NCBI RefSeq assembly: GCF_000280925.3
Contig: NZ_CP012109.1
Location: 8,390,501 to 8,454,500 of the forward strand
DNA: 64,000 bases
Reading direction: 5' to 3'
DNA from: Myxococcus hansupus
GTDB lineage: Bacteria; Myxococcota; Myxococcia; Myxococcales; Myxococcaceae
Positions 1 to 64,000 of the stretch are shown here, in pieces. A model generated the notes under the pieces. The model was given only the letters and a program-made list of their open reading frames with translations. It searched no databases and was not told the DNA's origin. Each line of letters opens with the position of its first letter. The first letter of the stretch is position 1. The translations under genes and the position numbers were made by a program.

Positions 1-1
1 G

Positions 2-2479
2 AACGTCACCGTCGGCCCCGCCGAGGGCGAGGACCTGCCCCTGGCCCAGCTCGCCCTCATCGACGTGCGCGTCGCCGCGGGCCCGCTCCTGTCCTCCAGC
101 GGCAAGGACATCCAGGTGAAGAACGCCGAGGTCACCGGCCTCACCGTCAACCTGGTCCGCTTCCCCGACGGCACCACCAACGTGCAGCGGCTGCTCCAGC
201 GGTTGGAGGAGCAACAGCCCAAGGAGGAGGCCCCGCCCGAGGAGGCGTCGCAGCCCATGGACCTCTCCGGCGTCCACGTGGAGCGCGCGGCCCTCACCGA
301 CGGCGCCATCCGCTTCGTGGACCGCGGCGCCGGGCAGCAGGCGCGCGAGCTGGGCGTGAAGGACCTGGACATCGAGGTGAAGGACCTGCGCGCCGGCAAG
401 CCGCTGGTGGTGAACCTGTCCGCCGCGGTGCTCGCGGACACGCAGAACCTCCAGGTGTCGCTGCACGCCGCGCCGCTGCCCCCCACCCTGATGCCCACGC
501 CCGAGCGCGTGACGCTGAAGGCGCAGAAAATCGACCTCGCCCCGCTGGGGCCCTTCCTGCCGCCGGACATCGGCCTGCGGGCGGGCACGCTGGACGCGGA
601 TTGGCAGGCGGACCTGGGCGGCGCCGTCCCCGGCGGCCAGGGCCCCACGAAGCTGGTGGGCATCATCAAGGCCCTGGGCCTGAGCTTCACGGGCTCCGAG
701 GGTGGCAAGGCGCTGGACGTCGTCATGGACACCGACGTCGCGGGCGACATCACCACCGGTGACCTGGCGCTCAACAAGCTGAAGGTGGACCTGGGCCCCG
801 CGAGCCTCAGCGGCAAGGGCAGCGTGAAGGGCCTGCTCACCGACAAGCCCACGGTGGAGGGCTTCGAGCTGACGGGCCGCAACCTGGACCCGGCCGTGCT
901 CGCCGAGTACTACCCGCCGCTGCGCAAGCAGCTCAACGGGATGATTGCCGGCCCCATTGGCCTGGACGTGCGCGGCAGCGGCACGCAGGACACGCAGGCG
1001 CTCGACGTCAACGTGGACCTGACACCGGTGCGGCTGCGCGTGCCCGCCCAGCTCACGAAGGACGCGGGCGGGGTGATGAAGCTCTCCGCGCGAGTCTCCG
1101 GCGCGGCGGCCTCGGGCGGCGCCCTGCGCTTCGACGCGAAGGCGGACCTGGGCGGCATCAACCTGCGGCCCGGCCTGCTGGTGGACAAGGCCCCGGGACA
1201 GCGGATGGACCTGGCCGCCGCGGGCACCTACGCGCCCGGCAAGGGCTCCGGCATGAAGGTGGACATCCCCAAGATGACCGCGAACGTGCTCGCGGACACG
1301 ATGACGGGCAGCGCGTCCTTCGCGCTCGCGGGTCAGGGGAAGAAGCAGACCACCACCTTCGCCGCGGACCTCAAGAGCGCGAAGCTGGACACGGACGCGC
1401 TGATGATGAGCGAGGAGGAGGTCCAGGCGCGCGGTGGCCCGCCGCCGGAGGCCCCGCCCTCGGAAGACCCCGCGCGCTTCAATGGCTACCGGGGCGACAT
1501 CCGCTTCACGGTGGGCACGCTGCGCTACATGGCCATGGACATGACGAACGTGACGGGCGTGGTGAAGATGACCGACGACCTCATCACGGTGGAGAAGTTC
1601 TCCACGGGCGTCTTCGGCGGGAGGATTGCCGCCGACGGCACCACCATGCGCCTGGGGCCCCTGCCCGCGCAGCGTCCCTTCGAGGCGAAGGTGAAGGTGG
1701 AGAACCTCGCGGTGGAGCAGGCCCTGCTGCAGGTCTCGCCCAAGAAGGCGGTGACGGGCAAGTTCAACGGCAACGTGGACGTGAAGGGCGTGGGCTACAC
1801 GCCGGACCAGCTCCAGCAGACGCTGCTGGGCGGCATCAGCGGTGACCTGCTGGATGGTGAGCTGCTGGGCAAGGACCTGATTTCGGCGGTGTCCGAGCCG
1901 CTCGCGAAGGCGCTGCCCTTCGCGGCCAAGGGCCTCAAGAACGAGCAGGTGACGAAGCTGGGCGGCGATTTGCCCTTCAGCGTGCAAATCAAGAACGGCG
2001 TGGCGCAACTCTCCAAGCCGCTGACGTGGACGCGGCCGGAGGCGGCGATGAGCTTCGACGGTGGCATCCGGCTGGACGGCACGCTGGACCTGACGGGCTC
2101 CGTGTCGTTGACGCCTTCCACCGTGAAGACGCTCACGCTGGGCAAGGTGACGCCGCCGTCCGCCATCCCCGTGGGCCTGAAGCTGACCGGCCCCGCGTGG
2201 AAGCCGGACGTCTCCAGCCTGGACGTGAAGCCGGCGGTGACGCTCATCGCGAAGCTGGCGGCCTCGTCGCTGGCGGGCAGCCTGATTGGCGGCGAGCGCG
2301 GCCAGCAGGTGCAGGGCCTCATCGAAGGCGGCGAGGACAAGATTCGCGCCGAGGCCGAGGCCAGGCGCAAGGAGCTGGAGGCCAAGGCCGCCGAGGAGAA
2401 GGCGCGCCTGGAGGCCGAGGCCAAGAAGCGCGCCGAAGACGAGGCGAAGAAGCGCCTGCGCGGGCTCCTCGGGAAGTAG
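2..2479 (+). CDS. AsmA-family protein, 5' end cut by window edge
   Basis: The reading frame is open from base 2, so the start lies outside the window; about 825 codons are visible. The sequence reads as a long run of short beta-strand segments (repeated DLKV, LTGR, VKVENLAV type stretches) typical of AsmA-like proteins, which belong to the same superfamily as bridge-like lipid transporters and sit at the envelope. The C-terminus is a charged coiled-coil rich in Ala, Glu, Lys and Arg (last ~45 residues, EAEARRKELEAKAAEEKAR type), ending LLGK. A strong terminator follows 25 bases after the stop. The family call comes from overall composition and repeat style rather than a single catalytic motif; the missing N-terminus should hold a membrane anchor. 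Confidence 0.75.
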   Translation, partial: NVTVGPAEGEDLPLAQLALIDVRVAAGPLLSSSGKDIQVKNAEVTGLTVNLVRFPDGTTNVQRLLQRLEEQQPKEEAPPEEASQPMDLSGVHVERAALTDGAIRFVDRGAGQQARELGVKDLDIEVKDLRAGKPLVVNLSAAVLADTQNLQVSLHAAPLPPTLMPTPERVTLKAQKIDLAPLGPFLPPDIGLRAGTLDADWQADLGGAVPGGQGPTKLVGIIKALGLSFTGSEGGKALDVVMDTDVAGDITTGDLALNKLKVDLGPASLSGKGSVKGLLTDKPTVEGFELTGRNLDPAVLAEYYPPLRKQLNGMIAGPIGLDVRGSGTQDTQALDVNVDLTPVRLRVPAQLTKDAGGVMKLSARVSGAAASGGALRFDAKADLGGINLRPGLLVDKAPGQRMDLAAAGTYAPGKGSGMKVDIPKMTANVLADTMTGSASFALAGQGKKQTTTFAADLKSAKLDTDALMMSEEEVQARGGPPPEAPPSEDPARFNGYRGDIRFTVGTLRYMAMDMTNVTGVVKMTDDLITVEKFSTGVFGGRIAADGTTMRLGPLPAQRPFEAKVKVENLAVEQALLQVSPKKAVTGKFNGNVDVKGVGYTPDQLQQTLLGGISGDLLDGELLGKDLISAVSEPLAKALPFAAKGLKNEQVTKLGGDLPFSVQIKNGVAQLSKPLTWTRPEAAMSFDGGIRLDGTLDLTGSVSLTPSTVKTLTLGKVTPPSAIPVGLKLTGPAWKPDVSSLDVKPAVTLIAKLAASSLAGSLIGGERGQQVQGLIEGGEDKIRAEAEARRKELEAKAAEEKARLEAEAKKRAEDEAKKRLRGLLGK

Positions 2480-2504
2480 TCGCGCCGCATCGCACCGCGC
2501 GCGA

Positions 2505-2535
2505 GGGCCCGGACTTCACGGTCCGGGCCCTTTTT
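2505..2535 (+). terminator. Rho-independent terminator after the AsmA-like gene
   Basis: A perfect 10-bp stem (GGGCCCGGAC at 2505-2514 with GTCCGGGCCC at 2521-2530) encloses a 6-nt loop TTCACG and is followed directly by TTTTT (2531-2535). This is a textbook intrinsic terminator. It insulates the sulfide-oxidation locus from upstream transcription. Confidence 0.93.
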
Positions 2536-2567
2536 CGTGCCCGGAGCGCCGCGCCTGGGCGCCCTGC

Positions 2568-2594
2568 TGAAACACGCTGAAACGCCAGGGAAAC
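2568..2594 (+). promoter_or_regulatory. TGAAAC iterons upstream of the sulfide:quinone oxidoreductase gene
   Basis: TGAAAC occurs at 2568-2573 and 2578-2583 with a one-mismatch copy GGAAAC at 2589-2594, so the copies are 10 and 11 bp apart, on one face of the helix. The same core, as GTTTCA, lies upstream of the persulfide dioxygenase gene at 5420 and 5432. Inferred: enhancer-like binding sites for the Fis-type activator encoded at 4014-5321. Confidence 0.5.
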
Positions 2595-2639
2595 ACCCTG
2601 TTCACCGCGCCACCCAGGGGACGTACCCGGGGCCGAGTG

Positions 2640-2655
2640 TGGCCCGCGCGCCGCT
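2640..2655 (+). promoter_or_regulatory. candidate weak sigma-54 (-24/-12) promoter
   Basis: TGGCCCGCGCGCCGCT keeps the invariant GG-N10-GC geometry (GG 2641-2642, GC 2653-2654) but matches the rest of the TGGCACG-N4-TTGCA consensus poorly. In GC-rich DNA this spacing occurs often by chance. Its position, 45-70 bp below the TGAAAC iterons and about 45 bp above the start codon, is what makes it worth recording. Confidence 0.3.
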
Positions 2656-2698
2656 GGGGCTTCCTACGTGTTTCTCGTTACACGCGGGAGCGAGCGAC

Positions 2699-3970
<1,272 letters not shown>

Positions 3971-4013
3971 GCCGCCTGGGGCCGGGCTATGCAACAGCAT
4001 CCCGGCCCCGACG

Positions 4014-5321
<1,308 letters not shown>

Positions 5322-5419
5322 GCACCGTTTCACGGCGGCGTCCGTGCAACGCAGGGCGAGGCGCGCGGGGCCGCGTCACGGAAGCCTGGCGCGGGCTGGC
5401 GTTTCGCAGGCCGCTCACT

Positions 5420-5450
5420 GTTTCACGAAGCGTTTCACGACTGTTTCTCG
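5420..5450 (+). promoter_or_regulatory. tandem GTTTCACGA repeats, likely enhancer for the persulfide dioxygenase operon
   Basis: GTTTCACGA is present twice (5420-5428 and 5432-5440), followed by a degenerate GTTTCTCG (5443-5450); copies are 12 and 11 bp apart. The array ends about 75 bp upstream of the sigma-54 promoter, a normal enhancer distance for Fis-type activators. Confidence 0.6.
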
Positions 5451-5523
5451 CGGCACGCCCCCTCCGCGAGACCTACACCGGCAGGGAGGCCCCTTCCCTC
5501 TGGGAGCCTCGTGCCGGAAGGGC

Positions 5524-5539
5524 TGGCACGGCCCTGGCA
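5524..5539 (+). promoter_or_regulatory. sigma-54 (-24/-12) promoter of the pdo-rhodanese-TauE operon
   Basis: TGGCACGGCCCTGGCA has a perfect -24 element TGGCACG, correct GG-N10-GC spacing (GG 5525-5526, GC 5537-5538) and a -12 element TGGCA that differs from TTGCA by one base. Transcription should begin near 5550, leaving a leader of about 30 nt before the start codon at 5579. This fits control by the activator encoded just upstream. Confidence 0.85.
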
Positions 5540-5578
5540 ATTCATCGCGGTCGGCCCCCGACATTCGTGAGGCAGACC

Positions 5579-6277
5579 ATGCTCTTCCGGCAGCTCTTCG
5601 ACGCGGACTCGTCGACGTATACGTACATCCTGGCGGACCGGAGCACGCGTGCCGCCGCGTTCATCGACCCAGTGTTGGAGCAGGTGGAGCGAGACCTGCG
5701 GCTCCTCGAGGAGCTGGGCCTGAAGCTGACGGTGGTGCTGGAGACGCATGTCCATGCCGACCACGTCACCAGCGCGGGCATTCTCCGCGAGCGCACGGGC
5801 GCCACGGTGGTGGCGTCACGTCGTGGCGCGCCCTGTGTGGACCGGCCCGTGGCCCACGGCGACGTGGTTCGCGTGGGCAACCTGGAGGTGCTCGTGCTGG
5901 AGACGCCAGGCCATACCGATGACAGCCTCAGCTTCCTGTGCGAGCACCGGCTCTTCACCGGTGACGCACTGCTCATCCGGGGAACTGGCCGCACCGACTT
6001 CCAGAATGGCGACCCGGGTCAGCTCTACGACGCCATCACGGGCCACCTCTTCACGCTGCCCGAGGAGACGGAGGTGTACCCGGGCCACGACTACGCCGGG
6101 CACACCCAGTCCACCGTGGGCGAGGAGAAGCGGCACAACCCTCGCCTCGCGGGACGGACGCGCGAGGGCTTCATCACCCTGATGAAGGAGCGGAACCTGC
6201 CTCCGCCCCGGAAGCTGGACGTCGCTGTTCCTGCCAACCGCGCATGTGGCCGCGCGCCTTCCCCGGTGCAGGCCTGA
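5579..6277 (+). CDS. ETHE1-like persulfide dioxygenase (MBL fold)
   Basis: A 232-residue metallo-beta-lactamase-fold iron enzyme that oxidises glutathione persulfide to sulfite. Visible motifs: THVHADH with His57, His59, Asp61 and His62; TPGHTDD with His112; LFTGDALLIRGTGRTDFQNG with Asp129; and YPGHDY with His170. The GRTDFQ block is characteristic of the ETHE1 branch rather than glyoxalase II. The start at ATG 5579 has a GAGG ribosome site; the open frame upstream of it is a shadow of the regulator gene. The rhodanese gene follows after 11 bases. The sigma-54 promoter at 5524 should drive it. Confidence 0.92.
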   Translation: MLFRQLFDADSSTYTYILADRSTRAAAFIDPVLEQVERDLRLLEELGLKLTVVLETHVHADHVTSAGILRERTGATVVASRRGAPCVDRPVAHGDVVRVGNLEVLVLETPGHTDDSLSFLCEHRLFTGDALLIRGTGRTDFQNGDPGQLYDAITGHLFTLPEETEVYPGHDYAGHTQSTVGEEKRHNPRLAGRTREGFITLMKERNLPPPRKLDVAVPANRACGRAPSPVQA

Positions 6278-6288
6278 GGTCCATCGCC

Positions 6289-6966
6289 ATGTCTTCACTC
6301 TTCGACACCGCCACGCCCCATCCCGCGGGCTATCGCGAAGTGGAAGTGCGCCCGTTGTTCGATGCGCCTCGGGATGACCTCGCGCTGGTCGACGTGCGCG
6401 AGCCCGCCGAGCTCGACGGCCTCCTTGGGCACATCGCCGGCGTCCAGCGCGCGCCGCTCTCGACGGTGCCGGAGGTCGTCCGAGACTGGCCACGGCAGGC
6501 GCCCGTCGTCCTGGTGTGCCGCTCCGGCGCGCGCTCGGCGAGGGCGGCGGTTCAACTCGTGGGGCTTGGGTTCACGCGGGTGATGAACATGCGCGGTGGC
6601 ATGCTCGCGTGGAACACGGCGCAACTGCCCGTGGTGCGCGCCGACCCCGCGCCCCTTCCCAGCGTGGAGGCGGTGCGGGATGCCTTGTTCCAGGGCCTCC
6701 ATCAGCTCCTGGCCCATGCCGTGTTGCCTGCGCGAGAAGCCACGGACGCGCATGAGCATCGAGATTCCTCCAACGCTGCGACTCGCGACGCCCATTCCCC
6801 CTCGACCGCCGCCCCGCTCTCGCGACTGGCGCTCGCCGCGGTCCTCGACGCGCTCCAGGCGGCGCGACCCCCGGACATCCGAGACGCCGCGGCCTTCGAC
6901 CTGCTGCTGCGCGATCTCAAGGACCAGCTCGCCGTAGCGCGAGCGCGGCCCGAAGGCCTCACCTGA
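6289..6966 (+). CDS. rhodanese (sulfurtransferase) with C-terminal helical extension
   Basis: 225 residues. Residues ~15-115 are a single rhodanese domain with VDVREPAE and the active-site loop CRSGARS (Cys77), so it can carry a persulfide and move sulfane sulfur, probably between SQR products, thiols and the dioxygenase. After residue ~120 there is an extra ~100-residue tail, low-complexity then helical (LAAVLDALQAARPP), which I do not recognise. The stop overlaps the next start by one base (TGATG), so the exporter is translationally coupled. Confidence 0.88.
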   Translation: MSSLFDTATPHPAGYREVEVRPLFDAPRDDLALVDVREPAELDGLLGHIAGVQRAPLSTVPEVVRDWPRQAPVVLVCRSGARSARAAVQLVGLGFTRVMNMRGGMLAWNTAQLPVVRADPAPLPSVEAVRDALFQGLHQLLAHAVLPAREATDAHEHRDSSNAATRDAHSPSTAAPLSRLALAAVLDALQAARPPDIRDAAAFDLLLRDLKDQLAVARARPEGLT

Positions 6967-7829
6967 TGTTGTACGCGGGCATCGCGGGTTCGTTGCTCGT
7001 CGGCATCCTGCTGGGCCTGCTGGGAGGCGGCGGCTCCATCCTCACGGTGCCTCTGCTCGTCTACGTCCTGGACGTGGAGCCCCGGACGGCCATCGCCATG
7101 TCGCTCGTCGTCGTGGGCATCACCAGCGCCAGCGGCGCCGTCCTCCATGCCCGAGCCGGACGCGTGCGGTGGCGCACCGGGCTCGTCTTCGGCGCGGGTG
7201 GGATGACGGGAGCCTTCCTCGGCGGAAGACTCAATCCCCACCTCTCGCCCGACACGCTGCTCGTCCTCTTCGCGGGCGTCATGGTCGCCGCCGCCGTGGC
7301 CATGCTGCGGCGCAAGGACGCCGCGCCGTCCCTGCCCGCGCCAACCCCTCCGCCCTCCACGCCACGCGTCCTGGCGCAAGGCGCCGCCGTGGGCGCGCTG
7401 TCAGGGCTCGTGGGCGCGGGCGGCGGCTTCCTCATCGTGCCCGCCCTGATGCTCATCGGGCTCTCCGCGCCCACGGCCACCGCCACCTCGCTGGTGGTCA
7501 TCGCGCTCCAATGCACCGCGGGCTTCATCGGCCACCTGGGCCACGTCGAGCTTCCGTGGGTGCTCACCTGCGAGGTGCTGCTGGCGGCGATGACCGGCAC
7601 CCTGCTGGGCGGAAGGCTCGCGGGACGCATCCCCCCGGCGCACCTGCGCAAGGGCTTCGCCGTCTTCGTCCTCGCCACCGCGACCTTCCTCCTCAGCGCA
7701 CAGGCCCCCGCCCCCCTGCGCGAGCAACTGACACACGCGGGCGCGTGGCCCTGGGTCGTGGCCTCCCTGGCCTTGGGCCTGCCCATGACCTGGTGGCGCC
7801 TGCGGTCGGCCCGGCAGCGCGCGCCGTGA
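6966..7829 (+). CDS. TauE/SafE-family sulfite exporter
   Basis: A 287-residue inner-membrane protein with about eight hydrophobic helices arranged as two repeats, each opening with a Gly-rich motif (GLLGGGGSILTVPLL near residue 18 and GLVGAGGGFLIVPALM near residue 145), the hallmark of TauE/SafE permeases. The natural substrate in this context is sulfite made by the persulfide dioxygenase, so the operon would oxidise sulfide and expel the end product. It ends 3 bp from the stop of the convergent kinase gene. Confidence 0.87.
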   Translation: MLYAGIAGSLLVGILLGLLGGGGSILTVPLLVYVLDVEPRTAIAMSLVVVGITSASGAVLHARAGRVRWRTGLVFGAGGMTGAFLGGRLNPHLSPDTLLVLFAGVMVAAAVAMLRRKDAAPSLPAPTPPPSTPRVLAQGAAVGALSGLVGAGGGFLIVPALMLIGLSAPTATATSLVVIALQCTAGFIGHLGHVELPWVLTCEVLLAAMTGTLLGGRLAGRIPPAHLRKGFAVFVLATATFLLSAQAPAPLREQLTHAGAWPWVVASLALGLPMTWWRLRSARQRAP

Positions 7830-7832
7830 GCA

Positions 7833-9395
7833 TCACCGCGCCAGCGGCACCGTGAAATGAAAGGTGGCGCCCTGGCCCAGCTCGCTCTCCACCCACAGCC
7901 GGCCCCCGTGTCGTTCGACGATGTCACGGCAGATGTAGAGCCCCAGCCCCAATCCGCCGAAGCCGGAGATGGGCGCGTTGCTCGCTCGGAAGAACCGCTC
8001 GAACAGGTGCGCCTGCTGGTCCTGGGGAATGCCAATGCCCTCGTCCTGCACGGAGACGCGGACGTGGCCGTCGTCCCGCAGCACTCGCACACGAACCGTC
8101 CCGCCACTGGGGCTGTACTTGATGGCGTTCTCCATCAGGTTGACCAGCACCTGCGCGAGCCGGTCCCCGTCCCCCAGGACCATCAACGGCTCGCTGGACG
8201 CATCGAGCTCCACGGCGTGGTGCGCGCTGGACAGGCGCAGCTCCGAGGCGACCTCTCCGGCCAGCTCCTGGAGCTGGATGGGCCCGTGCTTCAGCGTCAG
8301 CCGGCCTGCCTGGATGCGCGAGGTGTCCAGCAAGTCATTCACCAGCCCCGTCAACCGGGCCACCTGCATGAGCGACTTGTCCACATGACGCGCATGCGAC
8401 ACACCGCCCGTCGCCCCTTCCTGACGCATCCGCTGCAGATGCAGCTTCAGCGGCGTGAGCGGCGTCTTCAGCTCGTGCGCGGCGATGGAGAGGAAGTCAT
8501 CCCGCACGCGGATGGCCTCCTGGGCCTCGCCCAACAACCGCTCGCGTTCGGCCTCGGCATGCCGCTCCGCGGTGACCTCCCGGTAGCTCCAGACGCGGCC
8601 GATGATGGCTTCACCCAAGCGCTGCGGCAGCGACTTGCGCTCCAGGATGCGCCCATCCAGCAGCTCCACGGTATCGACGTCTTCCTGCGCGGAGGGCTCG
8701 AACCGCTGCCGGATGCGGGAGGTGAACCACTCCGGGTTCTTCACACTCCGCGCCGCGCGCACCAGCACCGGCTCCGCGTCACGCTCCTCCATCATCTCCT
8801 CGGTGAGCCCCCAGATATCGAGGAACCGCTTGTTGAAGGCGGTGACGCGCTTGTTCAGGTCCACCACGATGACGCCTTCCGCGATGGAGTCGAACGTGGC
8901 GCGCAGCACCGAGTTCATGTGCTCCAGGCTCTCGGGCGCGGGCGACGGTCCGTCCGCCGCCGCACCGCGCGCGGCCTCGTCCGTCACGGGCTCCGGGAGT
9001 TGAAGGCGCGCACAGGCGCCCAGCAACGAGCCCTCGTCACTGAAGAGGGGGAGCACGAAGGCCTTCAGCCGCTGCCCCTCACCGTGCCCCTCGTGGACAC
9101 CGGCCTTGCCCTCGAGCGCCGTCGCGAGCGCTCCGGTCAACCAGGGCAGCCCCTCCAACGCCTCCTCCATGGGACGGCCTTCCCGTGTTCCCTTCCGCCC
9201 TCCCGTCGCATGGACCAGCGCATCGTCCATGAAGACGACGCGGCCGCTGGCGTCGACGACGAGCGCGGCTTGGAGGTGGGTCCCCATCTGGAGCAGCACC
9301 GGCGACACGGAAGGCGTGCCCGGGCGCAGGACGTCCGCTCGCGTGGCCGCCCCCCATCCGCTTGGGGTTCCGTCGTGGATGTGGGCCTTCGTCAT
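7833..9395 (-). CDS. PAS-domain sensor histidine kinase
   Basis: 520 residues, no membrane helix seen, so likely cytoplasmic. There are PAS-like segments around residues 35-130 and 160-280 (FDSIAEGVIVVDLNKRVTAF, then GRVWSYREVT), then HisKA with the phospho-acceptor in AAHELKTPLTPL and an HATPase with NLMENAIKYSPSGG, DEGIGIP and GGLGLGLYI. ATG 9395 is selected by a GAGGAG site; an upstream in-frame start lacks one. No response regulator lies next to it. It is convergent with the sulfite exporter gene (3-bp gap), so a shared hairpin is unlikely. Confidence 0.88.
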   Translation of the reverse strand: MTKAHIHDGTPSGWGAATRADVLRPGTPSVSPVLLQMGTHLQAALVVDASGRVVFMDDALVHATGGRKGTREGRPMEEALEGLPWLTGALATALEGKAGVHEGHGEGQRLKAFVLPLFSDEGSLLGACARLQLPEPVTDEAARGAAADGPSPAPESLEHMNSVLRATFDSIAEGVIVVDLNKRVTAFNKRFLDIWGLTEEMMEERDAEPVLVRAARSVKNPEWFTSRIRQRFEPSAQEDVDTVELLDGRILERKSLPQRLGEAIIGRVWSYREVTAERHAEAERERLLGEAQEAIRVRDDFLSIAAHELKTPLTPLKLHLQRMRQEGATGGVSHARHVDKSLMQVARLTGLVNDLLDTSRIQAGRLTLKHGPIQLQELAGEVASELRLSSAHHAVELDASSEPLMVLGDGDRLAQVLVNLMENAIKYSPSGGTVRVRVLRDDGHVRVSVQDEGIGIPQDQQAHLFERFFRASNAPISGFGGLGLGLYICRDIVERHGGRLWVESELGQGATFHFTVPLAR

Positions 9396-9552
9396 GGACA
9401 CTCCTCGGCGGCGGACTTGCCCCATCCGGGAAACATGCGGCCCTCGATGAACCCATCAAAGTGTCCGCGAGCACGCCTTGCCTGCCCGCCGTGGGAAGCA
9501 AGGCTCCGACCCTGGGACCGAGTCCTGTCCGAAAGCGCTAGGCTGCCGGCGC

Positions 9553-9966
9553 ATGAAGACCTCGCGACTCGCGTTGCACCTCCTCGCGCCCGCCCTGATG
9601 GTGGGGTGCGCCTCGTCCACCGCCAGCACCCGGCCCACCGAGCCCACGCCCACCACCGAGGTCGCGGCCACGCCCGCCGCGCCTTCCGGCTACGGCTATA
9701 GCGAGGACGAGCCCATCCACGTGGGCGGCGGCGTCGACGGTGAGATGGAGTACCTGGAGCACCTGCGCGGCCCACAGGGCCAGAAGGTCCGCTACGAGCG
9801 GCGCGGGAGCTGCTGCTTCTTCGAGTCGAAGGAGTCCCCCTTCGGCAGCGGCATGCTCGACGTGTACGACGTCTCCTACGACGGCCTGGCCCAGCCGGTG
9901 ACGCTGTACCTCAACATGTATGAGCTCAAGGAACCTCGCGCTCCCGAGGGCTTCACCCTGGACTGA
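9553..9966 (+). CDS. small hypothetical lipoprotein
   Basis: 137 residues. A lipoprotein signal is clear: MKTSRLALHLL core followed by LMVGC lipobox, with the mature Cys at residue 19. The mature part begins with a Ser/Thr/Pro-rich linker, then a compact domain containing RRGSCCFFES (two adjacent cysteines) and ending in LYLNMYELKEPRAPEGFTLD. The function is unknown. It is divergent from the PAS kinase and convergent, with an 11-bp gap, with the TPR gene. Confidence 0.75.
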   Translation: MKTSRLALHLLAPALMVGCASSTASTRPTEPTPTTEVAATPAAPSGYGYSEDEPIHVGGGVDGEMEYLEHLRGPQGQKVRYERRGSCCFFESKESPFGSGMLDVYDVSYDGLAQPVTLYLNMYELKEPRAPEGFTLD

Positions 9967-9977
9967 CGTGACGCGCG

Positions 9978-10751
9978 TCAGCCGCAGTCGTGGACGAGCG
10001 GACCCGCGACGAGCGGGCCCTGCATCCACTCTTCGGAGGGCGCCTCCACACGTCCCTCGGGCTCGAGGGTCAGCTCGTGGAAGTAGGCCGCGCCCTGGTT
10101 GAAGTAGGACTCGCGCACCTTCAGCTTCCAGGTGCGTGCCTTCTCCCCCGCCGCCACCGGGGTGAGCTCCACGTCCGTCCCCACGCGGCGCCATTTGGCC
10201 GGGGCATGCGGCGTCATGCCCATGCGCGACGCGACGACGCGCTGGTCCGCCGCCATGTCCACCGACTGGACGACACGCCCCGGCGGCGCGTACGCCCACT
10301 CCGACTTGGAGCCGAGCACCGCGTCCACCGCGCCCTTCTCCTCCGCCAGCACGGCCACCGCCCGGCGCCACTTCTTGTATTCCTCGCGCGCCTTGAGCAC
10401 CTTCAAGCCCTGCTGGTCCTCGTCGATTTTCGGGAGGAGGGCCTCGCGGTTCAGCTCCACGGCCTTCGACAGGTCCGCCAGCGCCAGGTACAGCCAGTTC
10501 TTGGCGAAGTCGCAGTAGTCGAAGTCATCCCCGTCCTCCATCTTGTGCTGGAGCAGGGTGCGGGTCCGCGCCCGGTTCAGCCGCGCGTAGGGATTGGCGG
10601 GGTCCTTCTTCAGCGCCTTCTCGAAGAGCGCGTGGGCCTTCTTGTAGTCCCCCTTTTCATACGCCTTGAAGCCCTGGACGTTGGCGTCGGGCGCGGCGGC
10701 CAGCACCGGGCCCGCACCGAGACAGAGCAACAGGCACCACGAAGCACGCAT
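9978..10751 (-). CDS. exported TPR-containing hypothetical protein
   Basis: 257 residues with a signal peptide (MRASWCLLLCLGAGPVLAAAP). Residues ~25-65 form TPR units (GFKAYEKGDYKKAHALFEKALKKDPANPYARLN), followed by a helical region and a mixed C-terminal domain ending LVHDCG. The start at ATG 10751 has a GGGGGA ribosome site; two upstream in-frame ATGs do not. It is divergent from the formate-THF ligase gene. The function is unknown; periplasmic location is inferred from the signal. Confidence 0.75.
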   Translation of the reverse strand: MRASWCLLLCLGAGPVLAAAPDANVQGFKAYEKGDYKKAHALFEKALKKDPANPYARLNRARTRTLLQHKMEDGDDFDYCDFAKNWLYLALADLSKAVELNREALLPKIDEDQQGLKVLKAREEYKKWRRAVAVLAEEKGAVDAVLGSKSEWAYAPPGRVVQSVDMAADQRVVASRMGMTPHAPAKWRRVGTDVELTPVAAGEKARTWKLKVRESYFNQGAAYFHELTLEPEGRVEAPSEEWMQGPLVAGPLVHDCG

Positions 10752-10831
10752 GGAATCCCCCATGAACCCGGTTTCTAACATGCTTCACTCCGGGTGTTGC
10801 CCTCACCGAAGAGCGCGAGGAGAGTCCCGGC

Positions 10832-12487
10832 ATGAAGCTGCGAGCCATGAGCGAAGTGGGCGCCGAGTTGGGGCTGGCGCCCGAGGACGTGCTGCCGTGG
10901 GGAACCCACCGCGCCAAGGTGTCATTGGACGCGCTCGGCAAGCGGAGCGGAAAGCAGGGCCGCCTGGTGCTGGTGTCCGCCATCAATCCCACGCCGCCGG
11001 GTGAAGGCAAGACGACCATGTCGGTGGCGCTGGCCATGGGCCTGCGCAAGCGGGGACGCCGCGCGGTGGCGGCCCTGCGGGAGCCGTCGCTCGGTCCTGT
11101 CTTCGGCGTGAAGGGCGGTGGCACCGGTGGCGGTCAGGCCAGCCTGGAGCCCGCGGCCGACATCAACCTGCACTTCACCGGCGATTTGCACGCCATCACC
11201 AGCGCCAACAACCTGCTCGCCGCGCTGGTGGACAACGCCGTGTTCTACGGCCAGCCAGTGGCGCTGGACGCCACGCGCGTGCGGTGGCGGCGCGCGCTGG
11301 ACATGAACGACCGCTTCCTGCGCAACGTCATCGTCGGCCTGGGCGGCAAGGCGCAGGGCGTGCCCCGCGAGGACCACTTCGACATCACCGCCGCCAGCGA
11401 GGTGATGGCCATCCTCGCGCTCGCGGAGGGACTGAAGGACCTGGAGGCGCGCCTGGGCCGCGTCATCATCGGCCACAGCCGGGACGGCCAGCCGGTGCGC
11501 GCGCAGGACGTGAACGCGGCGGCGGCCATGGTGGCGCTGCTCAAGGACGCGCTGATGCCCAACCTCGCCCAGACGCGCGAGGGCGGCCCGGCCCTGGTGC
11601 ACGCGGGGCCCTTCGCCAACATCGCCCACGGGTGCAGCTCCGTGCTGGGCACCCGCATGGGCCTGGCCTACGCGGACGAGGTCATCACCGAGGCGGGCTT
11701 CGGCTTCGACCTGGGCGCGGAGAAGTTCCTCGACATCAAGTGCCGTGGCGCCGGCATCTGGCCCCGGGGCGTGGTGCTGGTGGTGACGCTGCGGGCGCTG
11801 AAGCACCACGGCGGCGCGGCGCCCTCCCGCGTGGCCGAGCCGGACCGCGAGGCCCTGGTCCGCGGCTTCGCCCACCTGGAGAAGCACCTGGAGTCGGTGG
11901 CCGCTTTCGGCCTGCCCGCGGTGCTGTGTGTGAATCGCTTCCCCCAGGACCTGGACTCCGAGCTGGAGGAGCTGCGCGCCTTCGGCAAGGCCCGCGGCGT
12001 GGAGACGGCGGTGTGTGACGGCTTCTCGCGGGGCGGCGACGGCGCGCTGGAGATCGCGGACCGCGTGCTGGAGATGCTGGACGCCACGGACGCCGCGCCG
12101 CCCCAGCCGCGCTTCCTCTACGACGTGACGCAGACGCCCGAGGAGAAGGTGGCCGCCATCGCCCGCACCGTCTACGGCGCGGACGACGTCGCCTTCACCG
12201 CGAACGCGAAGAAGGACTTGGAGGCGGTGCGCGAGCTGGGCGGCGCGCAGCTCCCGGTGTGCATGGCGAAGACGCACCTGTCGCTGTCGGACGACCCCAC
12301 GAAGCTGGGGCGGCCGCGCGGCTTCACCCTCACCGTGCGCGAGGTGCGCCTGTCCGCGGGCGCGGGCTTCCTGGTGGCGCTCACCGGCGACATCCTCACC
12401 ATGCCCGGGCTGCCGCGTGAGCCAGCGGCCCGCCGCGTCACCGTGCACGACGACGGCCGCGTCACGGGACTGATGCAGGGGGAGTGA
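10832..12487 (+). CDS. fhs: formate-tetrahydrofolate ligase
   Basis: 551 residues, the usual length. It joins formate to tetrahydrofolate using ATP, giving 10-formyl-THF for one-carbon metabolism in the cytoplasm. Signature motifs are intact: the ATP-binding loop TPPGEGKTT (~residues 54-62), EPSLGPVFGVKGGGTGGG, ADINLHFTGD and AHGCSSVLGTRMG. The ribosome site is GAGGAG before ATG 10832. The gene stands alone on the plus strand and ends just before a bidirectional terminator hairpin. Confidence 0.96.
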   Translation: MKLRAMSEVGAELGLAPEDVLPWGTHRAKVSLDALGKRSGKQGRLVLVSAINPTPPGEGKTTMSVALAMGLRKRGRRAVAALREPSLGPVFGVKGGGTGGGQASLEPAADINLHFTGDLHAITSANNLLAALVDNAVFYGQPVALDATRVRWRRALDMNDRFLRNVIVGLGGKAQGVPREDHFDITAASEVMAILALAEGLKDLEARLGRVIIGHSRDGQPVRAQDVNAAAAMVALLKDALMPNLAQTREGGPALVHAGPFANIAHGCSSVLGTRMGLAYADEVITEAGFGFDLGAEKFLDIKCRGAGIWPRGVVLVVTLRALKHHGGAAPSRVAEPDREALVRGFAHLEKHLESVAAFGLPAVLCVNRFPQDLDSELEELRAFGKARGVETAVCDGFSRGGDGALEIADRVLEMLDATDAAPPQPRFLYDVTQTPEEKVAAIARTVYGADDVAFTANAKKDLEAVRELGGAQLPVCMAKTHLSLSDDPTKLGRPRGFTLTVREVRLSAGAGFLVALTGDILTMPGLPREPAARRVTVHDDGRVTGLMQGE

Positions 12488-12504
12488 CGCGCACGCCGGA
12501 CCGC

Positions 12505-12530
12505 GGGTGCCACCCAGGACGGTGGCACCC
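12505..12530. terminator. bidirectional hairpin between fhs and the convergent chemoreceptor gene
   Basis: A perfect 10-bp stem GGGTGCCACC (12505-12514) and GGTGGCACCC (12521-12530) with a 6-nt loop CAGGAC sits midway between two convergent stop codons. There is no U-tract, so termination strength is uncertain. Confidence 0.7.
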
Positions 12531-12538
12531 ACGCGGGG

Positions 12539-14128
12539 TCAGGCGCGGAAGCGGGTGGACAGCTCCTGGAGCTGCCCCAACGACGCGTTGATGCGGGTCA
12601 CCGCCTCCTCGGCGGTCATCGTGGCCGTCACCACGTCCGCCATCATGGAGGACAGCGTCGTCATCACGTCGGTCATCTGCGCGATGCCCGCGTTCTGCTG
12701 GGTGACGGAGGCGACAATCTGGCGCGCGGCCTGGCTGCTCTCCTGCACCACGGTGGTGATTTCCTTCAGCGTGTTGGCGGACGCGAGCACCTGCTCGATG
12801 CCCTCCTCCATCTTCTCGCTGTCCCCCTCCGCGATGCCCACCGTCTGGCGGATGGCCTGGTTGATTTCGAGGAGAATCTTGCCGATGCGCTGCGTGCTCT
12901 GCAGCGACTGGCCGCTGAGCGACCGCATCTCCCGCGCCACCACCGCGAAGCCCCGGCCCTGCTCGCCCGCGCGCGCCGCCTCGATGGCCGCGTTGAGCGC
13001 GAGCACGTTGGACTGGTCCGCCAGGTCCTTCACGCTGCCGATGATTTCACCCGCGTGCACGGCCTGGTCGCTCAGGTGCGCGATGCTGCCCACCAACGTG
13101 CCCACCCGCTCACGAATCTGCGTGAGGCCCTCGGCGCTCTTCTCGATGGACTCCTGACCCGACACGCCGAACGCATCCGCCTGTCCGGCGACGCGGAGCA
13201 CCATCTCCGCGCGGCTGGCGGCCATGCTGGACGTCTGCGCGATTTCAGCGATGGTGGTGCTCGCCTCCGTGAGGCTGCGCGACTGGTTGGTGAGGAAGTC
13301 CACCTGCTCCTTGCTCGCCTGCGTCAACGTCTGCGCCGCGGCCGTCAGGTCGTCCACCACCTGCTGGATGGTGGTGGGCACCTCGCGCAGCCGGGTCACC
13401 ATCACCTGGAAGCCGCGCGCCAGCTCGCCCACCTCGTCCTGAGCGCTCACGTCCAGGTCCTGCCGCAGGTCGCCCTTCTCCGCGATGCGCGTGGCCACGT
13501 GGGTCAGCTTCGCCAACGGCAGCGTCACCTCCCGGTGCAGCCAGATGGCGAGCCCCACCGTCAGACCGATGCACAGCAGCACCAGCACGCTCACCGTCCA
13601 CGAGGTGGCGCTGTGCAGGCCGGCGAGCGACGCGTACGAATCCACGATGGCCTGGCCGTCCTCGGCCGCGGCCTGCTCCAGGGCTTCACGCAGCGAAGCC
13701 GCCTGGGCGTCCAGCGCCGTCCGCGCCACCTGCGCGTCGCCCGCCACGGCGGCGGCGAGGGCCTGCTCGGCGGCGGCCCAGTACGCGGTGAGCGACGCCT
13801 TGAGCGCATCCACCCGCTCCACGTTCGCGCCGGGCACGTCCCGCGCGAGGTCGAGCTTCGCCTGCAACCCGCTCACCTCCGCGCGCAGGGGCTCGAGCCC
13901 CCCGGCCACCTTCCCCGCCACCGCGGCCGTCACCCCCAGGTGCAACCCCGGGTAGCGGTGCATCACCTCGCGGCTCAACTCGACCGTGGGAACCTGCGAG
14001 TCGCTGATACGCGCGTAGACACCACCGGAACGCGAGCCCAGGGCCATGAACGCGATGAAGATGGCCACCAGGAACACCGCGACGACCGCGGGCAACACCA
14101 TCATCTTCTGCTTCAGCTTCAAACGCAC
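12539..14128 (-). CDS. methyl-accepting chemotaxis protein
   Basis: 529 residues. TM1 is near residues 10-32 (VLPAVVAVFLVAIFIAFMALG), then a ~145-residue periplasmic helical bundle of four-helix type, TM2 near 176-197 (WTVSVLVLLCIGLTVGLAIWL), a HAMP domain, and a cytoplasmic signalling coiled coil with the conserved tip (IIGSVKDLADQSNVLALNAAIEAARAGEQGRGFAVVA, read in parts). No chemotaxis operon lies nearby, so it is an orphan receptor that must feed one of the organism's chemosensory arrays. Confidence 0.93.
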   Translation of the reverse strand: MRLKLKQKMMVLPAVVAVFLVAIFIAFMALGSRSGGVYARISDSQVPTVELSREVMHRYPGLHLGVTAAVAGKVAGGLEPLRAEVSGLQAKLDLARDVPGANVERVDALKASLTAYWAAAEQALAAAVAGDAQVARTALDAQAASLREALEQAAAEDGQAIVDSYASLAGLHSATSWTVSVLVLLCIGLTVGLAIWLHREVTLPLAKLTHVATRIAEKGDLRQDLDVSAQDEVGELARGFQVMVTRLREVPTTIQQVVDDLTAAAQTLTQASKEQVDFLTNQSRSLTEASTTIAEIAQTSSMAASRAEMVLRVAGQADAFGVSGQESIEKSAEGLTQIRERVGTLVGSIAHLSDQAVHAGEIIGSVKDLADQSNVLALNAAIEAARAGEQGRGFAVVAREMRSLSGQSLQSTQRIGKILLEINQAIRQTVGIAEGDSEKMEEGIEQVLASANTLKEITTVVQESSQAARQIVASVTQQNAGIAQMTDVMTTLSSMMADVVTATMTAEEAVTRINASLGQLQELSTRFRA

Positions 14129-14348
14129 CGGGCGACCTCCCCACTACCGTGAGCGCACTCCCACCGCCGTTGATTCGTGCCGTGCGTCATCCCGCGGGCG
14201 CCTCGAATCCGTGCGGACGGAGTTCACGCCGCGCGAGACGCAGGATAGCCAACTGTGCGCGGACAGGTAACTCTCACGGTCCGTGTCACCACTGTCGACA
14301 CAGGGAGCCCCGCAATCCGGGTGGGTTCGGGCCCCACCCAGAGCGTGA

Positions 14349-14363
14349 AACACCCGGTGTTTT
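14349..14363. promoter_or_regulatory. 15-bp palindrome in the 300-bp leader of the chemoreceptor gene
   Basis: AAACACC-C-GGTGTTT is a perfect inverted repeat with a single central base, a typical dimeric-repressor footprint. It lies 221 bp upstream of the chemoreceptor start (14128) and 66 bp beyond the stop of the upstream gene. Apart from it I see no gene or RNA in 14129-14428. Confidence 0.4.
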
Positions 14364-14428
14364 CTGTATCGCGAGCTCACCGGGCGGGCGGCCAGGGCCC
14401 CAGCGCCCCGGCAGCAGCCCACGCGGCG

Positions 14429-14833
14429 TCAGCGCACGGCGCGCTGGAGCGCGGGGGCAATCTCCTGCCGGCAGGGTTCGTCACACTCCGTGAAACGGGT
14501 GAGGAACTCCGCCATCTGCGCGCAGCGCTTGGGGAAGCGGCTGGTGCCCGCATCACCCGTGCACATCTCGCGGTAGGACTCGCGCGTCTCCTGGAAGAGC
14601 GAGGCGCGCTGCACCGGCGACAACGCGTTCAAAGCCCGGTTCTCACCGCCTTGCAGGTACAGCCACACGCCGCCGACGAGCAGCAGCACCAGCCCTATCA
14701 GCAGGACCTTGCGCGTCCGCCGCTCCGACGCCGAGGGGCCTCGGGCCCGGGAGAAGACATTCTCCTCCTCGCCATCCTCCGGGGGCGGACCGCCAGCCAT
14801 CATCCCAATCAAGCGCATACCCCCCTGTTCCAT
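14429..14833 (-). CDS. hypothetical single-pass membrane protein
   Basis: About 134 residues. An acidic N-terminal cytoplasmic stretch (DGEEENVFSRARG) is followed by one TM helix (VLLIGLVLLLVGGVWLYL) and a ~75-residue outside domain with four cysteines (two in CTGDAG...CAQ, two in TECDEPC), suggestive of disulfides. No family is recognised. The start is uncertain: 14833, 14818 and 14806 are all possible ATGs and none has a clean ribosome site at ideal spacing. It is divergent from the NtrC-type regulator. Confidence 0.6.
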   Translation of the reverse strand: MEQGGMRLIGMMAGGPPPEDGEEENVFSRARGPSASERRTRKVLLIGLVLLLVGGVWLYLQGGENRALNALSPVQRASLFQETRESYREMCTGDAGTSRFPKRCAQMAEFLTRFTECDEPCRQEIAPALQRAVR

Positions 14834-15000
14834 CCCAATCCGGAGGGTAAGGCCAGCACGGTGTGCAGCGGGTGTGCGGCAACCGCCAACAGGGCGGCAC
14901 GCCTGGGCCGGGTCATCTTCGACATTGCGTGTGCTCCCGCACGCTGGGCGGAAGTCCGGCCGCGGAGCCACGCGGGTCCGTTGCCCCTAGGATGGAAGCC

Positions 15001-16362
15001 ATGGACATTCGGGAGCGCCCCATGCGGGTGCTGGTGGTGGACGACGAACGGAACATCCGCCACACCTTGCGGGTGTGCCTGGAGGGGTTCGGCTGCGAGG
15101 TGCGCGAGGCCGCCACGCCGGACGCCGCGCTGGCCGCGCTGGCGCAGGGCCCCGTCGACCTGGCCTTCGTCGACCTGCGGCTGGGCACGGCCAGCGGCCT
15201 GGAGCTGCTGCCGAAGCTGCTGGCCGAGTCCCCGCACCTGGACGTCGTGCTCATCACCGCCTACGCCACCTTCGACACCGCCGTGGAGGCCATGCGGCGC
15301 GGCGCTCGGGACTACCTGCCCAAGCCCTTCACGCCCGCGCAGATTCGCCACGTGGTGGACCGGGCCCGGCGGCACCGGGAGCTGGCGTCCCAGTTGGAGG
15401 ATTTGGAGGGGCAGCTCTCGCAGGCGGTGCCGGAGGCCACGCTGGAGACGGCCTCCCCCGCGATGCATGCGGCCATCGGCTTGTTGACGCGCGCGGCGAC
15501 GTCCGACGCGGCGGTGCTGCTGCGCGGGGAGAGCGGCACGGGCAAGGGCGTGCTCGCCCGGGCGCTGCACTCGATGAGCGCGCGGCGGCGCAGGCCCTTC
15601 GTCACGGTCAACTGTCCCACGCTGTCGGAGCAGTTGCTGGCGAGCGAGCTGTTTGGCCACGTGCGCGGCGCCTTCACGGGGGCGGTGAAGGACCAGCCCG
15701 GCCGGGTGGAGGCGGCGGAGGGCGGCACGCTGTTCCTGGACGAAATCGCGGAGATGAGCCCGGGGCTTCAAGCGCAACTGTTGCGCTTCCTCCAGGAGAA
15801 GCAGTTCGAACGGCTGGGCGAGGGTCGCACGCGCAAGTCGGACGTGCGCGTGGTGGCGGCGACGAACCGCGACCTGGAGAAGGACGTGGCGGAGGGGCGC
15901 TTCCGCGAGGACCTGCTGTACCGGCTCAACGTCATCGAGGTGAAGCTGCCGTCCCTGCGCGAGCGGCCGGAGGACCTGCTGGCGCTGGCGCTGCGGTTCG
16001 TTGCGTTCTTCTCGCGCGCGGCGCAGCGACCGCCGCCGGAGCTGTCTCCTGCGACGGAGAAGATGCTGCTCGCCTATGGCTGGCCGGGCAACGTGCGAGA
16101 GCTGCGCAACGCGATGGAGCGAGCGCTCATCGTCTGGCCCGCCGCGGTGCTGGAGCCGCAGGCGTTCCCAGACCGCATCGCCGCGGCCGGCGGCCCGGGG
16201 ATGGCGCTGGGTGGGCCGCATTCGCTGGAGGACATCGAGCGCGAGCACGTGCTGCGCGTCATGGCCTCGGCCCCTACCTTGGACGAAGCGGCGAGGGTGC
16301 TGGGTATCGATGCGTCCACGCTGTGGCGGAAGCGGAAGAAGTACGAGTCGGGCGAGGGCTGA
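15001..16362 (+). CDS. NtrC-type response regulator (receiver, sigma-54 AAA+, Fis HTH)
   Basis: 453 residues. A receiver domain has Asp14/Asp15 and phospho-acceptor Asp58 in FVDLRLG. The AAA+ domain has Walker A GESGTGKG, GAFTGA and FLDEIAEM. A C-terminal Fis-like helix-turn-helix contains LDEAARVLGIDASTLW. The start is either ATG 15001 or ATG 14992, nine bases upstream. No histidine kinase is adjacent on its strand; the kinases at 18030 and 7833 are separated and oppositely oriented, so its partner is unknown. Confidence 0.92.
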   Translation: MDIRERPMRVLVVDDERNIRHTLRVCLEGFGCEVREAATPDAALAALAQGPVDLAFVDLRLGTASGLELLPKLLAESPHLDVVLITAYATFDTAVEAMRRGARDYLPKPFTPAQIRHVVDRARRHRELASQLEDLEGQLSQAVPEATLETASPAMHAAIGLLTRAATSDAAVLLRGESGTGKGVLARALHSMSARRRRPFVTVNCPTLSEQLLASELFGHVRGAFTGAVKDQPGRVEAAEGGTLFLDEIAEMSPGLQAQLLRFLQEKQFERLGEGRTRKSDVRVVAATNRDLEKDVAEGRFREDLLYRLNVIEVKLPSLRERPEDLLALALRFVAFFSRAAQRPPPELSPATEKMLLAYGWPGNVRELRNAMERALIVWPAAVLEPQAFPDRIAAAGGPGMALGGPHSLEDIEREHVLRVMASAPTLDEAARVLGIDASTLWRKRKKYESGEG

Positions 16363-16481
16363 CCGCGACGGCGAGGGGTGGGAACCGGGCGGGGCCCCGC
16401 GTGCCTGGAGTGGTGATTGCGAGGCCTTGGAGACGTGCGGACCGTTGCGGGACACGGGAACCGATTCCAAGGAGCGCAAAC

Positions 16482-16949
16482 GTGGACGTGATTGACCTGT
16501 TGATGCAGCAGCACCGCGAGGTCGAGGCGCTGTTCGACGCGTGTCGCGCGGCGAAGGACGACGCGAGCAAGAAGGAACTCTGTGTCCAGCTCGCGGAGGC
16601 GCTCACGTTGCACTCCACCATCGAGGAGCGCTGGGTGTACCCCGCGGCCCGCCGGGTGGTGGGCAACGCGCTGATTCAAGACTCCATCGAGGAGCACGGG
16701 GAGATGACGCAGCTCATCGCCCAGATGATTCGAGCCCGCAACGACGTGAAGAAGCTGACGTCACTGGTGGGCGAGCTGGAGAAGGTGGTGAAGGACCACG
16801 TGACGATGGAGGAGCGGGACGTGCTGCCCAAGCTCGGCCAGAAGGTCACCGAGGAGGACCTGGGCATGTCGTGCAAGGACATCGTCCGCACCGCGTCCGA
16901 GGTCCGCCGCGAGGAGATGCGGAAACTGGAGGGGCAGGCGAGCGTCTGA
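16482..16949 (+). CDS. hemerythrin-like HHE domain protein
   Basis: 155 residues, wholly helical. Metal ligands follow the hemerythrin HHE plan: His in MQQHREVE near residue 14, HSTIEERWVYP, HGEM, and KDHVTMEERDVLP. A di-iron site for oxygen, nitric oxide or iron sensing is expected. The start is GTG 16482, chosen because AAGGAG stands 8 bases upstream; the much longer open frame reading through the regulator gene is a shadow. It lies 119 bp after the regulator, possibly co-transcribed. Confidence 0.85.
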   Translation: MDVIDLLMQQHREVEALFDACRAAKDDASKKELCVQLAEALTLHSTIEERWVYPAARRVVGNALIQDSIEEHGEMTQLIAQMIRARNDVKKLTSLVGELEKVVKDHVTMEERDVLPKLGQKVTEEDLGMSCKDIVRTASEVRREEMRKLEGQASV

Positions 16950-17025
16950 GGCCCAGGCGTCACCTCGCACATCGAAGGTGCGGCGAGCGGCCCCGGGAGG
17001 GATTCGCTCGCCGCAGCCGCACTCC

Positions 17026-17535
17026 TCAGTTGGCCGTGACAGTCAGCATGCCGCTGCTGTCGGGGCGCCACGCGGACTTCTCCGCGAAGATGCGAACAGG
17101 CGCGGCCGTCCGCTTCGCGGAGACGTCATCGAACGACTTCACGGTGTAGTTCCGTTCGTGAAGCTCCAACATCACCATCAGCCGAAGAAGCAGTTCGAAA
17201 TGCCAACTGAACTCCTCGGCGCCGGTCTCCCAGCGGGAAACCGCCTCGGGCCGTACGTTGATGCGCTTGGCGAAGTCCGCCTGCGAAAACCCCAGGTGCT
17301 TGCGCAAGAACCTCACTTCGGATGGCGTCAGCAGGCTGTTCTTCGCAGCCAGGGCCTTCGCAATCGTCCGGTGCAGCTCCTTCAACTTCGGAAGCACGAC
17401 CTCGCGTTCGTGGCACTTCTCGCACCGGCGCTCCGTCACCCCCACGAGAACCACATCCTCCAGCCCACTCTCGTCGAAGTGGTAGCTGTCGAGCCGTGTC
17501 TCCAAGACCTCCCCGCCGCAGCTTTCACACTTCAT
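17026..17535 (-). CDS. MqsA-like antitoxin (zinc finger plus HTH)
   Basis: 169 residues. The N-terminus has CESCGG and, after ~35 residues, CEKC, forming the YgiT/MqsA-type zinc site. An XRE-like helix-turn-helix follows (GFSQADFAKRINVRPEAVSRWE, residues ~85-106). The C-terminal ~60 residues are additional and unrecognised. ATG 17535 overlaps the toxin stop by 4 bp (ATGA) and has GGAGG 5 bases upstream. The toxin-first gene order is that of mqsRA. The antitoxin probably represses the operon through the palindrome at 17864-17880. Confidence 0.82.
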   Translation of the reverse strand: MKCESCGGEVLETRLDSYHFDESGLEDVVLVGVTERRCEKCHEREVVLPKLKELHRTIAKALAAKNSLLTPSEVRFLRKHLGFSQADFAKRINVRPEAVSRWETGAEEFSWHFELLLRLMVMLELHERNYTVKSFDDVSAKRTAAPVRIFAEKSAWRPDSSGMLTVTAN

Positions 17536-17831
17536 GACTTCCTCCACACCGACACGATGACCAATTCGTGCGCCTCGCCAGCTTCGTCACAGCGAAAAGC
17601 CACCGCGAGCCCCATGCGTGGGGTTTCGATGACGTAGGTCCACCGCCCATCCCTTTGCTCGCCCTCGCTGTTGATGAATCCGCCTTCGATGATGTTCTCG
17701 ATGTCCGTCGTCGCGAGGCGCCGCTCCTTCATCCGGTCCTTCGCGTGTTGCTTGAGAACCACCGAGCCCTCGTCCAAGAGACGACGCGCGAACTTGAGCG
17801 CATCGGAACGCTTGAAGGGTTCCTTGCTCAA
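17532..17831 (-). CDS. DUF4258-type toxin, partner of the MqsA-like antitoxin
   Basis: About 99 residues from TTG 17831, preceded by an AGGGGG ribosome site; an alternative TTG at 17861 would add ten Gly/Arg-rich residues and run towards the operator. The sequence VLKQHAKDRMKERRLATTDIENIIEGG and the closing VIVSVWRKS fit the DUF4258 group, related in fold to RelE/MqsR ribonucleases. Toxic mRNA cleavage is inferred from family and partner only. Confidence 0.75.
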   Translation of the reverse strand: MSKEPFKRSDALKFARRLLDEGSVVLKQHAKDRMKERRLATTDIENIIEGGFINSEGEQRDGRWTYVIETPRMGLAVAFRCDEAGEAHELVIVSVWRKS

Positions 17832-17863
17832 CGCCCTGCCCCCTCGACCACGGCGACCCAAGA

Positions 17864-17880
17864 CTTGCGGTCACCGCAAG
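17864..17880. promoter_or_regulatory. palindromic operator of the toxin-antitoxin operon
   Basis: CTTGCGGTCACCGCAAG is a perfect 8-bp inverted repeat around a single C. It sits 32 bp upstream of the preferred toxin start, beside an AT-rich patch (TCCAATTAACAATAC) that is unusual for this genome and probably marks the promoter. Autoregulation by the HTH antitoxin is the obvious reading. Confidence 0.65.
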
Positions 17881-18029
17881 TCCAATTAACAATACCCACC
17901 CTGACCACGCAAGGGCGCTACTCCACCGACCGTGGCCATTGAAGTCTCGCCCTACCGTTCGCGGCTATAGCAGGGCGGTCCCACGCGCCAGGTTCCCTGG
18001 GAACGCCAACACGTCCTACCTGCAGTCCC

Positions 18030-19877
18030 TCACGTCGTCACAGGTGCAGGCTCTTCTCGCCGGGGCACGGTGAACCAGAACGTGCTGCCCTGACCGGGCG
18101 CGCTCACTACGCCGATGTCGCCGCCGTGCGCCTGGACGATGTCCTTCGCAATCGACAATCCCAGCCCCGCGCCGCCCGATGGCGCGCCCGGCGCCCTGTA
18201 GAACTTCTCGAAGATGCGCGCCTGTTGCTCCGGCGCGATTCCCTCCCCGGTATCCCGCACCTCGAAGCGCACACCTCGCGCCTCCCGTGACACGCGGACC
18301 TCCACCTCCCCGCCCGGGGGCGTGTACTTCACCCCGTTGCCCACCAGGTTCCCCAACACCAACCCCAAGCGCTCCGGGTCCACGTCCACCGGCTCCACAT
18401 CCAGCGCCACCTGCTTCGTCAGCCGAACCCCGCGCTCGGCCGCCGCTGACCGCTGTGCATCCAACGCCGCGTCCACCAGCTCCTCCGCCGGCACCCGGCG
18501 AATCTCCAACTGAAGCTGCCCCGCCTGGATGCGCGACAAATCCAGCAGGTCATCCACGATGCCCTGCAACCGCTCACAATCCTCGCGCGCCGCGAACAGC
18601 AGGTCCGCCTGCTTCTCCGTCACCGGTCCCACCACGCCCTCCGTCACCAGGTGCAAGGCCATGCGCAACGACGTGAGCGGCGTGCGGAACTCGTGCGCCA
18701 CCGTGGCCACCAGGTCGTTCTTCAACTCGTCGAAGCGCCGCAGCCGCGTCACGTCCTGGAGAATCACCGTGGCCCCCACCACCTCGCCCGACTCCCCGTA
18801 CACCGGACTGCCGCGCGCCAGCAGCCACCGGTCGCCGTCCGGCAGCGGCGCCCGCACCGCCTCCTCGTAGCCGCGCGGCTGGTAGGCGCCCTTCCCCGAC
18901 AGCACATGCTCGCGCACCCGCTCCAGCACCCCACGAGCCTCGGGCACCACGCGCCCCAACATGTCCCCGCCCGACTCCAGCGACACCCTCAGCACGTCCT
19001 CCGCCGAGCGGTTCACGTTGAGCAAGCCCCCATCCGCGCCGAACACCACCACCGGGTCCGGAAGGCTGTCGATGGCCGCCTGCGACGCGGCCTGCGCCTG
19101 GAGCAGCTCGCCCAGGCTGCTGCGCCGGTACTGCTGGAGCGCCTCCGCCATGGCGTTGAAGTCCTTGCCCACCTGCGCGATTTCGTCCTTCCCCTCCACC
19201 ACCGCGCGCGCCGCGTAGTCGCCTTCGCCCAGGCGCCGCACCGCCTGCGACAACACCGACACCGGCCGCAACGCTCGGTGCGTCAGCGACTGCGACGCGA
19301 GCAACCCCACCACGAAGGCCACCAGCACCGCCGTCACCATGACCGTGTTCACCCGCGCGCTCTGGATGCGCAGCGCCTCGCTCTTGCGCACCATGGCGTC
19401 CTGGTTCAGGTCCAGGATGGCCCGCGCCGCGCCCGTCACCTCTTCATACGCGGGCTCCAGCTCGCGGAAGTACAGCTCCCTCGAGGCCTCCAACGTCGAC
19501 TGTGACAGGAACACATCGTAGACCGCCTGGTAGCTCCGCCAGCCCTCGCGCAGCCGCGCCGTCGCCGCATCTTCATCGGGCTCGGTGACGTTGCCCTCCT
19601 GAACTCGAAGCTGAGCCTCCACGCGCCCGCGCTGCGCTGTCTGCTGCGCCAGTCCCCGCTCCCGCTCCCCCGCGAGGATGAAGAGCGCCGCGCTGTCCAT
19701 GCGCTCCAACTGCGCCATCAGCTCCTGCGCGGCCAGGACACTGCGGTAGTTCTCCTGCAACACCCGCGGCCCCGCCTGCCCCAACCGGGACAACGTCACC
19801 ACCGCCACCACGCCCACCAGCAACAGCGCCACGGCCAGCGGGGCTTGTGCCAGCATCAACCGTCCGCGCAGCGTCAT
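18030..19877 (-). CDS. membrane histidine kinase serving as the KdpD kinase half
   Basis: 615 residues. TM1 near 8-30, a ~145-residue periplasmic helical domain, TM2 near 178-198, HAMP, a PAS domain (AIDSLPDPVVVFGADGGLLNVN), HisKA with TVAHEFRTPLTSL, and HATPase with NLVGNGVKYTPPGG, DTGEGI and GGAGLGLSI. The start ATG 19877 overlaps the stop of the KdpD sensor gene by 4 bp, so the two are translated together. Normal KdpD carries four TM helices, a GAF domain and kinase in one chain; here the kinase is a HAMP/PAS type on a separate protein. No kdpE follows. Confidence 0.88.
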   Translation of the reverse strand: MTLRGRLMLAQAPLAVALLLVGVVAVVTLSRLGQAGPRVLQENYRSVLAAQELMAQLERMDSAALFILAGERERGLAQQTAQRGRVEAQLRVQEGNVTEPDEDAATARLREGWRSYQAVYDVFLSQSTLEASRELYFRELEPAYEEVTGAARAILDLNQDAMVRKSEALRIQSARVNTVMVTAVLVAFVVGLLASQSLTHRALRPVSVLSQAVRRLGEGDYAARAVVEGKDEIAQVGKDFNAMAEALQQYRRSSLGELLQAQAASQAAIDSLPDPVVVFGADGGLLNVNRSAEDVLRVSLESGGDMLGRVVPEARGVLERVREHVLSGKGAYQPRGYEEAVRAPLPDGDRWLLARGSPVYGESGEVVGATVILQDVTRLRRFDELKNDLVATVAHEFRTPLTSLRMALHLVTEGVVGPVTEKQADLLFAAREDCERLQGIVDDLLDLSRIQAGQLQLEIRRVPAEELVDAALDAQRSAAAERGVRLTKQVALDVEPVDVDPERLGLVLGNLVGNGVKYTPPGGEVEVRVSREARGVRFEVRDTGEGIAPEQQARIFEKFYRAPGAPSGGAGLGLSIAKDIVQAHGGDIGVVSAPGQGSTFWFTVPRREEPAPVTT

Positions 19878-21043
19878 GGCCGACGTCCTTCCTGCGGGGA
19901 CTCGAAGGCGACGACGTGGATGTCGAAGCCTCGGCCCTCACGCACCAGGCGCACGTCCACCGCGCGTCCCAGCCGCTGCTTCCACCAGGGTTGGTGCGAA
20001 CGCCCGACGATGATGTGCCCCACCCCGTGCGAGCGCGCGAAGTCGAGGATGCCCTCCACCGGGTCCGTGGCCCGCAGGCGAACCACCTCCGCGCCCAGCT
20101 CCTTCGCCTTCTCGATGTTCGCCAGCAGGTGCCGCTGCGCCTCCGCGTCGATGAGGTGCGGCGCCTCGCGCGGCGTCTCCACGTACACCACGAACCAATC
20201 CGTGTTCAGCCGGCCCGCCATCCGCGAACCCCGACGCAAGAGCGTCGCCGCGTGCCGGGGGTAGCTCGACAGCGCCACCAGCACCCGGCCCCAGGCCGCG
20301 CCTCGCTGTGAGCCTTCGTCACCCGCTCCCTGCTGCGGTCGCGAGGTGGCGCGCTCCAGGCTCTCCGCCACCTCGCGCAGAGCCAGCTCGCGCAACGTCG
20401 CAAGGTTCTCATCCCGGAAGAACCGCTCCAACGCCTGCGGCACCTTTTCCTTCGCGTAGATTTTCCCCGCCCGCAGCCGCTCGTGCAGGTCCTCCACCGC
20501 CAGGTCCAAATTCACCACCTGGTCGGCGGATTTGAGGAAGCTGTCCGGCAGCGTCTCGCGCACGGTGACGCCGGTGGCGCGCTCCACCAAATCGTTGAGG
20601 CTCTCCAGGTGCTGGACGTTGAAGGCGCCAATGACGTTGATGCCGGCGTCCAGCAGCGCCTGCACGTCCTGGTAGCGCTTGCGGTGGCGGCACACCGGCA
20701 GGTTGGTGTGGGCCAGCTCGTCCACCACCGCCACCTGGGGCTTGCGCGCGAGCACCGCGTCCAGGTCCATCTCCTCCACGGTGACGTCGCGGTACGTGTA
20801 CTGCTTGCGAGGCACCACCTCCAGGCCCTCGACCAAAGCCTGCGTCTCCGCGCGCTCATGGGGCTCCACGAAGCCGAGCACCACGTCCACGCCTCGGCGC
20901 TTCAGCGCGTGCGCCTCCTCCAGCATCCGGTAGGTCTTCCCCACGCCGGCCGCGAAGCCGATGTAGAGCTTGAGCCGGCCCCGGCGGCCGCGCTCCACCA
21001 GCTCCAGGAAGTCTTCCGCCCGCGTGCGCCGCGTTGTCGTCAT
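19874..21043 (-). CDS. kdpD: KdpD N-terminal sensor protein (KdpD plus USP domains only)
   Basis: 389 residues. Residues ~20-230 are the KdpD domain with Walker A GFAAGVGKTYRML and Walker B VAVVDELAHTN; residues ~255-380 are a universal-stress-protein-like domain (VLVALSSYP, HIIVGRSHQPWW). The protein stops where full-length KdpD would enter its membrane part; the kinase is supplied by the overlapping next gene. It reports potassium status in the cytoplasm, presumably by binding the separate kinase. Confidence 0.9.
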   Translation of the reverse strand: MTTTRRTRAEDFLELVERGRRGRLKLYIGFAAGVGKTYRMLEEAHALKRRGVDVVLGFVEPHERAETQALVEGLEVVPRKQYTYRDVTVEEMDLDAVLARKPQVAVVDELAHTNLPVCRHRKRYQDVQALLDAGINVIGAFNVQHLESLNDLVERATGVTVRETLPDSFLKSADQVVNLDLAVEDLHERLRAGKIYAKEKVPQALERFFRDENLATLRELALREVAESLERATSRPQQGAGDEGSQRGAAWGRVLVALSSYPRHAATLLRRGSRMAGRLNTDWFVVYVETPREAPHLIDAEAQRHLLANIEKAKELGAEVVRLRATDPVEGILDFARSHGVGHIIVGRSHQPWWKQRLGRAVDVRLVREGRGFDIHVVAFESPQEGRRP

Positions 21044-21064
21044 TCCCTACCCATCCGGTGAGAC

Positions 21065-21093
21065 GCCGGGCGGAGGATGCCCTCGCGCCCGGC
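21065..21093 (-). promoter_or_regulatory. intercistronic hairpin between kdpC and kdpD
   Basis: GCCGGGCG (21065-21072) pairs with CGCCCGGC (21086-21093); inside, GAGG (21073-21076) pairs with CCTC (21081-21084) around ATGC, giving a 12-bp stem with one bulge. It lies in the only sizeable gap (87 bp) of the kdp operon. No U-tract follows, so mRNA processing or partial attenuation that lowers sensor output relative to the pump is more likely than full termination. Confidence 0.5.
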
Positions 21094-21130
21094 GAAGCTC
21101 ATGTGGTGACTGCGGGTGCCCCCGCAAGGC

Positions 21131-21766
21131 TCAAGGTGCGTCCTGGAGCGGAGGCGCTCCTCCACCCACGCCTGGCGCCTCGTCCGAAAGCGGCCCGAAG
21201 CGACGGTCCAACGCCAGGTTCAACAGCAGGACGTTGACTCGCGGTTCACCCAGCACGCCGAAGGTGCGCCCCTCCACGAGCGCATCCACCACGGCCGTCA
21301 CCCGCGCGGGCGCCACACCTCGCGCGCGCGCCACCCGGGGCACCTGCCAGCGCACCGCGTCCGGGGACAGGTGCGGATCCAGCCCCGACGCGGACGTCGT
21401 CACCAGCTCGGCCGGCACGGCCCCGGGGGCATCCGGGTTCTCCCAGCGCAGGCGCGCCACGGTCGCCGTCACGCGGTCCTTCAGCTTCTGGGACGTGGGG
21501 CCCAGGTTGCTGCCCGAAGACGCCGCGCCGTCGTAGCCGGAGCCCGCGGCGGAGGGACGAGAGGCGAAGTACCCCGCCCGCGTGAAGCCCTGGCCAATGA
21601 GCGCGCTGCCCACCACGCGGCCCCGCTCGTCCTTCACGAGCGAACCATTGGCTTCAGTGGGAAAGAGAAGCTGGGCCAATCCAGTGACGGCCAGCGGATA
21701 CAGCAGGCCCGTGAGCACCAGCGTGACGAGGCAGGTGCGCAGGCCGGTGAGCAGTGTGGAGAACAT
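21131..21766 (-). CDS. kdpC: KdpC, potassium-transporting ATPase subunit C
   Basis: 211 residues from ATG 21766; a TTG at 21784 overlapping the kdpB stop is an alternative. One N-terminal TM helix ([24 protein letters not shown]) leads to the periplasmic domain with [23 protein letters not shown] and [20 protein letters not shown], both diagnostic of KdpC. It is slightly longer than usual (~190) at the C-terminus. It stabilises the KdpA-KdpB complex. Confidence 0.95.
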
Positions 21767-21780
21767 GAGGATGACGCCTT

Positions 21781-23841
21781 TCAAGCCAGGCCCACGGTGC
21801 CGAGCAGCACGTCGATGACCTTGATACCCACGAAGGGAACGATGACGCCACCCACGCCGTAGAGGAGCAGGCTGCGCCGCAGCAATGCCTCGGCGCCCAG
21901 GGGGCGGTAGCGCACGCCCTTCAGCGCCAGGGGGATGAGCAGGATGATGATGAGTGCGTTGAAGATAACCGCCGACAGCACCGCGCTGAACGGCGAGGCC
22001 AGCCCCATCACGTTGAGTGGCGCGATTTCGGGAAACACGCCCATGAAGAGCGCCGGGAGGATGGCGAAGTATTTCGCCACGTCATTGGCGATGGAGAAGG
22101 TGGTAAGCGTGCCCCGCGTCATCAGGAGTTGCTTGCCCACCTCCACCACCTCCAACAGCTTGGTGGGGTTGGAGTCCAGGTCCACCATGTTCCCGGCTTC
22201 CTTCGCCGCCTGGGTGCCGGTGTTCATCGCCACGCCCACGTCGGCCTGGGCTAGCGCGGGCGCGTCGTTGGTGCCGTCGCCCGTCATGGCGACGAGCTTG
22301 CCCTTGTTCTGCTCCGCGCGGATGAGCGCCAGCTTCGCTTCGGGGGTGGCTTCCGCGAGGAAGTCGTCCACGCCCGCCTCGCGGGCGATGGCCGCGGCGG
22401 TGCGCGGGTTGTCGCCCGTAATCATCACGGTGCGGATGCCCATGGCGCGGAAGCGCTCGAAGCGCTCCTTGATGCCGCCCTTCACCACGTCCTTCAGGTG
22501 GATGATGCCGAGCAGCCGCGAGCCATCCGCCACTGCCAGCGGCGTGCCGCCCGCGTCACCGATGCGGCCAGCCGCCTGCGCCAACTCGTCCGGCACGGCG
22601 CCACCCTGGGACTTCACGTGCACGACGATGGCGTCCACCGCACCCTTGCGGATGCTGCGCGGCAGTGGGTCCACCAGGTCGCACCCGCTCATGCGCGTCT
22701 GCGCGGTGAAGGGCACGAAGGTGGCGTGGTGCGCCTGGAGCTCGCGCGGGCGCATCTTGTAGGTGTCCTTCACCAGCGTGACGACGGAGCGGCCCTCAGG
22801 CGTCTCGTCCGCGAGGCTGGCGAGCTGCGCGGCCTCGGCGAGCTCCTCCATCCGTACGCCCGGCATGGGCAGCAGCTCCGTCGCCATGCGGTTGCCCAAC
22901 GTAATCGTTCCTGTCTTGTCCAGGAGGAGCGTGTCCACGTCTCCCGCCGCCTCCACCGCGCGCCCGCTCATGGCCAGCACGTTCTTGCGCAAGAGCCGGT
23001 CCATGCCCGCGATGCCAATGGCGCTCAGCAGGCCGCCAATCGTCGTGGGGATGAGGCACACCAGCAGCGCCACCACCGCCGTACCCGACAGCGGTACGCC
23101 CGAGTAGAGCGCCAGCGGCACCAGCGTTACGCATGCCAGCAGGAAGATGAGGGTGAGGCCCACCAGCAGGATGTGGAGCGCCACCTCGTTGGGTGTCTTC
23201 TGCCGCGCCGCGCCCTCCACCAAGCCAATCATCCGGTCCAGGAAGGACTCGCCCGGGTTGGCGGAGATGCGCACGCGGATGCGGTCGGAGAGCACCTTGG
23301 TCCCGCCCGTCACCGCCGAGCGGTCACCGCCCGACTCACGAATGACGGGGGCGGACTCACCTGTAATCGCGGACTCGTCCACGCTGGCGATGCCCTCCAC
23401 CACCTCGCCGTCACCCGGGATGAGGTCCCCGGCCTCGCAAATCACTTCGTCGCCCTTGCGCAGGTCGGGAGCGGGCACGTGCTCCTCGCGGCCGTCCTTC
23501 CAGCGTCGCGCGGTGGTGTCCTTGCGCATCTTCCGCAGCGCGCCGGCCTGGGCCTTGCCACGGCCCTCCGCTACGGCCTCCGCGAAGTTGGCGAAGAGCA
23601 CGGTGAACCACAGCCACAGCATCACCTGCACGGTGAAGCCTGGCGGCGCGGCATCCGCGCGCGGCGACACCACGTCCTTCACCACCAGCACCGTGGTCAG
23701 CAGGCTCCCGGCCCACACCACGAACATGACGGGGTTTCGCGCCACGTCGCGCGGGTGGAGCTTGCGCAAGCTGTCCAGCAGCGCGGGTTTGAGCAGCGAC
23801 GCGTCCAACAGCGACGCCGGTTTCGAGGCAGGCGAGGACAT
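21781..23841 (-). CDS. kdpB: KdpB, P-type potassium-transporting ATPase catalytic subunit
   Basis: 686 residues, standard length. The phosphorylation site DKTGTIT has Asp308; the actuator loop TGES is at 160-163; the hinge [20 protein letters not shown] is present. ATG 23841 comes one base after the kdpA stop (TGAGATG). It hydrolyses ATP to drive potassium uptake through KdpA in the inner membrane. An upstream in-frame extension to 23934 is a shadow within kdpA. Confidence 0.97.
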
Positions 23842-23842
23842 C

Positions 23843-25564
23843 TCAGTAGACCTTTCCAACCCCGGCGAGGAAGTGCTCGACGATGGGGCCCAGGGAGAGG
23901 ACAGGGAAGAACGTGAGCGCGCCGACGATGACAATCACGCTCGCCAGCAAGCCGGTGAAGAGCACGCCATTGGTGGGGAAGGTGCCCGGGCCCGCCGGCA
24001 CCACCTTCTTGCCCACCATGGAGCCGGCGATGGCCAGCGCGGGCACCATCATCAGGAAGCGCCCGGCGAGCATCGCCACGCCCAGGGTGATGTTCCAGAA
24101 GGGCGTGTTGGCGTTGAGGCCCGCGAAGGCGCTGCCGTTGTTGGCCGTGCCGCTGGTGTACGCGTAGAGGATTTCCGACAGGCCGTGCGGTCCCGCGTTG
24201 TTGAGCGAGGACACGCCCTGCGGCAGCGCCGCCGCAATCCCGGCGAAACCCAGGACGAAGAGCGGGAAGATGAGCACGTACAACATGGCGAGCTTCATCT
24301 CGCGGGCTTCGATTTTCTTGCCCATGTACTCGGGCGTGCGGCCCACCATGAGCCCGGCGATGAAGACGCTGAGCACCACCATGACGAGGATGCCGTAGAG
24401 ACCCGCGCCCACGCCGCCGAAGACGACCTCACCCAACTGCATGTTGACCAGGGGCACCAGGCCACCCAGCGGCGTGAAGCTGTCGTGCATCGCAATCACC
24501 GCGCCGCACGAGGCCGCGGTGGTGATGGCGGCGAAGAGCGCGGAGGCGGTGATGCCGAAGCGCGCCTCCTTGCCCTCCATGTTCCCCATCTGCGCCACCT
24601 GACCGGCGGCCGCGACTGCGGGGTTGCCCTGGGACTCAGCCGCGTACACCGCCGCCACGCCCGCGAGGAAGAGCACGGACATGGCCGCGAGCAGGGCCCA
24701 GCCCTGCCGCGTATCCCCCGCCATCTTCCCGTACGTGTACGTGAGCGCGGCGGGGATGGCGAAGATGGACAGCATCTGCACCAGGTTGGTGAGGGGCGTG
24801 GGGTTCTCGAAGGGGTGGGCGCTGTTGGCATTGAAGAAGCCACCGCCGTTGGTGCCCAGCATCTTGATGGCCTCCTGCGAGGCCACCGGTCCCTGGGCCA
24901 GCGCCTGGCTGGTGCCCTCCAACGTGACGAGCTGGGTGTAGGGCGCGAAGTTCTGGAGCACGCCCTGCGACACCAGGAAGAGCGCGTAGACGACGCAGAA
25001 AGGCAGCAGCACGTAGAGGGTGGCGTTCATCAGGTCCACCCAGAAGTTGCCCAGCGTCTTCTGGCCTTCCGGCCCGTGCCGGCGCGTGAAGCCGCGCCCC
25101 AGCGCCAGAGCCACGCCGATGCCCGCGGCGGCGGAGACGAAGTTCTGCCACGCCAGGCCCGCCATCTGCGTGAAGTAGCTGAGCGAGGACTCTCCTCCGT
25201 AGGCTTGCCAGTTGGTGTTGGTGGTGAAGCTGACGGCGGTGTTGAAAGCCAGCTCCGCCGGCACCGCGGCCATTCCCTGCGGGTTGAGCGGCAGCACGTG
25301 CTGTGCGCGCTGGATGACATAGACGATGAGGACGCTGAAGAGGCTGAACGCCAACAGCGAGCCGGCGTAGTCAACCCACGACTGCTCGCGCCGGTCCGCG
25401 GCGCCGCACAGGCGCAGCAGCACGCGCTCCACGGGGCCCAGCACCCGAGACAGCGGGCGGGTGTCTCCTTCAAAGACACGGAAGAGATAGGCGCCCAGCG
25501 GCTTCGTCACCGCCAGCACCAGGGCGAAGAACAACAGGATTTGGGACAAACCGATGAGGGACAT
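23843..25564 (-). CDS. kdpA: KdpA, potassium-binding channel-like subunit
   Basis: 573 residues with about ten membrane helices. Pore-loop segments typical of the superfamily of K+ transporters are visible ([35 protein letters not shown]). It forms the selectivity filter of the Kdp complex. It is preceded after 9 bases by kdpF and followed directly by kdpB. Confidence 0.97.
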
Positions 25565-25573
25565 GGCAGGGGC

Positions 25574-25663
25574 CTAGAAGCGCTCCGGGCGGAGCAGCGC
25601 ATAGATGAGGTAGGCGCCGAGCAGCACGGCCAGTACGGCGCCCGCGGCGTATTCGAAGGTCAT
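25574..25663 (-). CDS. kdpF: KdpF, small stabilising subunit
   Basis: 29 residues: a single hydrophobic helix beginning MTFEYAAGAVLAVLLGAYL and ending RPERF, the ending pattern seen in KdpF proteins. A GAGG site precedes the ATG. It stabilises the KdpABC complex in the lipid phase. It lies exactly where KdpF is expected, immediately upstream of kdpA. Confidence 0.88.
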   Translation of the reverse strand: MTFEYAAGAVLAVLLGAYLIYALLRPERF

Positions 25664-25673
25664 GGTGAGTGCC

Positions 25674-25754
25674 TCACAGGCGCTCGCAGCCGTGGACGTA
25701 GGCCCAGGCGAGCGCGAAGAAACCGGTGACGGAAAGGACAAGCACGACGTCCAT
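25674..25754 (-). CDS. 26-residue membrane micro-protein in the kdp operon
   Basis: Starts MDVVLVLSVTGFFALAWAY and ends VHGCERL: one hydrophobic helix with a short charged end containing a Cys. A GGGAG ribosome site stands about 8 bases upstream, placed immediately after the porin stop codon, and the ORF ends 10 bases before kdpF. I recall similarly shaped unannotated ORFs beside kdpF elsewhere, but have not checked this. A role as an extra small Kdp subunit is inference. Confidence 0.6.
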   Translation of the reverse strand: MDVVLVLSVTGFFALAWAYVHGCERL

Positions 25755-25770
25755 GGGGCTCAACTCCCGT

Positions 25771-26874
25771 TCAGAAGTAGGCGACGGCACCGAGCACGAT
25801 GAGCGTCTCGGAGTCCTTGAAGGTGGGCACGCCCTCCACGCCAGTGGCGCGGGCGGTGAAGACTTCTGCGGTGGAGGTGTCGTGCCGCGCCTCCAGCTTC
25901 AGGACGAGGTGTTCGGCGGGCTTCATCTCCAGGGTGAGCGTGCCGCTCGCCAACGTCTGCGCGGTGCCAGAGATGACGCCGTCCCGGTCGCGATACGCCT
26001 CCACGCGGGCCGCCAGGGCCACGGGCTCCGTGAGCTGCACGCGTGCGTTGAAGCCCGCCGCGTACCAAAGGGCCGCCTCCTGTCCGGAGCGCGCCTGCCG
26101 GCCCACGTCGGCCGTGGCCGCCAGGGAAAATGCCCGCGTCACCTTCCAGGTGGCGACGACGTCCGCGAAGAGGCGCAGCCCTCCATCACCCTCCTCGCCC
26201 ACGAAGGTGTTGAAGGCCGCGGACAGCCTCGGCCCCGAGTAGGCCACCTGGGTGCCCAGCGCCTTGCCGCGGTTGTTCTCGCCAATCGTCTGCCAACCGT
26301 TGAGCAGGTGAAGCTGCGCGCTCCACGCGTCATCGAAGGCCCAGGTGCCCTTGAGGCCTGACTGGTAGTAGGGCGACATTTCGCCCATCCACGAGCGCGT
26401 GTAGTTCCAGTTGAGCTGCGATTGGAAGGACTCCAGGCCGATGTGGCTGGGATAGACGCCCGCCTCCAGCGTCAAGGGACCCGTCGCGTATGAGACGGTG
26501 GCTTGCTGGAGATGGCGCCACACGTCGGGGCCGATGGCAACGCCTTCGGGTTCGGCCTGGTGCAGCACCTCGATGCCCGTGCCGAAGCCCAGCAGCACCT
26601 TGAAGCCCACGGGCGCGGGCGCCAACGACACGCCCAGTGAGGCGAGGTTGATGGAGACTTCGTTGTCCCGCTTCGCGGTGGTGCCGGCTCCCGCGATGAA
26701 GTTGCCACCATCGGAGGGGCGGTTGAGGTTGCGCGCGTAATACACATCCACCCCGCCCTCCACCTTCAGGCGGGACAGCACACCTGGGGGTTCAGTGACG
26801 GGAGCGGGCTCGGGTGAAGGAGCCTGGGACAGGAGGACCGCGGACAGCAGGGGGGACAAGGATGTTGGGAGCAT
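25771..26874 (-). CDS. outer-membrane beta-barrel porin, first gene of the kdp operon
   Basis: 367 residues with a signal peptide (MLPTSLSPLLSAVLLSQAPS) and many alternating amphipathic strands, ending in an aromatic residue (VLGAVAYF), the terminal Phe signal for barrel insertion. The style fits OmpL-like beta-barrel porin-2 proteins. ATG 26874 has an AGGGG site; upstream in-frame starts do not. The micro-ORF follows after 16 bases, so the porin appears co-transcribed with kdpFABC and may admit potassium across the outer membrane. Confidence 0.78.
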   Translation of the reverse strand: MLPTSLSPLLSAVLLSQAPSPEPAPVTEPPGVLSRLKVEGGVDVYYARNLNRPSDGGNFIAGAGTTAKRDNEVSINLASLGVSLAPAPVGFKVLLGFGTGIEVLHQAEPEGVAIGPDVWRHLQQATVSYATGPLTLEAGVYPSHIGLESFQSQLNWNYTRSWMGEMSPYYQSGLKGTWAFDDAWSAQLHLLNGWQTIGENNRGKALGTQVAYSGPRLSAAFNTFVGEEGDGGLRLFADVVATWKVTRAFSLAATADVGRQARSGQEAALWYAAGFNARVQLTEPVALAARVEAYRDRDGVISGTAQTLASGTLTLEMKPAEHLVLKLEARHDTSTAEVFTARATGVEGVPTFKDSETLIVLGAVAYF

Positions 26875-27020
26875 GGGTCGTGCCCCTGCCTTGAGCATCC
26901 GCCGTGCCTCCCCCGAGCACGGGTCCCCTGTCACATTTCAAGGGCTTGCGGGCCCACGTGCGCAGCGCGGATTGCAATCTGCACGAACTGGGTCGTCGGG
27001 CTCGTGCGGACTGAAAGCCC

Positions 27021-27048
27021 GCCCGGCCGCGCGCGAAGGCGGCCGGGC
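27021..27048 (-). terminator. hairpin terminator downstream of the ether-lipid operon
   Basis: A perfect 10-bp stem GCCCGGCCGC (27021-27030) and GCGGCCGGGC (27039-27048) with an 8-nt loop lies 11 bp beyond the stop of the SDR gene at 27060. Only a short TTTC follows on the minus strand. An overlapping pairing AAGCCCG (27015-27021) with CGGGCTT (27044-27050) is also possible. Confidence 0.65.
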
Positions 27049-27059
27049 TTGCCGCAGAC

Positions 27060-28076
27060 CTAGCGGTGCGCCGCCTTCCGCGGCGCGTGCTCACGCAGCC
27101 ACGAGACGGTCTCCACCAGCGTCTGGCGCGGCGGACGCACCGTGTGGCCCAGCTCGCGCTCACTCCACAGCGATGACAGGCCCCAGTAGCAGGTGCTCAT
27201 CTCCAGGACGACGGGGTCCGGGAGCCAGCGCGGCGAGGAGCTCCGAGCGACCCGGGCCACGCCCTCCAGCAACCAGTTGGGCACCTGCCGCTCGGTGACG
27301 GAGGTGTACGACACCTCGCTCACCATCCGGAAGAAGGCCCCGAGCGTCGAGGCCGTCCCGGGCAGGTGGTAGATGGAGCGTGGCTGCTCCAGCTCCGTCA
27401 GCCGCGTGAGCGACGCCGCCACGTCCCGCACGTCCGTGAAGTGCATGCCGCCCCGAGGCACCACGGGCAGCCGGTGCTCCAGCACACGCAGCACATGCCC
27501 CGTCGAGCGAAAGCGGTGGTCGCCCGGCCCCAGCAACACGGGGGGCCGCACGATGACCAGCTCGACGCCCAGCTTGTCCGCCAGCCGCCGAGCCTCCTTC
27601 TCCGCGCGAATCTTCGACGCGTAGTACGGCCAGCGGCCCGCCAGCGCCTCCGCGTGAGGCGCGTGCTCGTCCGCGACGACGTCCGGGAAGCGGAAGCAGC
27701 CCACCGTGCCGGAGCTCGAAACGTAGACGAGCCGCGCCCCCAGCGCGCTCGCCACGCGCACCATGTGGAGCGTGCCCTCGACGTTGAGCGTCTCCATCTC
27801 CTCCGGCGCCACGCGCGAGTGCTTCACCTGCGCCGCCAGATGGAACACCGTCTTCACGTCCGCGAGCGCCGGGTCCCGCATCCACGCATCTGGCGCCAAC
27901 GGCCCGCCCTCGACGACGTGGACGGGCCCCGCTTCGGAGACCCAGTCCTGCCGCACCCATTCGTCCGGACGCCGTACCAAGACGGCGGCGGGGACGTTCC
28001 GCGCGCGCAGGGCCCCCAGCAGATGCCGTCCGAGAAAGCCCGTCGCTCCAGTCACCAACACGCGAGGCGTACTCAT
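27060..28076 (-). CDS. NAD(P)-dependent SDR reductase/epimerase of the ether-lipid operon
   Basis: 338 residues of the extended SDR family: nucleotide motif TGATGFLGR at the N-terminus and catalytic YYASK (Tyr-x-x-x-Lys) near residue 155. ATG 28076 overlaps the upstream stop by 4 bp, so it is coupled to the reductase-acyltransferase gene. The pathway built by its neighbours needs a reductase for 1-alkyl-DHAP, and this protein is a candidate; family resemblance alone (3-beta-HSD/epimerase type) does not fix the substrate. Confidence 0.8.
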   Translation of the reverse strand: MSTPRVLVTGATGFLGRHLLGALRARNVPAAVLVRRPDEWVRQDWVSEAGPVHVVEGGPLAPDAWMRDPALADVKTVFHLAAQVKHSRVAPEEMETLNVEGTLHMVRVASALGARLVYVSSSGTVGCFRFPDVVADEHAPHAEALAGRWPYYASKIRAEKEARRLADKLGVELVIVRPPVLLGPGDHRFRSTGHVLRVLEHRLPVVPRGGMHFTDVRDVAASLTRLTELEQPRSIYHLPGTASTLGAFFRMVSEVSYTSVTERQVPNWLLEGVARVARSSSPRWLPDPVVLEMSTCYWGLSSLWSERELGHTVRPPRQTLVETVSWLREHAPRKAAHR

Positions 28077-30784
28077 GATGCCACCCTCCGCTGCGCCAAC
28101 TCATCCGCCGCCGCGCCCTTGAGCACGCAGCCGTCCAGGAAGTCTTTCAAGGCCTCCGCCCGCGGACCCCACGCGTGGGCACCCGACTCCATCCGGACCA
28201 GGATCTCCCGCTCCACCAGCGCCTGGAAGGCGTCCTCCAGGTGCGGCAGATGGGCGGAGGGATACGTCTCCAACACCGCCCGCGCGGTGGTGTGCGCGGG
28301 TGCCGCGGCGTCCGGCGAACCCAGGCCCCGCGCGACGAGCGCGTAGTCGAACGCCACCGGCGCGAAGAGCGCCTCCACCACCCGCTGCAACCGGACGTCC
28401 TCCGTGGGCGTCTCGGCGGCGGGCGGCATCCAGCCCTGGCGCTCCACGTGCAACCGCAGCGCGAGCGAGTCCGGGAAGAGCGCGAGCGCATCCCCATGGA
28501 ACCAGTGCATCCACTGGTTGCGCAGCGACTGGTGGAACGCGGCCGACGTGTCCTCGGGGACCGGCAGCGCGCTGTCGAGCACCCGCCCACCCCGGGCCCG
28601 GATGGCCGCCGAGAGCCACGCCACGTCGACCCCTTCCAACTGCGTCTGCGCGAGGAAGGCGCGAAGGTGGAAGGCCGTGGTGGTGATGCACCGCTGCTGC
28701 TCGGCCACGAGCTTGCGGCTCAGCGCGCCCACGTCCGCCGACGGCGCCAGCAGCAAGGGCTCACCACAGGCCAGGTGGATGCGGCCCAGGCGCACCTGCC
28801 CCCGCGCGAGCTGCGCCAGCCACTTGAGGATGGCCGGCAGCGACATGCGCGAGCGCGCGCCACCGCCCAGCTCACGCTCGAACGCGGCCTCCTCCGGCAC
28901 ACGGTCGTAGGAGATGGCGATGGGCAGCACCGTGAAGGCACCGCCCGTGTCCTGAAGCCCGCGAAGCAGGCCGCGCCGGGGCGCCAGGACGCGACGCGCA
29001 CGGCTGCGCTCCCCTTCCACGAAGAACATCAGCGAGGCCCTCGCGCCGACGAGCCGCCGCAGCTCCTCGCCCACCGCCGGGTCCGCCTTGCCCACGCCCC
29101 GGCGGATGTAGAAGGCCCGCGCCTCGCGGAGCAGGTTACCCACGACGGGGATGCGGGAGAACTCCTCCGCCGCGGCGATGTGCGGCACCGCGATGCCCAG
29201 CTCGGGGTGCTGGAAGCAGAGGTAGCTCATCAACAGGAAGTCGAAGTAGCTGCGGTGCGTGGGCGCCAACACGAACAGCGTGTCGGGCGGCGCCGCCGCC
29301 ACCGCGCGCTCGAACGACGGCCGGTCGAAGGTGACGGTGGCCGTGCATTGGCGCAGCGTCTTGCGCAGCGCGATACCCAGCGAGCGGATGGCCCACGGCG
29401 CGGCCGGCTTGGTGCGCAGCCACTCCACGTCACCCAGCGTGTCGTCGTGCGCCTTGCCCGCCAGCGGCATCTGCGTCTCGTCCAGGCGCAGCAGGTGCTG
29501 GTAGAGGCTGCGGTTGACGATGTCCAGGTACGCCTGGGGGGTGTAGCCCTCCAGCGCCGCGGGGATGGACGGGCGGAAGTCGAAGGTGTGGTGCGTGAAG
29601 TACTCGAACGCCGCGTTCATGTACCGCACGCGCTCGTCCACCTTCTCCAGCTTGCGCCGCTGCTGGTTCTTCTTCGTCGCCGTCAGCAGCGCGCTCATCG
29701 CGGCCATCGGCAGGCCTCGCCGCAGCAGGTCCTCGCGCGAGAAGCCGTGCTCCTGGCGGCCCACGAACATGCCCGGCCACGCCTTGGCGCCCGGACGCTC
29801 GCGGAAGAAGCGCGTCGTCGTGTCCACGGACAGGTCCACGCGCAGCGCCTTCTCCACGCCCATCACCGCGTAACGGATGGGCACGGGCTCACCCGGCGCG
29901 GGCATCCTCCCTTGGAAGGCCGCTTCCACGATGCGGTTCGACACCACGTCCACCGGCACCACGTCCAGCCGCACGCCCGGGTCCGCCACCCACGCCTTCA
30001 CGATGCCCAGGCCGGCGTACAGCAGGCAGCCCGCGAAGGCCGCCGCGCTGTCCAACCAGCCCGGGAACGGCGCGCGCCAGGACGCGGAGATGATGCTCGG
30101 CCGGACGATGGTGAGCGGCACGTCGCCACGGCGCTCGCACAGCAGGTGCTCGGCCAGGCACTTCGTGTACGTATAGGTGTTGGGGTGCCCCGTCTCGGCC
30201 TTGAGCTCCTGCTCGGAGCGCGAGCCGTCCAGGATGGCCTGGTACAGCGCCTCCGCGGGACGCGGCAGGTGCGCCAGCGTCTCCGGGATGGGGCCCGGCC
30301 GCCACGCCGTCACGTACGCGGTGGACACGTCCACCATGCCCACGAGCGAGCGACAGGCCCGCGCCAGCTCCAGCACGTTGAGCGCGCTGGTGATGTTCGA
30401 CGCCGCCGCGACCTTCACCGGCAGGTCGAAGTCCACGCTGGCCGCGCAGTGGATGACGTGGGTGGTGCGCGCCGTCACCGCGGCGAAGTCCGCCTCGGAG
30501 AGGCCGCAGCGCGGCTCCTCCAAATCGCCTCCCACCACCGACACCCACTGCTCCCAGCCGGTGGGCAGTCCGCGGAACACCTCGGCCTTCCGCACCCGCT
30601 TCTGGAAGCGCGTCTCCGGGGTCGTGACACGTCCCGCCTGCCCCTTCTCCGGGCGGATGAGGACGCTCACCGCGCCCAGCCCCAGCTCCTCCCGGCGGCG
30701 CAGCAACTCCTCCAGGACGACCTTGCCCACGAAGCCCGTCACGCCCGTCAGGAGGACGTGGGCCTTGTTCGTTGTATCAACCAT
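28073..30784 (-). CDS. fusion of fatty acyl-CoA reductase and PlsB/GNPAT-type acyltransferase
   Basis: 903 residues. Residues 1-~400 are an alcohol-forming fatty acyl-CoA reductase: TGVTGFVGK, HCAASVDFD, YTYTK (Tyr-x-x-x-Lys) and RPSIISASW. Residues ~430-800 are a glycerophosphate/DHAP acyltransferase with the four expected blocks: APTHRSYFDFLLM (His-x4-Asp), AFYIRRGVGK, FFVEGERSRARR and VLPIAISYDRVPEE. HRSYFDF resembles animal GNPAT more than bacterial PlsB. With agpS 17 bases upstream, the product logic is clear: one domain makes fatty alcohol, the other acyl-DHAP, the two substrates of AgpS. The tail (~800-903) is helical and unassigned. Confidence 0.88.
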   Translation of the reverse strand: MVDTTNKAHVLLTGVTGFVGKVVLEELLRRREELGLGAVSVLIRPEKGQAGRVTTPETRFQKRVRKAEVFRGLPTGWEQWVSVVGGDLEEPRCGLSEADFAAVTARTTHVIHCAASVDFDLPVKVAAASNITSALNVLELARACRSLVGMVDVSTAYVTAWRPGPIPETLAHLPRPAEALYQAILDGSRSEQELKAETGHPNTYTYTKCLAEHLLCERRGDVPLTIVRPSIISASWRAPFPGWLDSAAAFAGCLLYAGLGIVKAWVADPGVRLDVVPVDVVSNRIVEAAFQGRMPAPGEPVPIRYAVMGVEKALRVDLSVDTTTRFFRERPGAKAWPGMFVGRQEHGFSREDLLRRGLPMAAMSALLTATKKNQQRRKLEKVDERVRYMNAAFEYFTHHTFDFRPSIPAALEGYTPQAYLDIVNRSLYQHLLRLDETQMPLAGKAHDDTLGDVEWLRTKPAAPWAIRSLGIALRKTLRQCTATVTFDRPSFERAVAAAPPDTLFVLAPTHRSYFDFLLMSYLCFQHPELGIAVPHIAAAEEFSRIPVVGNLLREARAFYIRRGVGKADPAVGEELRRLVGARASLMFFVEGERSRARRVLAPRRGLLRGLQDTGGAFTVLPIAISYDRVPEEAAFERELGGGARSRMSLPAILKWLAQLARGQVRLGRIHLACGEPLLLAPSADVGALSRKLVAEQQRCITTTAFHLRAFLAQTQLEGVDVAWLSAAIRARGGRVLDSALPVPEDTSAAFHQSLRNQWMHWFHGDALALFPDSLALRLHVERQGWMPPAAETPTEDVRLQRVVEALFAPVAFDYALVARGLGSPDAAAPAHTTARAVLETYPSAHLPHLEDAFQALVEREILVRMESGAHAWGPRAEALKDFLDGCVLKGAAADELAQRRVAS

Positions 30785-30801
30785 GGTGTGCAGCCCTTGT
30801 C

Positions 30802-32715
30802 TCAGGATTCCGAGCCCGGCTCGCGCTCGAGCTCCACCTGCCCGAGCACGCCGTGGTTGGACGCGCCGAAGAGGTTGTCGGGGTCCACCGCCTTCTTCAC
30901 TTCGCGGGTGAAGGTGCGCGCGCCCTCGGAATAGATGTCCTTCATGAAGCGCTGACGGAGCTTGCCCACGCCGTGGTGGTGGGACAGCGAGCCGCCCGCG
31001 GCGAGCATCTCCTCGCGCGCCGCGTGCTCCATCTCCGTGTACTCGCGCACCGGGTCCTCGACGCCCTTCGCGTAGAAGCCCATGTAGAAGTAGATGCAGA
31101 CCCCCGTCGGGTAGACCTGGGTGATGCGGCCGGTGAAGAACGGCTTGCCCGGCAGCTTGCGGCGCTCGTGCTCGCGGGACACGCGCTCACGGACGCGCTC
31201 GTAGAGCTCCATGGCGCGGCTCCACGGCACGCTCGTCTCGAAGCTCTCCGCGATGGCCCAGTGCTCGAAGGTGAGGTCGCGGATGTACGCGATGCCGAAG
31301 GTGAGCTGGTAGCCGCGCTCGCCATTCGCGCCGCCCGCCTTCATGCCGCCGTGGCGCTCCGCGATGGGGTAGAGGATCCGCTCCTGGAACTCGACCTCCG
31401 CCTCGGTGCCCTCGAACACCAGCGTCGCCACCGCGAGCGTGTCCGGGTCGTACCCCTTCACCTGGGTGACGAAGAACTTCTCCACGTCACTCTTCAGCTT
31501 GTCACCCAGGCCGTCCTTCTTCGGCTTGAGCGCCTGACCGAAGTGGAACTGGGTGTTGTCCATGACGCGCACGCTGGCGGGGACGGCGCCCGCGCTCTGC
31601 AGGTCGTAGAGGAACGCCAGGCCCGCGGCCAGGTCCGGGAACAGGACGCTGCCGTAGCGCTGCACCTCGGGCAACGGGAAGAGCTTCACCACGGCGCTGG
31701 TCACGATGCCGTAGTTGCCCTCGCTGCCGAACATGAAGTTCTTCGGGTTGGGGCCAATGCTCTCCCGGGGCCCCACGCGCGGACGCTCGACGACCCCGTG
31801 CGCGGTGACGACCTTCATGTCGAGCACCAGGTCCTCGATGTTGCCGTAGCGGTTCTTCTTCATCCCGCTCGCGTTGGTCGCAATCCAACCGCCGAGCGTG
31901 GAGAACTCCACGCTGTCCGGCTCATGGCCCATGGTGAAGCCGTGCTTCGCCAGCTCCGCCACCAGGTGCCGGCCCGTCGCGCCCGCCTCGATACAGGCCA
32001 TGCGGTTGACGGGGTCGATCCACAGGATGTGATTCATCCGCCGCATGTCCACGGCGATGACGAAGCGCTGCTCGTCCACCGACAGGCGCAGCGCGTCCGT
32101 GACGTTCGTCCCGCCGCCGAAGGGGATGAGACAGGCGCCGTGCTGCTTCGCCGCGTCGGTGAGCTGGACGACCTGCTCGTGCGACGCGGGAAACACCACC
32201 AGGTCCGGCACGCGCTCCAGGCGCTCGTAGCGGATGGCCCAGATTTCCGCGCCCGTGTGGCCGTGCCCGCGGCGCAGTCGCACCAAGGGGTCACTGGAGA
32301 GCTGGTCCTCGGCCAGGAACTCGCGCAGCGCGGTCAGCAGGGCCGGAGCCTGCTTCGGCTCGGGGACGACGGGAGGGTAGTGCGGCTCGTTGCGGTTGTC
32401 GTAGCCCAGCGGCGACGCGAGCATCTTCGAGAACCAGGGCATCAGCGACGGCAGCTCGACGTTGCTGATGTTGTAGCGCGAGCCCGTCAGCACCACGTTG
32501 CCGTCCGGCTTCACGACGAAGCGCGTGTCCTTGAACCCCCAGCCGTCCAGGGACTCCTCGTCGCTCGTCACCTGGGACGGCGGTGGAACGAAGCGCGTCT
32601 CGCCTGTGCCGACATCGCGCCGCTCCGGCTTGAAGCCCGCGAGCACGTCGCGCGCCTCCTTCGCCAACGACGCGCTCGCCTGTCCAAGCTTCTGCGCCAG
32701 GGTCTTCTCCGACAT
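30802..32715 (-). CDS. agpS: alkyldihydroxyacetonephosphate synthase (FAD-linked)
   Basis: 637 residues. It exchanges the acyl group of acyl-DHAP for a fatty alcohol, forming the ether bond. The FAD-binding PCMH domain has IPFGGGTNVTDAL, GWIATNASGMKKNRYGNIED and FGSEGNYGIVT; the C-terminus holds the His cluster in SLSHHHGVGK typical of this enzyme, and YFYMGF. ATG 32715 has GGAGG 6 bases upstream; the longer frame to 32901 has no ribosome site. In Myxococcus xanthus an agpS gene is known to make developmental ether lipids, so the operon is probably induced in fruiting or starvation. Confidence 0.93.
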   Translation of the reverse strand: MSEKTLAQKLGQASASLAKEARDVLAGFKPERRDVGTGETRFVPPPSQVTSDEESLDGWGFKDTRFVVKPDGNVVLTGSRYNISNVELPSLMPWFSKMLASPLGYDNRNEPHYPPVVPEPKQAPALLTALREFLAEDQLSSDPLVRLRRGHGHTGAEIWAIRYERLERVPDLVVFPASHEQVVQLTDAAKQHGACLIPFGGGTNVTDALRLSVDEQRFVIAVDMRRMNHILWIDPVNRMACIEAGATGRHLVAELAKHGFTMGHEPDSVEFSTLGGWIATNASGMKKNRYGNIEDLVLDMKVVTAHGVVERPRVGPRESIGPNPKNFMFGSEGNYGIVTSAVVKLFPLPEVQRYGSVLFPDLAAGLAFLYDLQSAGAVPASVRVMDNTQFHFGQALKPKKDGLGDKLKSDVEKFFVTQVKGYDPDTLAVATLVFEGTEAEVEFQERILYPIAERHGGMKAGGANGERGYQLTFGIAYIRDLTFEHWAIAESFETSVPWSRAMELYERVRERVSREHERRKLPGKPFFTGRITQVYPTGVCIYFYMGFYAKGVEDPVREYTEMEHAAREEMLAAGGSLSHHHGVGKLRQRFMKDIYSEGARTFTREVKKAVDPDNLFGASNHGVLGQVELEREPGSES

Positions 32716-33273
32716 TCCGGCCTCCATTGCCGTCGAGAGGGCCCTGCACCGCGGTGGCCGTCCCGAATCTGTCCGCGACGTACGCGGGGTGAAATCAGGC
32801 CCGAATCGGGACAGCGCCACGAATCGCGGCGGCTCCGTCATCCAGGCGGTTGAAACAAGCGCGGCCCCTCGGCGCGGCACCTGGGCTGGCGACACGGCCA
32901 TCCCTGGCGGACCCTGTCCGGCGCAGGTGCCGGCGGGCGCCCTGCACGAGGGGCGACGCGAGAGAGGATGAATCGAGGAAGCCGTCAGTCATGCCCGTGA
33001 ATCCAGCGGCTGAGATTCACCCACGACCGCCGAGACAACCCGCCAACGCGGGCGGCTCGCGGTGGGCACCCAGCCCGCCGCCATCGCACCGCCGAGTGGC
33101 AGGGTCCGGTTGCTAACACGATTCCTGAAACGGGAGCTACTTTTCGGGACCTCGGCCCCTGCCCCACGGGCCCGTATCGCGTCCTTCCGGCGACGTGCCA
33201 GCGCGCATCACGTGGACACAGTGATGGCTGCCCACCACCGGGGCCTCGCCACCCTCACGCCGCGTGACATCGG
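32716..33273. other. non-coding divergent interval between agpS and the cytochrome b gene
   Basis: 558 bases hold no ORF with convincing codon use. The interval should contain the agpS operon promoter (leftward) and that of the cytochrome/molybdoenzyme pair (rightward). I could not find a convincing -35/-10 or -24/-12 pair or a recognisable RNA; short GC-rich repeats are present but not distinctive. Confidence 0.5.
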
Positions 33274-33951
33274 GTGCTTTCTTCCGGCCGCGTGCGCGCC
33301 CCCGAACAACGCAGACCCCAGCCGTGGCCCATCCGCGTGAGCCACTGGCTCAACGTGCCGCTGCTGCTCATCATGGCGGCCAGCGGCCTGCAGATTCTCG
33401 TCGCCTATCCACTGCTCGGGCCACGCGGCAGGCCCTATGGCTGGTACCCGTTCCAGGGCGTCTCACCACCCGAATGGACACGGCTGGGAGACTGGCTCGC
33501 GGGCGCGAGACATTGGCACTTCGCCTTCGCCTGGTTCCTCACGCTCAACGGCGTGGCGTATGTGCTGTATCTCGCGCTCAGCGGGGAATGGCGCCGCCGC
33601 CTCTTCCTGCCCCGGCGCGATACGCGCAATGCCCTGGCCACGCTCGCCTTCTATCTGCGCGTGCGGAGGCAGGCGCCCACGCAGGGCCTCTACAATGGAC
33701 TCCAGCGACTGGCGTACACCGGCACGCTGGCGCTGGGACTGCTCGCCGTGCTCTCCGGGCTCGTCCTCTACAAGCCCGTGCAGCTCGGCGCGCTTACCGC
33801 GCTGATGGGTGGCTACGACGCCGCTCGCGCCGTGCATCTCATCGTGCTCGCGCTGCTCGCACTCTTCACCGTGGGCCACATCGTGATGGTGCTGCTCCAC
33901 CCGCGAAGCCTGGGCGAGATGGTGACGGGCGGAAGGAAGCCGGATGCCTAG
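33274..33951 (+). CDS. cytochrome b561-type membrane subunit
   Basis: 225 residues with four or five membrane helices and histidines placed for two b hemes: RVSHWLNVPLLL near the N-terminus, RHWHFAFAWFL near 85, AVHLIVLALLA and VGHIVMVLLHPRSLGEMVTGG near the end. This is the bacterial cytochrome b561/Ni-hydrogenase group that passes electrons between quinone and a partner. The start is uncertain (GTG 33274 or GTG 33292). It overlaps the molybdopterin protein gene by 8 bp, which names its likely partner. Confidence 0.8.
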   Translation: MLSSGRVRAPEQRRPQPWPIRVSHWLNVPLLLIMAASGLQILVAYPLLGPRGRPYGWYPFQGVSPPEWTRLGDWLAGARHWHFAFAWFLTLNGVAYVLYLALSGEWRRRLFLPRRDTRNALATLAFYLRVRRQAPTQGLYNGLQRLAYTGTLALGLLAVLSGLVLYKPVQLGALTALMGGYDAARAVHLIVLALLALFTVGHIVMVLLHPRSLGEMVTGGRKPDA

Positions 33952-34642
33952 GCATCGTCTCCTCACACGGCGCACGGCCTTGCTCGGCGCCACCGTGCTC
34001 ACTTCGAGCGCATGCGATAGCAAACGCCCCCGCGAAGGGTTCCTCGGCGCCATGGAGCGCTTCAACGCCCGCGTCCAGGCGGCGCTGTTCGACCCGGACC
34101 AACTGGCACCGGAACTGAGCCCCGAGGAGACGACGCCGCCCGGGAAGTTCCCCGAGTACTTCGTCTCCGACACGGTCCCGCTGGCGCCCGAGGGTTGGGC
34201 GCTGCGCGTGGGCGGGCTGGTGGCGCGTCCGTCGGTGCTGACACTGGAGGCGCTCCAGCGAATGCCACGCACCGACCTGCGCATCCGCCACCACTGCGTC
34301 GAAGGCTGGAGCGCGGTGGCATCGTGGCACGGCGTGCGCCTGAGCGAACTCGCCAGACACGTGGGCGCGGACACGCGCGCGGGCTACGTGGAGCTGCGCT
34401 CCTTCGACGCGGGCTACCACTCATCCTGGGACAGACCCAGCGCCTTCCATCCCCAGACGATTCTGGCCTACGGGATGAATGGACAGCCGCTGACACCGGG
34501 ACACGGCGCGCCGCTGCGCCTCTATTCCGGCGTGAAGCTGGGCTACAAGATGGTGAAGTACCTCACCGAGGTGAACTTCCTCCCAGAGCCCACTGGCGGC
34601 TACTGGGAAGACCGCGGCTACGAGTGGTTCGCTGGCGTGTGA
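33944..34642 (+). CDS. exported molybdopterin-binding oxidoreductase (SuoX/YedY-like)
   Basis: 232 residues. The N-terminus RRTALLGATVLTSSAC has a Tat-like twin arginine followed by a possible lipobox Cys. The catalytic domain has IRHHCVEGWSAVASWHG, in which the Cys is the predicted molybdenum ligand, then DAGYHSSWD, AYGMNGQPLTPGHGAPLRL and GYKMVKYL. All are standard for the sulfite-oxidase molybdopterin fold. Together with the overlapping cytochrome b gene it resembles MsrPQ-like pairs, but the substrate is not determinable. It is convergent with the next gene (19-bp gap). Confidence 0.85.
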   Translation: MPRHRLLTRRTALLGATVLTSSACDSKRPREGFLGAMERFNARVQAALFDPDQLAPELSPEETTPPGKFPEYFVSDTVPLAPEGWALRVGGLVARPSVLTLEALQRMPRTDLRIRHHCVEGWSAVASWHGVRLSELARHVGADTRAGYVELRSFDAGYHSSWDRPSAFHPQTILAYGMNGQPLTPGHGAPLRLYSGVKLGYKMVKYLTEVNFLPEPTGGYWEDRGYEWFAGV

Positions 34643-34661
34643 AGCGAACCACCCGAGGACC

Positions 34662-35096
34662 TCAGGCCTTGCTGCCCACGAAGCCGCCGCCGAACGGCGA
34701 GAAGCCCCGCTTGCGCAACGCCTCGCGCTCCGCGGTGAGGGCGGCCAGCGCCTCGTCCCGCGTGTTGTAGTGATTCACGGCCGCGCCGTTGATGGCGCCG
34801 CTGGTGAGCACGAACATGCGCGTCATCTCGTCGCCGCCGAAGCGGTACGAGCGATGCGTGTAACGCTCCAGCACCTCGCGCCGCTCCTTCCCGAAGACAC
34901 GGCCCGCGGTGAACTTCACCACCAACCCATCCAGGTTGATGAGCAGGTCCACCCGGGAGGGGTACTTGGAGAGGTGCGCCTCCACTTCCGTCCTCCAACG
35001 GAGGACGTCCGCCTCATTGACCAGGACGCAGTCAGTGAAGTTCGCGGTGACGACGTCGTTCTGCACGTCGTAATCGAAGGACATGCTCCAGGCCAT
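34662..35096 (-). CDS. hypothetical protein, STAS-like fold possible
   Basis: 144 residues, soluble, no signal. The alternation of strands and helices (VDLLINLDGLVVKFTAG, MTRMFVLTSGAINGAAVNHY) resembles small STAS/SpoIIAA-like proteins often seen in myxobacteria, though no motif proves it. ATG 35096 has GAGGAG upstream, overlapping the region just after the hydrolase stop (11-bp gap), so it is the second gene of the hydrolase operon. Confidence 0.65.
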   Translation of the reverse strand: MAWSMSFDYDVQNDVVTANFTDCVLVNEADVLRWRTEVEAHLSKYPSRVDLLINLDGLVVKFTAGRVFGKERREVLERYTHRSYRFGGDEMTRMFVLTSGAINGAAVNHYNTRDEALAALTAEREALRKRGFSPFGGGFVGSKA

Positions 35097-35107
35097 CTGA
35101 AGTCTCC

Positions 35108-35893
35108 TCAGGCCGTGGCGGAGCCGGCGAGGAAGGCGGACACCAGGGCCGCCGTCTCCTCGGGACGCTCCACCTGCGGGTAGTGGCCGGGGCCAGGGAG
35201 GTACGTCAGCCGCGCGCGGCGGATGGGCGCCACCACCGCCTGACGCAGGAACGCGGGCGGCAGGAAGGCGTCATCCGTGGCCACCACCAGCGTGGGCGCG
35301 GCAATCGCAGCCAGCTTCTCGGCGAAGCCACCCGTCGTCCAGGCGTCGTAGACCTGCTCGATGCACTCCGGGCTGACGTCCATCGAGTCCTTCAGCAGCG
35401 ACTCCAGCGACTCCGGCGAGAGCTGCTTGCACGCGAGCCCAAGGATGGTCTGCTTCTGCTCGCGGCTCGAACCCGAGGTGCGGAACAACCCCGCCGCGTC
35501 CGGCGGCAGCGGCAGGCCCGTGGCCGGCACGGTGTTGAGCGCCACCACCCCGTCCACCCGGTCCGGCACCTCCGACGCCACCCACTGCACGAGCTGGCCG
35601 CCCATGCTGTGCCCCACCAGCGTGAAGCGATGCGCGCCCGAGGCGTCCACCACCGCCAGCACGTCCGAAGCCAGCGTCTCCAGGCCATAGCCCGTCTTCG
35701 GCCGGTCCGACTTGCCCGTGCCGCGCATGTCCGGAATCACCAGCCGCAGCCCGGTCAGGTCCAGGCGCTCCACCAGCGAATCCCACACGGCGCCGGACAC
35801 CATCCAACCGTGGACCAGCACCACCGTCCGGGGACCGTCACCCACGACCCGGTAGTGGAGCGAAGTTCCGTCTTTCGCTGATGTCGAGGGCAT
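35108..35893 (-). CDS. alpha/beta-fold hydrolase
   Basis: 261 residues. The nucleophile elbow GHSMGG (Ser near residue 96), the oxyanion region VLVHGWMVSG and a late catalytic GPGHYPQVERP (His near 240) complete the triad with an Asp around 210 (VVATDDAF). Esterase, haloperoxidase-like or lactonase activity cannot be separated by eye. A GGAGAA site precedes ATG 35893, and the sigma-70 promoter at 35929-35957 is the clearest of its kind in the window. Confidence 0.88.
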   Translation of the reverse strand: MPSTSAKDGTSLHYRVVGDGPRTVVLVHGWMVSGAVWDSLVERLDLTGLRLVIPDMRGTGKSDRPKTGYGLETLASDVLAVVDASGAHRFTLVGHSMGGQLVQWVASEVPDRVDGVVALNTVPATGLPLPPDAAGLFRTSGSSREQKQTILGLACKQLSPESLESLLKDSMDVSPECIEQVYDAWTTGGFAEKLAAIAAPTLVVATDDAFLPPAFLRQAVVAPIRRARLTYLPGPGHYPQVERPEETAALVSAFLAGSATA

Positions 35894-35928
35894 GTGGGTA
35901 TTCTCCGGAGAAAAGTTGATAAAGCAGG

Positions 35929-35957
35929 ATTGTAGAAATCCGAGGAAGCACTAGCAA
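35929..35957 (-). promoter_or_regulatory. sigma-70 promoter of the hydrolase operon
   Basis: On the minus strand TTGCTA (-35, 35957-35952) and TACAAT (-10, 35934-35929) are separated by exactly 17 bp; the -10 matches 5 of 6 and the -35 matches 4 of 6 consensus bases. The AT-rich leader is conspicuous in this genome. Expected transcription start near 35922, leader ~29 nt. Confidence 0.75.
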
Positions 35958-35985
35958 GCCACGGTTTCGAAGTGTTGGCTACCGC

Positions 35986-36657
35986 CTACGCGGAGAGTGT
36001 GGCCAGCAGTCGGCGGGCCTGCGCCGCGACGTCCACATCGTCCGACCGCGTCGCCTGCTGGGCGTGGGCCCTCGCCGCAGCTACGTCCGTGTCAGCCAGG
36101 GCCAGGGCCAGGTTGAGGTGGGCCGGGGTGCACTGGGGGTGCGCGGTCAGCACCCGCTGCAACAGCGGGACGGCGCGGCGCTTCCCTTCCACGCCCTGCT
36201 GGCAGAGCAGGACGGCGCAGTCATTCACCGGATCAGGCTCCGTGGGCCGCAGGGCCACCGCCTCTTCCAGCAACGCGAGCGCGCGCGCGGGTTCCCCCAG
36301 GGCGCCATGCACCTGGGCCAACGCGCGGCGCACCTCCACGGAGTCCGGAGCCCGGGCCAGCGCGTCGCCCAGCGCGGCGAGGGCCTCCTCCACCTGCCCG
36401 TCCGCCAGCGCCGCGATGCCGTGCCGGTAGGCGAAGTCCGCGCTGTGCGGCGCCAGGCGGCGCAGCTCGGCGGACGCGAACAGGGCGCTGCGCGGTGAGC
36501 CCGCGAGCATGCACAGCCGGTACATCTCCTCCCAGAGGGAGAGGTCCTCCGGCTCCAGGCCCAGGGCCTCCTTGAGCACGTGCACGGCGCGGCCCACCTC
36601 CCCCTTCTCCAGGTGGGCGTGGGACTGTTGGAGGAGCCTGCGGGCGGCGGCCTTCAT
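35986..36657 (-). CDS. TPR-repeat protein
   Basis: 223 residues, nearly all tetratricopeptide repeats (SHAHLEKGEVGRAVHVLKEALGLEPEDL, ADGQVEEALAALGDALARAPDS, ALGEPARALALLEEAVALRPTEP). No signal peptide, so a cytoplasmic scaffold. ATG 36657 starts the first repeat cleanly; the longer upstream frame is a shadow of the divergent methylase gene, whose start is 40 bases away. Confidence 0.8.
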   Translation of the reverse strand: MKAAARRLLQQSHAHLEKGEVGRAVHVLKEALGLEPEDLSLWEEMYRLCMLAGSPRSALFASAELRRLAPHSADFAYRHGIAALADGQVEEALAALGDALARAPDSVEVRRALAQVHGALGEPARALALLEEAVALRPTEPDPVNDCAVLLCQQGVEGKRRAVPLLQRVLTAHPQCTPAHLNLALALADTDVAAARAHAQQATRSDDVDVAAQARRLLATLSA

Positions 36658-36697
36658 GCGCGCGAGTGTACTCCCGCTCTGGCAGACTCCGCGCCTC

Positions 36698-37450
36698 ATG
36701 GTGGACGAACGGGACGGCGACACGGGCGCGGCGCGGCGGGAACCCCAGCGCACGGTGGACTGCGAGGACGCACTGGCGTGGTTGGAGGCGCGCCCCGTGT
36801 TGGAGGGCAGCTCGGCCATCGCCTCCCTGCCTGACTGGTCGGAGTTCCCGACCCTCTCCCTGGCGGACTGGAAGGCGTGGTTCATCCGCGCGGCGGCGCT
36901 CATCCTCGCGCGCGTGCCGCCGGAGGGCGTGGCCATCTTCTACCAGACGGACGTCAAGGAAGAGGGCACCTGGGTGGACAAGGGCTACCTGGTGTCACGC
37001 GCCGCGGAAGAGGTGGGCGTGGACCTGCTCTGGCACAAGGTGGTGTGCCGGCGGCCTCCCGGGACGGTGACGTTCGGACGGCCCGCGTACTCCCACATGC
37101 TGTGCTTCTCGCGAGGCGTGCGCGTGGACATGGGGAAGTCCACGCCGGACGTCCTGCCCGAAGCCGGTGAGGTGACGTGGACGCGCGGCATGGGCGTGGA
37201 GGCCTGTCTCATCGCGTGCCGCTTCATCCTGGAGCACACCCGGACGCGCACGGTGGTGGACCCCTTCTGCGGCCACGGCACCGTGCTGGCCGTGGCCAAC
37301 GCCCTGGGCCTGGACGCGGTGGGCGTGGAGCTCAGCCGCAAGCGGGCCCGCAAGGCGCGCAACCTCCGCGCGGAGCTGAGGGAAGGCACGCTGGTGCTCT
37401 CGGGCGCGTTCGGGACGGGCGCGCCCGCCGAGGAGGGAGAGTCGCTGTAG
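36698..37450 (+). CDS. SAM-dependent methyltransferase related to DNA N4/N6 methylases
   Basis: 250 residues. The C-terminal part has VVDPFCGHGT followed by GVELSRKRARKARN, the order of motif I after the catalytic region that beta-class DNA methylases use. The catalytic motif IV position reads ASLPDWSEF where DPPY or SPPY is expected, so the usual Pro-Pro-Tyr is missing; the target base or substrate may therefore be unusual (DNA, RNA or protein). No restriction enzyme lies nearby. It is divergent from the TPR gene. Confidence 0.7.
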   Translation: MVDERDGDTGAARREPQRTVDCEDALAWLEARPVLEGSSAIASLPDWSEFPTLSLADWKAWFIRAAALILARVPPEGVAIFYQTDVKEEGTWVDKGYLVSRAAEEVGVDLLWHKVVCRRPPGTVTFGRPAYSHMLCFSRGVRVDMGKSTPDVLPEAGEVTWTRGMGVEACLIACRFILEHTRTRTVVDPFCGHGTVLAVANALGLDAVGVELSRKRARKARNLRAELREGTLVLSGAFGTGAPAEEGESL

Positions 37451-37462
37451 GCCCGCCCCGGG

Positions 37463-38122
37463 TTACTCGCCGGCCCGAGCGGTCTCCGCGTCCACCGGCG
37501 CCGGAACGAAGGCCGCCTGGGCCCCCAGCTCGCGCGCCACGGTGGCTTCCAGCTCGCCGATGAAGGCCGTGAAGAGCCGCTCCTCCAGCGCCAGCGCGTC
37601 CTCCAGCGAGGCGCCCACGGCGGTGAGCCGCGCGACGCACGCGTCCTCGATGGTGCGCCGGTGGCTCTGCTCCTCGGTGACGACGCGCCCCAGCTCCTCG
37701 CGCACGCCCGGGTGGCGCGAAGCCGCCTTGTAGAGCGGGTAGAGCACCATGGCGCGCCGCTCGATGGCGGTGGTGGTGAGCAGGTAGTGCAGGTACACGT
37801 CCGGCCCGCCGGTGAAGCCCGTGGCCCAGGTGGCCAGCTCGTGGTCCAGCGCCTGGAAGTAGCGGCCCGCCGCCTCCGGGCAGAGGAACGTGGTGATTTC
37901 CGCGCCGGCGACCTCGGCCGACAGGCGCTTGAAGGCGAACGCGTGGCGCGTCTCGTCGGCGAGGTGATTCAAGACCTCCAGCGACGGGTGCCGGTCCGCC
38001 ACGGTGCGCGAAATCTTCCGCGCGCCGATGAACTCCATCAGGGAAATGGTGTGCAGCCAGCGCGCCTCCATGTCGGGCGTCTGGGCCAACTGGCGGAGCA
38101 CGGACAGGATTCGGTCACGCAT
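37463..38122 (-). CDS. ferritin-like di-iron protein
   Basis: 219 residues, four-helix bundle style. Candidate metal ligands: Glu30 in LMEFIGAR, Glu57-x-x-His60 in DETRH, Glu121 in TAIERRAMV and EEQSH near 150-154. The pattern of two ExxH pairs is that of ferritin-like oxidases/hydroxylases. ATG 38122 has AGAGG upstream; a long open frame further upstream is a shadow of the exporter gene. Substrate unknown. Confidence 0.72.
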   Translation of the reverse strand: MRDRILSVLRQLAQTPDMEARWLHTISLMEFIGARKISRTVADRHPSLEVLNHLADETRHAFAFKRLSAEVAGAEITTFLCPEAAGRYFQALDHELATWATGFTGGPDVYLHYLLTTTAIERRAMVLYPLYKAASRHPGVREELGRVVTEEQSHRRTIEDACVARLTAVGASLEDALALEERLFTAFIGELEATVARELGAQAAFVPAPVDAETARAGE

Positions 38123-38220
38123 GCGCCGACCTCTAGCGCGCCGCCGCGTCCCTTGCGAGCACGAAGACGGGCCCGCCCGGTGCCTCCTCGCTATCCGGCG
38201 GAGGACATCCCCCCGCGCCG

Positions 38221-39111
38221 TCAGGCCGGAGCGGCCTTCTCCTCCGCCGCCTTGCGCGACGTCGCGGAGCTGCCCACCGAGGCCAGGATGATGCAACCGA
38301 TGGCCGCCCACTGCCTCAAGGATAGGCGCTCGTCGAGCAGCAGCAGGCCCGACAGGGCCGCCAGCGCCGGCTCCACGCTCATCAGGATGCCGAACGTGCG
38401 CGTGGGCAGCGCCTTGAGCGCGTACATCTCCAGGGAGTACGGCAGCGCGCTCGACAGCACCGCCACGCCCAGGATGATGGGCAGTAACGTCACGTCCAGG
38501 AGCTTCGTGCCCGCGTGCGCGATGCCGAAGGGCATCACCAGCAGCGCCGCGGTCACCATGCCCAGCGACGCCGCCGTGCCGCCGTGGACGGAGCCGCCCG
38601 CGCGCTGGCCGAAGAGGATGTAGAGCGCCCAGCAGGTGGCGGCCACCAGCGCCCAGAAGACCCCCATCCAGTCCAGCGCGCGCGAGGTCTCCGACAGCGG
38701 AAGAATCAGCAGGATGCCGGCCACGGCCAACAGCGCCCACACGAAGTCGAGCGCCCGCCGCGTGGAGAAGATGGCCAGCGCCAGCGGCCCGGTGAACTCG
38801 ATGGCGACGGCGATGCCCAGGGGGATGCGCTCCAGCGCCAGGTAGAAGGTCAGGTTCATCCCGCCGAGCGCCGCGCCGTAGATCGCCACGGACAGCAGGT
38901 CCTTGCGCGTCAGCCGCTGCCGCCACGGCCGGAACACCGCCGCCAGGATGAGCGCCGCGAAGAACACCCGGAGCGCCGTCGCGCCCGACGCGCCCACGAC
39001 GGGAAAGACTCGCTTGGCCAGCGATGCCCCCGTCTGGATGGAAAGCATCGCCACCAACAACGTCAGGACGGCCACCGTCACGGGGCCGGGCCTCGTCAAC
39101 CTTCGAGACAT
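38221..39111 (-). CDS. EamA/RhtA-type amino-acid exporter
   Basis: 296 residues with ten membrane helices in two EamA repeats (ALRVFFAALILAAVFRPWRQ; LALERIPLGIAVAIEFTGPL; SSALPYSLEMYALKALPTRTFGILMSVEPALAAL). The EFTGPL and SVEPALAAL segments are typical of RhtA, the threonine/homoserine exporter. ATG 39111 has an AAGAGG site. A 98-bp gap separates it from the ferritin-like gene downstream on the same strand. Confidence 0.85.
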   Translation of the reverse strand: MSRRLTRPGPVTVAVLTLLVAMLSIQTGASLAKRVFPVVGASGATALRVFFAALILAAVFRPWRQRLTRKDLLSVAIYGAALGGMNLTFYLALERIPLGIAVAIEFTGPLALAIFSTRRALDFVWALLAVAGILLILPLSETSRALDWMGVFWALVAATCWALYILFGQRAGGSVHGGTAASLGMVTAALLVMPFGIAHAGTKLLDVTLLPIILGVAVLSSALPYSLEMYALKALPTRTFGILMSVEPALAALSGLLLLDERLSLRQWAAIGCIILASVGSSATSRKAAEEKAAPA

Positions 39112-39284
39112 GCCGCGAACCTCTTCCGCCACGCCCACTGTCCACCCCGTACCACCGTCCCGCCCCGCAGGGTGAGGAGAACACGCTGGACAACACTCGC
39201 CGGGCCAGGAGTTTGACGAGACGGACGACGCTTCGCTTTGCTCGGGGGTGAAACGACTGTGCCAGGCCCCGGGGGGGAGCCAGC

Positions 39285-39713
39285 ATGACGACGCCCAGAG
39301 TCCGAGAAATACGGTTTCATCCGCTTCGCACGCGACGAGAATGTCCTCCACGCTGGGACGCCCGCACGGGTGCGCCCACGCCCGCGCGGCCCCGGAGCCG
39401 CGCCAACACAGTCGAGGCGGACACGCCGAGGAAGCGGCCCATCTCCGCCAACGCGCTGGTGGACTACCTGGCGCGCAGCCATGCGCTCGGCGCGACGGAA
39501 GGCCCGGTGGGAGCTCGCGCGCTCAACCCCGCGCTCCGGCCACTCATGGAGGCGCTCCACCACGTGCTCGCGGGCGGCGAGGTGGCGGTCCACATCGTCC
39601 GGCCCGGAAACGCGGACCTCGTCGACGAACTGAACCACCGCGCCGAGCGCGCCACCGAAGCGTCCACCACCCTTGGCATGGCGGCGGGTGACACCCTCTC
39701 CGCCACCGTATGA
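39285..39713 (+). CDS. small hypothetical protein, first gene of the kinase/isoprenoid operon
   Basis: About 142 residues if started at ATG 39285 (GGGGGGAG upstream). The first ~45 residues are Arg/Pro-rich and disordered; the rest is a helical domain (SANALVDYLARSHALG, PLMEALHHVLAGGEVAVHIVRPGNADLVDELN). No family recognised. The stop overlaps the kinase start by 4 bp (ATGA). A later start that omits the basic N-terminus cannot be excluded. It could be a small partner or signal precursor for the kinase, but nothing in it proves this. Confidence 0.55.
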   Translation: MTTPRVREIRFHPLRTRRECPPRWDARTGAPTPARPRSRANTVEADTPRKRPISANALVDYLARSHALGATEGPVGARALNPALRPLMEALHHVLAGGEVAVHIVRPGNADLVDELNHRAERATEASTTLGMAAGDTLSATV

Positions 39714-41068
39714 GTGTGCGCTCCGCCGGACGGCAGGCCGTGCGGGCCTCGTTCCGGCGGTGGACACGCGCCCAGAACGCCCCGGAGGTGATGGCCGCCG
39801 CGGCCCTGGGCCCGTGGCTGGCGCTGTGCGCCCTGGTGCCCTGCATGCTCGCCATGGCCGCCTGGGCGCCGGGCGCGCGGAGCTTCTTCGGTCTCCACTT
39901 CGGGAAGGCGCTCCTGTGCGCCGCCCCGATGCTGCTCAGCGGCGTCATCTTCTCGCTGGTGCACCGGAAGCGGCGCCGCATCGAACCCTGGGGGTGGGCG
40001 TGGCTCGCCGTGGGCGTGGCCGCCATGCACTTCTTCGTGGCCGCGCTGATGGCGATGTCGGCGCTGCCCGGAGCGGCCGTCATTGCCTCGCTGTTCCTCT
40101 TCACCACCGCGTTCCACGGCCGGCTGCACCGGGTGACGCCGCACCAACCCTTCCTCGCGCTGGGCACCGCGCTGGCCCTGGGCCTCGCCCTGCCCCTGCG
40201 CGGCAGCGACGACCACCTGGCCCTCTTCGGCGTCATCGGCCCCGTGGCCCTCACGGCCGAGCTGTACCTGGGCACCTTCGCCGTGCAGCATGACCTGGCC
40301 CGCGCGGACGCCGAGCGCCTGCGCGCCGCCGTGCACGCGCAGCTCCTGGAGCAGCAGGAGCGCGACGTGGGCCGGCTGTCCCAGGCGCTGGCGGAAATCC
40401 TCGGCTACCACCACGACATCGACAACGCGCTCATGGCCGCGGGCAGCGCGGCGGACATGCTGGCCGTGCTGGGCGCGCCCCGCCTGCCGCCGGGCCGCTC
40501 CGAGTTCGAGGAGCTGCTGCGGCGGCTCAACGACAGCCTGACGCAGATTCGGGACATGGTGACGGACGCCCGCACCAAGGGCCGCCGCCACGCGGGCACG
40601 GAGCCCGAGCCGGTGGACCTGTCGCCAGTGCTGGACTCGGTGCAGGCCAGCGTGGGCCTGCGCTTCCCGGACGTGGACATCCAGGTGGAGGTGGAGCAGC
40701 CCCCGTCGCCCTTGCGCGCGCTCATGCGCGGCGGCGCGCCCACGCTGCGCCGCGTGGTGGAGAACCTGGTGCTCAACGCCTGCGAGGGCGACGGCGAGGA
40801 GGGCGCGGCCCGCGTCCACATCCTCGCGCGCGTGGAGCCGCTCAGCGGCCGCCTGGAAGTCACCATCACCGACGACGGACCGGGCTTCCCGCCGGGACAG
40901 CTCGGACGTCCCGCCGAGGCGCTCTACACCAGCAAGGCCCACGCGACGGGCCTGGGCCTCTACACCAGCGAGTGCCTGCTGCGCGCCAGCGGCGGGATGC
41001 TGCACCGGCAGAACGCGTCCGAAGGCGGGGCCGTGCTGCGCATGGTCCTCCCCAGGGAGTACCCATGA
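39710..41068 (+). CDS. multi-pass membrane histidine kinase with divergent H-box
   Basis: 452 residues. About six membrane helices occupy residues ~28-205 with almost no extracellular domain, so the ligand is probably lipidic or intramembrane. A linker coiled coil leads to ILGYHHDIDNALMAAG, where the acceptor His is followed by Asp-x-x-Asn rather than the common HELRTPL. The ATPase domain has VVENLVLNACEG, TDDGPGFP and GLGLYTSECLL. No response regulator is in the operon. Its start overlaps the previous stop and its stop overlaps the next start (ATGA both times). Confidence 0.85.
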   Translation: MSVRSAGRQAVRASFRRWTRAQNAPEVMAAAALGPWLALCALVPCMLAMAAWAPGARSFFGLHFGKALLCAAPMLLSGVIFSLVHRKRRRIEPWGWAWLAVGVAAMHFFVAALMAMSALPGAAVIASLFLFTTAFHGRLHRVTPHQPFLALGTALALGLALPLRGSDDHLALFGVIGPVALTAELYLGTFAVQHDLARADAERLRAAVHAQLLEQQERDVGRLSQALAEILGYHHDIDNALMAAGSAADMLAVLGAPRLPPGRSEFEELLRRLNDSLTQIRDMVTDARTKGRRHAGTEPEPVDLSPVLDSVQASVGLRFPDVDIQVEVEQPPSPLRALMRGGAPTLRRVVENLVLNACEGDGEEGAARVHILARVEPLSGRLEVTITDDGPGFPPGQLGRPAEALYTSKAHATGLGLYTSECLLRASGGMLHRQNASEGGAVLRMVLPREYP

Positions 41069-41802
41069 GCGGCGGCGCCCTGTATCAGGAGTCGCTGCGC
41101 GCGCTCCGCCGGCTCTCGCTGCCGGACGTGTCCGAACGGGACGTGCTGGCCGCGTTGGAGGCGGGGCAGCCGGGCCCGCTCGCCCTCTTCTATGAAGCGG
41201 GCGCGGAGGCCGGCCTGCAGCGCGACGCCCTGATGGCGCGTGGCGCCGGGCTCTTCCTCAGCTTCTGCGCGGGCAACCTCGCCGACGACCTCATCGACGG
41301 CGAATGCACGTACCACGACCCGCCGATGCGCGTGGGGCCGTGCGTGCAGTTCATCCTCCAGAACCTCGCCTTCGCCACGCTGTGTGGCGCGCAGGCGCAG
41401 CTTCCGGGCCCGGTGCTGGCGGAAGCCGTCCGCACCCTGGCGGTGGCCGCCGGGCCCCAGGCGCTGGAGGTGCGCGCGCGGACGTGGACGGCGCCGCTGT
41501 TCCGCCAGGTGGCGGAGGGCATCGCCGGCCAGCAGTGGGCCGCGTACCTGCAGGTGTTGTGGGCGGGCACCGTGCTGGAGACGCGGGCCGCCCTGGCGGG
41601 CCGGGCGCTGGGCGTGGCCGCGCACGTGGCGGAGGACATCCGCTCGCGCGACGTGCGCTTCACCAGCATGCCCGAGGCGGACCGCTACGAAATCGTGGAT
41701 TGGGCGCGCGCCGCCGCGCAGTCGCTGCGCCGCTTGGACCTGCGCTGTCTGGACGCGGCGCTGCGCCGCATCGAGCCGGTGTTGCCAGAGGGGGAATCAT
41801 GA
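41065..41802 (+). CDS. isoprenoid-synthase-like protein with DDLID motif
   Basis: 245 residues, all helical. NLADDLIDGE near residue 75 matches the first Asp-rich motif (DDxxD) of trans-prenyl synthases and terpene synthases; VAEDIRSRDVRF near 193 stands where the second Asp-rich motif should be but is degenerate. Length is shorter than most prenyl synthases (~300) and close to ComQ-like proteins. Chain-length or terpene-cyclising activity cannot be told from sequence. Translational coupling with a membrane kinase and a methyltransferase is the striking part of its context. Confidence 0.6.
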   Translation: MSGGALYQESLRALRRLSLPDVSERDVLAALEAGQPGPLALFYEAGAEAGLQRDALMARGAGLFLSFCAGNLADDLIDGECTYHDPPMRVGPCVQFILQNLAFATLCGAQAQLPGPVLAEAVRTLAVAAGPQALEVRARTWTAPLFRQVAEGIAGQQWAAYLQVLWAGTVLETRAALAGRALGVAAHVAEDIRSRDVRFTSMPEADRYEIVDWARAAAQSLRRLDLRCLDAALRRIEPVLPEGES

Positions 41803-42680
41803 GGGCCGAAGCCGTGGAACCCGAGTGGGTGCGCGACGAGGTGAGCGCGTACTACGAGGCGAAGACGGAGCGGCTGCTCCAACGGTACGGGCCCGGGCCC
41901 CGGGTGCACTACCACTCCGGGCTGGTGGATGTGGTGCCGCCCCCCGGCGCGTCACCCGCGACGCTGCGGGCGACCGTCCACGGCGCGCAGGAGGCAATGC
42001 TGGCGGAGCTGACGCGCGCCGTGGGCCGCTTCCCGGACGGCGGCGAGGTGCTCGACATCGGCTGCGGCCTGGGCGGCGGCTCGCTGTACTGGGCCATGGA
42101 GCACCGCGCCCATGTGACGGCGGTGACGAACGTGCCCTCGCATGTGGCGCTGGTGCGGGGCTTCGCGGAGGTCGCGGGCGTGGGAGCACGCGTGCGCCCG
42201 ATTCTCTGCGACGCCCTGTCGGTGCCGGGCCGTGCCAGCTATGACGCCGTCGTGGCGGTGGAGAGCGCCTGCTACCTGCCTCGCGCCGAATGGTTCCGCC
42301 GCACGCGCGCGCTGCTGAAGCCAGGCGGCCTGGTGGCCATCGCCGACTGCTTCCTCGGCCGCGCCGAGCTGGCCGCGCCCTTCGACCGGTACTGGCGCAC
42401 GCGCATCGGCTCACTGGACGAGTACCTCTCCGCCGCGCACGCCGCGGGGCTGGAGCTGGAGGTGCGCGACGACGTGTCCTCGCGCGTCGTGGGCTTCTGG
42501 TCGCTCACGCTGGAGCTGCTCGTCCATGAGCGGGCCCTGGCCTCCCCCACCCAGCACCCGCTGCGCGCCCTGGCCCGGGCGGGCCGCGGCGAATCCAGCC
42601 GCGAGCACCTGCGCCTGCAACAAGCGCTGATGGACGGTGGCCTGGAGTACGCGCTGCTCGTGCTCCGCCGGCCCGACTGA
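41799..42680 (+). CDS. SAM-dependent C-methyltransferase (sterol/geranyl-PP methyltransferase-like)
   Basis: 293 residues. Motif I EVLDIGCGLGGG, post-I VTAVTNVPSHVALVRGFAEVAG, and ESACYLPRAEWFRRTRALLKPGGLVAIADC follow the plan of the SMT family, which includes sterol, tocopherol and geranyl-diphosphate 2-C-methyltransferases. An N-terminal YYEAKTERLLQRYG and VHYHSGLVDV block, and a closing LEYALLVLRR, fit too. ATG 41799 overlaps the previous stop (ATGA). Beside an isoprenoid-synthase-like gene, a prenyl substrate is the natural guess. Confidence 0.75.
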   Translation: MRAEAVEPEWVRDEVSAYYEAKTERLLQRYGPGPRVHYHSGLVDVVPPPGASPATLRATVHGAQEAMLAELTRAVGRFPDGGEVLDIGCGLGGGSLYWAMEHRAHVTAVTNVPSHVALVRGFAEVAGVGARVRPILCDALSVPGRASYDAVVAVESACYLPRAEWFRRTRALLKPGGLVAIADCFLGRAELAAPFDRYWRTRIGSLDEYLSAAHAAGLELEVRDDVSSRVVGFWSLTLELLVHERALASPTQHPLRALARAGRGESSREHLRLQQALMDGGLEYALLVLRRPD

Positions 42681-42708
42681 GGACACGCGATGCATCCCCC
42701 CGAGGCGA

Positions 42709-42731
42709 GCGCCTGCCCGGTTGGCAGGTGC
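42709..42731 (+). terminator. hairpin after the kinase/isoprenoid/methyltransferase operon
   Basis: GCGCCTGCC (42709-42717) pairs with GGCAGGTGC (42723-42731), nine pairs with one G-U, loop CGGTT. It lies 28 bases after the operon stop. No U-tract. Confidence 0.5.
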
Positions 42732-42825
42732 CTGGACGGTCATGCGCAACGGTCGAGGGGACGGGGTGCGCCTGGGGGAGACAGCCTCCAGCCTTGGGCG
42801 AGTCGCTACTCAGGGAGGAATCGCG

Positions 42826-43161
42826 ATGCAGGCATTCAAACGGTGGATGGTGGTGGGTGCAGTGGCCGCGATGGTGGGCGTCACGGGGTGCAGGGAGCAA
42901 AACCGCGACCATCGGGGGACGACGACCACGCCGGGCATGGAGGGCACGGGCGGCAGCGGCCAGGGCACGACGCCGCACCCGAGCGACACCATGGGCGGCA
43001 CCGGCGGCACGGGCCAGGAAATCCAAGGTACCGACGCGGGCACCGGTGGCTCCGGCATGATGGACAACGGCTACGACGCGGGCACCGGCGGCTCCGGCAT
43101 GATGAACGAGGGCCACGACACCATGGACCGGGGCACGCACAGTCCCGACGGCCAGCAGTAG
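42826..43161 (+). CDS. Gly-rich lipoprotein with internal repeat
   Basis: 111 residues. A lipoprotein signal (MVVGAVAAMVGVTGC, mature Cys at 22) is followed by a low-complexity Gly/Thr/Met tail with a tandem unit: DAGTGGSGMMDNG and DAGTGGSGMMNEG. An excellent AGGGAGGA ribosome site precedes ATG 42826. Probably a surface or periplasmic flexible protein; function unknown. Confidence 0.75.
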   Translation: MQAFKRWMVVGAVAAMVGVTGCREQNRDHRGTTTTPGMEGTGGSGQGTTPHPSDTMGGTGGTGQEIQGTDAGTGGSGMMDNGYDAGTGGSGMMNEGHDTMDRGTHSPDGQQ

Positions 43162-43192
43162 GCCACACGGCAGGCCATGGCGGGCACGCCTC

Positions 43193-43217
43193 GGGGTCCG
43201 GGAACTTCCCGGACCCC
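43193..43217 (+). terminator. strong hairpin after the Gly-rich lipoprotein gene
   Basis: GGGGTCCGGGAA (43193-43204) and TTCCCGGACCCC (43206-43217) form a perfect 12-bp inverted repeat around one C. As RNA it would fold with a short loop. It sits 31 bases after the stop; no U-run follows. The rest of 43162-43445 shows no gene. Confidence 0.65.
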
Positions 43218-43445
43218 ATGCCGTTTCAAATCCCGCGAGGACGAGACACGACCTGGCCGGTGAGGTGCGCCGCGCTCGCGGTGAGACCCGGCGCGAAATG
43301 GGCTCTGTCCTACCCCCCACACCTGGTCTGGCGGCGAGTCGACGCATCCCGGGAACAAAGGGCGGGTCGCTGTCGGCCAGCGTTCGTGCGCCCGGACTGG
43401 AAAGTCGGGTCGTCTGGCCGCATCGGGTACGTTGGGCGGCGCGCC

Positions 43446-44699
43446 ATGCCCTTCAAGTACGTTCATGCCGCCGACCTGCACCTGGACACGCCCTTCCGAG
43501 GTGTCGCGACCCAGGGGCCGCTTCTCGGACGCTTCCAGGACGCCACGTTCCGCGCCCTCACCCGCATCACCGACCTGTGCCTGCGCGAACGCGTGGCCTT
43601 CCTGCTGCTCGCCGGAGACCTGTTCGACATGAAGGACCGCTCCGTGCGCGCGCGGCTGGCGCTGCGGCGTGAGCTGGGCCGGCTGGACGCCGCGGGCATC
43701 TCCACCTTCATCGTCCACGGCAACCATGACCCGCTCAGCGGCGACACCGGCGCGCTGGGGCTGCCCGCGTCCGTGAAGGTGTTCGGCCCGGACTGGGAAG
43801 AGGTGGAGGTGAAGCGCGAGGGCCGGCGCCTGTGCCGCGTACAGGGCATCTCCTATCCGGACGTGGAGGTGCGTGACGACCTCTCCGCGCGCTTCCGCCG
43901 CACCGGCGACGGCTTCACGGTGGGCCTGCTGCACGCCAACCTGGGCGGCGTGGAGGGCCACGCCAACTACGCGCCCTGCACCACCGCGGGCCTGGGCGCG
44001 CGCGGGCTGGACTACTGGGCTTTGGGCCATGTCCACACGCGCGCCGAACACCTGCTGCCGGGCGGTGGCGTGGCGGTGTACCCGGGCAACCCGCAGGGCC
44101 GACACGCGAACGAGACCGGGCCGCGCGGGTGCATGTTGGTGGAAGTGGAGGACGGCGGCATGCGGCGCCGCTTCGTGCCCGTGGACGGCGTGCGCTGGCA
44201 CAAGCTGGAGGTTCCGCTGTCCGGCGTCGGCACCCTGGATGGGTTGATGAGCACCGCGCTGGAAGGGGTGGAGTCCTGCTGCGCTCCGGAGCTGGACGGC
44301 CACGCGGTGCGGCTCACGCTCACCGGACGGGGCCCCCTGCACCGCGAGCTGTCCCGGCCCGGCGCGCTGGCCCAGTGGGAGAGCGACCTGCGCGACCAGC
44401 TCGCGCGCGGCCATCCCCCGGTGCTGCTGGAGTCGCTGCGGGACAGCAGCCGTCCGGAGGTGGACCTGGAGGCGGTGTGCGCGGCGGGCGGCTTCGCGCG
44501 CACGCTGCTGGATGAGGTGGGCCACCTCGCGGAGCACCCGGAGGACCTGGCGCGGCTCTGGGAAGAGGAAGCGCTGGGCACGCTGGGCCAGCGGCTGAAG
44601 CGACTGGGCGTGGACGCGCTGGAAGCACCGCGGGCGGAGTGGATGGTCCAGGCGGGACTGCACGGCGTGGAATCCCTGCACGAGGAGGAGTCCTCATGA
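43446..44699 (+). CDS. SbcD/YhaO-like metallophosphoesterase (DNA repair nuclease)
   Basis: 417 residues. Calcineurin-like phosphoesterase motifs in order: ADLHLDTPF, LLAGDLFDMKD, VHGNHDPLSG, LLHANLGG and ALGHVHTRAEH, giving the two-metal site of SbcD/Mre11 nucleases. The C-terminal ~150 residues form the capping and partner-binding region. ATG 43446 begins right at the first motif. It overlaps the ATPase gene by 4 bp, an SbcD-SbcC arrangement; the Bacillus YhaO/YhaN pair has the same layout. Confidence 0.88.
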   Translation: MPFKYVHAADLHLDTPFRGVATQGPLLGRFQDATFRALTRITDLCLRERVAFLLLAGDLFDMKDRSVRARLALRRELGRLDAAGISTFIVHGNHDPLSGDTGALGLPASVKVFGPDWEEVEVKREGRRLCRVQGISYPDVEVRDDLSARFRRTGDGFTVGLLHANLGGVEGHANYAPCTTAGLGARGLDYWALGHVHTRAEHLLPGGGVAVYPGNPQGRHANETGPRGCMLVEVEDGGMRRRFVPVDGVRWHKLEVPLSGVGTLDGLMSTALEGVESCCAPELDGHAVRLTLTGRGPLHRELSRPGALAQWESDLRDQLARGHPPVLLESLRDSSRPEVDLEAVCAAGGFARTLLDEVGHLAEHPEDLARLWEEEALGTLGQRLKRLGVDALEAPRAEWMVQAGLHGVESLHEEESS

Positions 44700-47600
44700 A
44701 ACCGGGGCTGCGCATCGACGCGCTGCGAGTGCTGGGCTTCGGCCGCTTCTCCGGCCTCACGCGGGAGCTGGGCCCGGGCCTCCATCTGCTGTACGGCCCC
44801 AACGAGGCGGGGAAGAGCACCCTGCTGGCCTTCCTGCGCAGCATGCTGTTCGGCTTCGAGAAGCGCGGGCAGCCGGAACGGTATGAGCCGGCCCACGGCG
44901 GCGCCTTCGGCGGCGAGCTGACGCTGGCCACCAGCGCGGGCTCGCTGCTGGTGCGCCGCATCGCGAGCCGGCGCACGTCCGAGGGCGAGCTGTCGGTGCG
45001 CGACGCGGACGGGCAGGAGCTCTCCAAGGAGTCGCTGGAGAGCGCGCTGGCGCACGTGTCGCGTGAGCTGTTCTTCGACGTGTTCGCCTTCCGGTTGGAT
45101 GAGCTGGCCGGCTTCGAGCGGCTCACCGAGGAGCGTGGCGCCTCCGAGGCCCTGGTCGCCGCCAGCATGCGCGGCGCGCGGCGACTCCCGGAGGTGATGG
45201 ACCAGCTCCGCAAGAGCACCGAGCTCATCTACAAACCCAACGGCGTGAAGTCGTCCCTCAACGTGACGATGAAGGCGCTCGAGGACGTGCAGGCACGGCT
45301 GCGGCTGGAAGGGGACCGGCCCGCGCGTTACTTCTCGGAGAAGGCGCGGCTGGGCGCCCTCGTCGAGGAGCAGCGGGTGCTGGAAGCCGACCTGCTGGAG
45401 CTGGTCGCCCGACTGGAGCGGCTGACGCGGTTGGAAGCGGCGCTGGGCGACACGGGAGCGCTGGCGCAAGCACGGGCCGAACTGGAGACGCTGCCCGCGC
45501 TGGAGTCCTTCCCCGAGGCGGGTGAATCGCGGCTGGAGGACGGGCTGCACCGGCGACGGAACTGTCGCGCCGAAGGGGCCCGGCTGGCGCTGCGGTTGGC
45601 GACGGCGGACGCGGACCTGGAGCGCCTGTCCGCGCCCTCCGGGGTGCGGGGACGTGAGGAGGCGCTCGGGCTGGCGTTGGCGGCCTACACCGAGCGCGCG
45701 GTGCTGCTGCGCGCCCTGCCCTCCCGCCGCGCCGCGTTGGCGGAGAAGCAGCGGCAGGTGGAGCTGGCGCTGCGGGAGCTGGGCCTTCCGGTGGATGGGC
45801 CGGGCCTGCTCGCGCTGGACTTGAGCGCCAGCGTCCGCGTGGCGCTGGAGGAGCTGGCGTCGCGACTGTCGGCGGCAGAGGCCACGCACCGCGAGGCGGA
45901 GGGCACGCGGGCTCGGGCCGTGTCGGAACGGGAGCGGCTGGACGGCGCGCTGCGACGGGTCGACGCGGAGCTGTTGGCGCTGCCCCAGGAACGGACGTCG
46001 CAGCTCCGTCAGCAACAGGCGGGCCTGGGACGGCTGCGCACAGTGCGCGGGGACCTGGAGCGCCTGTCGGAGCAGCGCGCCGAGCTGCACCGGCAATTCG
46101 AAAGCGTCCGCACCCAGGGCGAGCCCCACCTCACGACGGCGGTCCTCCCTCTCTGGTGGGTGCCCGCCGTGGCGGTGGTCGCGGTGGCCCTCGCGGTGAC
46201 GGCGTGGTTGCTCGCGGGCAACCTCGTGGGCGCGCTGTGCCTGGGCGTCGGGCTGTTGCTCACGGGGGTGTTGGAGCTGGCACGGCGGCGCGTGGAGGCG
46301 GCGCGCGACGCGGACGTGGCGGCGCAGGGGGCGCGTCAGCGTTGGCGGCAGCAGGAGGAGGAGCGCCTGCGCTCGGCGCTCATGGCGCTGTCGGCTCGAG
46401 AGGAAGTCTTGCACCGGGAGCTGCTGTCCGCCGCCACCGAAGCCGGTCTGAATCTGGTGGCGACGGCCGCGGACATGGCGGCGCGAGAGGCCACGCTCGC
46501 GGATGCGCTGGAGCGGGCGGGCCGGCGCGAATTGCTGCAACGCGAGCAGGAGAAGCTCCACGCCGAGCACACCGCCGCCCTGCGCGAGGAGCACCGCGCG
46601 AGCGAGGCGGTGGGCGAAGTGGAGGCACGGCGAGGGAACCTGGAGGCGGAGCTGGCGGAACATCTGTCCGCGCGGTGCTTCCCGCCCACGCTGGCCGCGT
46701 CCGCGGCGCTGACGCTGTGGCGAGACGCCGCGGCGCTGCGGCAGCGGCTGCTGGACGTGGGCGCGGAGGCGGCGGCGCTCTCCGTGGATGCCCAGGCGTG
46801 CGCGCAGGTGACGGCGCGGTTGTGGGCGGAGGCCGTGGCGGCGGAGCTCGTCCCGGGCTCCGCGAAGGCGCACGGGCTGGACTCGGGGGCGATGGAGCCC
46901 ATCGCCACGCGGGTGGCCTCGGCGCTGGAGCAGGAGCGCGCCCGCCGTCTGGAGCTTCGGACGGTGGAGGCGAGCCACCACGAGCTGCTCGCGGAGAAGG
47001 CGCGCCTGGATGGGCTGTCCCATGACGAAGAGGCGGCCCTGGCGGCGCTGCTGGCCGAGGGCGGCAGCGCTGACGAGGAGACGTTCCGCCGCCGGGCCGC
47101 GCAGTCGCGCCGCTACGTGGAACTCACGGGCCGGACGCGCGAGCTGTCACACCGCATCGAGGCACGCACGGGCTTGTCGGAGACGTCGGCCCGGCAGGCG
47201 CTCATCGACGTGGGCGGAGAGCAGGGCCTGCGCGCGGAGCTGGAGTCCTTGCGCGAGAAGCACGCCGAGGCCCAGGAGCGACAGAAGGCCGTGCTCACGG
47301 AGTGCGGCGCGCTCCGCCACCAACTGGAGCAGTGGGAGAACGACGACGCACTGGCGCAGCTTCGCATCGTCGAGGAGTCCCTGCGGGCCAAGGCCGCCGA
47401 GCTGGCGCGGCAGTACGCGGCGGACCGGCTGACGCTCGCGCTGCTGTCCCGGGCCCGCCGCCGCTTCGAGGAGGAGCAACAGCCGCGCGTGGTGCAGCTC
47501 GCCTCCGAGCACTTCGCCGCGCTCACCCAGGGCCGCTACCCGCGCGTCTTCATCCCCACGGGCGAGGAGCGCGAGCTGCGCGTGGGCGACGGACAGCGCG

Positions 47601-47929
47601 ACTGGAGCGCGGCGCAGCTCTCCCGAGGGACACGGGAGCAGCTCTATCTGGCGTTCCGCTTGGCCGTGGTGCGCGACTTCGGTGAGACGCGCGGAGCGCT
47701 GCCGCTCATCGTCGACGACGTGCTGGTGAACTTCGACCCGGAGCGGGCACGCGGCGCCATCCACCTGCTGGCGAAGCTCTCCGAGCACCAGCAGGTCATC
47801 GCCTTCACCTGCCACCCCTGGCTGCGTGACGCCTTCGCCGCCGAGGGCGCCCGGGTGCAGACACTGGACGCCACGCCCCATGAGACGACGCCCGTCCCCG
47901 TCTCCGTGCCCGTGTTGAAAGCCGGGTAG
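44696..47929 (+). CDS. SbcC/YhaN-like coiled-coil ATPase
   Basis: 1077 residues. Walker A GPNEAGKST near residue 36; long Ala/Glu/Arg/Leu coiled coils; C-terminal signature LSRGTREQLYLAFRLA and Walker B LPLIVDDVLVNFD. A hydrophobic hairpin (VPAVAVVAVALAVTAWLLAGNLVGALCLGVGLLL, near residues 485-520) interrupts the coiled coil, where Rad50 has a zinc hook; this membrane-like segment is seen in YhaN-type proteins. With its overlapping partner it should process DNA ends, possibly at the membrane. Confidence 0.87.
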   Translation: MKPGLRIDALRVLGFGRFSGLTRELGPGLHLLYGPNEAGKSTLLAFLRSMLFGFEKRGQPERYEPAHGGAFGGELTLATSAGSLLVRRIASRRTSEGELSVRDADGQELSKESLESALAHVSRELFFDVFAFRLDELAGFERLTEERGASEALVAASMRGARRLPEVMDQLRKSTELIYKPNGVKSSLNVTMKALEDVQARLRLEGDRPARYFSEKARLGALVEEQRVLEADLLELVARLERLTRLEAALGDTGALAQARAELETLPALESFPEAGESRLEDGLHRRRNCRAEGARLALRLATADADLERLSAPSGVRGREEALGLALAAYTERAVLLRALPSRRAALAEKQRQVELALRELGLPVDGPGLLALDLSASVRVALEELASRLSAAEATHREAEGTRARAVSERERLDGALRRVDAELLALPQERTSQLRQQQAGLGRLRTVRGDLERLSEQRAELHRQFESVRTQGEPHLTTAVLPLWWVPAVAVVAVALAVTAWLLAGNLVGALCLGVGLLLTGVLELARRRVEAARDADVAAQGARQRWRQQEEERLRSALMALSAREEVLHRELLSAATEAGLNLVATAADMAAREATLADALERAGRRELLQREQEKLHAEHTAALREEHRASEAVGEVEARRGNLEAELAEHLSARCFPPTLAASAALTLWRDAAALRQRLLDVGAEAAALSVDAQACAQVTARLWAEAVAAELVPGSAKAHGLDSGAMEPIATRVASALEQERARRLELRTVEASHHELLAEKARLDGLSHDEEAALAALLAEGGSADEETFRRRAAQSRRYVELTGRTRELSHRIEARTGLSETSARQALIDVGGEQGLRAELESLREKHAEAQERQKAVLTECGALRHQLEQWENDDALAQLRIVEESLRAKAAELARQYAADRLTLALLSRARRRFEEEQQPRVVQLASEHFAALTQGRYPRVFIPTGEERELRVGDGQRDWSAAQLSRGTREQLYLAFRLAVVRDFGETRGALPLIVDDVLVNFDPERARGAIHLLAKLSEHQQVIAFTCHPWLRDAFAAEGARVQTLDATPHETTPVPVSVPVLKAG

Positions 47930-48027
47930 CCGCGTCCTGGGCTCGGCTCATGGCAGCCCCGTGTTGCGCTGCCCGGGTGCGGCGACGAGCCGGTGGATGG
48001 AACACGGAAGGATCCTGCCACTGCGCG

Positions 48028-48495
48028 TCAGGCCTCGTCGTCGGGAAGGAGCGTCCGGAGAAGCTCGTCGTCAGGCCCAATCGGGCGCCAGCCAGCAGGG
48101 GGAGGGTTGGCATGAAGTGCCACCCTGACCAGTCGGCCCCGCTCCTTATGGGTTTCTGGGGTGTATGCGGACCACGAGCCGAGTGCCTTAGCAACCTTGA
48201 ATCGGTTCGCGTCATCCAGCACGTCCGGCCAACCATTCGGGAGGCTCTGCGACAAGAGGCGCGCAAGCACGTCACGGACAAAGCGCGTGACCTTCTTGCT
48301 TTGCTCCGCCTCGTACAGCAAGCCGCTTAGAATCTGCACCGCAGCAACGTCGTTGCCAAGCTCGTCGGCCAGGGCATACAGAGGAACGGCAGGGCGCGCC
48401 TCGGCAAAAGCGGTGAGCGACTCGAAGCCCCGTTCCCGGACCCTTTCGTAAAGACGTGCCTTGATGTTGCCCCGCCAAGCTTCTCCACCGCTCAT
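48028..48495 (-). CDS. putative immunity protein, copy 1 (toxin partner decayed)
   Basis: 155 residues, soluble. It is a close paralogue of the protein at 49204-49674: shared blocks include KARLYERVRERGF, SLPNGWP, ERGRLVRVALHANPPPAGWRP and GPDDELLRTLLPDDEA. ATG 48495 overlaps the end of the decayed toxin copy by 4 bp, the same coupling as in the intact cassette. An intact immunity gene beside a dead toxin suggests selection to keep protection against relatives. The immunity role is inferred from position; no family recognised. Confidence 0.65.
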   Translation of the reverse strand: MSGGEAWRGNIKARLYERVRERGFESLTAFAEARPAVPLYALADELGNDVAAVQILSGLLYEAEQSKKVTRFVRDVLARLLSQSLPNGWPDVLDDANRFKVAKALGSWSAYTPETHKERGRLVRVALHANPPPAGWRPIGPDDELLRTLLPDDEA

Positions 48496-49045
48496 CGTCT
48501 TCTCCCGGGGGTGAAGTTCATCGGGATCCTGTAGTCCGTCATGCGGTCCGCGACGGTGTCCAGGAACTCATTCCGCGTCAACATCCGGCCAGCCGTAGCT
48601 CCAGCATCACGGAGAGCGTGCATGACCAGCCGGTTCCACTTGCGGGCCATGTGCGCTCCAGCTTCCAGTTCCCCTCTCAGTGAAGCGCCTCGTGGTGGGA
48701 CCTCTTCAGGCGGACGCAGAAGTTGTCGATGTCCATGTCGCCCTTGCAGCCGCGCTGCTCGAACCCCTCCCGGTGCTCTTGCGGCAGGACGTAATGCTTC
48801 GGCGCGTCGGACATGCCCGCACCGGCATTGCCCGTCATCTGCATGCCTCGCACTTCGAGACTGTCGCCCAGCACACCTCCCGAACTCATGACGAGTCCCA
48901 CGCCGAGCGTCGCGGGTGGTCTGGGGAGTGACATCTTCAGCATGGAAATCAGGGCGAGCAGTTTCATCACCTGCGCCCCCACCATGACCTTGCCGCCCAC
49001 CTCCATGGTCGAGCGCGCCTCCCGACGAATCGGGTCGAACTCGTA
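48492..49045 (-). pseudogene. decayed copy of the DUF2380-type toxin gene
   Basis: Compared with the intact toxin at 49671-51206, similarity begins at EFDPIRREARS (around 49042) so the 5' two-fifths are missing. About 57 codons between SSGGV and LGDS are deleted in frame. After SHHEALH the Gly codon region has become TGA, and 11-12 codons later one base is lost (CCCGCAAGTGG versus CCCGGAGAGTGG), shifting frame. The last stretch still encodes MLTRNEF and NFTPGRR before the immunity start. An ORF spanning 48677-49162 covers only part of it. Confidence 0.85.
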
Positions 49046-49203
49046 GGACGCGCTGTTACCCGCTGGAACCTCGGTTTCACTCGGAGACGTCATCCCGCCC
49101 CGACCCATGTTGCTCCCCGGTGTGCCACCTCGAACCACGATGGAGGAGCACACTGGGGGCACATGGCGGCTCCGTTTCTGACTCGCGGGGCTACCAACTC
49201 CGT

Positions 49204-49674
49204 TCAGGCCTCGTCGTCGGGAAGAAGCGTCCGCAATAGCTCGTCATCAGGCCCTAGCGGGCGCCACCCAGCAGGGGGTGGGATCGCGCGAAGTGCGGCC
49301 CTGGCCTGCCGAACCCGCTCCTTGTGCGTATCCGGAGTGTCGGCAGACCAGCATCCGAGTGCCTTGGCCACTTGGAAGCGACCTTCGTCGTCCATCACGA
49401 CTGGCCAGCCGTTTGGGAGTGTCGCGGACAGTTCGCGCACGAGTACGTCACGGACGAAACGCGTGACCTGCCTACGCTGCTCCGCCTCGGCAAGCAGCCC
49501 GCTCATCACCTGAACACCCGAAACATCGTCCTTGCCAAGCTCCTCAGCAAGAGCGTTCAACGAAACGGCGGGGCGTGATTCGGCAAAGGAGGTCAGCGAA
49601 TCAAAGCCACGTTCACGGACCCGCGCATAAAGGCGGGCTTTCCAGTTCCCCTGCCATGAACGACCGTCAGTCAT
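49204..49674 (-). CDS. putative immunity protein, copy 2 (with intact toxin)
   Basis: 156 residues, paralogue of the protein at 48028-48495. ATG 49674 overlaps the toxin stop by 4 bp (ATGA), the tight coupling usual for toxin-immunity pairs. The protein is soluble and helical, with a conserved C-terminal GPDDELLRTLLPDDEA. No known fold is recognised. Differences between the two copies cluster in the middle, as expected if specificity diverges, but I have not aligned them rigorously. Confidence 0.68.
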   Translation of the reverse strand: MTDGRSWQGNWKARLYARVRERGFDSLTSFAESRPAVSLNALAEELGKDDVSGVQVMSGLLAEAEQRRQVTRFVRDVLVRELSATLPNGWPVVMDDEGRFQVAKALGCWSADTPDTHKERVRQARAALRAIPPPAGWRPLGPDDELLRTLLPDDEA

Positions 49675-51206
49675 TGGCTTCGTCCCTTCGTGAACTTCAT
49701 AGGGACGTCGTAGCGCTTCATGCGAGACGCGACAATGTACAGAACCTCGTTCCGCGTAAACATCCGGCCAGCTTCGACCTCGGCTTCGCGGAGCGCTTCC
49801 ATGATCATCCGGTTCCACTCTCCGGGCCATGTGCGCCCCATGCGCCAGTTCCCCCCACCGTGAAGGGCCTCGTGGTGGGCCTGCTCCAGTCGAACGCAGA
49901 AATTGTCGATGTCCATGTCACCCGTGAAGCCGCGCCGCTCGAACCACTCCCGGTGCTCTTTCGGCAGGACGTGATGCTTCGGTGCGCCGGACATGCCCGC
50001 ACCAGCCCTGCCTGTCACATGCATGCCTCGCACCTCGGGGCTGTCCCCCAGCGCTTCCCGCACACCCTCGGGCAAGTCCTGGTGGGCCTGGGCCATCATC
50101 ACCTGTCCACCGTGGATGCGGACGGCCGCGCTCACGACGGGAAGCGAGATGACGCCCGCCCGCACCAGCCTTCGCATCATCTCCACCCACTCCGCCGAGA
50201 CGACGAGCCGCGAGCCCGCCATGACGCCCCCTGAACTCATCACGAGGCCCACGCCGAGCGTCACGGGTGCGGCTGGGGGCGGCCGGGGGAGTGACATGTT
50301 CAGTGTGGAAATCAGGGCGAGCAGCTCCATCACCTGCGCCGCCACCATGACCTTGCCGCCCACCTCCATGGCCGAGCGCGCCTCCCGACGAATCGAGTCG
50401 AACTCCTGGGTCAACTCCCCCATCAGCACCGGCATCGCGGTCGCCGCCGCCTCGATCCGCGCCGAGTCCCCCGATGCGAGGTCCGCCAGCGTCGGAGTCA
50501 GCTTGCTTTGAACTCGATGCAGGTCCGCGAACAGCTTCTCGGAGCCGCACATCGGACAGTCGCGGAGCACGGCATCAGCGAGTTGCAGGAAGTCCACCCA
50601 CGTCGCCAGCAGCAGGGTTCCGAACATCGCGGCCTGGATTCGAGGTCCCGACATGCGGAGGATGCCCAGCTCCATTTCTGAATCCCCCACCTCCGACGCC
50701 ACTCCCGCCAGCGCCGTGGCACTCCCCAGCGTTCCTCGGAGCCACGTCAGTTGCGTGGAGCCGTGGTCGAGATAGCGCGTGAACACCCCGTCGAGTCCCC
50801 GGCCACCGAGAGCGGATGGACGCGACGAAAGTCGAGAGCGCGTGGCATCAATTCCCTGCAGGGAGCGCTTCACTTCATCAATGGCGCCGAGGGTTGCCTG
50901 ACGCACCGCTGCGGCGCTCTGCACTCCACCTCCGACAGCGACGGACGCAGTGCCAGGCACGGCCCCTGTTGCGTCGTGCCGTGGCCCTCGCTGGCGCGCT
51001 CGCCGTTGGTCCACCTCCGGCCCGGAGATAGAGAACGAAGAAGCGTCCACGGAATGCGGAGGCCCATCGTTTGGCGTGTCCTCCCACTCGGGGGATGTGG
51101 CCACGCGCGGCGCATCGTGCAGTGTTCCGCCAAGCCCGGAGGCATGCGCCACCGAAGCGGCCCCCGTGGCCAATACCGCCACCAACAGCAAGGGGTTAGC
51201 GCGCAT
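49671..51206 (-). CDS. exported polymorphic-toxin-like protein with C-terminal nuclease-like domain
   Basis: 511 residues. A signal peptide (MRANPLLLVAVLATGAASVAHA) lacks a lipobox Cys. A long helical middle has a CPMCGS cysteine pair and hydrophobic stretches. Residues 407-511 hold a His-rich domain: KHHVLPKEHREWF, DIDNFCVRLEQAHHEALHGG and TWPGEWNRM, which fits the myxobacterial DUF2380 group and looks like an HNH/AHH-type nuclease. In Myxococcus related lipoprotein toxins (Sit system) are passed between cells by outer-membrane exchange; the missing lipobox makes this member different. A barrel gene overlaps its start by 11 bp and an immunity gene its end. Confidence 0.7.
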   Translation of the reverse strand: MRANPLLLVAVLATGAASVAHASGLGGTLHDAPRVATSPEWEDTPNDGPPHSVDASSFSISGPEVDQRRARQRGPRHDATGAVPGTASVAVGGGVQSAAAVRQATLGAIDEVKRSLQGIDATRSRLSSRPSALGGRGLDGVFTRYLDHGSTQLTWLRGTLGSATALAGVASEVGDSEMELGILRMSGPRIQAAMFGTLLLATWVDFLQLADAVLRDCPMCGSEKLFADLHRVQSKLTPTLADLASGDSARIEAAATAMPVLMGELTQEFDSIRREARSAMEVGGKVMVAAQVMELLALISTLNMSLPRPPPAAPVTLGVGLVMSSGGVMAGSRLVVSAEWVEMMRRLVRAGVISLPVVSAAVRIHGGQVMMAQAHQDLPEGVREALGDSPEVRGMHVTGRAGAGMSGAPKHHVLPKEHREWFERRGFTGDMDIDNFCVRLEQAHHEALHGGGNWRMGRTWPGEWNRMIMEALREAEVEAGRMFTRNEVLYIVASRMKRYDVPMKFTKGRSQ

Positions 51207-52548
51207 TGTCCACCCCCAGGCCCACCGACGCGAAGGCTCCTGGACGCAGCGTCCCTTCCGCTGTGGGGAAGAGCAGCGTGCCGCCCGTCCCCATCGCGTA
51301 GAGCTTCCCGCCCAGGAATCGCCAGCGCACTTCCGCGGCCCCCAGGTAACGCGCCCCAGGCTGTCCCATGCCCACGCCCAGGCCCTTCAACGCCACTTCC
51401 AGGCTGCGCTCGAAGAGCTGCACCGCGACGCGCCCGTCCACGTCGAAGCGCCCCCAGGAGAACGCCTCCGCGCCCAGCGACAGCTTCAGGTGTCTGTAGA
51501 GGCCCCCGTAGCTGATGGCATCCCAACCCACTTCGGCCTCACCGAATGCGGAGTAGCCGTCTGGGAAGCCAGCATTCGCGAGCGGTACGCCATCCGTACC
51601 CGCAGACTGGAAGCGCGCCAACTCGTAGTCCGCCCCGAAGAAACCTTGCCGGAATCCGCCACGCTGGTGCCGCGCCTCCAGCCGCAACCGCAGGTTGAGT
51701 GTCTCCGTCCCCGCGTCCAACCCCGCGCCCGCCACAGCCCCCCATGCACCGCCCTCGCCGGGACGCCCGCCCCAGCCCACGACCAGGTAGACCTCGTAGT
51801 CAGGTCGCACCACCACCACCGCCGTTGCATCCGCATGCGCCAGCGTCACCGATGGCGCGCGTCCACCCGCTCGCCCCCAGTCATGCACGGCGGACAGCGC
51901 CAGGGTGTACCGACTGTGCTCCTTGGCCTTGCCGAAGAAGACGTGCTCCAGGTCCAGGGAGAACTCCGCACCCATCAACCGCGCGCCCAGCACGTCCGAG
52001 ACAAACGCCTCCGTGTAGAGAGGCCCCAACGTGCCCGTGAGGAAGCCTCCCGCCGGGTGGTAGTCCGGATTCGCGCGGTTGGAGTAACGGCGGACCAGAT
52101 GCCCGGAGAGCAGGCTGTAGCTCTCCAATCCACCGAACCACACCCCCAGCGGCGCGTTGTCCGAGCCGAACTTGAGGCCACGGACCAGTTGCCCCCAGTC
52201 CGAGAGAGAGTCCCAGTCCTCCCGCCGCACAATCCCCGCGCCCTCGGCACCACCCCACATCCGAACGCGCACGGGAGCGCCCACGTTGACGCCGAATTCG
52301 GGACCACCGTCGATGATGAAGGTGGGCTCCACCTGGACGAAGCCATCGTCACCACCAGCGCCCGCGCGAGGAAGCAACGCAAACGTCGTCGCCTCCAGGC
52401 GCGTCAGGTAGTACCACCTGCGCGCGGGCGAGGCCGCTGGGGTGGACGGCGCCGCTTCCTCGGGCAAGGGAGGCTCCGAGGCCCGCCCCGGCCAGGGCAA
52501 CAAGACAAGCAACAACAGCACGGACAGACACCTTCGCTTCCTGTGCAT
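51196..52548 (-). CDS. exported outer-membrane-like protein upstream of the toxin
   Basis: 450 residues with a signal peptide (MHRKRRCLSVLLLLVLLPWPGRA). The mature part is rich in alternating hydrophobic/charged strands and Gly (VFFGKAKEHSRYTLALSAVHDWG, YLVVGWGGRPGEGG), ending FASVLGLGVDNAR-like, consistent with a beta-barrel or barrel-like envelope protein. ATG 52548 has a GGGAGG site; an upstream in-frame start lacks one. The 11-bp overlap with the toxin start makes it the first gene of a three-gene toxin operon; its role as an accessory in secretion or transfer is inferred. Confidence 0.65.
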   Translation of the reverse strand: MHRKRRCLSVLLLLVLLPWPGRASEPPLPEEAAPSTPAASPARRWYYLTRLEATTFALLPRAGAGGDDGFVQVEPTFIIDGGPEFGVNVGAPVRVRMWGGAEGAGIVRREDWDSLSDWGQLVRGLKFGSDNAPLGVWFGGLESYSLLSGHLVRRYSNRANPDYHPAGGFLTGTLGPLYTEAFVSDVLGARLMGAEFSLDLEHVFFGKAKEHSRYTLALSAVHDWGRAGGRAPSVTLAHADATAVVVVRPDYEVYLVVGWGGRPGEGGAWGAVAGAGLDAGTETLNLRLRLEARHQRGGFRQGFFGADYELARFQSAGTDGVPLANAGFPDGYSAFGEAEVGWDAISYGGLYRHLKLSLGAEAFSWGRFDVDGRVAVQLFERSLEVALKGLGVGMGQPGARYLGAAEVRWRFLGGKLYAMGTGGTLLFPTAEGTLRPGAFASVGLGVDNAR

Positions 52549-52668
52549 ACACGCCTCCCGTGCGTGCCCCGGAATGAGGCACGAGAAACACACGTCTCCC
52601 GGTCGGACTCGCGGCTTGCGCCGGGCCGGCAGAAAACCCAGTCAGGGTGAAAGGAATTGAGGCTGCCG

Positions 52669-53919
52669 TTAAACGGCCGGCGGCTTCTTCGCCCGGCGCG
52701 CACCCGCACCAGGCTCCGTCGTCAGCTCATCCGAGATAGCGCTCCCCGGCAGCGTCTCGATGGAGTCCGGGTGCGAGCGCCAGTCAGCCGGGACGAAGCC
52801 GCCTTCATCGTCCATCAAGGTCAACTCTTCCATCGCCTCGCCCGCTTCGAAGAGTGCCTGCTCGACCTCCTTCACCGCGTCGTCCGCGCCGTAGGGCGCC
52901 AACTGCGACAACCGGGCCCGCAGGGCCACCTCCAATTCGGCGGCCGACGCGAAGCGGTCCGCGGGCCTGCGGCGCAGCAGCTTGTAGAAGAGGGTGCGCA
53001 GGGGCTTGGACACACCGAAGGCCGCACGGCCAATGTCCTGGGGGCGGTACACCATGGCGCACCAGATGGCGTCCTCCACATGGAGCGGCTGTCCCGTCTC
53101 CATGTGCCGGATGGAGGCGTGCAGGACACGCTGATGCTCCACGGGAGAGAGTCGCGACTCCGCCTCCGAAATCTTCAAGTCCGCCGGGTCGTACAGGTGA
53201 CGGCCGGTGGCGAACTCCAACATCGTCAAGCCCAGGGAGAAGAGGTCCCCACGCGCATCCACGACCTCCCCGAGCAACGCCTCCGGGGCGGCGTAGAGGA
53301 CCTCTCCCTTGAGACGCGGCAGTGATGTGGCGATGCGCCCCGCGAGCCGTGAGAAGGCCACGCCGAAATCCGTCAGCGCCACGGAGCCATTCGGGCGCAG
53401 GCGGATGCGTGCGGGATTGACGTCGCGATTGACGATGCCCAGTGGCAGCCCCGCGTCGTCCGTCCGAGAATGCGCGTAAGCCAGTGCCGCCGCGACCTCA
53501 GCGAACACATACAGGACGAAGGACTCCGAGAAGTAACCACCCCGCGTCTGGGCAATGGTCAGCAGCGCGTCCAGGCTGAAGCCCTCCACGCACTCCATGA
53601 CGGAGCACAGGCCCTGCTTCGTCTCGAAGAGGCCATGGACGCGGGCGATGCCGGGATGCTGGAGGAACCGAGCCAACCGCGTCTCCTCCTCCAGTCGCAC
53701 CCGGGCGCGTGGGTACTGCTCCAGAAACTTCGTATCCGGCAGGGCTACGCACTTGAGCAGCACCTTGCCCTGGTAGCCAGCCGGGGTGCGGGGCCGCGCG
53801 AGCATGAGGCGCTCACCATTGCGGCCCAGGCCGAGGTGCTGAAAGAACTCGTAGGCGGTGTCCCCATTACAAAAGAGGACCGCGCCCTCGGAGGGCCGAG
53901 GGTCATTACCATGGGACAT
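52669..53919 (-). CDS. Ser/Thr protein kinase homologue with altered catalytic loop (possible pseudokinase)
   Basis: 416 residues. The kinase fold is clear: Gly loop LGLGRNGE (29-36), Lys56 in KVLLKCV, the alpha-C Glu region (LEEETRLARFLQHPGI), and DFG at 184-186. The catalytic loop, however, reads NRDVNPARI (164-172): His is Asn, the Lys is Asn and the metal-binding Asn is Arg171, while the Asp is kept. It may be inactive or unusual in metal use. Residues after ~340 are acidic and disordered. No membrane helix. ATG 53919 has a GGAG site. Confidence 0.82.
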   Translation of the reverse strand: MSHGNDPRPSEGAVLFCNGDTAYEFFQHLGLGRNGERLMLARPRTPAGYQGKVLLKCVALPDTKFLEQYPRARVRLEEETRLARFLQHPGIARVHGLFETKQGLCSVMECVEGFSLDALLTIAQTRGGYFSESFVLYVFAEVAAALAYAHSRTDDAGLPLGIVNRDVNPARIRLRPNGSVALTDFGVAFSRLAGRIATSLPRLKGEVLYAAPEALLGEVVDARGDLFSLGLTMLEFATGRHLYDPADLKISEAESRLSPVEHQRVLHASIRHMETGQPLHVEDAIWCAMVYRPQDIGRAAFGVSKPLRTLFYKLLRRRPADRFASAAELEVALRARLSQLAPYGADDAVKEVEQALFEAGEAMEELTLMDDEGGFVPADWRSHPDSIETLPGSAISDELTTEPGAGARRAKKPPAV

Positions 53920-54089
53920 GAAGGGGGTCTCCGTGACGCCTTCGCAAGCGATGCCTCGCAAAGACAGACGGCAAGCTATCTCCCGTCCCTTCTGGAGTGA
54001 ACGACGCCACGGGTCCCGAGCGCCGCGCGCCCGACTTCACCCAGAGTCCGTGGCCCTTTCCGAAATGCAAATCCTCTTTACGCTCGCGC

Positions 54090-55907
54090 TCAGGGCCAGC
54101 GCGTCACCCAATAGGCATGGTAGGACCTGGGGAAGACCACGGCGCCCGGCTTCGATCCTTCCCGCCCGTCCTCCGGCCCCCAGCCTCCAATCACGATGCA
54201 CACGGGATAGCTCTTCCCATCCGGATACCGGGCCCGGGTGTAGCGGGCATAGAATCTCCCGTCCCCCGTCCAGAGCTGGCCATCAAGGATGGTGCCGTTA
54301 GGCATTCTCCGGTCCCCATCGGTAACGATGCCACGCACAGGCCCATCGCCAAACACGCCCATGTCAAATTCCTCCCCGGGCTGTTCCATGTCGATGTTGA
54401 GGTAGGTGCTGCTCCCTCGAACCAGATGCAGCTTCTCGAACATGGCGTCAATCGCCTCGGCGGGGCACTCAGAGGACGTGGGACGCAACTGAGCGCTGCT
54501 GGGGCACCCGAGCTGCAAAGCCACGGCGGCGCTGGCGGCCGCGCACTTCTTGAGGAACTCCGCCCCGTTTCCTCCAGAGGAAAGGGCCTTCTTGGCCGGG
54601 GCTTCGGACGGGCTGGCGACGGTGGGGGCACGCTTCACGGCGGGGCTTTCCTTCTGGACGGGGACTGGAGGGGGCAACGCTACCCCAGCGGGTGAAGACG
54701 CGGGCACACGCGGCGGGGATCTCGCATCCCATGACACGCCGGCGTCCACCTCGGGCGGAGTCAGCAACGTCGACGATTCGACCAGGGCCACGGGCCCCGT
54801 ATCGCGCGGCGGACTGCTCGCGGGGACAGAACCATCAATCTGAGCGGGCGCTTCTGGCGGAGATGACCTCGTCATCGTGACAGCGGCGGCCCCCCCCATG
54901 GCCAACACCGCTCCGAGCAGGACCACCCGCCTCCAGGGGCGCGGGCGGGAAGGCAGGGGCGCCTCGGTGCCTGTCGCTGGATCGAACCGTGGCTTCGTCG
55001 CGAGGTGATGGAGAGGTGTCGTCCACTCCGGCCCCGCCTCCGTGGCGAAGGCTTCCAGCTTGCGGCGCATCACCTCCGCCGTGGGCGGCCGGTGCTCGGG
55101 CTTGCGCGCGATGAAGTTCATGGCCGCGTCGCTCAGCGACTCCGGCACCCGTGGATTCAAGACCCGCGCGGGCGGAGGCATCCATCGTCCCTCGACGGGC
55201 GCCTTGAAAGAGCCACTTGTCGGCTCGGGCGCGGTCAACACGTCGAAGAGGCAGACGCCCAGCGCGTAGACGTCGTCCGTCACCTTGAACTCGTAGCGCG
55301 CGGCCCGGTTGTCACCGTTCTCGCGCAGGAAGCGGTAGGCCTCCGGCGTGCGGTAGCGCCGGGTGCCGGGCGGCAGCGGCGCGTCCGTCAGGTCCTCGGC
55401 GTTCGTGTAATCCCCCGCGCTGAAATCGAGGATGAGCGGCGCTCCGTCGGAAGCGCGCACCATGATGTTGCCGAGCTTCAAATCGCGGTGGAAGACGCCA
55501 CGCCCGTGCATGTAGTCCAGGGCCGCCGCGAGCTTCCCGAAGACGCGAGCAACCTCTTGGGCGGTGGGGTGCATGCGCTCCACCCACTCGGCCAGGGTAT
55601 ACCCCTCCACGAGGTCGAGGATGACGTAGAGCCAGCCGGTGACGAGGTCTGGCCACCGTCCGTGCGCACGCGAGGCGATGATGTTGGGGTGCGACAGGTG
55701 GACCAGGCACCCCAGCTCTCGTTGCAGTCGCGCGTCGGCCTGCTCCGCGTCGCCGCTGCTGGCGCGGTGCATGGCCAGCTTCATCGCGAAGTGCCGCCCG
55801 TTCTTCTCCACCCGGTACACGGCGCCGTAGGTGCCCGCTCCCAGCAAGCACACCACGCGCCACCCGTCCACCCACTGACCGGGCTGGAGTTGCGCGGGGT
55901 GGTACAT
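54090..55907 (-). CDS. membrane-anchored Ser/Thr protein kinase
   Basis: 605 residues. A complete kinase domain: LGAGTYGAVY (22-31), Lys43, Glu64, HRDLKLGN (140-147), and DFS (161-163) in place of DFG. One TM helix at ~327-345, then a Pro/Ser-rich linker and a ~150-residue external domain with Cys residues (KKCAAASAA, QLGCPSS, SSECPAE, YPVCIVIGGWG). ATG 55907 is used here; a TTG at 55916, overlapping the upstream stop as TTGA with GGGAGG 5 bases before it, is equally plausible. It follows a DUF2381-like gene, a common pairing in Myxococcus. Confidence 0.88.
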   Translation of the reverse strand: MYHPAQLQPGQWVDGWRVVCLLGAGTYGAVYRVEKNGRHFAMKLAMHRASSGDAEQADARLQRELGCLVHLSHPNIIASRAHGRWPDLVTGWLYVILDLVEGYTLAEWVERMHPTAQEVARVFGKLAAALDYMHGRGVFHRDLKLGNIMVRASDGAPLILDFSAGDYTNAEDLTDAPLPPGTRRYRTPEAYRFLRENGDNRAARYEFKVTDDVYALGVCLFDVLTAPEPTSGSFKAPVEGRWMPPPARVLNPRVPESLSDAAMNFIARKPEHRPPTAEVMRRKLEAFATEAGPEWTTPLHHLATKPRFDPATGTEAPLPSRPRPWRRVVLLGAVLAMGGAAAVTMTRSSPPEAPAQIDGSVPASSPPRDTGPVALVESSTLLTPPEVDAGVSWDARSPPRVPASSPAGVALPPPVPVQKESPAVKRAPTVASPSEAPAKKALSSGGNGAEFLKKCAAASAAVALQLGCPSSAQLRPTSSECPAEAIDAMFEKLHLVRGSSTYLNIDMEQPGEEFDMGVFGDGPVRGIVTDGDRRMPNGTILDGQLWTGDGRFYARYTRARYPDGKSYPVCIVIGGWGPEDGREGSKPGAVVFPRSYHAYWVTRWP

Positions 55908-55912
55908 GGCAA

Positions 55913-56830
55913 TCAAGGGGACCTCCCATCGAACGTCATGGTGCAAGAGAGCCTTCGCCCGCTCTCGGCGTCGTCACCAAGCTCCACGCTGAACTTCTCT
56001 CCGGCCCGCTCCTCGATCGCCGCCACCTCGATGATGATGCGCCCCGTCTCGCCCGGAGCAATCACTTGCGGCTGCGTCCTGACGGCCACCACCTCAACAC
56101 GCTCTCCGCGCGCGAGGCTGCGCAACTTCGCCGTCGAGGCTTTCCACGGCGCGGGGCCTTTGTTCCGAACGAAGAAAGACACGACGGACCAGGAAGCGGA
56201 ATGGAGTGCCTCGCCGCGCACGCAGTCAAGGCTCCCGTCGGACTTCAGCGTCGTCTCCCACTTGATACGCCCCCCTCGCACACCCTCCGCCCTCAAGCTT
56301 CCGGCCATCACGAGGCCCGCCGGGCCACTGGCCTGACAGCGAGCCTGGAGCGCGCGCAGCTCAACCTCCTGTGCGGTCAATTGCGCGCGAACATCCGCGA
56401 GTTCTGCCCGCAGCACCTCGACGGAGTCACGCTTTCTAAAGACATTCACCCGGGCATCCACCTCGGATGCGTGAGAGACGAGCGCGAAGACGCCCTGCGC
56501 GGGAGCGGCATCATCCGCGTAGCGCACGCGAAGCATCAACCGCTCGCCGGGGCCCAGGTCCATCGCGGGCTCCAGAACGAGGATTCGCTCGCCCACTTCC
56601 ACCAGATGGAAACGCTCGCGCCCCTCCACTTCAATCGCGTCGCGTTGGAGGAGCGCGTCAAAGCGCAACAAGGTGGCGGCGCCAGCGGCGATGCGCACCT
56701 CCGGCACCTGCGCTGAGGAATCACCAGACAGGACGACGCGCCGCTCGATGCGCTCGCGGACGGCCGGGAGGGATTGCGCCGGGGCGGCGAATCCCAGCAA
56801 CAGGGAAAGAATGGCAACGAGTCGAGGCAA
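55913..56830 (-). CDS. DUF2381-like (M. xanthus paralogous family) exported protein
   Basis: About 305 residues from TTG 56830, which has GGAG 8 bases upstream and leads straight into a signal peptide (MPRLVAILSLLLGFAAPAQS); longer in-frame starts give a basic leader without a ribosome site. The mature protein has a strand-rich N-terminal half, a short coiled coil (VLRAELADVRAQLTAQEVELRALQARC) and a C-terminal Ig-like part (VVAVRTQPQVIAPGETGRIIIEV). Such genes often sit beside Ser/Thr kinase genes in myxobacteria, as here, and may present a surface ligand for the kinase. Confidence 0.78.
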   Translation of the reverse strand: MPRLVAILSLLLGFAAPAQSLPAVRERIERRVVLSGDSSAQVPEVRIAAGAATLLRFDALLQRDAIEVEGRERFHLVEVGERILVLEPAMDLGPGERLMLRVRYADDAAPAQGVFALVSHASEVDARVNVFRKRDSVEVLRAELADVRAQLTAQEVELRALQARCQASGPAGLVMAGSLRAEGVRGGRIKWETTLKSDGSLDCVRGEALHSASWSVVSFFVRNKGPAPWKASTAKLRSLARGERVEVVAVRTQPQVIAPGETGRIIIEVAAIEERAGEKFSVELGDDAESGRRLSCTMTFDGRSP

Positions 56831-57040
56831 TGCGCGCTCTCCAACATTGACCCTACCAAAGCCGGCAACCCGCACTGCATGGAAAGCCAACTGAGTCCAA
56901 CAACGTCCGTGGGCCTCGGCGCCACTCGCGTGCGCGGCGGAGCCGCCTGGACGGGGGCGCCGACGTTCAGGAGGCTTCGCCGCCCGGCGGGAGTTGAGCG
57001 GACTGCTCACGGAGGGCTTCTCCCAGGGGCGCCCGTGTCG

Positions 57041-57293
57041 CTACGACACGTCTTCGAGGTCTTCGAGCTGCCCGGCCGCAACGTCGCGGTAGAAAGGCAC
57101 GACTTCGGCGGAGAGAACGTCCCGCATTTCCTGGCGTGCGCTGTCGAGGTCACCCGCGCGTTTGTGCTGATACATCCGATTCAGCGCACGCATCAGGCGC
57201 CAGGAGCCCTCTTTGATCTGGCGCATGGACTCCCTCAGGAGTTCTGTTGCACCTGCGTCGGTGCGCACGCAGCGCGGCCTCCGCGTCGCTGTT
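57041..57293 (-). pseudogene. DUSAM-domain remnant, truncated and frameshifted
   Basis: TDAGATELLRES, LMRALNRMYQHKRAGDLDSAR and MRDVLSAEVVPFYRDVAAGQLEDLEDV match the C-terminal half of myxobacterial DUSAM (DUF2379) proteins. The piece that should precede it, HNSDAEAALR, lies in another frame immediately upstream (57293-57267), so a frameshift falls near 57268. The N-terminal half is missing. A 91-codon ORF (57041-57316) remains open by chance at its 5' end. Confidence 0.55.
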
Positions 57294-57370
57294 GTGTGCA
57301 GCAACCGGGCTTGCACATTGGGCTGGCAGCTCCACGGTTGTAGAGCCCACGACTGAACTCCGACAAGGCC

Positions 57371-57392
57371 GACTTCGTGACATCACGAAGTC
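57371..57392. promoter_or_regulatory. 22-bp near-continuous palindrome upstream of the acyltransferase gene
   Basis: Half-sites GACTTCGTGA (57371-57380) and TCACGAAGTC (57383-57392) form a perfect 10-bp inverted repeat with a CA centre, the shape of a dimeric repressor operator (TetR- or GntR-like). It lies about 30-95 bp ahead of the acyltransferase coding region and above the DUSAM relic on the other strand. No regulator gene is adjacent. Confidence 0.6.
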
Positions 57393-57485
57393 GAGGAACA
57401 CGGGCCACAGCCGTGTGGCACACTGCGCGCCATTCGACTCCTATTCTCCATCGTCTTCTGGGCGTTCCTGGCGCTCTCCAGCCTG

Positions 57486-58172
57486 GTGCTCTTCTTGGGC
57501 GCCGTGCTCGTGTGGGCCGTCACGCTGCCGTTCGACCGGAACGGGCGCGTCCTGCACCTGTATTCGTGCTTCTGGGCGCAGCTCTATTTCTACGTCAACC
57601 CGCTCTGGAGCCTGAAGGTCGACGGGCGCGAACACCTGCCCTGGAAGGGCGCGGCGGTGCTCGTGTCCAATCACGAGTCGCTCGGCGACATCCTCGTCCT
57701 CTTCGGCCTCTACCGCCCCTTCAAGTGGGTCTCCAAGGCGGCGAACTTCAAGCTGCCCCTCATCGGCTGGAACATGCGGCTCAACCGCTATGTCCCCCTG
57801 GTTCGCGGTGACAAGGCGAGCATCATCAAGATGATGGCGGCCTGCGAATACTGGCTGTCTCGCGGCGTGCCCATCCTCATGTTCCCCGAAGGCACACGCT
57901 CCTTCGACGGCGTGGTGAAGCCCTTCAAGGACGGCGCCTTCGCGTTGGCCCTGAAGCAGCGCTGTCCCATCATCCCCGTGGTCCTCACCGGCACCGCGCG
58001 CACCCTGCCCAAACATGGCCTGGTCCTGGAGACCAACTCCCGCTGCCACGTCCAGGTCATGCCCCCCGTCGATCCCAGCGGCTTCACCGACGTGGCGTCC
58101 CTGCGTGAGCACGTCCGGGATCTCATCATCTCGGAAAAGGCGCGCATCGAAGCGCTGACGCCGGGCGCGTAG
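57486..58172 (+). CDS. plsC: 1-acylglycerol-3-phosphate acyltransferase (PlsC-like)
   Basis: 228 residues from GTG 57486. Acyltransferase motifs: NHESLGD (His-x4-Asp), PFKWVSKAANFKLPLIGWNM, FPEGTRS and IIPVVLTGT. It adds the second acyl chain to lysophosphatidate at the inner membrane. The GTG cuts the N-terminal membrane helix in half: the same frame continues upstream as RLLFSIVFWAFLALSSL with no ATG, GTG or TTG until an in-frame TGA at 57378. A CTG at 57423 or ATT at 57432 could be the true start. The distal palindrome at 57371 probably controls it. Confidence 0.85.
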   Translation: MLFLGAVLVWAVTLPFDRNGRVLHLYSCFWAQLYFYVNPLWSLKVDGREHLPWKGAAVLVSNHESLGDILVLFGLYRPFKWVSKAANFKLPLIGWNMRLNRYVPLVRGDKASIIKMMAACEYWLSRGVPILMFPEGTRSFDGVVKPFKDGAFALALKQRCPIIPVVLTGTARTLPKHGLVLETNSRCHVQVMPPVDPSGFTDVASLREHVRDLIISEKARIEALTPGA

Positions 58173-58253
58173 GCCCCTCTTCCACCCGAGCGAACCCCTG
58201 GTGGAAGATGCACGCGGGATTCGAGGCGGAGACGCCCCGGGGGACACCGCATC

Positions 58254-61200
58254 ATGCGCAAGCAGCCAGCAGTCCTGGTAACACTCGGCGTGCTCGCGCT
58301 CGTGTTGGCCGTGGCACTCGTCCGCAGGCAGGAGGGCACGGACACGCGACCGACGCCCTCCACCGCACAGCGCGGCCCGGCGCGGAGAGACCTCGGCAAG
58401 CCCACGCCTCCGCCACGAGGTACCCACTCGCTCAAGGGCCGCGTCCTCGACCCGCAGCGCCGCCCCGCCGCGGGCATCCAAGTCACCGCTACGAGAGACA
58501 TGCCCGGCGAGTCCCTGTCCGCGCGCCCCTGTGACCTGCGCTTCCCGGAGCTGAGGCTGTCCTCCAGCGGATGCATCGGCGAGCCCGAGGAGCTGGTGCG
58601 CGAGCTCGTCGAAGCCGGCCACGGCGCCGCGCCCGTGGTCGCCCAGGCCGTCACCTCGGCGGATGGAACGTTCCTGCTCGAGGACCTCCCCGAAGGGCAG
58701 GTGGCGCTCTGGGCCATCGGAGACCGGCACGCCACGCTGACGCGGGAGGTCCGCACCGACGCGCGGGATGTGCAACTCGTGCTCGAAGCGGGCCGCGCCA
58801 TCCACGGCCGCGTCATCTCCGAGGACGCCACCCCGCTGCCCGGCGCGCGCCTGACGCTCTTCCACCAGGACCACACCCGCTTCTTCGATGCGCGGGCCGG
58901 CGACGATGGGCGCTTCGCCTTCGGCCCCCTCCCTCAGGGCGACTACACCGTCGTCGCCAGCCACGAGGGGCTGCTGACGGACTCCCTTCAGGAAGTGGTC
59001 TCGCAGAATCTCGACCCGATCGTCCTGCATCCCCCGCGGCGACTGTCCGGCCGCGTGCTCGCACAGAACACGCCCGTGGCCGGAGCCGAAGTCCACGTGA
59101 CGTACACCTCCCACGTCACCGTCACGGACGCCGAGGGCCGCTTCTCCTTCGAGCCCCTCTCCCCCGGCGACTACGAGGTGCGCGCCGAGCATCAAGGGGA
59201 GCACGGCTTCGCCACGGCGACACTGGCCGAGGAAAGCGGCGACACGGAGACCACCGTGCAACTGGGCACCCTCATCTATATCGAGGGCAGCGTGCGCGAC
59301 GAAGCCGGGCGCCCCATTGCCCGCGCCAAGGTGGGCGCCGCGGCGCCTCGGGGCATGGCCCCCCCTGCGGAGTACGTCTTCACGGCGGAGGACGGCCTGT
59401 TCCGAATCGGCCCGCTGCGCAAGGAGCCCTACATCTTCAACGCCTTGGCCCCCGGCTATCGAGGCCAGCTCCATGACGCGGTCGCCAGTCCAGGCGCGCG
59501 CGTGGATTTCACCCTGATGCCCGCCCACCTGCTTCGGGGCACCGTCACCGACGCCCAGGGCACCCCCCTGTCCGGCGTGGACATCGACGTCGACGTCGAC
59601 GTCGAGATTCACGCCGAGACGGAAGAGGTCCGCCAGGACGTCGACCCCACCACGACAGACGAACACGGCCGCTTCGAACTCACGTTCGCGGACCCCGGGG
59701 ACTACACGCTCGTCATCACCCGCGACGCGTTCATGGAGGAGCGAAAGGTGGTGAAGGTGCCGGGCCCGGCGCTCCACGTGACGCTGAGCGCGGGGGCCCG
59801 AGTGGAGGGCACCGTCACGAACACGCAGGGCGTGCCCATCCCCGCCATGACGCTCAGCCTCGTGGACGACAGCGAGACGTCCCCCGCCCAGCAGGTCGAG
59901 ACCGACACGGAGGGACGCTTCTTCATCACCAGCGTGGGGCCGGGCACGTACAGCGTGATTGCCGGAGTCCACCTCGGAATCGACAAGGTGGAGCGCGACG
60001 AGGCGCTGCGCATCATCACCGTGAAAGGAACGGAGACCGTGGAGGCGTCGATCCGCCTCGCGACCGGAGCACCTGTGTCCGGCATCGTCGTGGACGAACA
60101 CGGACGCCCGGTGGCGAACGCCCAGGTGAGTGGAATCACCGACAACAAACAGCACGACGGCCTCGGGGTCACCACCCTCACCGACGCGGAGGGCCGCTTC
60201 ACCCTGCACCACCTGGCGGAGGGCGAATGCCTGCTGCTCGCGTCAAAGGAGGGATATGTGTTCAAGGCCACCCGGCCCCAGCCCCTCCCCAATCCCATGG
60301 TCCGCGCGAGGTCTGGCGTACAGGACGTGCGGTTGGTGCTGACCAGCCAGGGCCACATCCGGGGCCGGGTGGTGCGCGCGGATGGCGCCCCCGTCACCCG
60401 CTTCACCGTGGACCATAAGACCCTCCGGGACCCTGATGGCGCCTTCCGGCTCGCCGTCGAGAGCGCTGGCTTCCAGCGCTTCACCTTCGAGGCCCCCGGG
60501 CTGATGCGCACGGTACGCGAGGTGAAGGTCTCCGAGGGCGAGGATGTCGACCTGGGCGAGGTGCGGTTGGACGCCGGACGCATCATCCGCGGGCGCGTGG
60601 TGGAAGCGGAGACGTCACAGCCGCTCGAGGACGCCGTCGTCGAACTCCGCCTGCCCGTGACAGACGAAGCCTGGGACGAAGACGCCCCGGTGGCCGCGGA
60701 AGTCACCGACAGGAACGGCGCCTTCGCCTTCACCCCCATGGAAGCACGCCCGTTGAACGTGCGGGTCCGGACGAACCGGGGCCACCCCTGGATGCACCAA
60801 CGCATTGGCACGGGTGATGAAACCTTGGAGCTTCGGGTGTACCGAGGCGCACAGTTGGAAGGCACCCTGACGGACCGGGACGGGAAGCCCGTGGAGGCCC
60901 TCGTTCAACTCGTGCCCGACGGCCTCGACATGCCCATCGCGGTCGACGAGCAGCCGGGCTCCTTCACGGCCCGGAACCTTCGGGCGTGGAAGTACACCCT
61001 GTCGGTCCACAGCGCCCGGACGCTGGACGGCCGCGGCGTGACCATCCATCCGCGGCGCGTGGAGCTCCCGCCCACGGGCACGGTGAAGCTCGCGCTCACC
61101 GAGAGCACGGGCAGCGGAACGATGCGGCTCGGCATTCACATGCCGCCGCTCCCACCCGAGGAAGCGCGAGCCCCAGCGGAGCCCCACCCCATGTTCCGCC

Positions 61201-61502
61201 GCCACGCCAGCGGCATCCGCGCCATCCACTATCAGGGGCTGCTGGAGGGGACGGTGCCCCCCACCCTGTCCGCTGAGCAGCTCCGCTCCCGGCTCCGCTT
61301 CGCGGACATCCGCGCCTCCCCTCGGAGCCACCCGGAGACGAAGGTGTACGAGGACCTCCCCGCTGGGCAGTACACGTACGTGGTCCTGGTACAGGAGCAG
61401 GGACCGCCTCGACGGTACCTCGCCCACCGGGAACCCCTCTTCCTCACGGAGGGCGAGACGCTGGAGCGAGACATCCAGGTGACGCTGCAGCCCCTGCCCT
61501 GA
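58254..61502 (+). CDS. large exported protein of tandem carboxypeptidase-regulatory-like domains
   Basis: 1082 residues. An N-terminal signal/anchor (MRKQPAVLVTLGVLALVLAVALV) is followed by about ten repeats of a beta-sandwich unit with recurring LxGRVxDxxGxPVxGAxV ... TDxxGRFxFxxLxxGxYxV pattern (for example LSGRVLAQNTPVAGAEV, VTDAEGRFSFEPLSPGDYEV, GIVVDEHGRPVANAQV). These are CarboxypepD_reg/CnaB-like domains used for adhesion or as rigid stalks. A short Asp/Val run (DIDVDVDVDVE near residue 445) comes from a GACGTC microrepeat. No catalytic domain is seen. Confidence 0.8.
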   Translation: MRKQPAVLVTLGVLALVLAVALVRRQEGTDTRPTPSTAQRGPARRDLGKPTPPPRGTHSLKGRVLDPQRRPAAGIQVTATRDMPGESLSARPCDLRFPELRLSSSGCIGEPEELVRELVEAGHGAAPVVAQAVTSADGTFLLEDLPEGQVALWAIGDRHATLTREVRTDARDVQLVLEAGRAIHGRVISEDATPLPGARLTLFHQDHTRFFDARAGDDGRFAFGPLPQGDYTVVASHEGLLTDSLQEVVSQNLDPIVLHPPRRLSGRVLAQNTPVAGAEVHVTYTSHVTVTDAEGRFSFEPLSPGDYEVRAEHQGEHGFATATLAEESGDTETTVQLGTLIYIEGSVRDEAGRPIARAKVGAAAPRGMAPPAEYVFTAEDGLFRIGPLRKEPYIFNALAPGYRGQLHDAVASPGARVDFTLMPAHLLRGTVTDAQGTPLSGVDIDVDVDVEIHAETEEVRQDVDPTTTDEHGRFELTFADPGDYTLVITRDAFMEERKVVKVPGPALHVTLSAGARVEGTVTNTQGVPIPAMTLSLVDDSETSPAQQVETDTEGRFFITSVGPGTYSVIAGVHLGIDKVERDEALRIITVKGTETVEASIRLATGAPVSGIVVDEHGRPVANAQVSGITDNKQHDGLGVTTLTDAEGRFTLHHLAEGECLLLASKEGYVFKATRPQPLPNPMVRARSGVQDVRLVLTSQGHIRGRVVRADGAPVTRFTVDHKTLRDPDGAFRLAVESAGFQRFTFEAPGLMRTVREVKVSEGEDVDLGEVRLDAGRIIRGRVVEAETSQPLEDAVVELRLPVTDEAWDEDAPVAAEVTDRNGAFAFTPMEARPLNVRVRTNRGHPWMHQRIGTGDETLELRVYRGAQLEGTLTDRDGKPVEALVQLVPDGLDMPIAVDEQPGSFTARNLRAWKYTLSVHSARTLDGRGVTIHPRRVELPPTGTVKLALTESTGSGTMRLGIHMPPLPPEEARAPAEPHPMFRRHASGIRAIHYQGLLEGTVPPTLSAEQLRSRLRFADIRASPRSHPETKVYEDLPAGQYTYVVLVQEQGPPRRYLAHREPLFLTEGETLERDIQVTLQPLP

Positions 61503-61551
61503 ATCCGGGGCCGATTATCGCCGTGGGCCGCTCACGCTTAGAGTGAAGCCC

Positions 61552-62406
61552 ATGAGCCACAAGCCCCCCTCATCGGACACGACCGGGCTGGAGCTGGACT
61601 GGGGCGGACGCAGCCGCCGCCAGCCGGAGCCGACCGCCAGCGCGGCGCTGGAGCCGCTCTCCGAGGTCGAGGTGCCCTCCGGCGCGGGCAAGGGCCTCCC
61701 GGGCGACCCCAAGCACATGAGCACCGAGATGCGCCTGGCGCTCCAGGGGATGATGGAGACGCCCGCGCTGCGCATGCGGCAGTTTCGCGAGGGCATGGAA
61801 ATCATCTTCGGGGCCCAGACGCGCAACCGCTACGAGGTCTGCGACGACACGGGCCGCGTCGCGCTGTACGTGGAGGAGGAGGCCCGCGGCTTCGGCGCCA
61901 TGCTCCGGCGGACCTTCTCGCCCTTCTACAAGGCCCGGATGGAGTGCATGACGCTGGGCGGCGTCGTGGCGCTCGTCGTGGAGCGCCCCTGGAGCCTCTT
62001 CCTCACGAAAGCGGACGTCCTCGCGTGGGATGGCCGCTTGATGGCGCGCATCGAGCAGCGCTTCACCCTATTCGGCCGCCGGTTGGACATCGTCACGCCG
62101 GGCGGCGCCGTCATCGCCACCGTGAAGGGGCCGGCCCTCAGGCCCTGGACCTTCCGCATCTTCCAGAATGACGTGGAAATCGCCGCCATTCGCAAGCGCT
62201 GGGCCGGCTTCTTCCAGGAGAGCTTCACCGCCGCGGACAACTTCAGCTTGGACTTCCAAGCGCCATGCACGGATTTCCGGCTGAGGCAATTGGTCCTGGC
62301 CGTCGCCGTGCTCGTGGACCTGCTGTACTTCGAGGACAACAGCCCCAGCTCCGCCCTGGGGCCCGGGCTGGACCTGCTCGACACGCTGATGTTCTGGAAG
62401 AAGTAG
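61552..62406 (+). CDS. phospholipid-scramblase/LURP-one-like protein
   Basis: 284 residues. After a disordered Pro/Ser-rich start (~70 residues) comes a strand-rich domain: RNRYEVCDDTGRVALYVEEE, FSPFYKARMECMTLGG, IEQRFTLFGRRLDIVTPGGAVIATVKGP and WTFRIFQND, following the scramblase/tubby-like barrel pattern, closed by a C-terminal hydrophobic segment (LRQLVLAVAVLVDLLYF). A lipid-associated role is likely but the enzymatic claim for this family is weak in bacteria. ATG 61552 is chosen; a GTG at 61543 is in frame. Confidence 0.65.
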   Translation: MSHKPPSSDTTGLELDWGGRSRRQPEPTASAALEPLSEVEVPSGAGKGLPGDPKHMSTEMRLALQGMMETPALRMRQFREGMEIIFGAQTRNRYEVCDDTGRVALYVEEEARGFGAMLRRTFSPFYKARMECMTLGGVVALVVERPWSLFLTKADVLAWDGRLMARIEQRFTLFGRRLDIVTPGGAVIATVKGPALRPWTFRIFQNDVEIAAIRKRWAGFFQESFTAADNFSLDFQAPCTDFRLRQLVLAVAVLVDLLYFEDNSPSSALGPGLDLLDTLMFWKK

Positions 62407-62425
62407 CGTGGTAAATCCCCCCTCC

Positions 62426-64000
62426 ATGTCCACGTCCACGAGCGATGCGCTGAGCGCGGCAGACCTGGAGCGGCTGGTTCGCGCCGAGTCCCCTGACCTG
62501 GCCGATGCCATCATCGCCCTGAACGACCAGCCCGAGCAGGCGCCAGAGAAGCCCCTGCCCAAGGGGGCCTTCACGTTCGAGGCCCTCCTCCGGACGCTCA
62601 CCCAGGCCCGGGCGCAGTACAACTCGGACGGACGGCGTCAGGCGTCCGCCGAGGCGTGGCAGCGCTACCTCGCGCAGAAGGACATACCCCACCCGCCCCG
62701 GCTGGCCCTGGCCGACCTCCTGGTGGCCCTGTACCAGCACGGCTCCCAGGCCTCGCGCGCGGCGCTGATGGACGTCGCCAGCGGCGCGGACCTGCGCTTC
62801 GGCCTGTGGGGCGGCCTCAAGCGCATCTACAAGCTGGCGGAGGCCAACCACGACGCGGAGCTGTTCGGCGTGCTCGCCTGGCGCTTCGACGTGGAGCGTC
62901 ACCGTCCGAGCGGTGGCCGTGAAGTCTCCGGCGGCACCCTCACCTACCTGCGCCGCCGCGCGTGGCGCTACCTGCGGCACCTGGGCGCCGCCGTGCCGGA
63001 GCTCTACCCGCAGTTCGCGGTGGAGGTGCTCCGTCACTACCGGCCGGACACCTCCTGGTACGGCGTCTGGGTGGCCCACCACGTCTGGGCCCACGGCAGC
63101 GGCAAGTACACGCAGGACTCCTTCGGCATGCAGCCGCCGGGCGACATGGTGAAGCACCGCGCCTACCCGGACGCGTGGAAGCGCTCGCCGGACGCGCTGA
63201 TGCGCCTGCTGGACCTCTGCGAGTCCGACCCGGCCGCCAGCTTCGCCATCCAGGGCCTGCGCAAGGACTTCCCGGAGGCGCTGCGCAAGGTGACGCCCGC
63301 GTGGCTGGACCGGCTCGCCCGCCGCCCGCTGGGCAGCGCGCACGACTTCCTGGTGGAGACGTTGCAGGGCTCGCCCGAGTTCCACCAGGGCCGGCTGCGG
63401 GAGCTCGGCCTGCACGAGGCGGTGCTGGCGCTGCTGCTCTCCCCCAGCACCAAGGCCCGCGCCTACGCCATCGAGTACGCCCGCGCCCAGGCGCAGGACC
63501 TGTCCGCGGAGCGGCTGCTGGAGCTGGTGGCCCAGGGCGCGCCGGACGTGAAGGCCTTCGCCGCGGCCACGCTGGAGAAGCAGAACCCGCGCACGCTGGG
63601 CGTGGCGATGCTGGGACGGATGCTGGCGTACAAGCCCACCGCGACCTTCGCCTCCGCCGCGCTGCAACAGTCCTTCGACCGCGCGGAGCTGACCGGCGAG
63701 TTCCTCCGGGACATGTACCTGGGCACCGGCGAGCAGTTGAACTGGGTGAAGGGATTCGTCTCCGCGAAGTACGGCGCCACCGAGCTGCCGGTGGACTTCT
63801 GGAAGGCGCTGCTGGACGACCCCCGGTTGGAGAAGAAGCCCCACCCCGTGGAGGGGCTGGTGGTGAAGGCGCTGTCGGGCTACCCGGCCGCTGCCATGGG
63901 GCCGGAGTGGCTGCTGGAGAAGTCCACGCACGCGCGCATCGGCCACGCGGTGAGCCAGTGGCTCCTGCGCGCGGACAGCCTGCCCGGGCTGGACGTGGAG
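62426..64000 (+). CDS. large helical-repeat hypothetical protein, 3' end beyond window
   Basis: 525 codons are open to the last base without a stop. The start is ATG 62426, 19 bases after the scramblase-like stop. The N-terminus (MSTSTSDALSAADLERLV) is cytoplasmic-looking; the body is Leu/Ala/Arg-rich with HEAT/armadillo-like helical pairs (LLSPSTKARAYAIEYARAQ, LVAQGAPDVKAFAAATLEKQNP). WYGVWVAHHVWAHGSGKYTQDSFGM near residue 215 is aromatic and may be a distinct motif. A long frame on the other strand is an artefact of GC-rich codon use. No function assigned. Confidence 0.75.
   Translation, partial: MSTSTSDALSAADLERLVRAESPDLADAIIALNDQPEQAPEKPLPKGAFTFEALLRTLTQARAQYNSDGRRQASAEAWQRYLAQKDIPHPPRLALADLLVALYQHGSQASRAALMDVASGADLRFGLWGGLKRIYKLAEANHDAELFGVLAWRFDVERHRPSGGREVSGGTLTYLRRRAWRYLRHLGAAVPELYPQFAVEVLRHYRPDTSWYGVWVAHHVWAHGSGKYTQDSFGMQPPGDMVKHRAYPDAWKRSPDALMRLLDLCESDPAASFAIQGLRKDFPEALRKVTPAWLDRLARRPLGSAHDFLVETLQGSPEFHQGRLRELGLHEAVLALLLSPSTKARAYAIEYARAQAQDLSAERLLELVAQGAPDVKAFAAATLEKQNPRTLGVAMLGRMLAYKPTATFASAALQQSFDRAELTGEFLRDMYLGTGEQLNWVKGFVSAKYGATELPVDFWKALLDDPRLEKKPHPVEGLVVKALSGYPAAAMGPEWLLEKSTHARIGHAVSQWLLRADSLPGLDVE

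Follow-up and report, generated by a model that had tools for sequence, protein, structure and literature searches.

What do four overlapping genes of a myxobacterium, one for a membrane kinase and two for proteins related to prenyl-chain enzymes, accomplish together, and might the kinase sense what the enzymes make? The chemical signals of social myxobacteria are only partly known, and our literature search found no paper that connects a myxobacterial kinase to an isoprenoid signal. The genes lie in a 64,000-nucleotide stretch of the Myxococcus hansupus genome (contig NZ_CP012109.1, positions 8,390,501 to 8,454,500; hereafter the window), for which an initial annotation, made from the sequence letters alone, had described four genes overlapping pairwise by ATGA and proposed that their kinase senses or controls a methylated isoprenoid or a prenylated signal. 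ORF calls in the window place the cassette at 39285-42680, ending short of the 42731 given in that annotation, and confirm three ATGA overlaps, one per junction, which are found again in the cassettes of most relatives:

39285..39713, + strand: small protein, 142 aa; conserved part at residues ~55-142, always accompanied by the prenyl-synthase-like gene
39710..41068, + strand: six-TM histidine kinase, 452 aa; identified by HATPase_c, hydropathy, and catalytic boxes
41065..41802, + strand: trans-prenyl-synthase-fold protein, 245 aa; identified by AlphaFold model and Asp-rich motifs
41799..42680, + strand: C-methyltransferase of the C6-prenyl-diphosphate type (9TB4/BezA), 293 aa; identified by profile match and motifs

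All four genes are under purifying selection, with dN/dS between the window and one relative of 0.24 for the kinase, 0.19 for the DDLID protein, 0.16 for the methyltransferase, and 0.42 for the small protein, and the ORFs are therefore more than chance reading frames. The synthase-like gene was detected in 50 of 195 genomes, the cassette is confined to Myxococcota, and a check for co-conservation, as suggested with the initial annotation, found the genes kept together in relatives. A sigma-70 promoter scan of the cassette gave no match, which is uninformative because the genome is GC-rich.

The 245-aa protein had been called isoprenoid-synthase-like from its DDLID motif, and structure prediction bears this out. 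Sequence searches of Pfam, NCBIfam, and the PDB gave no match to it; its AlphaFold (AF2) model (pLDDT 95.5) adopts a trans-isoprenyl diphosphate synthase fold across residues 1-241 (Z 21-24), e.g., against 4wk5 (VIA Z 23.7, 232 residues, 2.5 A) and E. coli FPP synthase 1rqj (Z 23.0), and the family aligns by hhalign with the prenyl synthases of the same genomes (E 7e-6). DDLID occupies residues 74-78, and the Asp residues of this first Asp-rich motif (FARM; D74, D75, and D78) are retained in 31 of 32 relatives. The pseudo second motif (SARM) is E190 D191, of which D191 is invariant (32/32), while the first position is never Asp among these relatives, reading EDxxx in most and I, Q, K, or A in others. 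The protein lacks features of a chain-elongating prenyl diphosphate synthase (PF00348): its second DDxxD is reduced to one Asp and the IPP-site motifs GGKRxRP and RRG are absent. Another genome gave a weak synthase match (L043) that proved to be a canonical polyprenyl synthase and not a second cassette.

Domain searches identify the fourth protein as a SAM methyltransferase, and the earlier label of SMT/GPP-methyltransferase-like can be narrowed, with the protein closer to prenyl-diphosphate methyltransferases of the C6 type than to those acting on sterols or on GPP at C2. Its best profile matches are 9TB4, a C6-FPP methyltransferase (E 6e-78), and BezA, a GPP C6-methyltransferase (PDB 7FBH; E 4e-71). 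The Rossmann SAM motif, catalytic Glu, and Phe-Trp substrate wall of C6-prenyl-diphosphate methyltransferases, for which the mechanism including catalytic residues has been described (PMC12929941), are all present (Glu155 corresponding to Glu165/Glu170 of 9TB4/BezA, and Phe233-Trp234 to Phe243-Trp244), and an N-terminal RYGPGPRVHxH motif is retained. The window protein differs from 9TB4 in having Cys184 for His194 and from BezA in having Phe195 for Trp210, a position at which the change to Ala admits FPP in BezA. By homology, it is predicted to methylate GPP or FPP at C6.

The link between the two enzymes is stronger than the initial annotation had guessed. They are fused in two MAGs (L036 and L039), and they decay jointly: in genus g2, the FARM is lost together with a change of the methyltransferase GCGLGG to GCVRGG, and in g5, the synthase is lost together with a change of GCGLGG to GSVLGG. 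A biosynthetic role of the cassette is well supported. Archangium-type loci carry no methyltransferase, with no close match elsewhere in Archangium, and their kinase-synthase-receiver module persists, while L060 has the small protein and both enzymes and no adjoining kinase; hence neither methyltransferase nor kinase is indispensable.

The small protein is ~100 aa in most relatives, and the first ~50 residues of the 142-aa window copy are an extension present in close Myxococcus relatives. It has no match in Pfam or the PDB; a profile search of the PDB likewise gave no credible match, and a fold search reached a best Z of 3.3. Its model shows a helix/hairpin/helix/helix domain followed by a disordered C-terminal tail. 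The small protein is present in 46 genomes, each of which also has the synthase-like gene (46/46). Of the four cases of a synthase-like gene without it, one lies on a truncated contig, one has an internal deletion in the small gene, and two have a decayed synthase. Its motif ..LHHVLAGG was considered as a double-glycine leader, a reading dropped because the modelled folded domain spans the motif.

The kinase, described initially as a six-helix histidine kinase without a large sensor domain, is indeed such a protein: it contains HATPase_c (E 1.2e-14) with no HisKA_3 match, and a hydropathy profile averaged across 15 relatives shows six TM segments without any additional sensor domain. In the window, every box is present (H-box His235 in YHHDIDNALM, N-box ENLVLNACEG, G1 DDGPGF, and G2 GLGLYTSE), and close relatives retain the His and every box. 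In about four lineages, Gln, Glu, or Asn stands in place of the phospho-acceptor His, and most of the N, G1, and G2 boxes are retained; the loss is confined to lineages without an adjoining receiver, and the His-less kinases continue under purifying selection (dN/dS 0.22-0.33). Cassette enzymes are intact in all but one of these lineages, which indicates that biosynthesis there is independent of phospho-signalling. The initial statement that no response regulator is present holds for the window but not for some relatives, as a lone-receiver response regulator without output domain adjoins the cassette in Archangium and three other lineages (L031-L035, L042, L064, and L128). No receiver adjoins the cassette across Myxococcus, none was seen near L036, L039, and L040, and a search of the window genome for an ortholog of the cassette receiver gave no match at E 0.001.

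Together, these features suggest that a myxobacterial cell makes and senses a terpene-like compound, and we tentatively favor, at somewhat less than an even chance, a self-contained make-and-sense isoprenoid cassette, built like CqsA/CqsS-LqsR or ComQXPA, though of different parts. By homology, the methyltransferase would add a methyl at C6 of geranyl- or farnesyl-diphosphate, and the prenyl-synthase-fold protein would bind the methylated diphosphate via DDxxD and Mg2+ and ionise it without IPP elongation, the allylic cation then undergoing ring closure or reacting with water or an acceptor instead. The small protein would serve as an obligate partner of the synthase-like protein, possibly as that acceptor. 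The lipophilic product may remain in or near the membrane, where the six-TM kinase could read it; in the ancestral layout, the kinase would phosphorylate the adjoining single-domain response regulator, which in Myxococcus would no longer adjoin the cassette. Counted against the make-and-sense reading were the kinase His losses, Archangium without methyltransferase, L060, the receivers without output domain, and a search that found no export step; in addition, a plain cyclase would also be expected to have lost the IPP site. A bolder version, doubtful while still a real possibility, is Gram-negative myxobacterial self-sensing through a C6-methylated isoprenoid, either free or carried by the small protein, i.e., a functional counterpart of ComQXPA with its own synthase-like protein, C6-type methyltransferase, six-TM kinase, and lone receiver.

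Ordinary regulated homoterpenoid biosynthesis, which we consider rather unlikely, would have the methyltransferase and a non-canonical terpene cyclase yield a methylated terpenoid (volatile, membrane lipid, or defence compound), with the kinase only timing expression or reporting membrane state and sensing no product. Bacteria are known to pair a methyltransferase with a terpene synthase (PMC11070974, PMC12929941), and both the intact enzymes of most His-less lineages and the kinase-free L060 agree with it. It sits poorly, however, with the lack of a canonical terpene synthase in the cassette, the persistence of the Archangium module without a methyltransferase, the translational tie of kinase to enzyme through overlapping start/stop codons, and the continued selection on His-less kinases.

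Quite unlikely, in our view, is a ComQXPA-like prenylated protein signal, in which the synthase-like protein would put (C6-methylated) geranyl or farnesyl on the small protein ahead of processing and kinase sensing. The four functional parts of ComQXPA are all present once the receiver of relatives is included, the one-Asp pseudo-SARM is as in ComQ, and a small protein of folded domain plus disordered C-terminal tail strictly co-occurs with an intact synthase, yet 22 of 23 small proteins lack Trp throughout their last 30 residues (the exception has one 17 residues from the end), and the tail has no universal Cys or other nucleophile. The small protein is also far more conserved than the hypervariable ComX (PMC4008528), and the first pseudo-SARM residue is E, I, Q, K, or A rather than the N or G of the NDxxx or GDxxx rule for ComQ (PMC5331326). 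More improbable still is a kinase that acts as a pseudokinase or membrane scaffold, anchoring or allosterically controlling the enzymes, with phospho-signalling an ancestral relic. About four independent His losses with the other boxes mostly retained, continued selection on the His-less kinases, and the receiver-free cassettes of Myxococcus speak for it, whereas the His and every box are preserved in the kinases of the window and its close relatives, and Myxococcus commonly has orphan kinases.

If the make-and-sense reading is correct, the cassette would represent a terpene-type signal in Gram-negative bacteria, with a maker family unrecognised by the domain libraries used here, and would extend homoterpene biosynthesis to a kinase-coupled form. 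Even on a plain reading, the cassette defines a new clade of prenyl-synthase-fold enzymes with methylated prenyl-diphosphate as the expected substrate. The idea is directly testable because the four genes are compact and in culturable Myxococcus species.

Among known systems, PF00348 trans-isoprenyl diphosphate synthases share with the 245-aa protein the fold, first DDxxD, and conserved GQ helix, while the latter escapes Pfam/NCBIfam and differs in its IPP motifs and second DDxxD. Bacterial C16 homoterpene clusters likewise place a prenyl-diphosphate C-methyltransferase beside a class I isoprenoid-fold protein, but the cassette pairs its methyltransferase with something other than a canonical terpene synthase (the only PF19086 match of the window genome lies away from the cassette), and this partner is kinase-coupled. 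The parallel to Bacillus ComQXPA drawn in the initial annotation gains from the receiver of relatives, which completes a likeness of synthase-fold protein, small protein, multi-pass kinase, and receiver in one operon, and from a ComQ-like intact FARM, one-Asp SARM, and lack of the usual IPP motifs; it loses from the small protein, well conserved and without the ComX Trp within 5-10 residues of the C-terminus. In addition, the kinase has six TM segments versus 8-10 in ComP and HATPase_c without HisKA_3, the receivers have no DNA-binding domain, a C6-type methyltransferase is added, and the host belongs to Myxococcota, whereas a ComQXPA census found none outside Firmicutes (PMC4008528); the cassette is not a ComQXPA member. 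In CqsA/CqsS of Vibrio and LqsA/LqsS/LqsR of Legionella, the synthase is a PLP enzyme for alpha-hydroxyketones rather than an isoprenoid-fold protein and there is no small protein, and the likeness is one of layout. That layout, a synthase gene adjoining a six-TM kinase without periplasmic domain, is a known one for receptors of lipophilic signals (PMC3376566, PMC4821796), and some CqsA/LqsA-type clusters also include a response regulator without known output domain, as in the cassette relatives (PMC3376566).

The four cassette genes were found as open reading frames on the same strand, with ATGA at each junction, such that each start codon overlaps the preceding stop:

39285-39713, same strand as the other three, small-protein gene (142 aa)
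39710-41068, same strand as the other three, six-transmembrane (TM) histidine kinase gene (452 aa)
41065-41802, same strand as the other three, synthase-like gene (245 aa)
41799-42680, same strand as the other three, methyltransferase gene (293 aa)

The initial annotation had claimed a four-gene, ATGA-coupled unit, and this is borne out, as the three overlaps are present here and again in most relatives (named genera: Myxococcus, Pyxidicoccus, Hyalangium, and Archangium). Nei-Gojobori comparison of the window, whose genome is one 9.49 Mb contig, with one relative gave dN/dS of 0.42 (small protein), 0.24 (kinase), 0.19 (synthase-like), and 0.16 (methyltransferase), and all four are therefore real, constrained genes. 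The gene directly downstream (42826-43161) encodes a small lipoprotein-like product, rich in glycine and containing GTGGSGM repeats, and a similar gene occupies the same place in genus g5.

The synthase-like protein, which carries DDLID, has no sequence match in Pfam, NCBIfam, or PDB. Its AlphaFold model, built from 32 relatives (mean pLDDT 95.5), falls among trans-prenyl diphosphate synthases by Foldseek and VIA-align (4wk5, Z 23.7 over 232 residues; E. coli FPP synthase, Z 23.0), and the isoprenoid-synthase fold proposed in the initial annotation is thus upheld by structure prediction. Its profile also matched prenyl synthases of the window genome and one related genome (E 7e-6), and in this alignment DDLID falls on the first DDxxD, HVAEDIRS on the second. 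D74, D75, and D78 are kept in 31/32 relatives, while in the second motif D191 is the sole invariant residue (32/32), and none of the relatives has Asp at the first position. GGKRxRP and RRG, the motifs holding IPP in prenyl synthases, are absent; we infer that the protein binds a prenyl diphosphate without elongating it with IPP.

Profile searches placed the methyltransferase (METHYLTRANSFERASE) with the C6-FPP methyltransferase 9TB4 (E 6e-78) and the GPP C6-methyltransferase BezA (4e-71), with others far behind. Glu155 aligns to the catalytic Glu165/Glu170 of 9TB4/BezA and Phe233-Trp234 to Phe243-Trp244, residues whose roles in C6 methyltransferases have been described (PMC12929941). The required His194 of 9TB4 is Cys184 here, and Trp210 of BezA, whose change to Ala lets in FPP (PMC10881772), is Phe195.

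The small protein is conserved across its last ~88 residues (motifs LGAxEG and HHVLAGGEVEV) and is modelled as helix, hairpin, helix, helix (core pLDDT about 90-97; tail disordered), matching no known fold in profile and structure comparison with PDB.

The synthase-like gene occurs in 50, the small protein in 46, and the methyltransferase in 56 of 195 Myxococcota genomes. In a pattern-limited scan of GTDB genomes, the synthase family appeared only in records myxobacterial by title, apart from an unclassified MAG labelled 'Deltaproteobacteria' and a record that is apparently mislabelled. L047, whose record bears the title Comamonas sp. KCTC 72670, carries the cassette at 97% identity, matches a genome of the window's own genus (G073), and looks like a mislabelled myxobacterial assembly. 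All 46 small-protein genomes carry the synthase-like gene, and the two are kept or lost together. Four genomes have the synthase-like gene but not the small protein: G133, where the contig ends inside the gene; two g2 genomes, where the first Asp motif is destroyed; and the Myxococcus genome G113 (L127, 889-1383), where an in-frame deletion has removed the small-protein core and the kinase (His to Gln), synthase-like, and methyltransferase genes remain open.

Gene order is small-kinase-synthase-methyltransferase in Myxococcus, Pyxidicoccus, and Hyalangium, and receiver-small-kinase-synthase in Archangium, which lacks the methyltransferase; other loci read receiver-small-kinase-synthase-methyltransferase (L064), receiver-small-kinase-synthase (L042), small-kinase-synthase-receiver (L128), and small-synthase-methyltransferase (L060). 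Each receiver consists of a single Response_reg domain, which in some of them scores slightly under the Pfam cut-off. A second, soluble-looking histidine kinase (L064:2888-4087, minus strand) is divergent to the receiver heading that cassette. Synthase and methyltransferase share one reading frame (~523 aa) in two separate lineages, both MAGs (L036:2348-3916 and L039:7598-9169); both genes are decayed in g2, which lacks kinase and small protein, while g5, probably Corallococcus, keeps just the kinase and a methyltransferase with a ruined SAM motif. These fusions and paired decay indicate that the two enzymes fuse or decay jointly. Between the g2 genomes G028 and G008 (L037 and L038), dN/dS of the synthase-like gene is 0.18 despite DDxxD loss, so a role other than catalysis may explain why the protein is retained (two genomes, few differences).

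The six-helix histidine kinase of the initial annotation was confirmed by a HATPase_c match (E 1.2e-14) and six TM segments in an averaged hydropathy profile, with H, N, G1, and G2 boxes all intact. Its nearest paralog in the window genome (L090, G000:C1:183073-184155) neighbors a response regulator that is read divergently and has an HTH-like C-terminus, and the two look like an ActS/RegB-ActR/RegA-like pair. We favor a cassette that makes and senses its own product: the methyltransferase would methylate a prenyl diphosphate, the synthase-like protein would ionise it together with the small protein, and the kinase would detect the lipophilic product and, in the ancestral state, pass phosphate to the lone receiver. 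Several independent lines from sequence and modelling support the biosynthetic half, while coupling, layout, and precedent suggest the sensing half. In several relatives, the phospho-acceptor His is replaced by Gln, Glu, or Asn, and in a 29-row tree we read the His-less kinases as four separate groups nested within His-bearing ones (the tool's forced minimum is lower). None of these groups has an adjacent receiver, and their kinases are still under purifying selection (dN/dS 0.22-0.33). Because His is lost where the enzymes are intact, product formation can outlive phospho-signalling, and in those lineages this speaks for the rival readings of plain biosynthesis, without product sensing by the kinase, and of a pseudokinase role.

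Among known systems, ComQ combines an intact first motif with a pseudo second motif bearing one essential Asp (PMC5331326), a description that the synthase-like protein fits; however, ComQ requires Asn or Gly before that Asp, where the synthase-like protein mostly has Glu. The cassette is not ComQXPA, since the ComX Trp, NDxxx motif, and kinase type all fail, nor a standard homoterpene cluster, since the synthase-like protein that accompanies the methyltransferase falls outside the canonical terpene synthases, and the sole PF19086 match in the genome lies elsewhere. We class the synthase-like proteins as a new clade of prenyl-synthase-fold proteins, and no publication on the cassette was found in the literature searched. 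In layout, the cassette matches CqsA/CqsS and LqsA/LqsS/LqsR, systems in which lipophilic signals are detected by six-TM kinases that have no outer domain (PMC3376566, PMC4821796).
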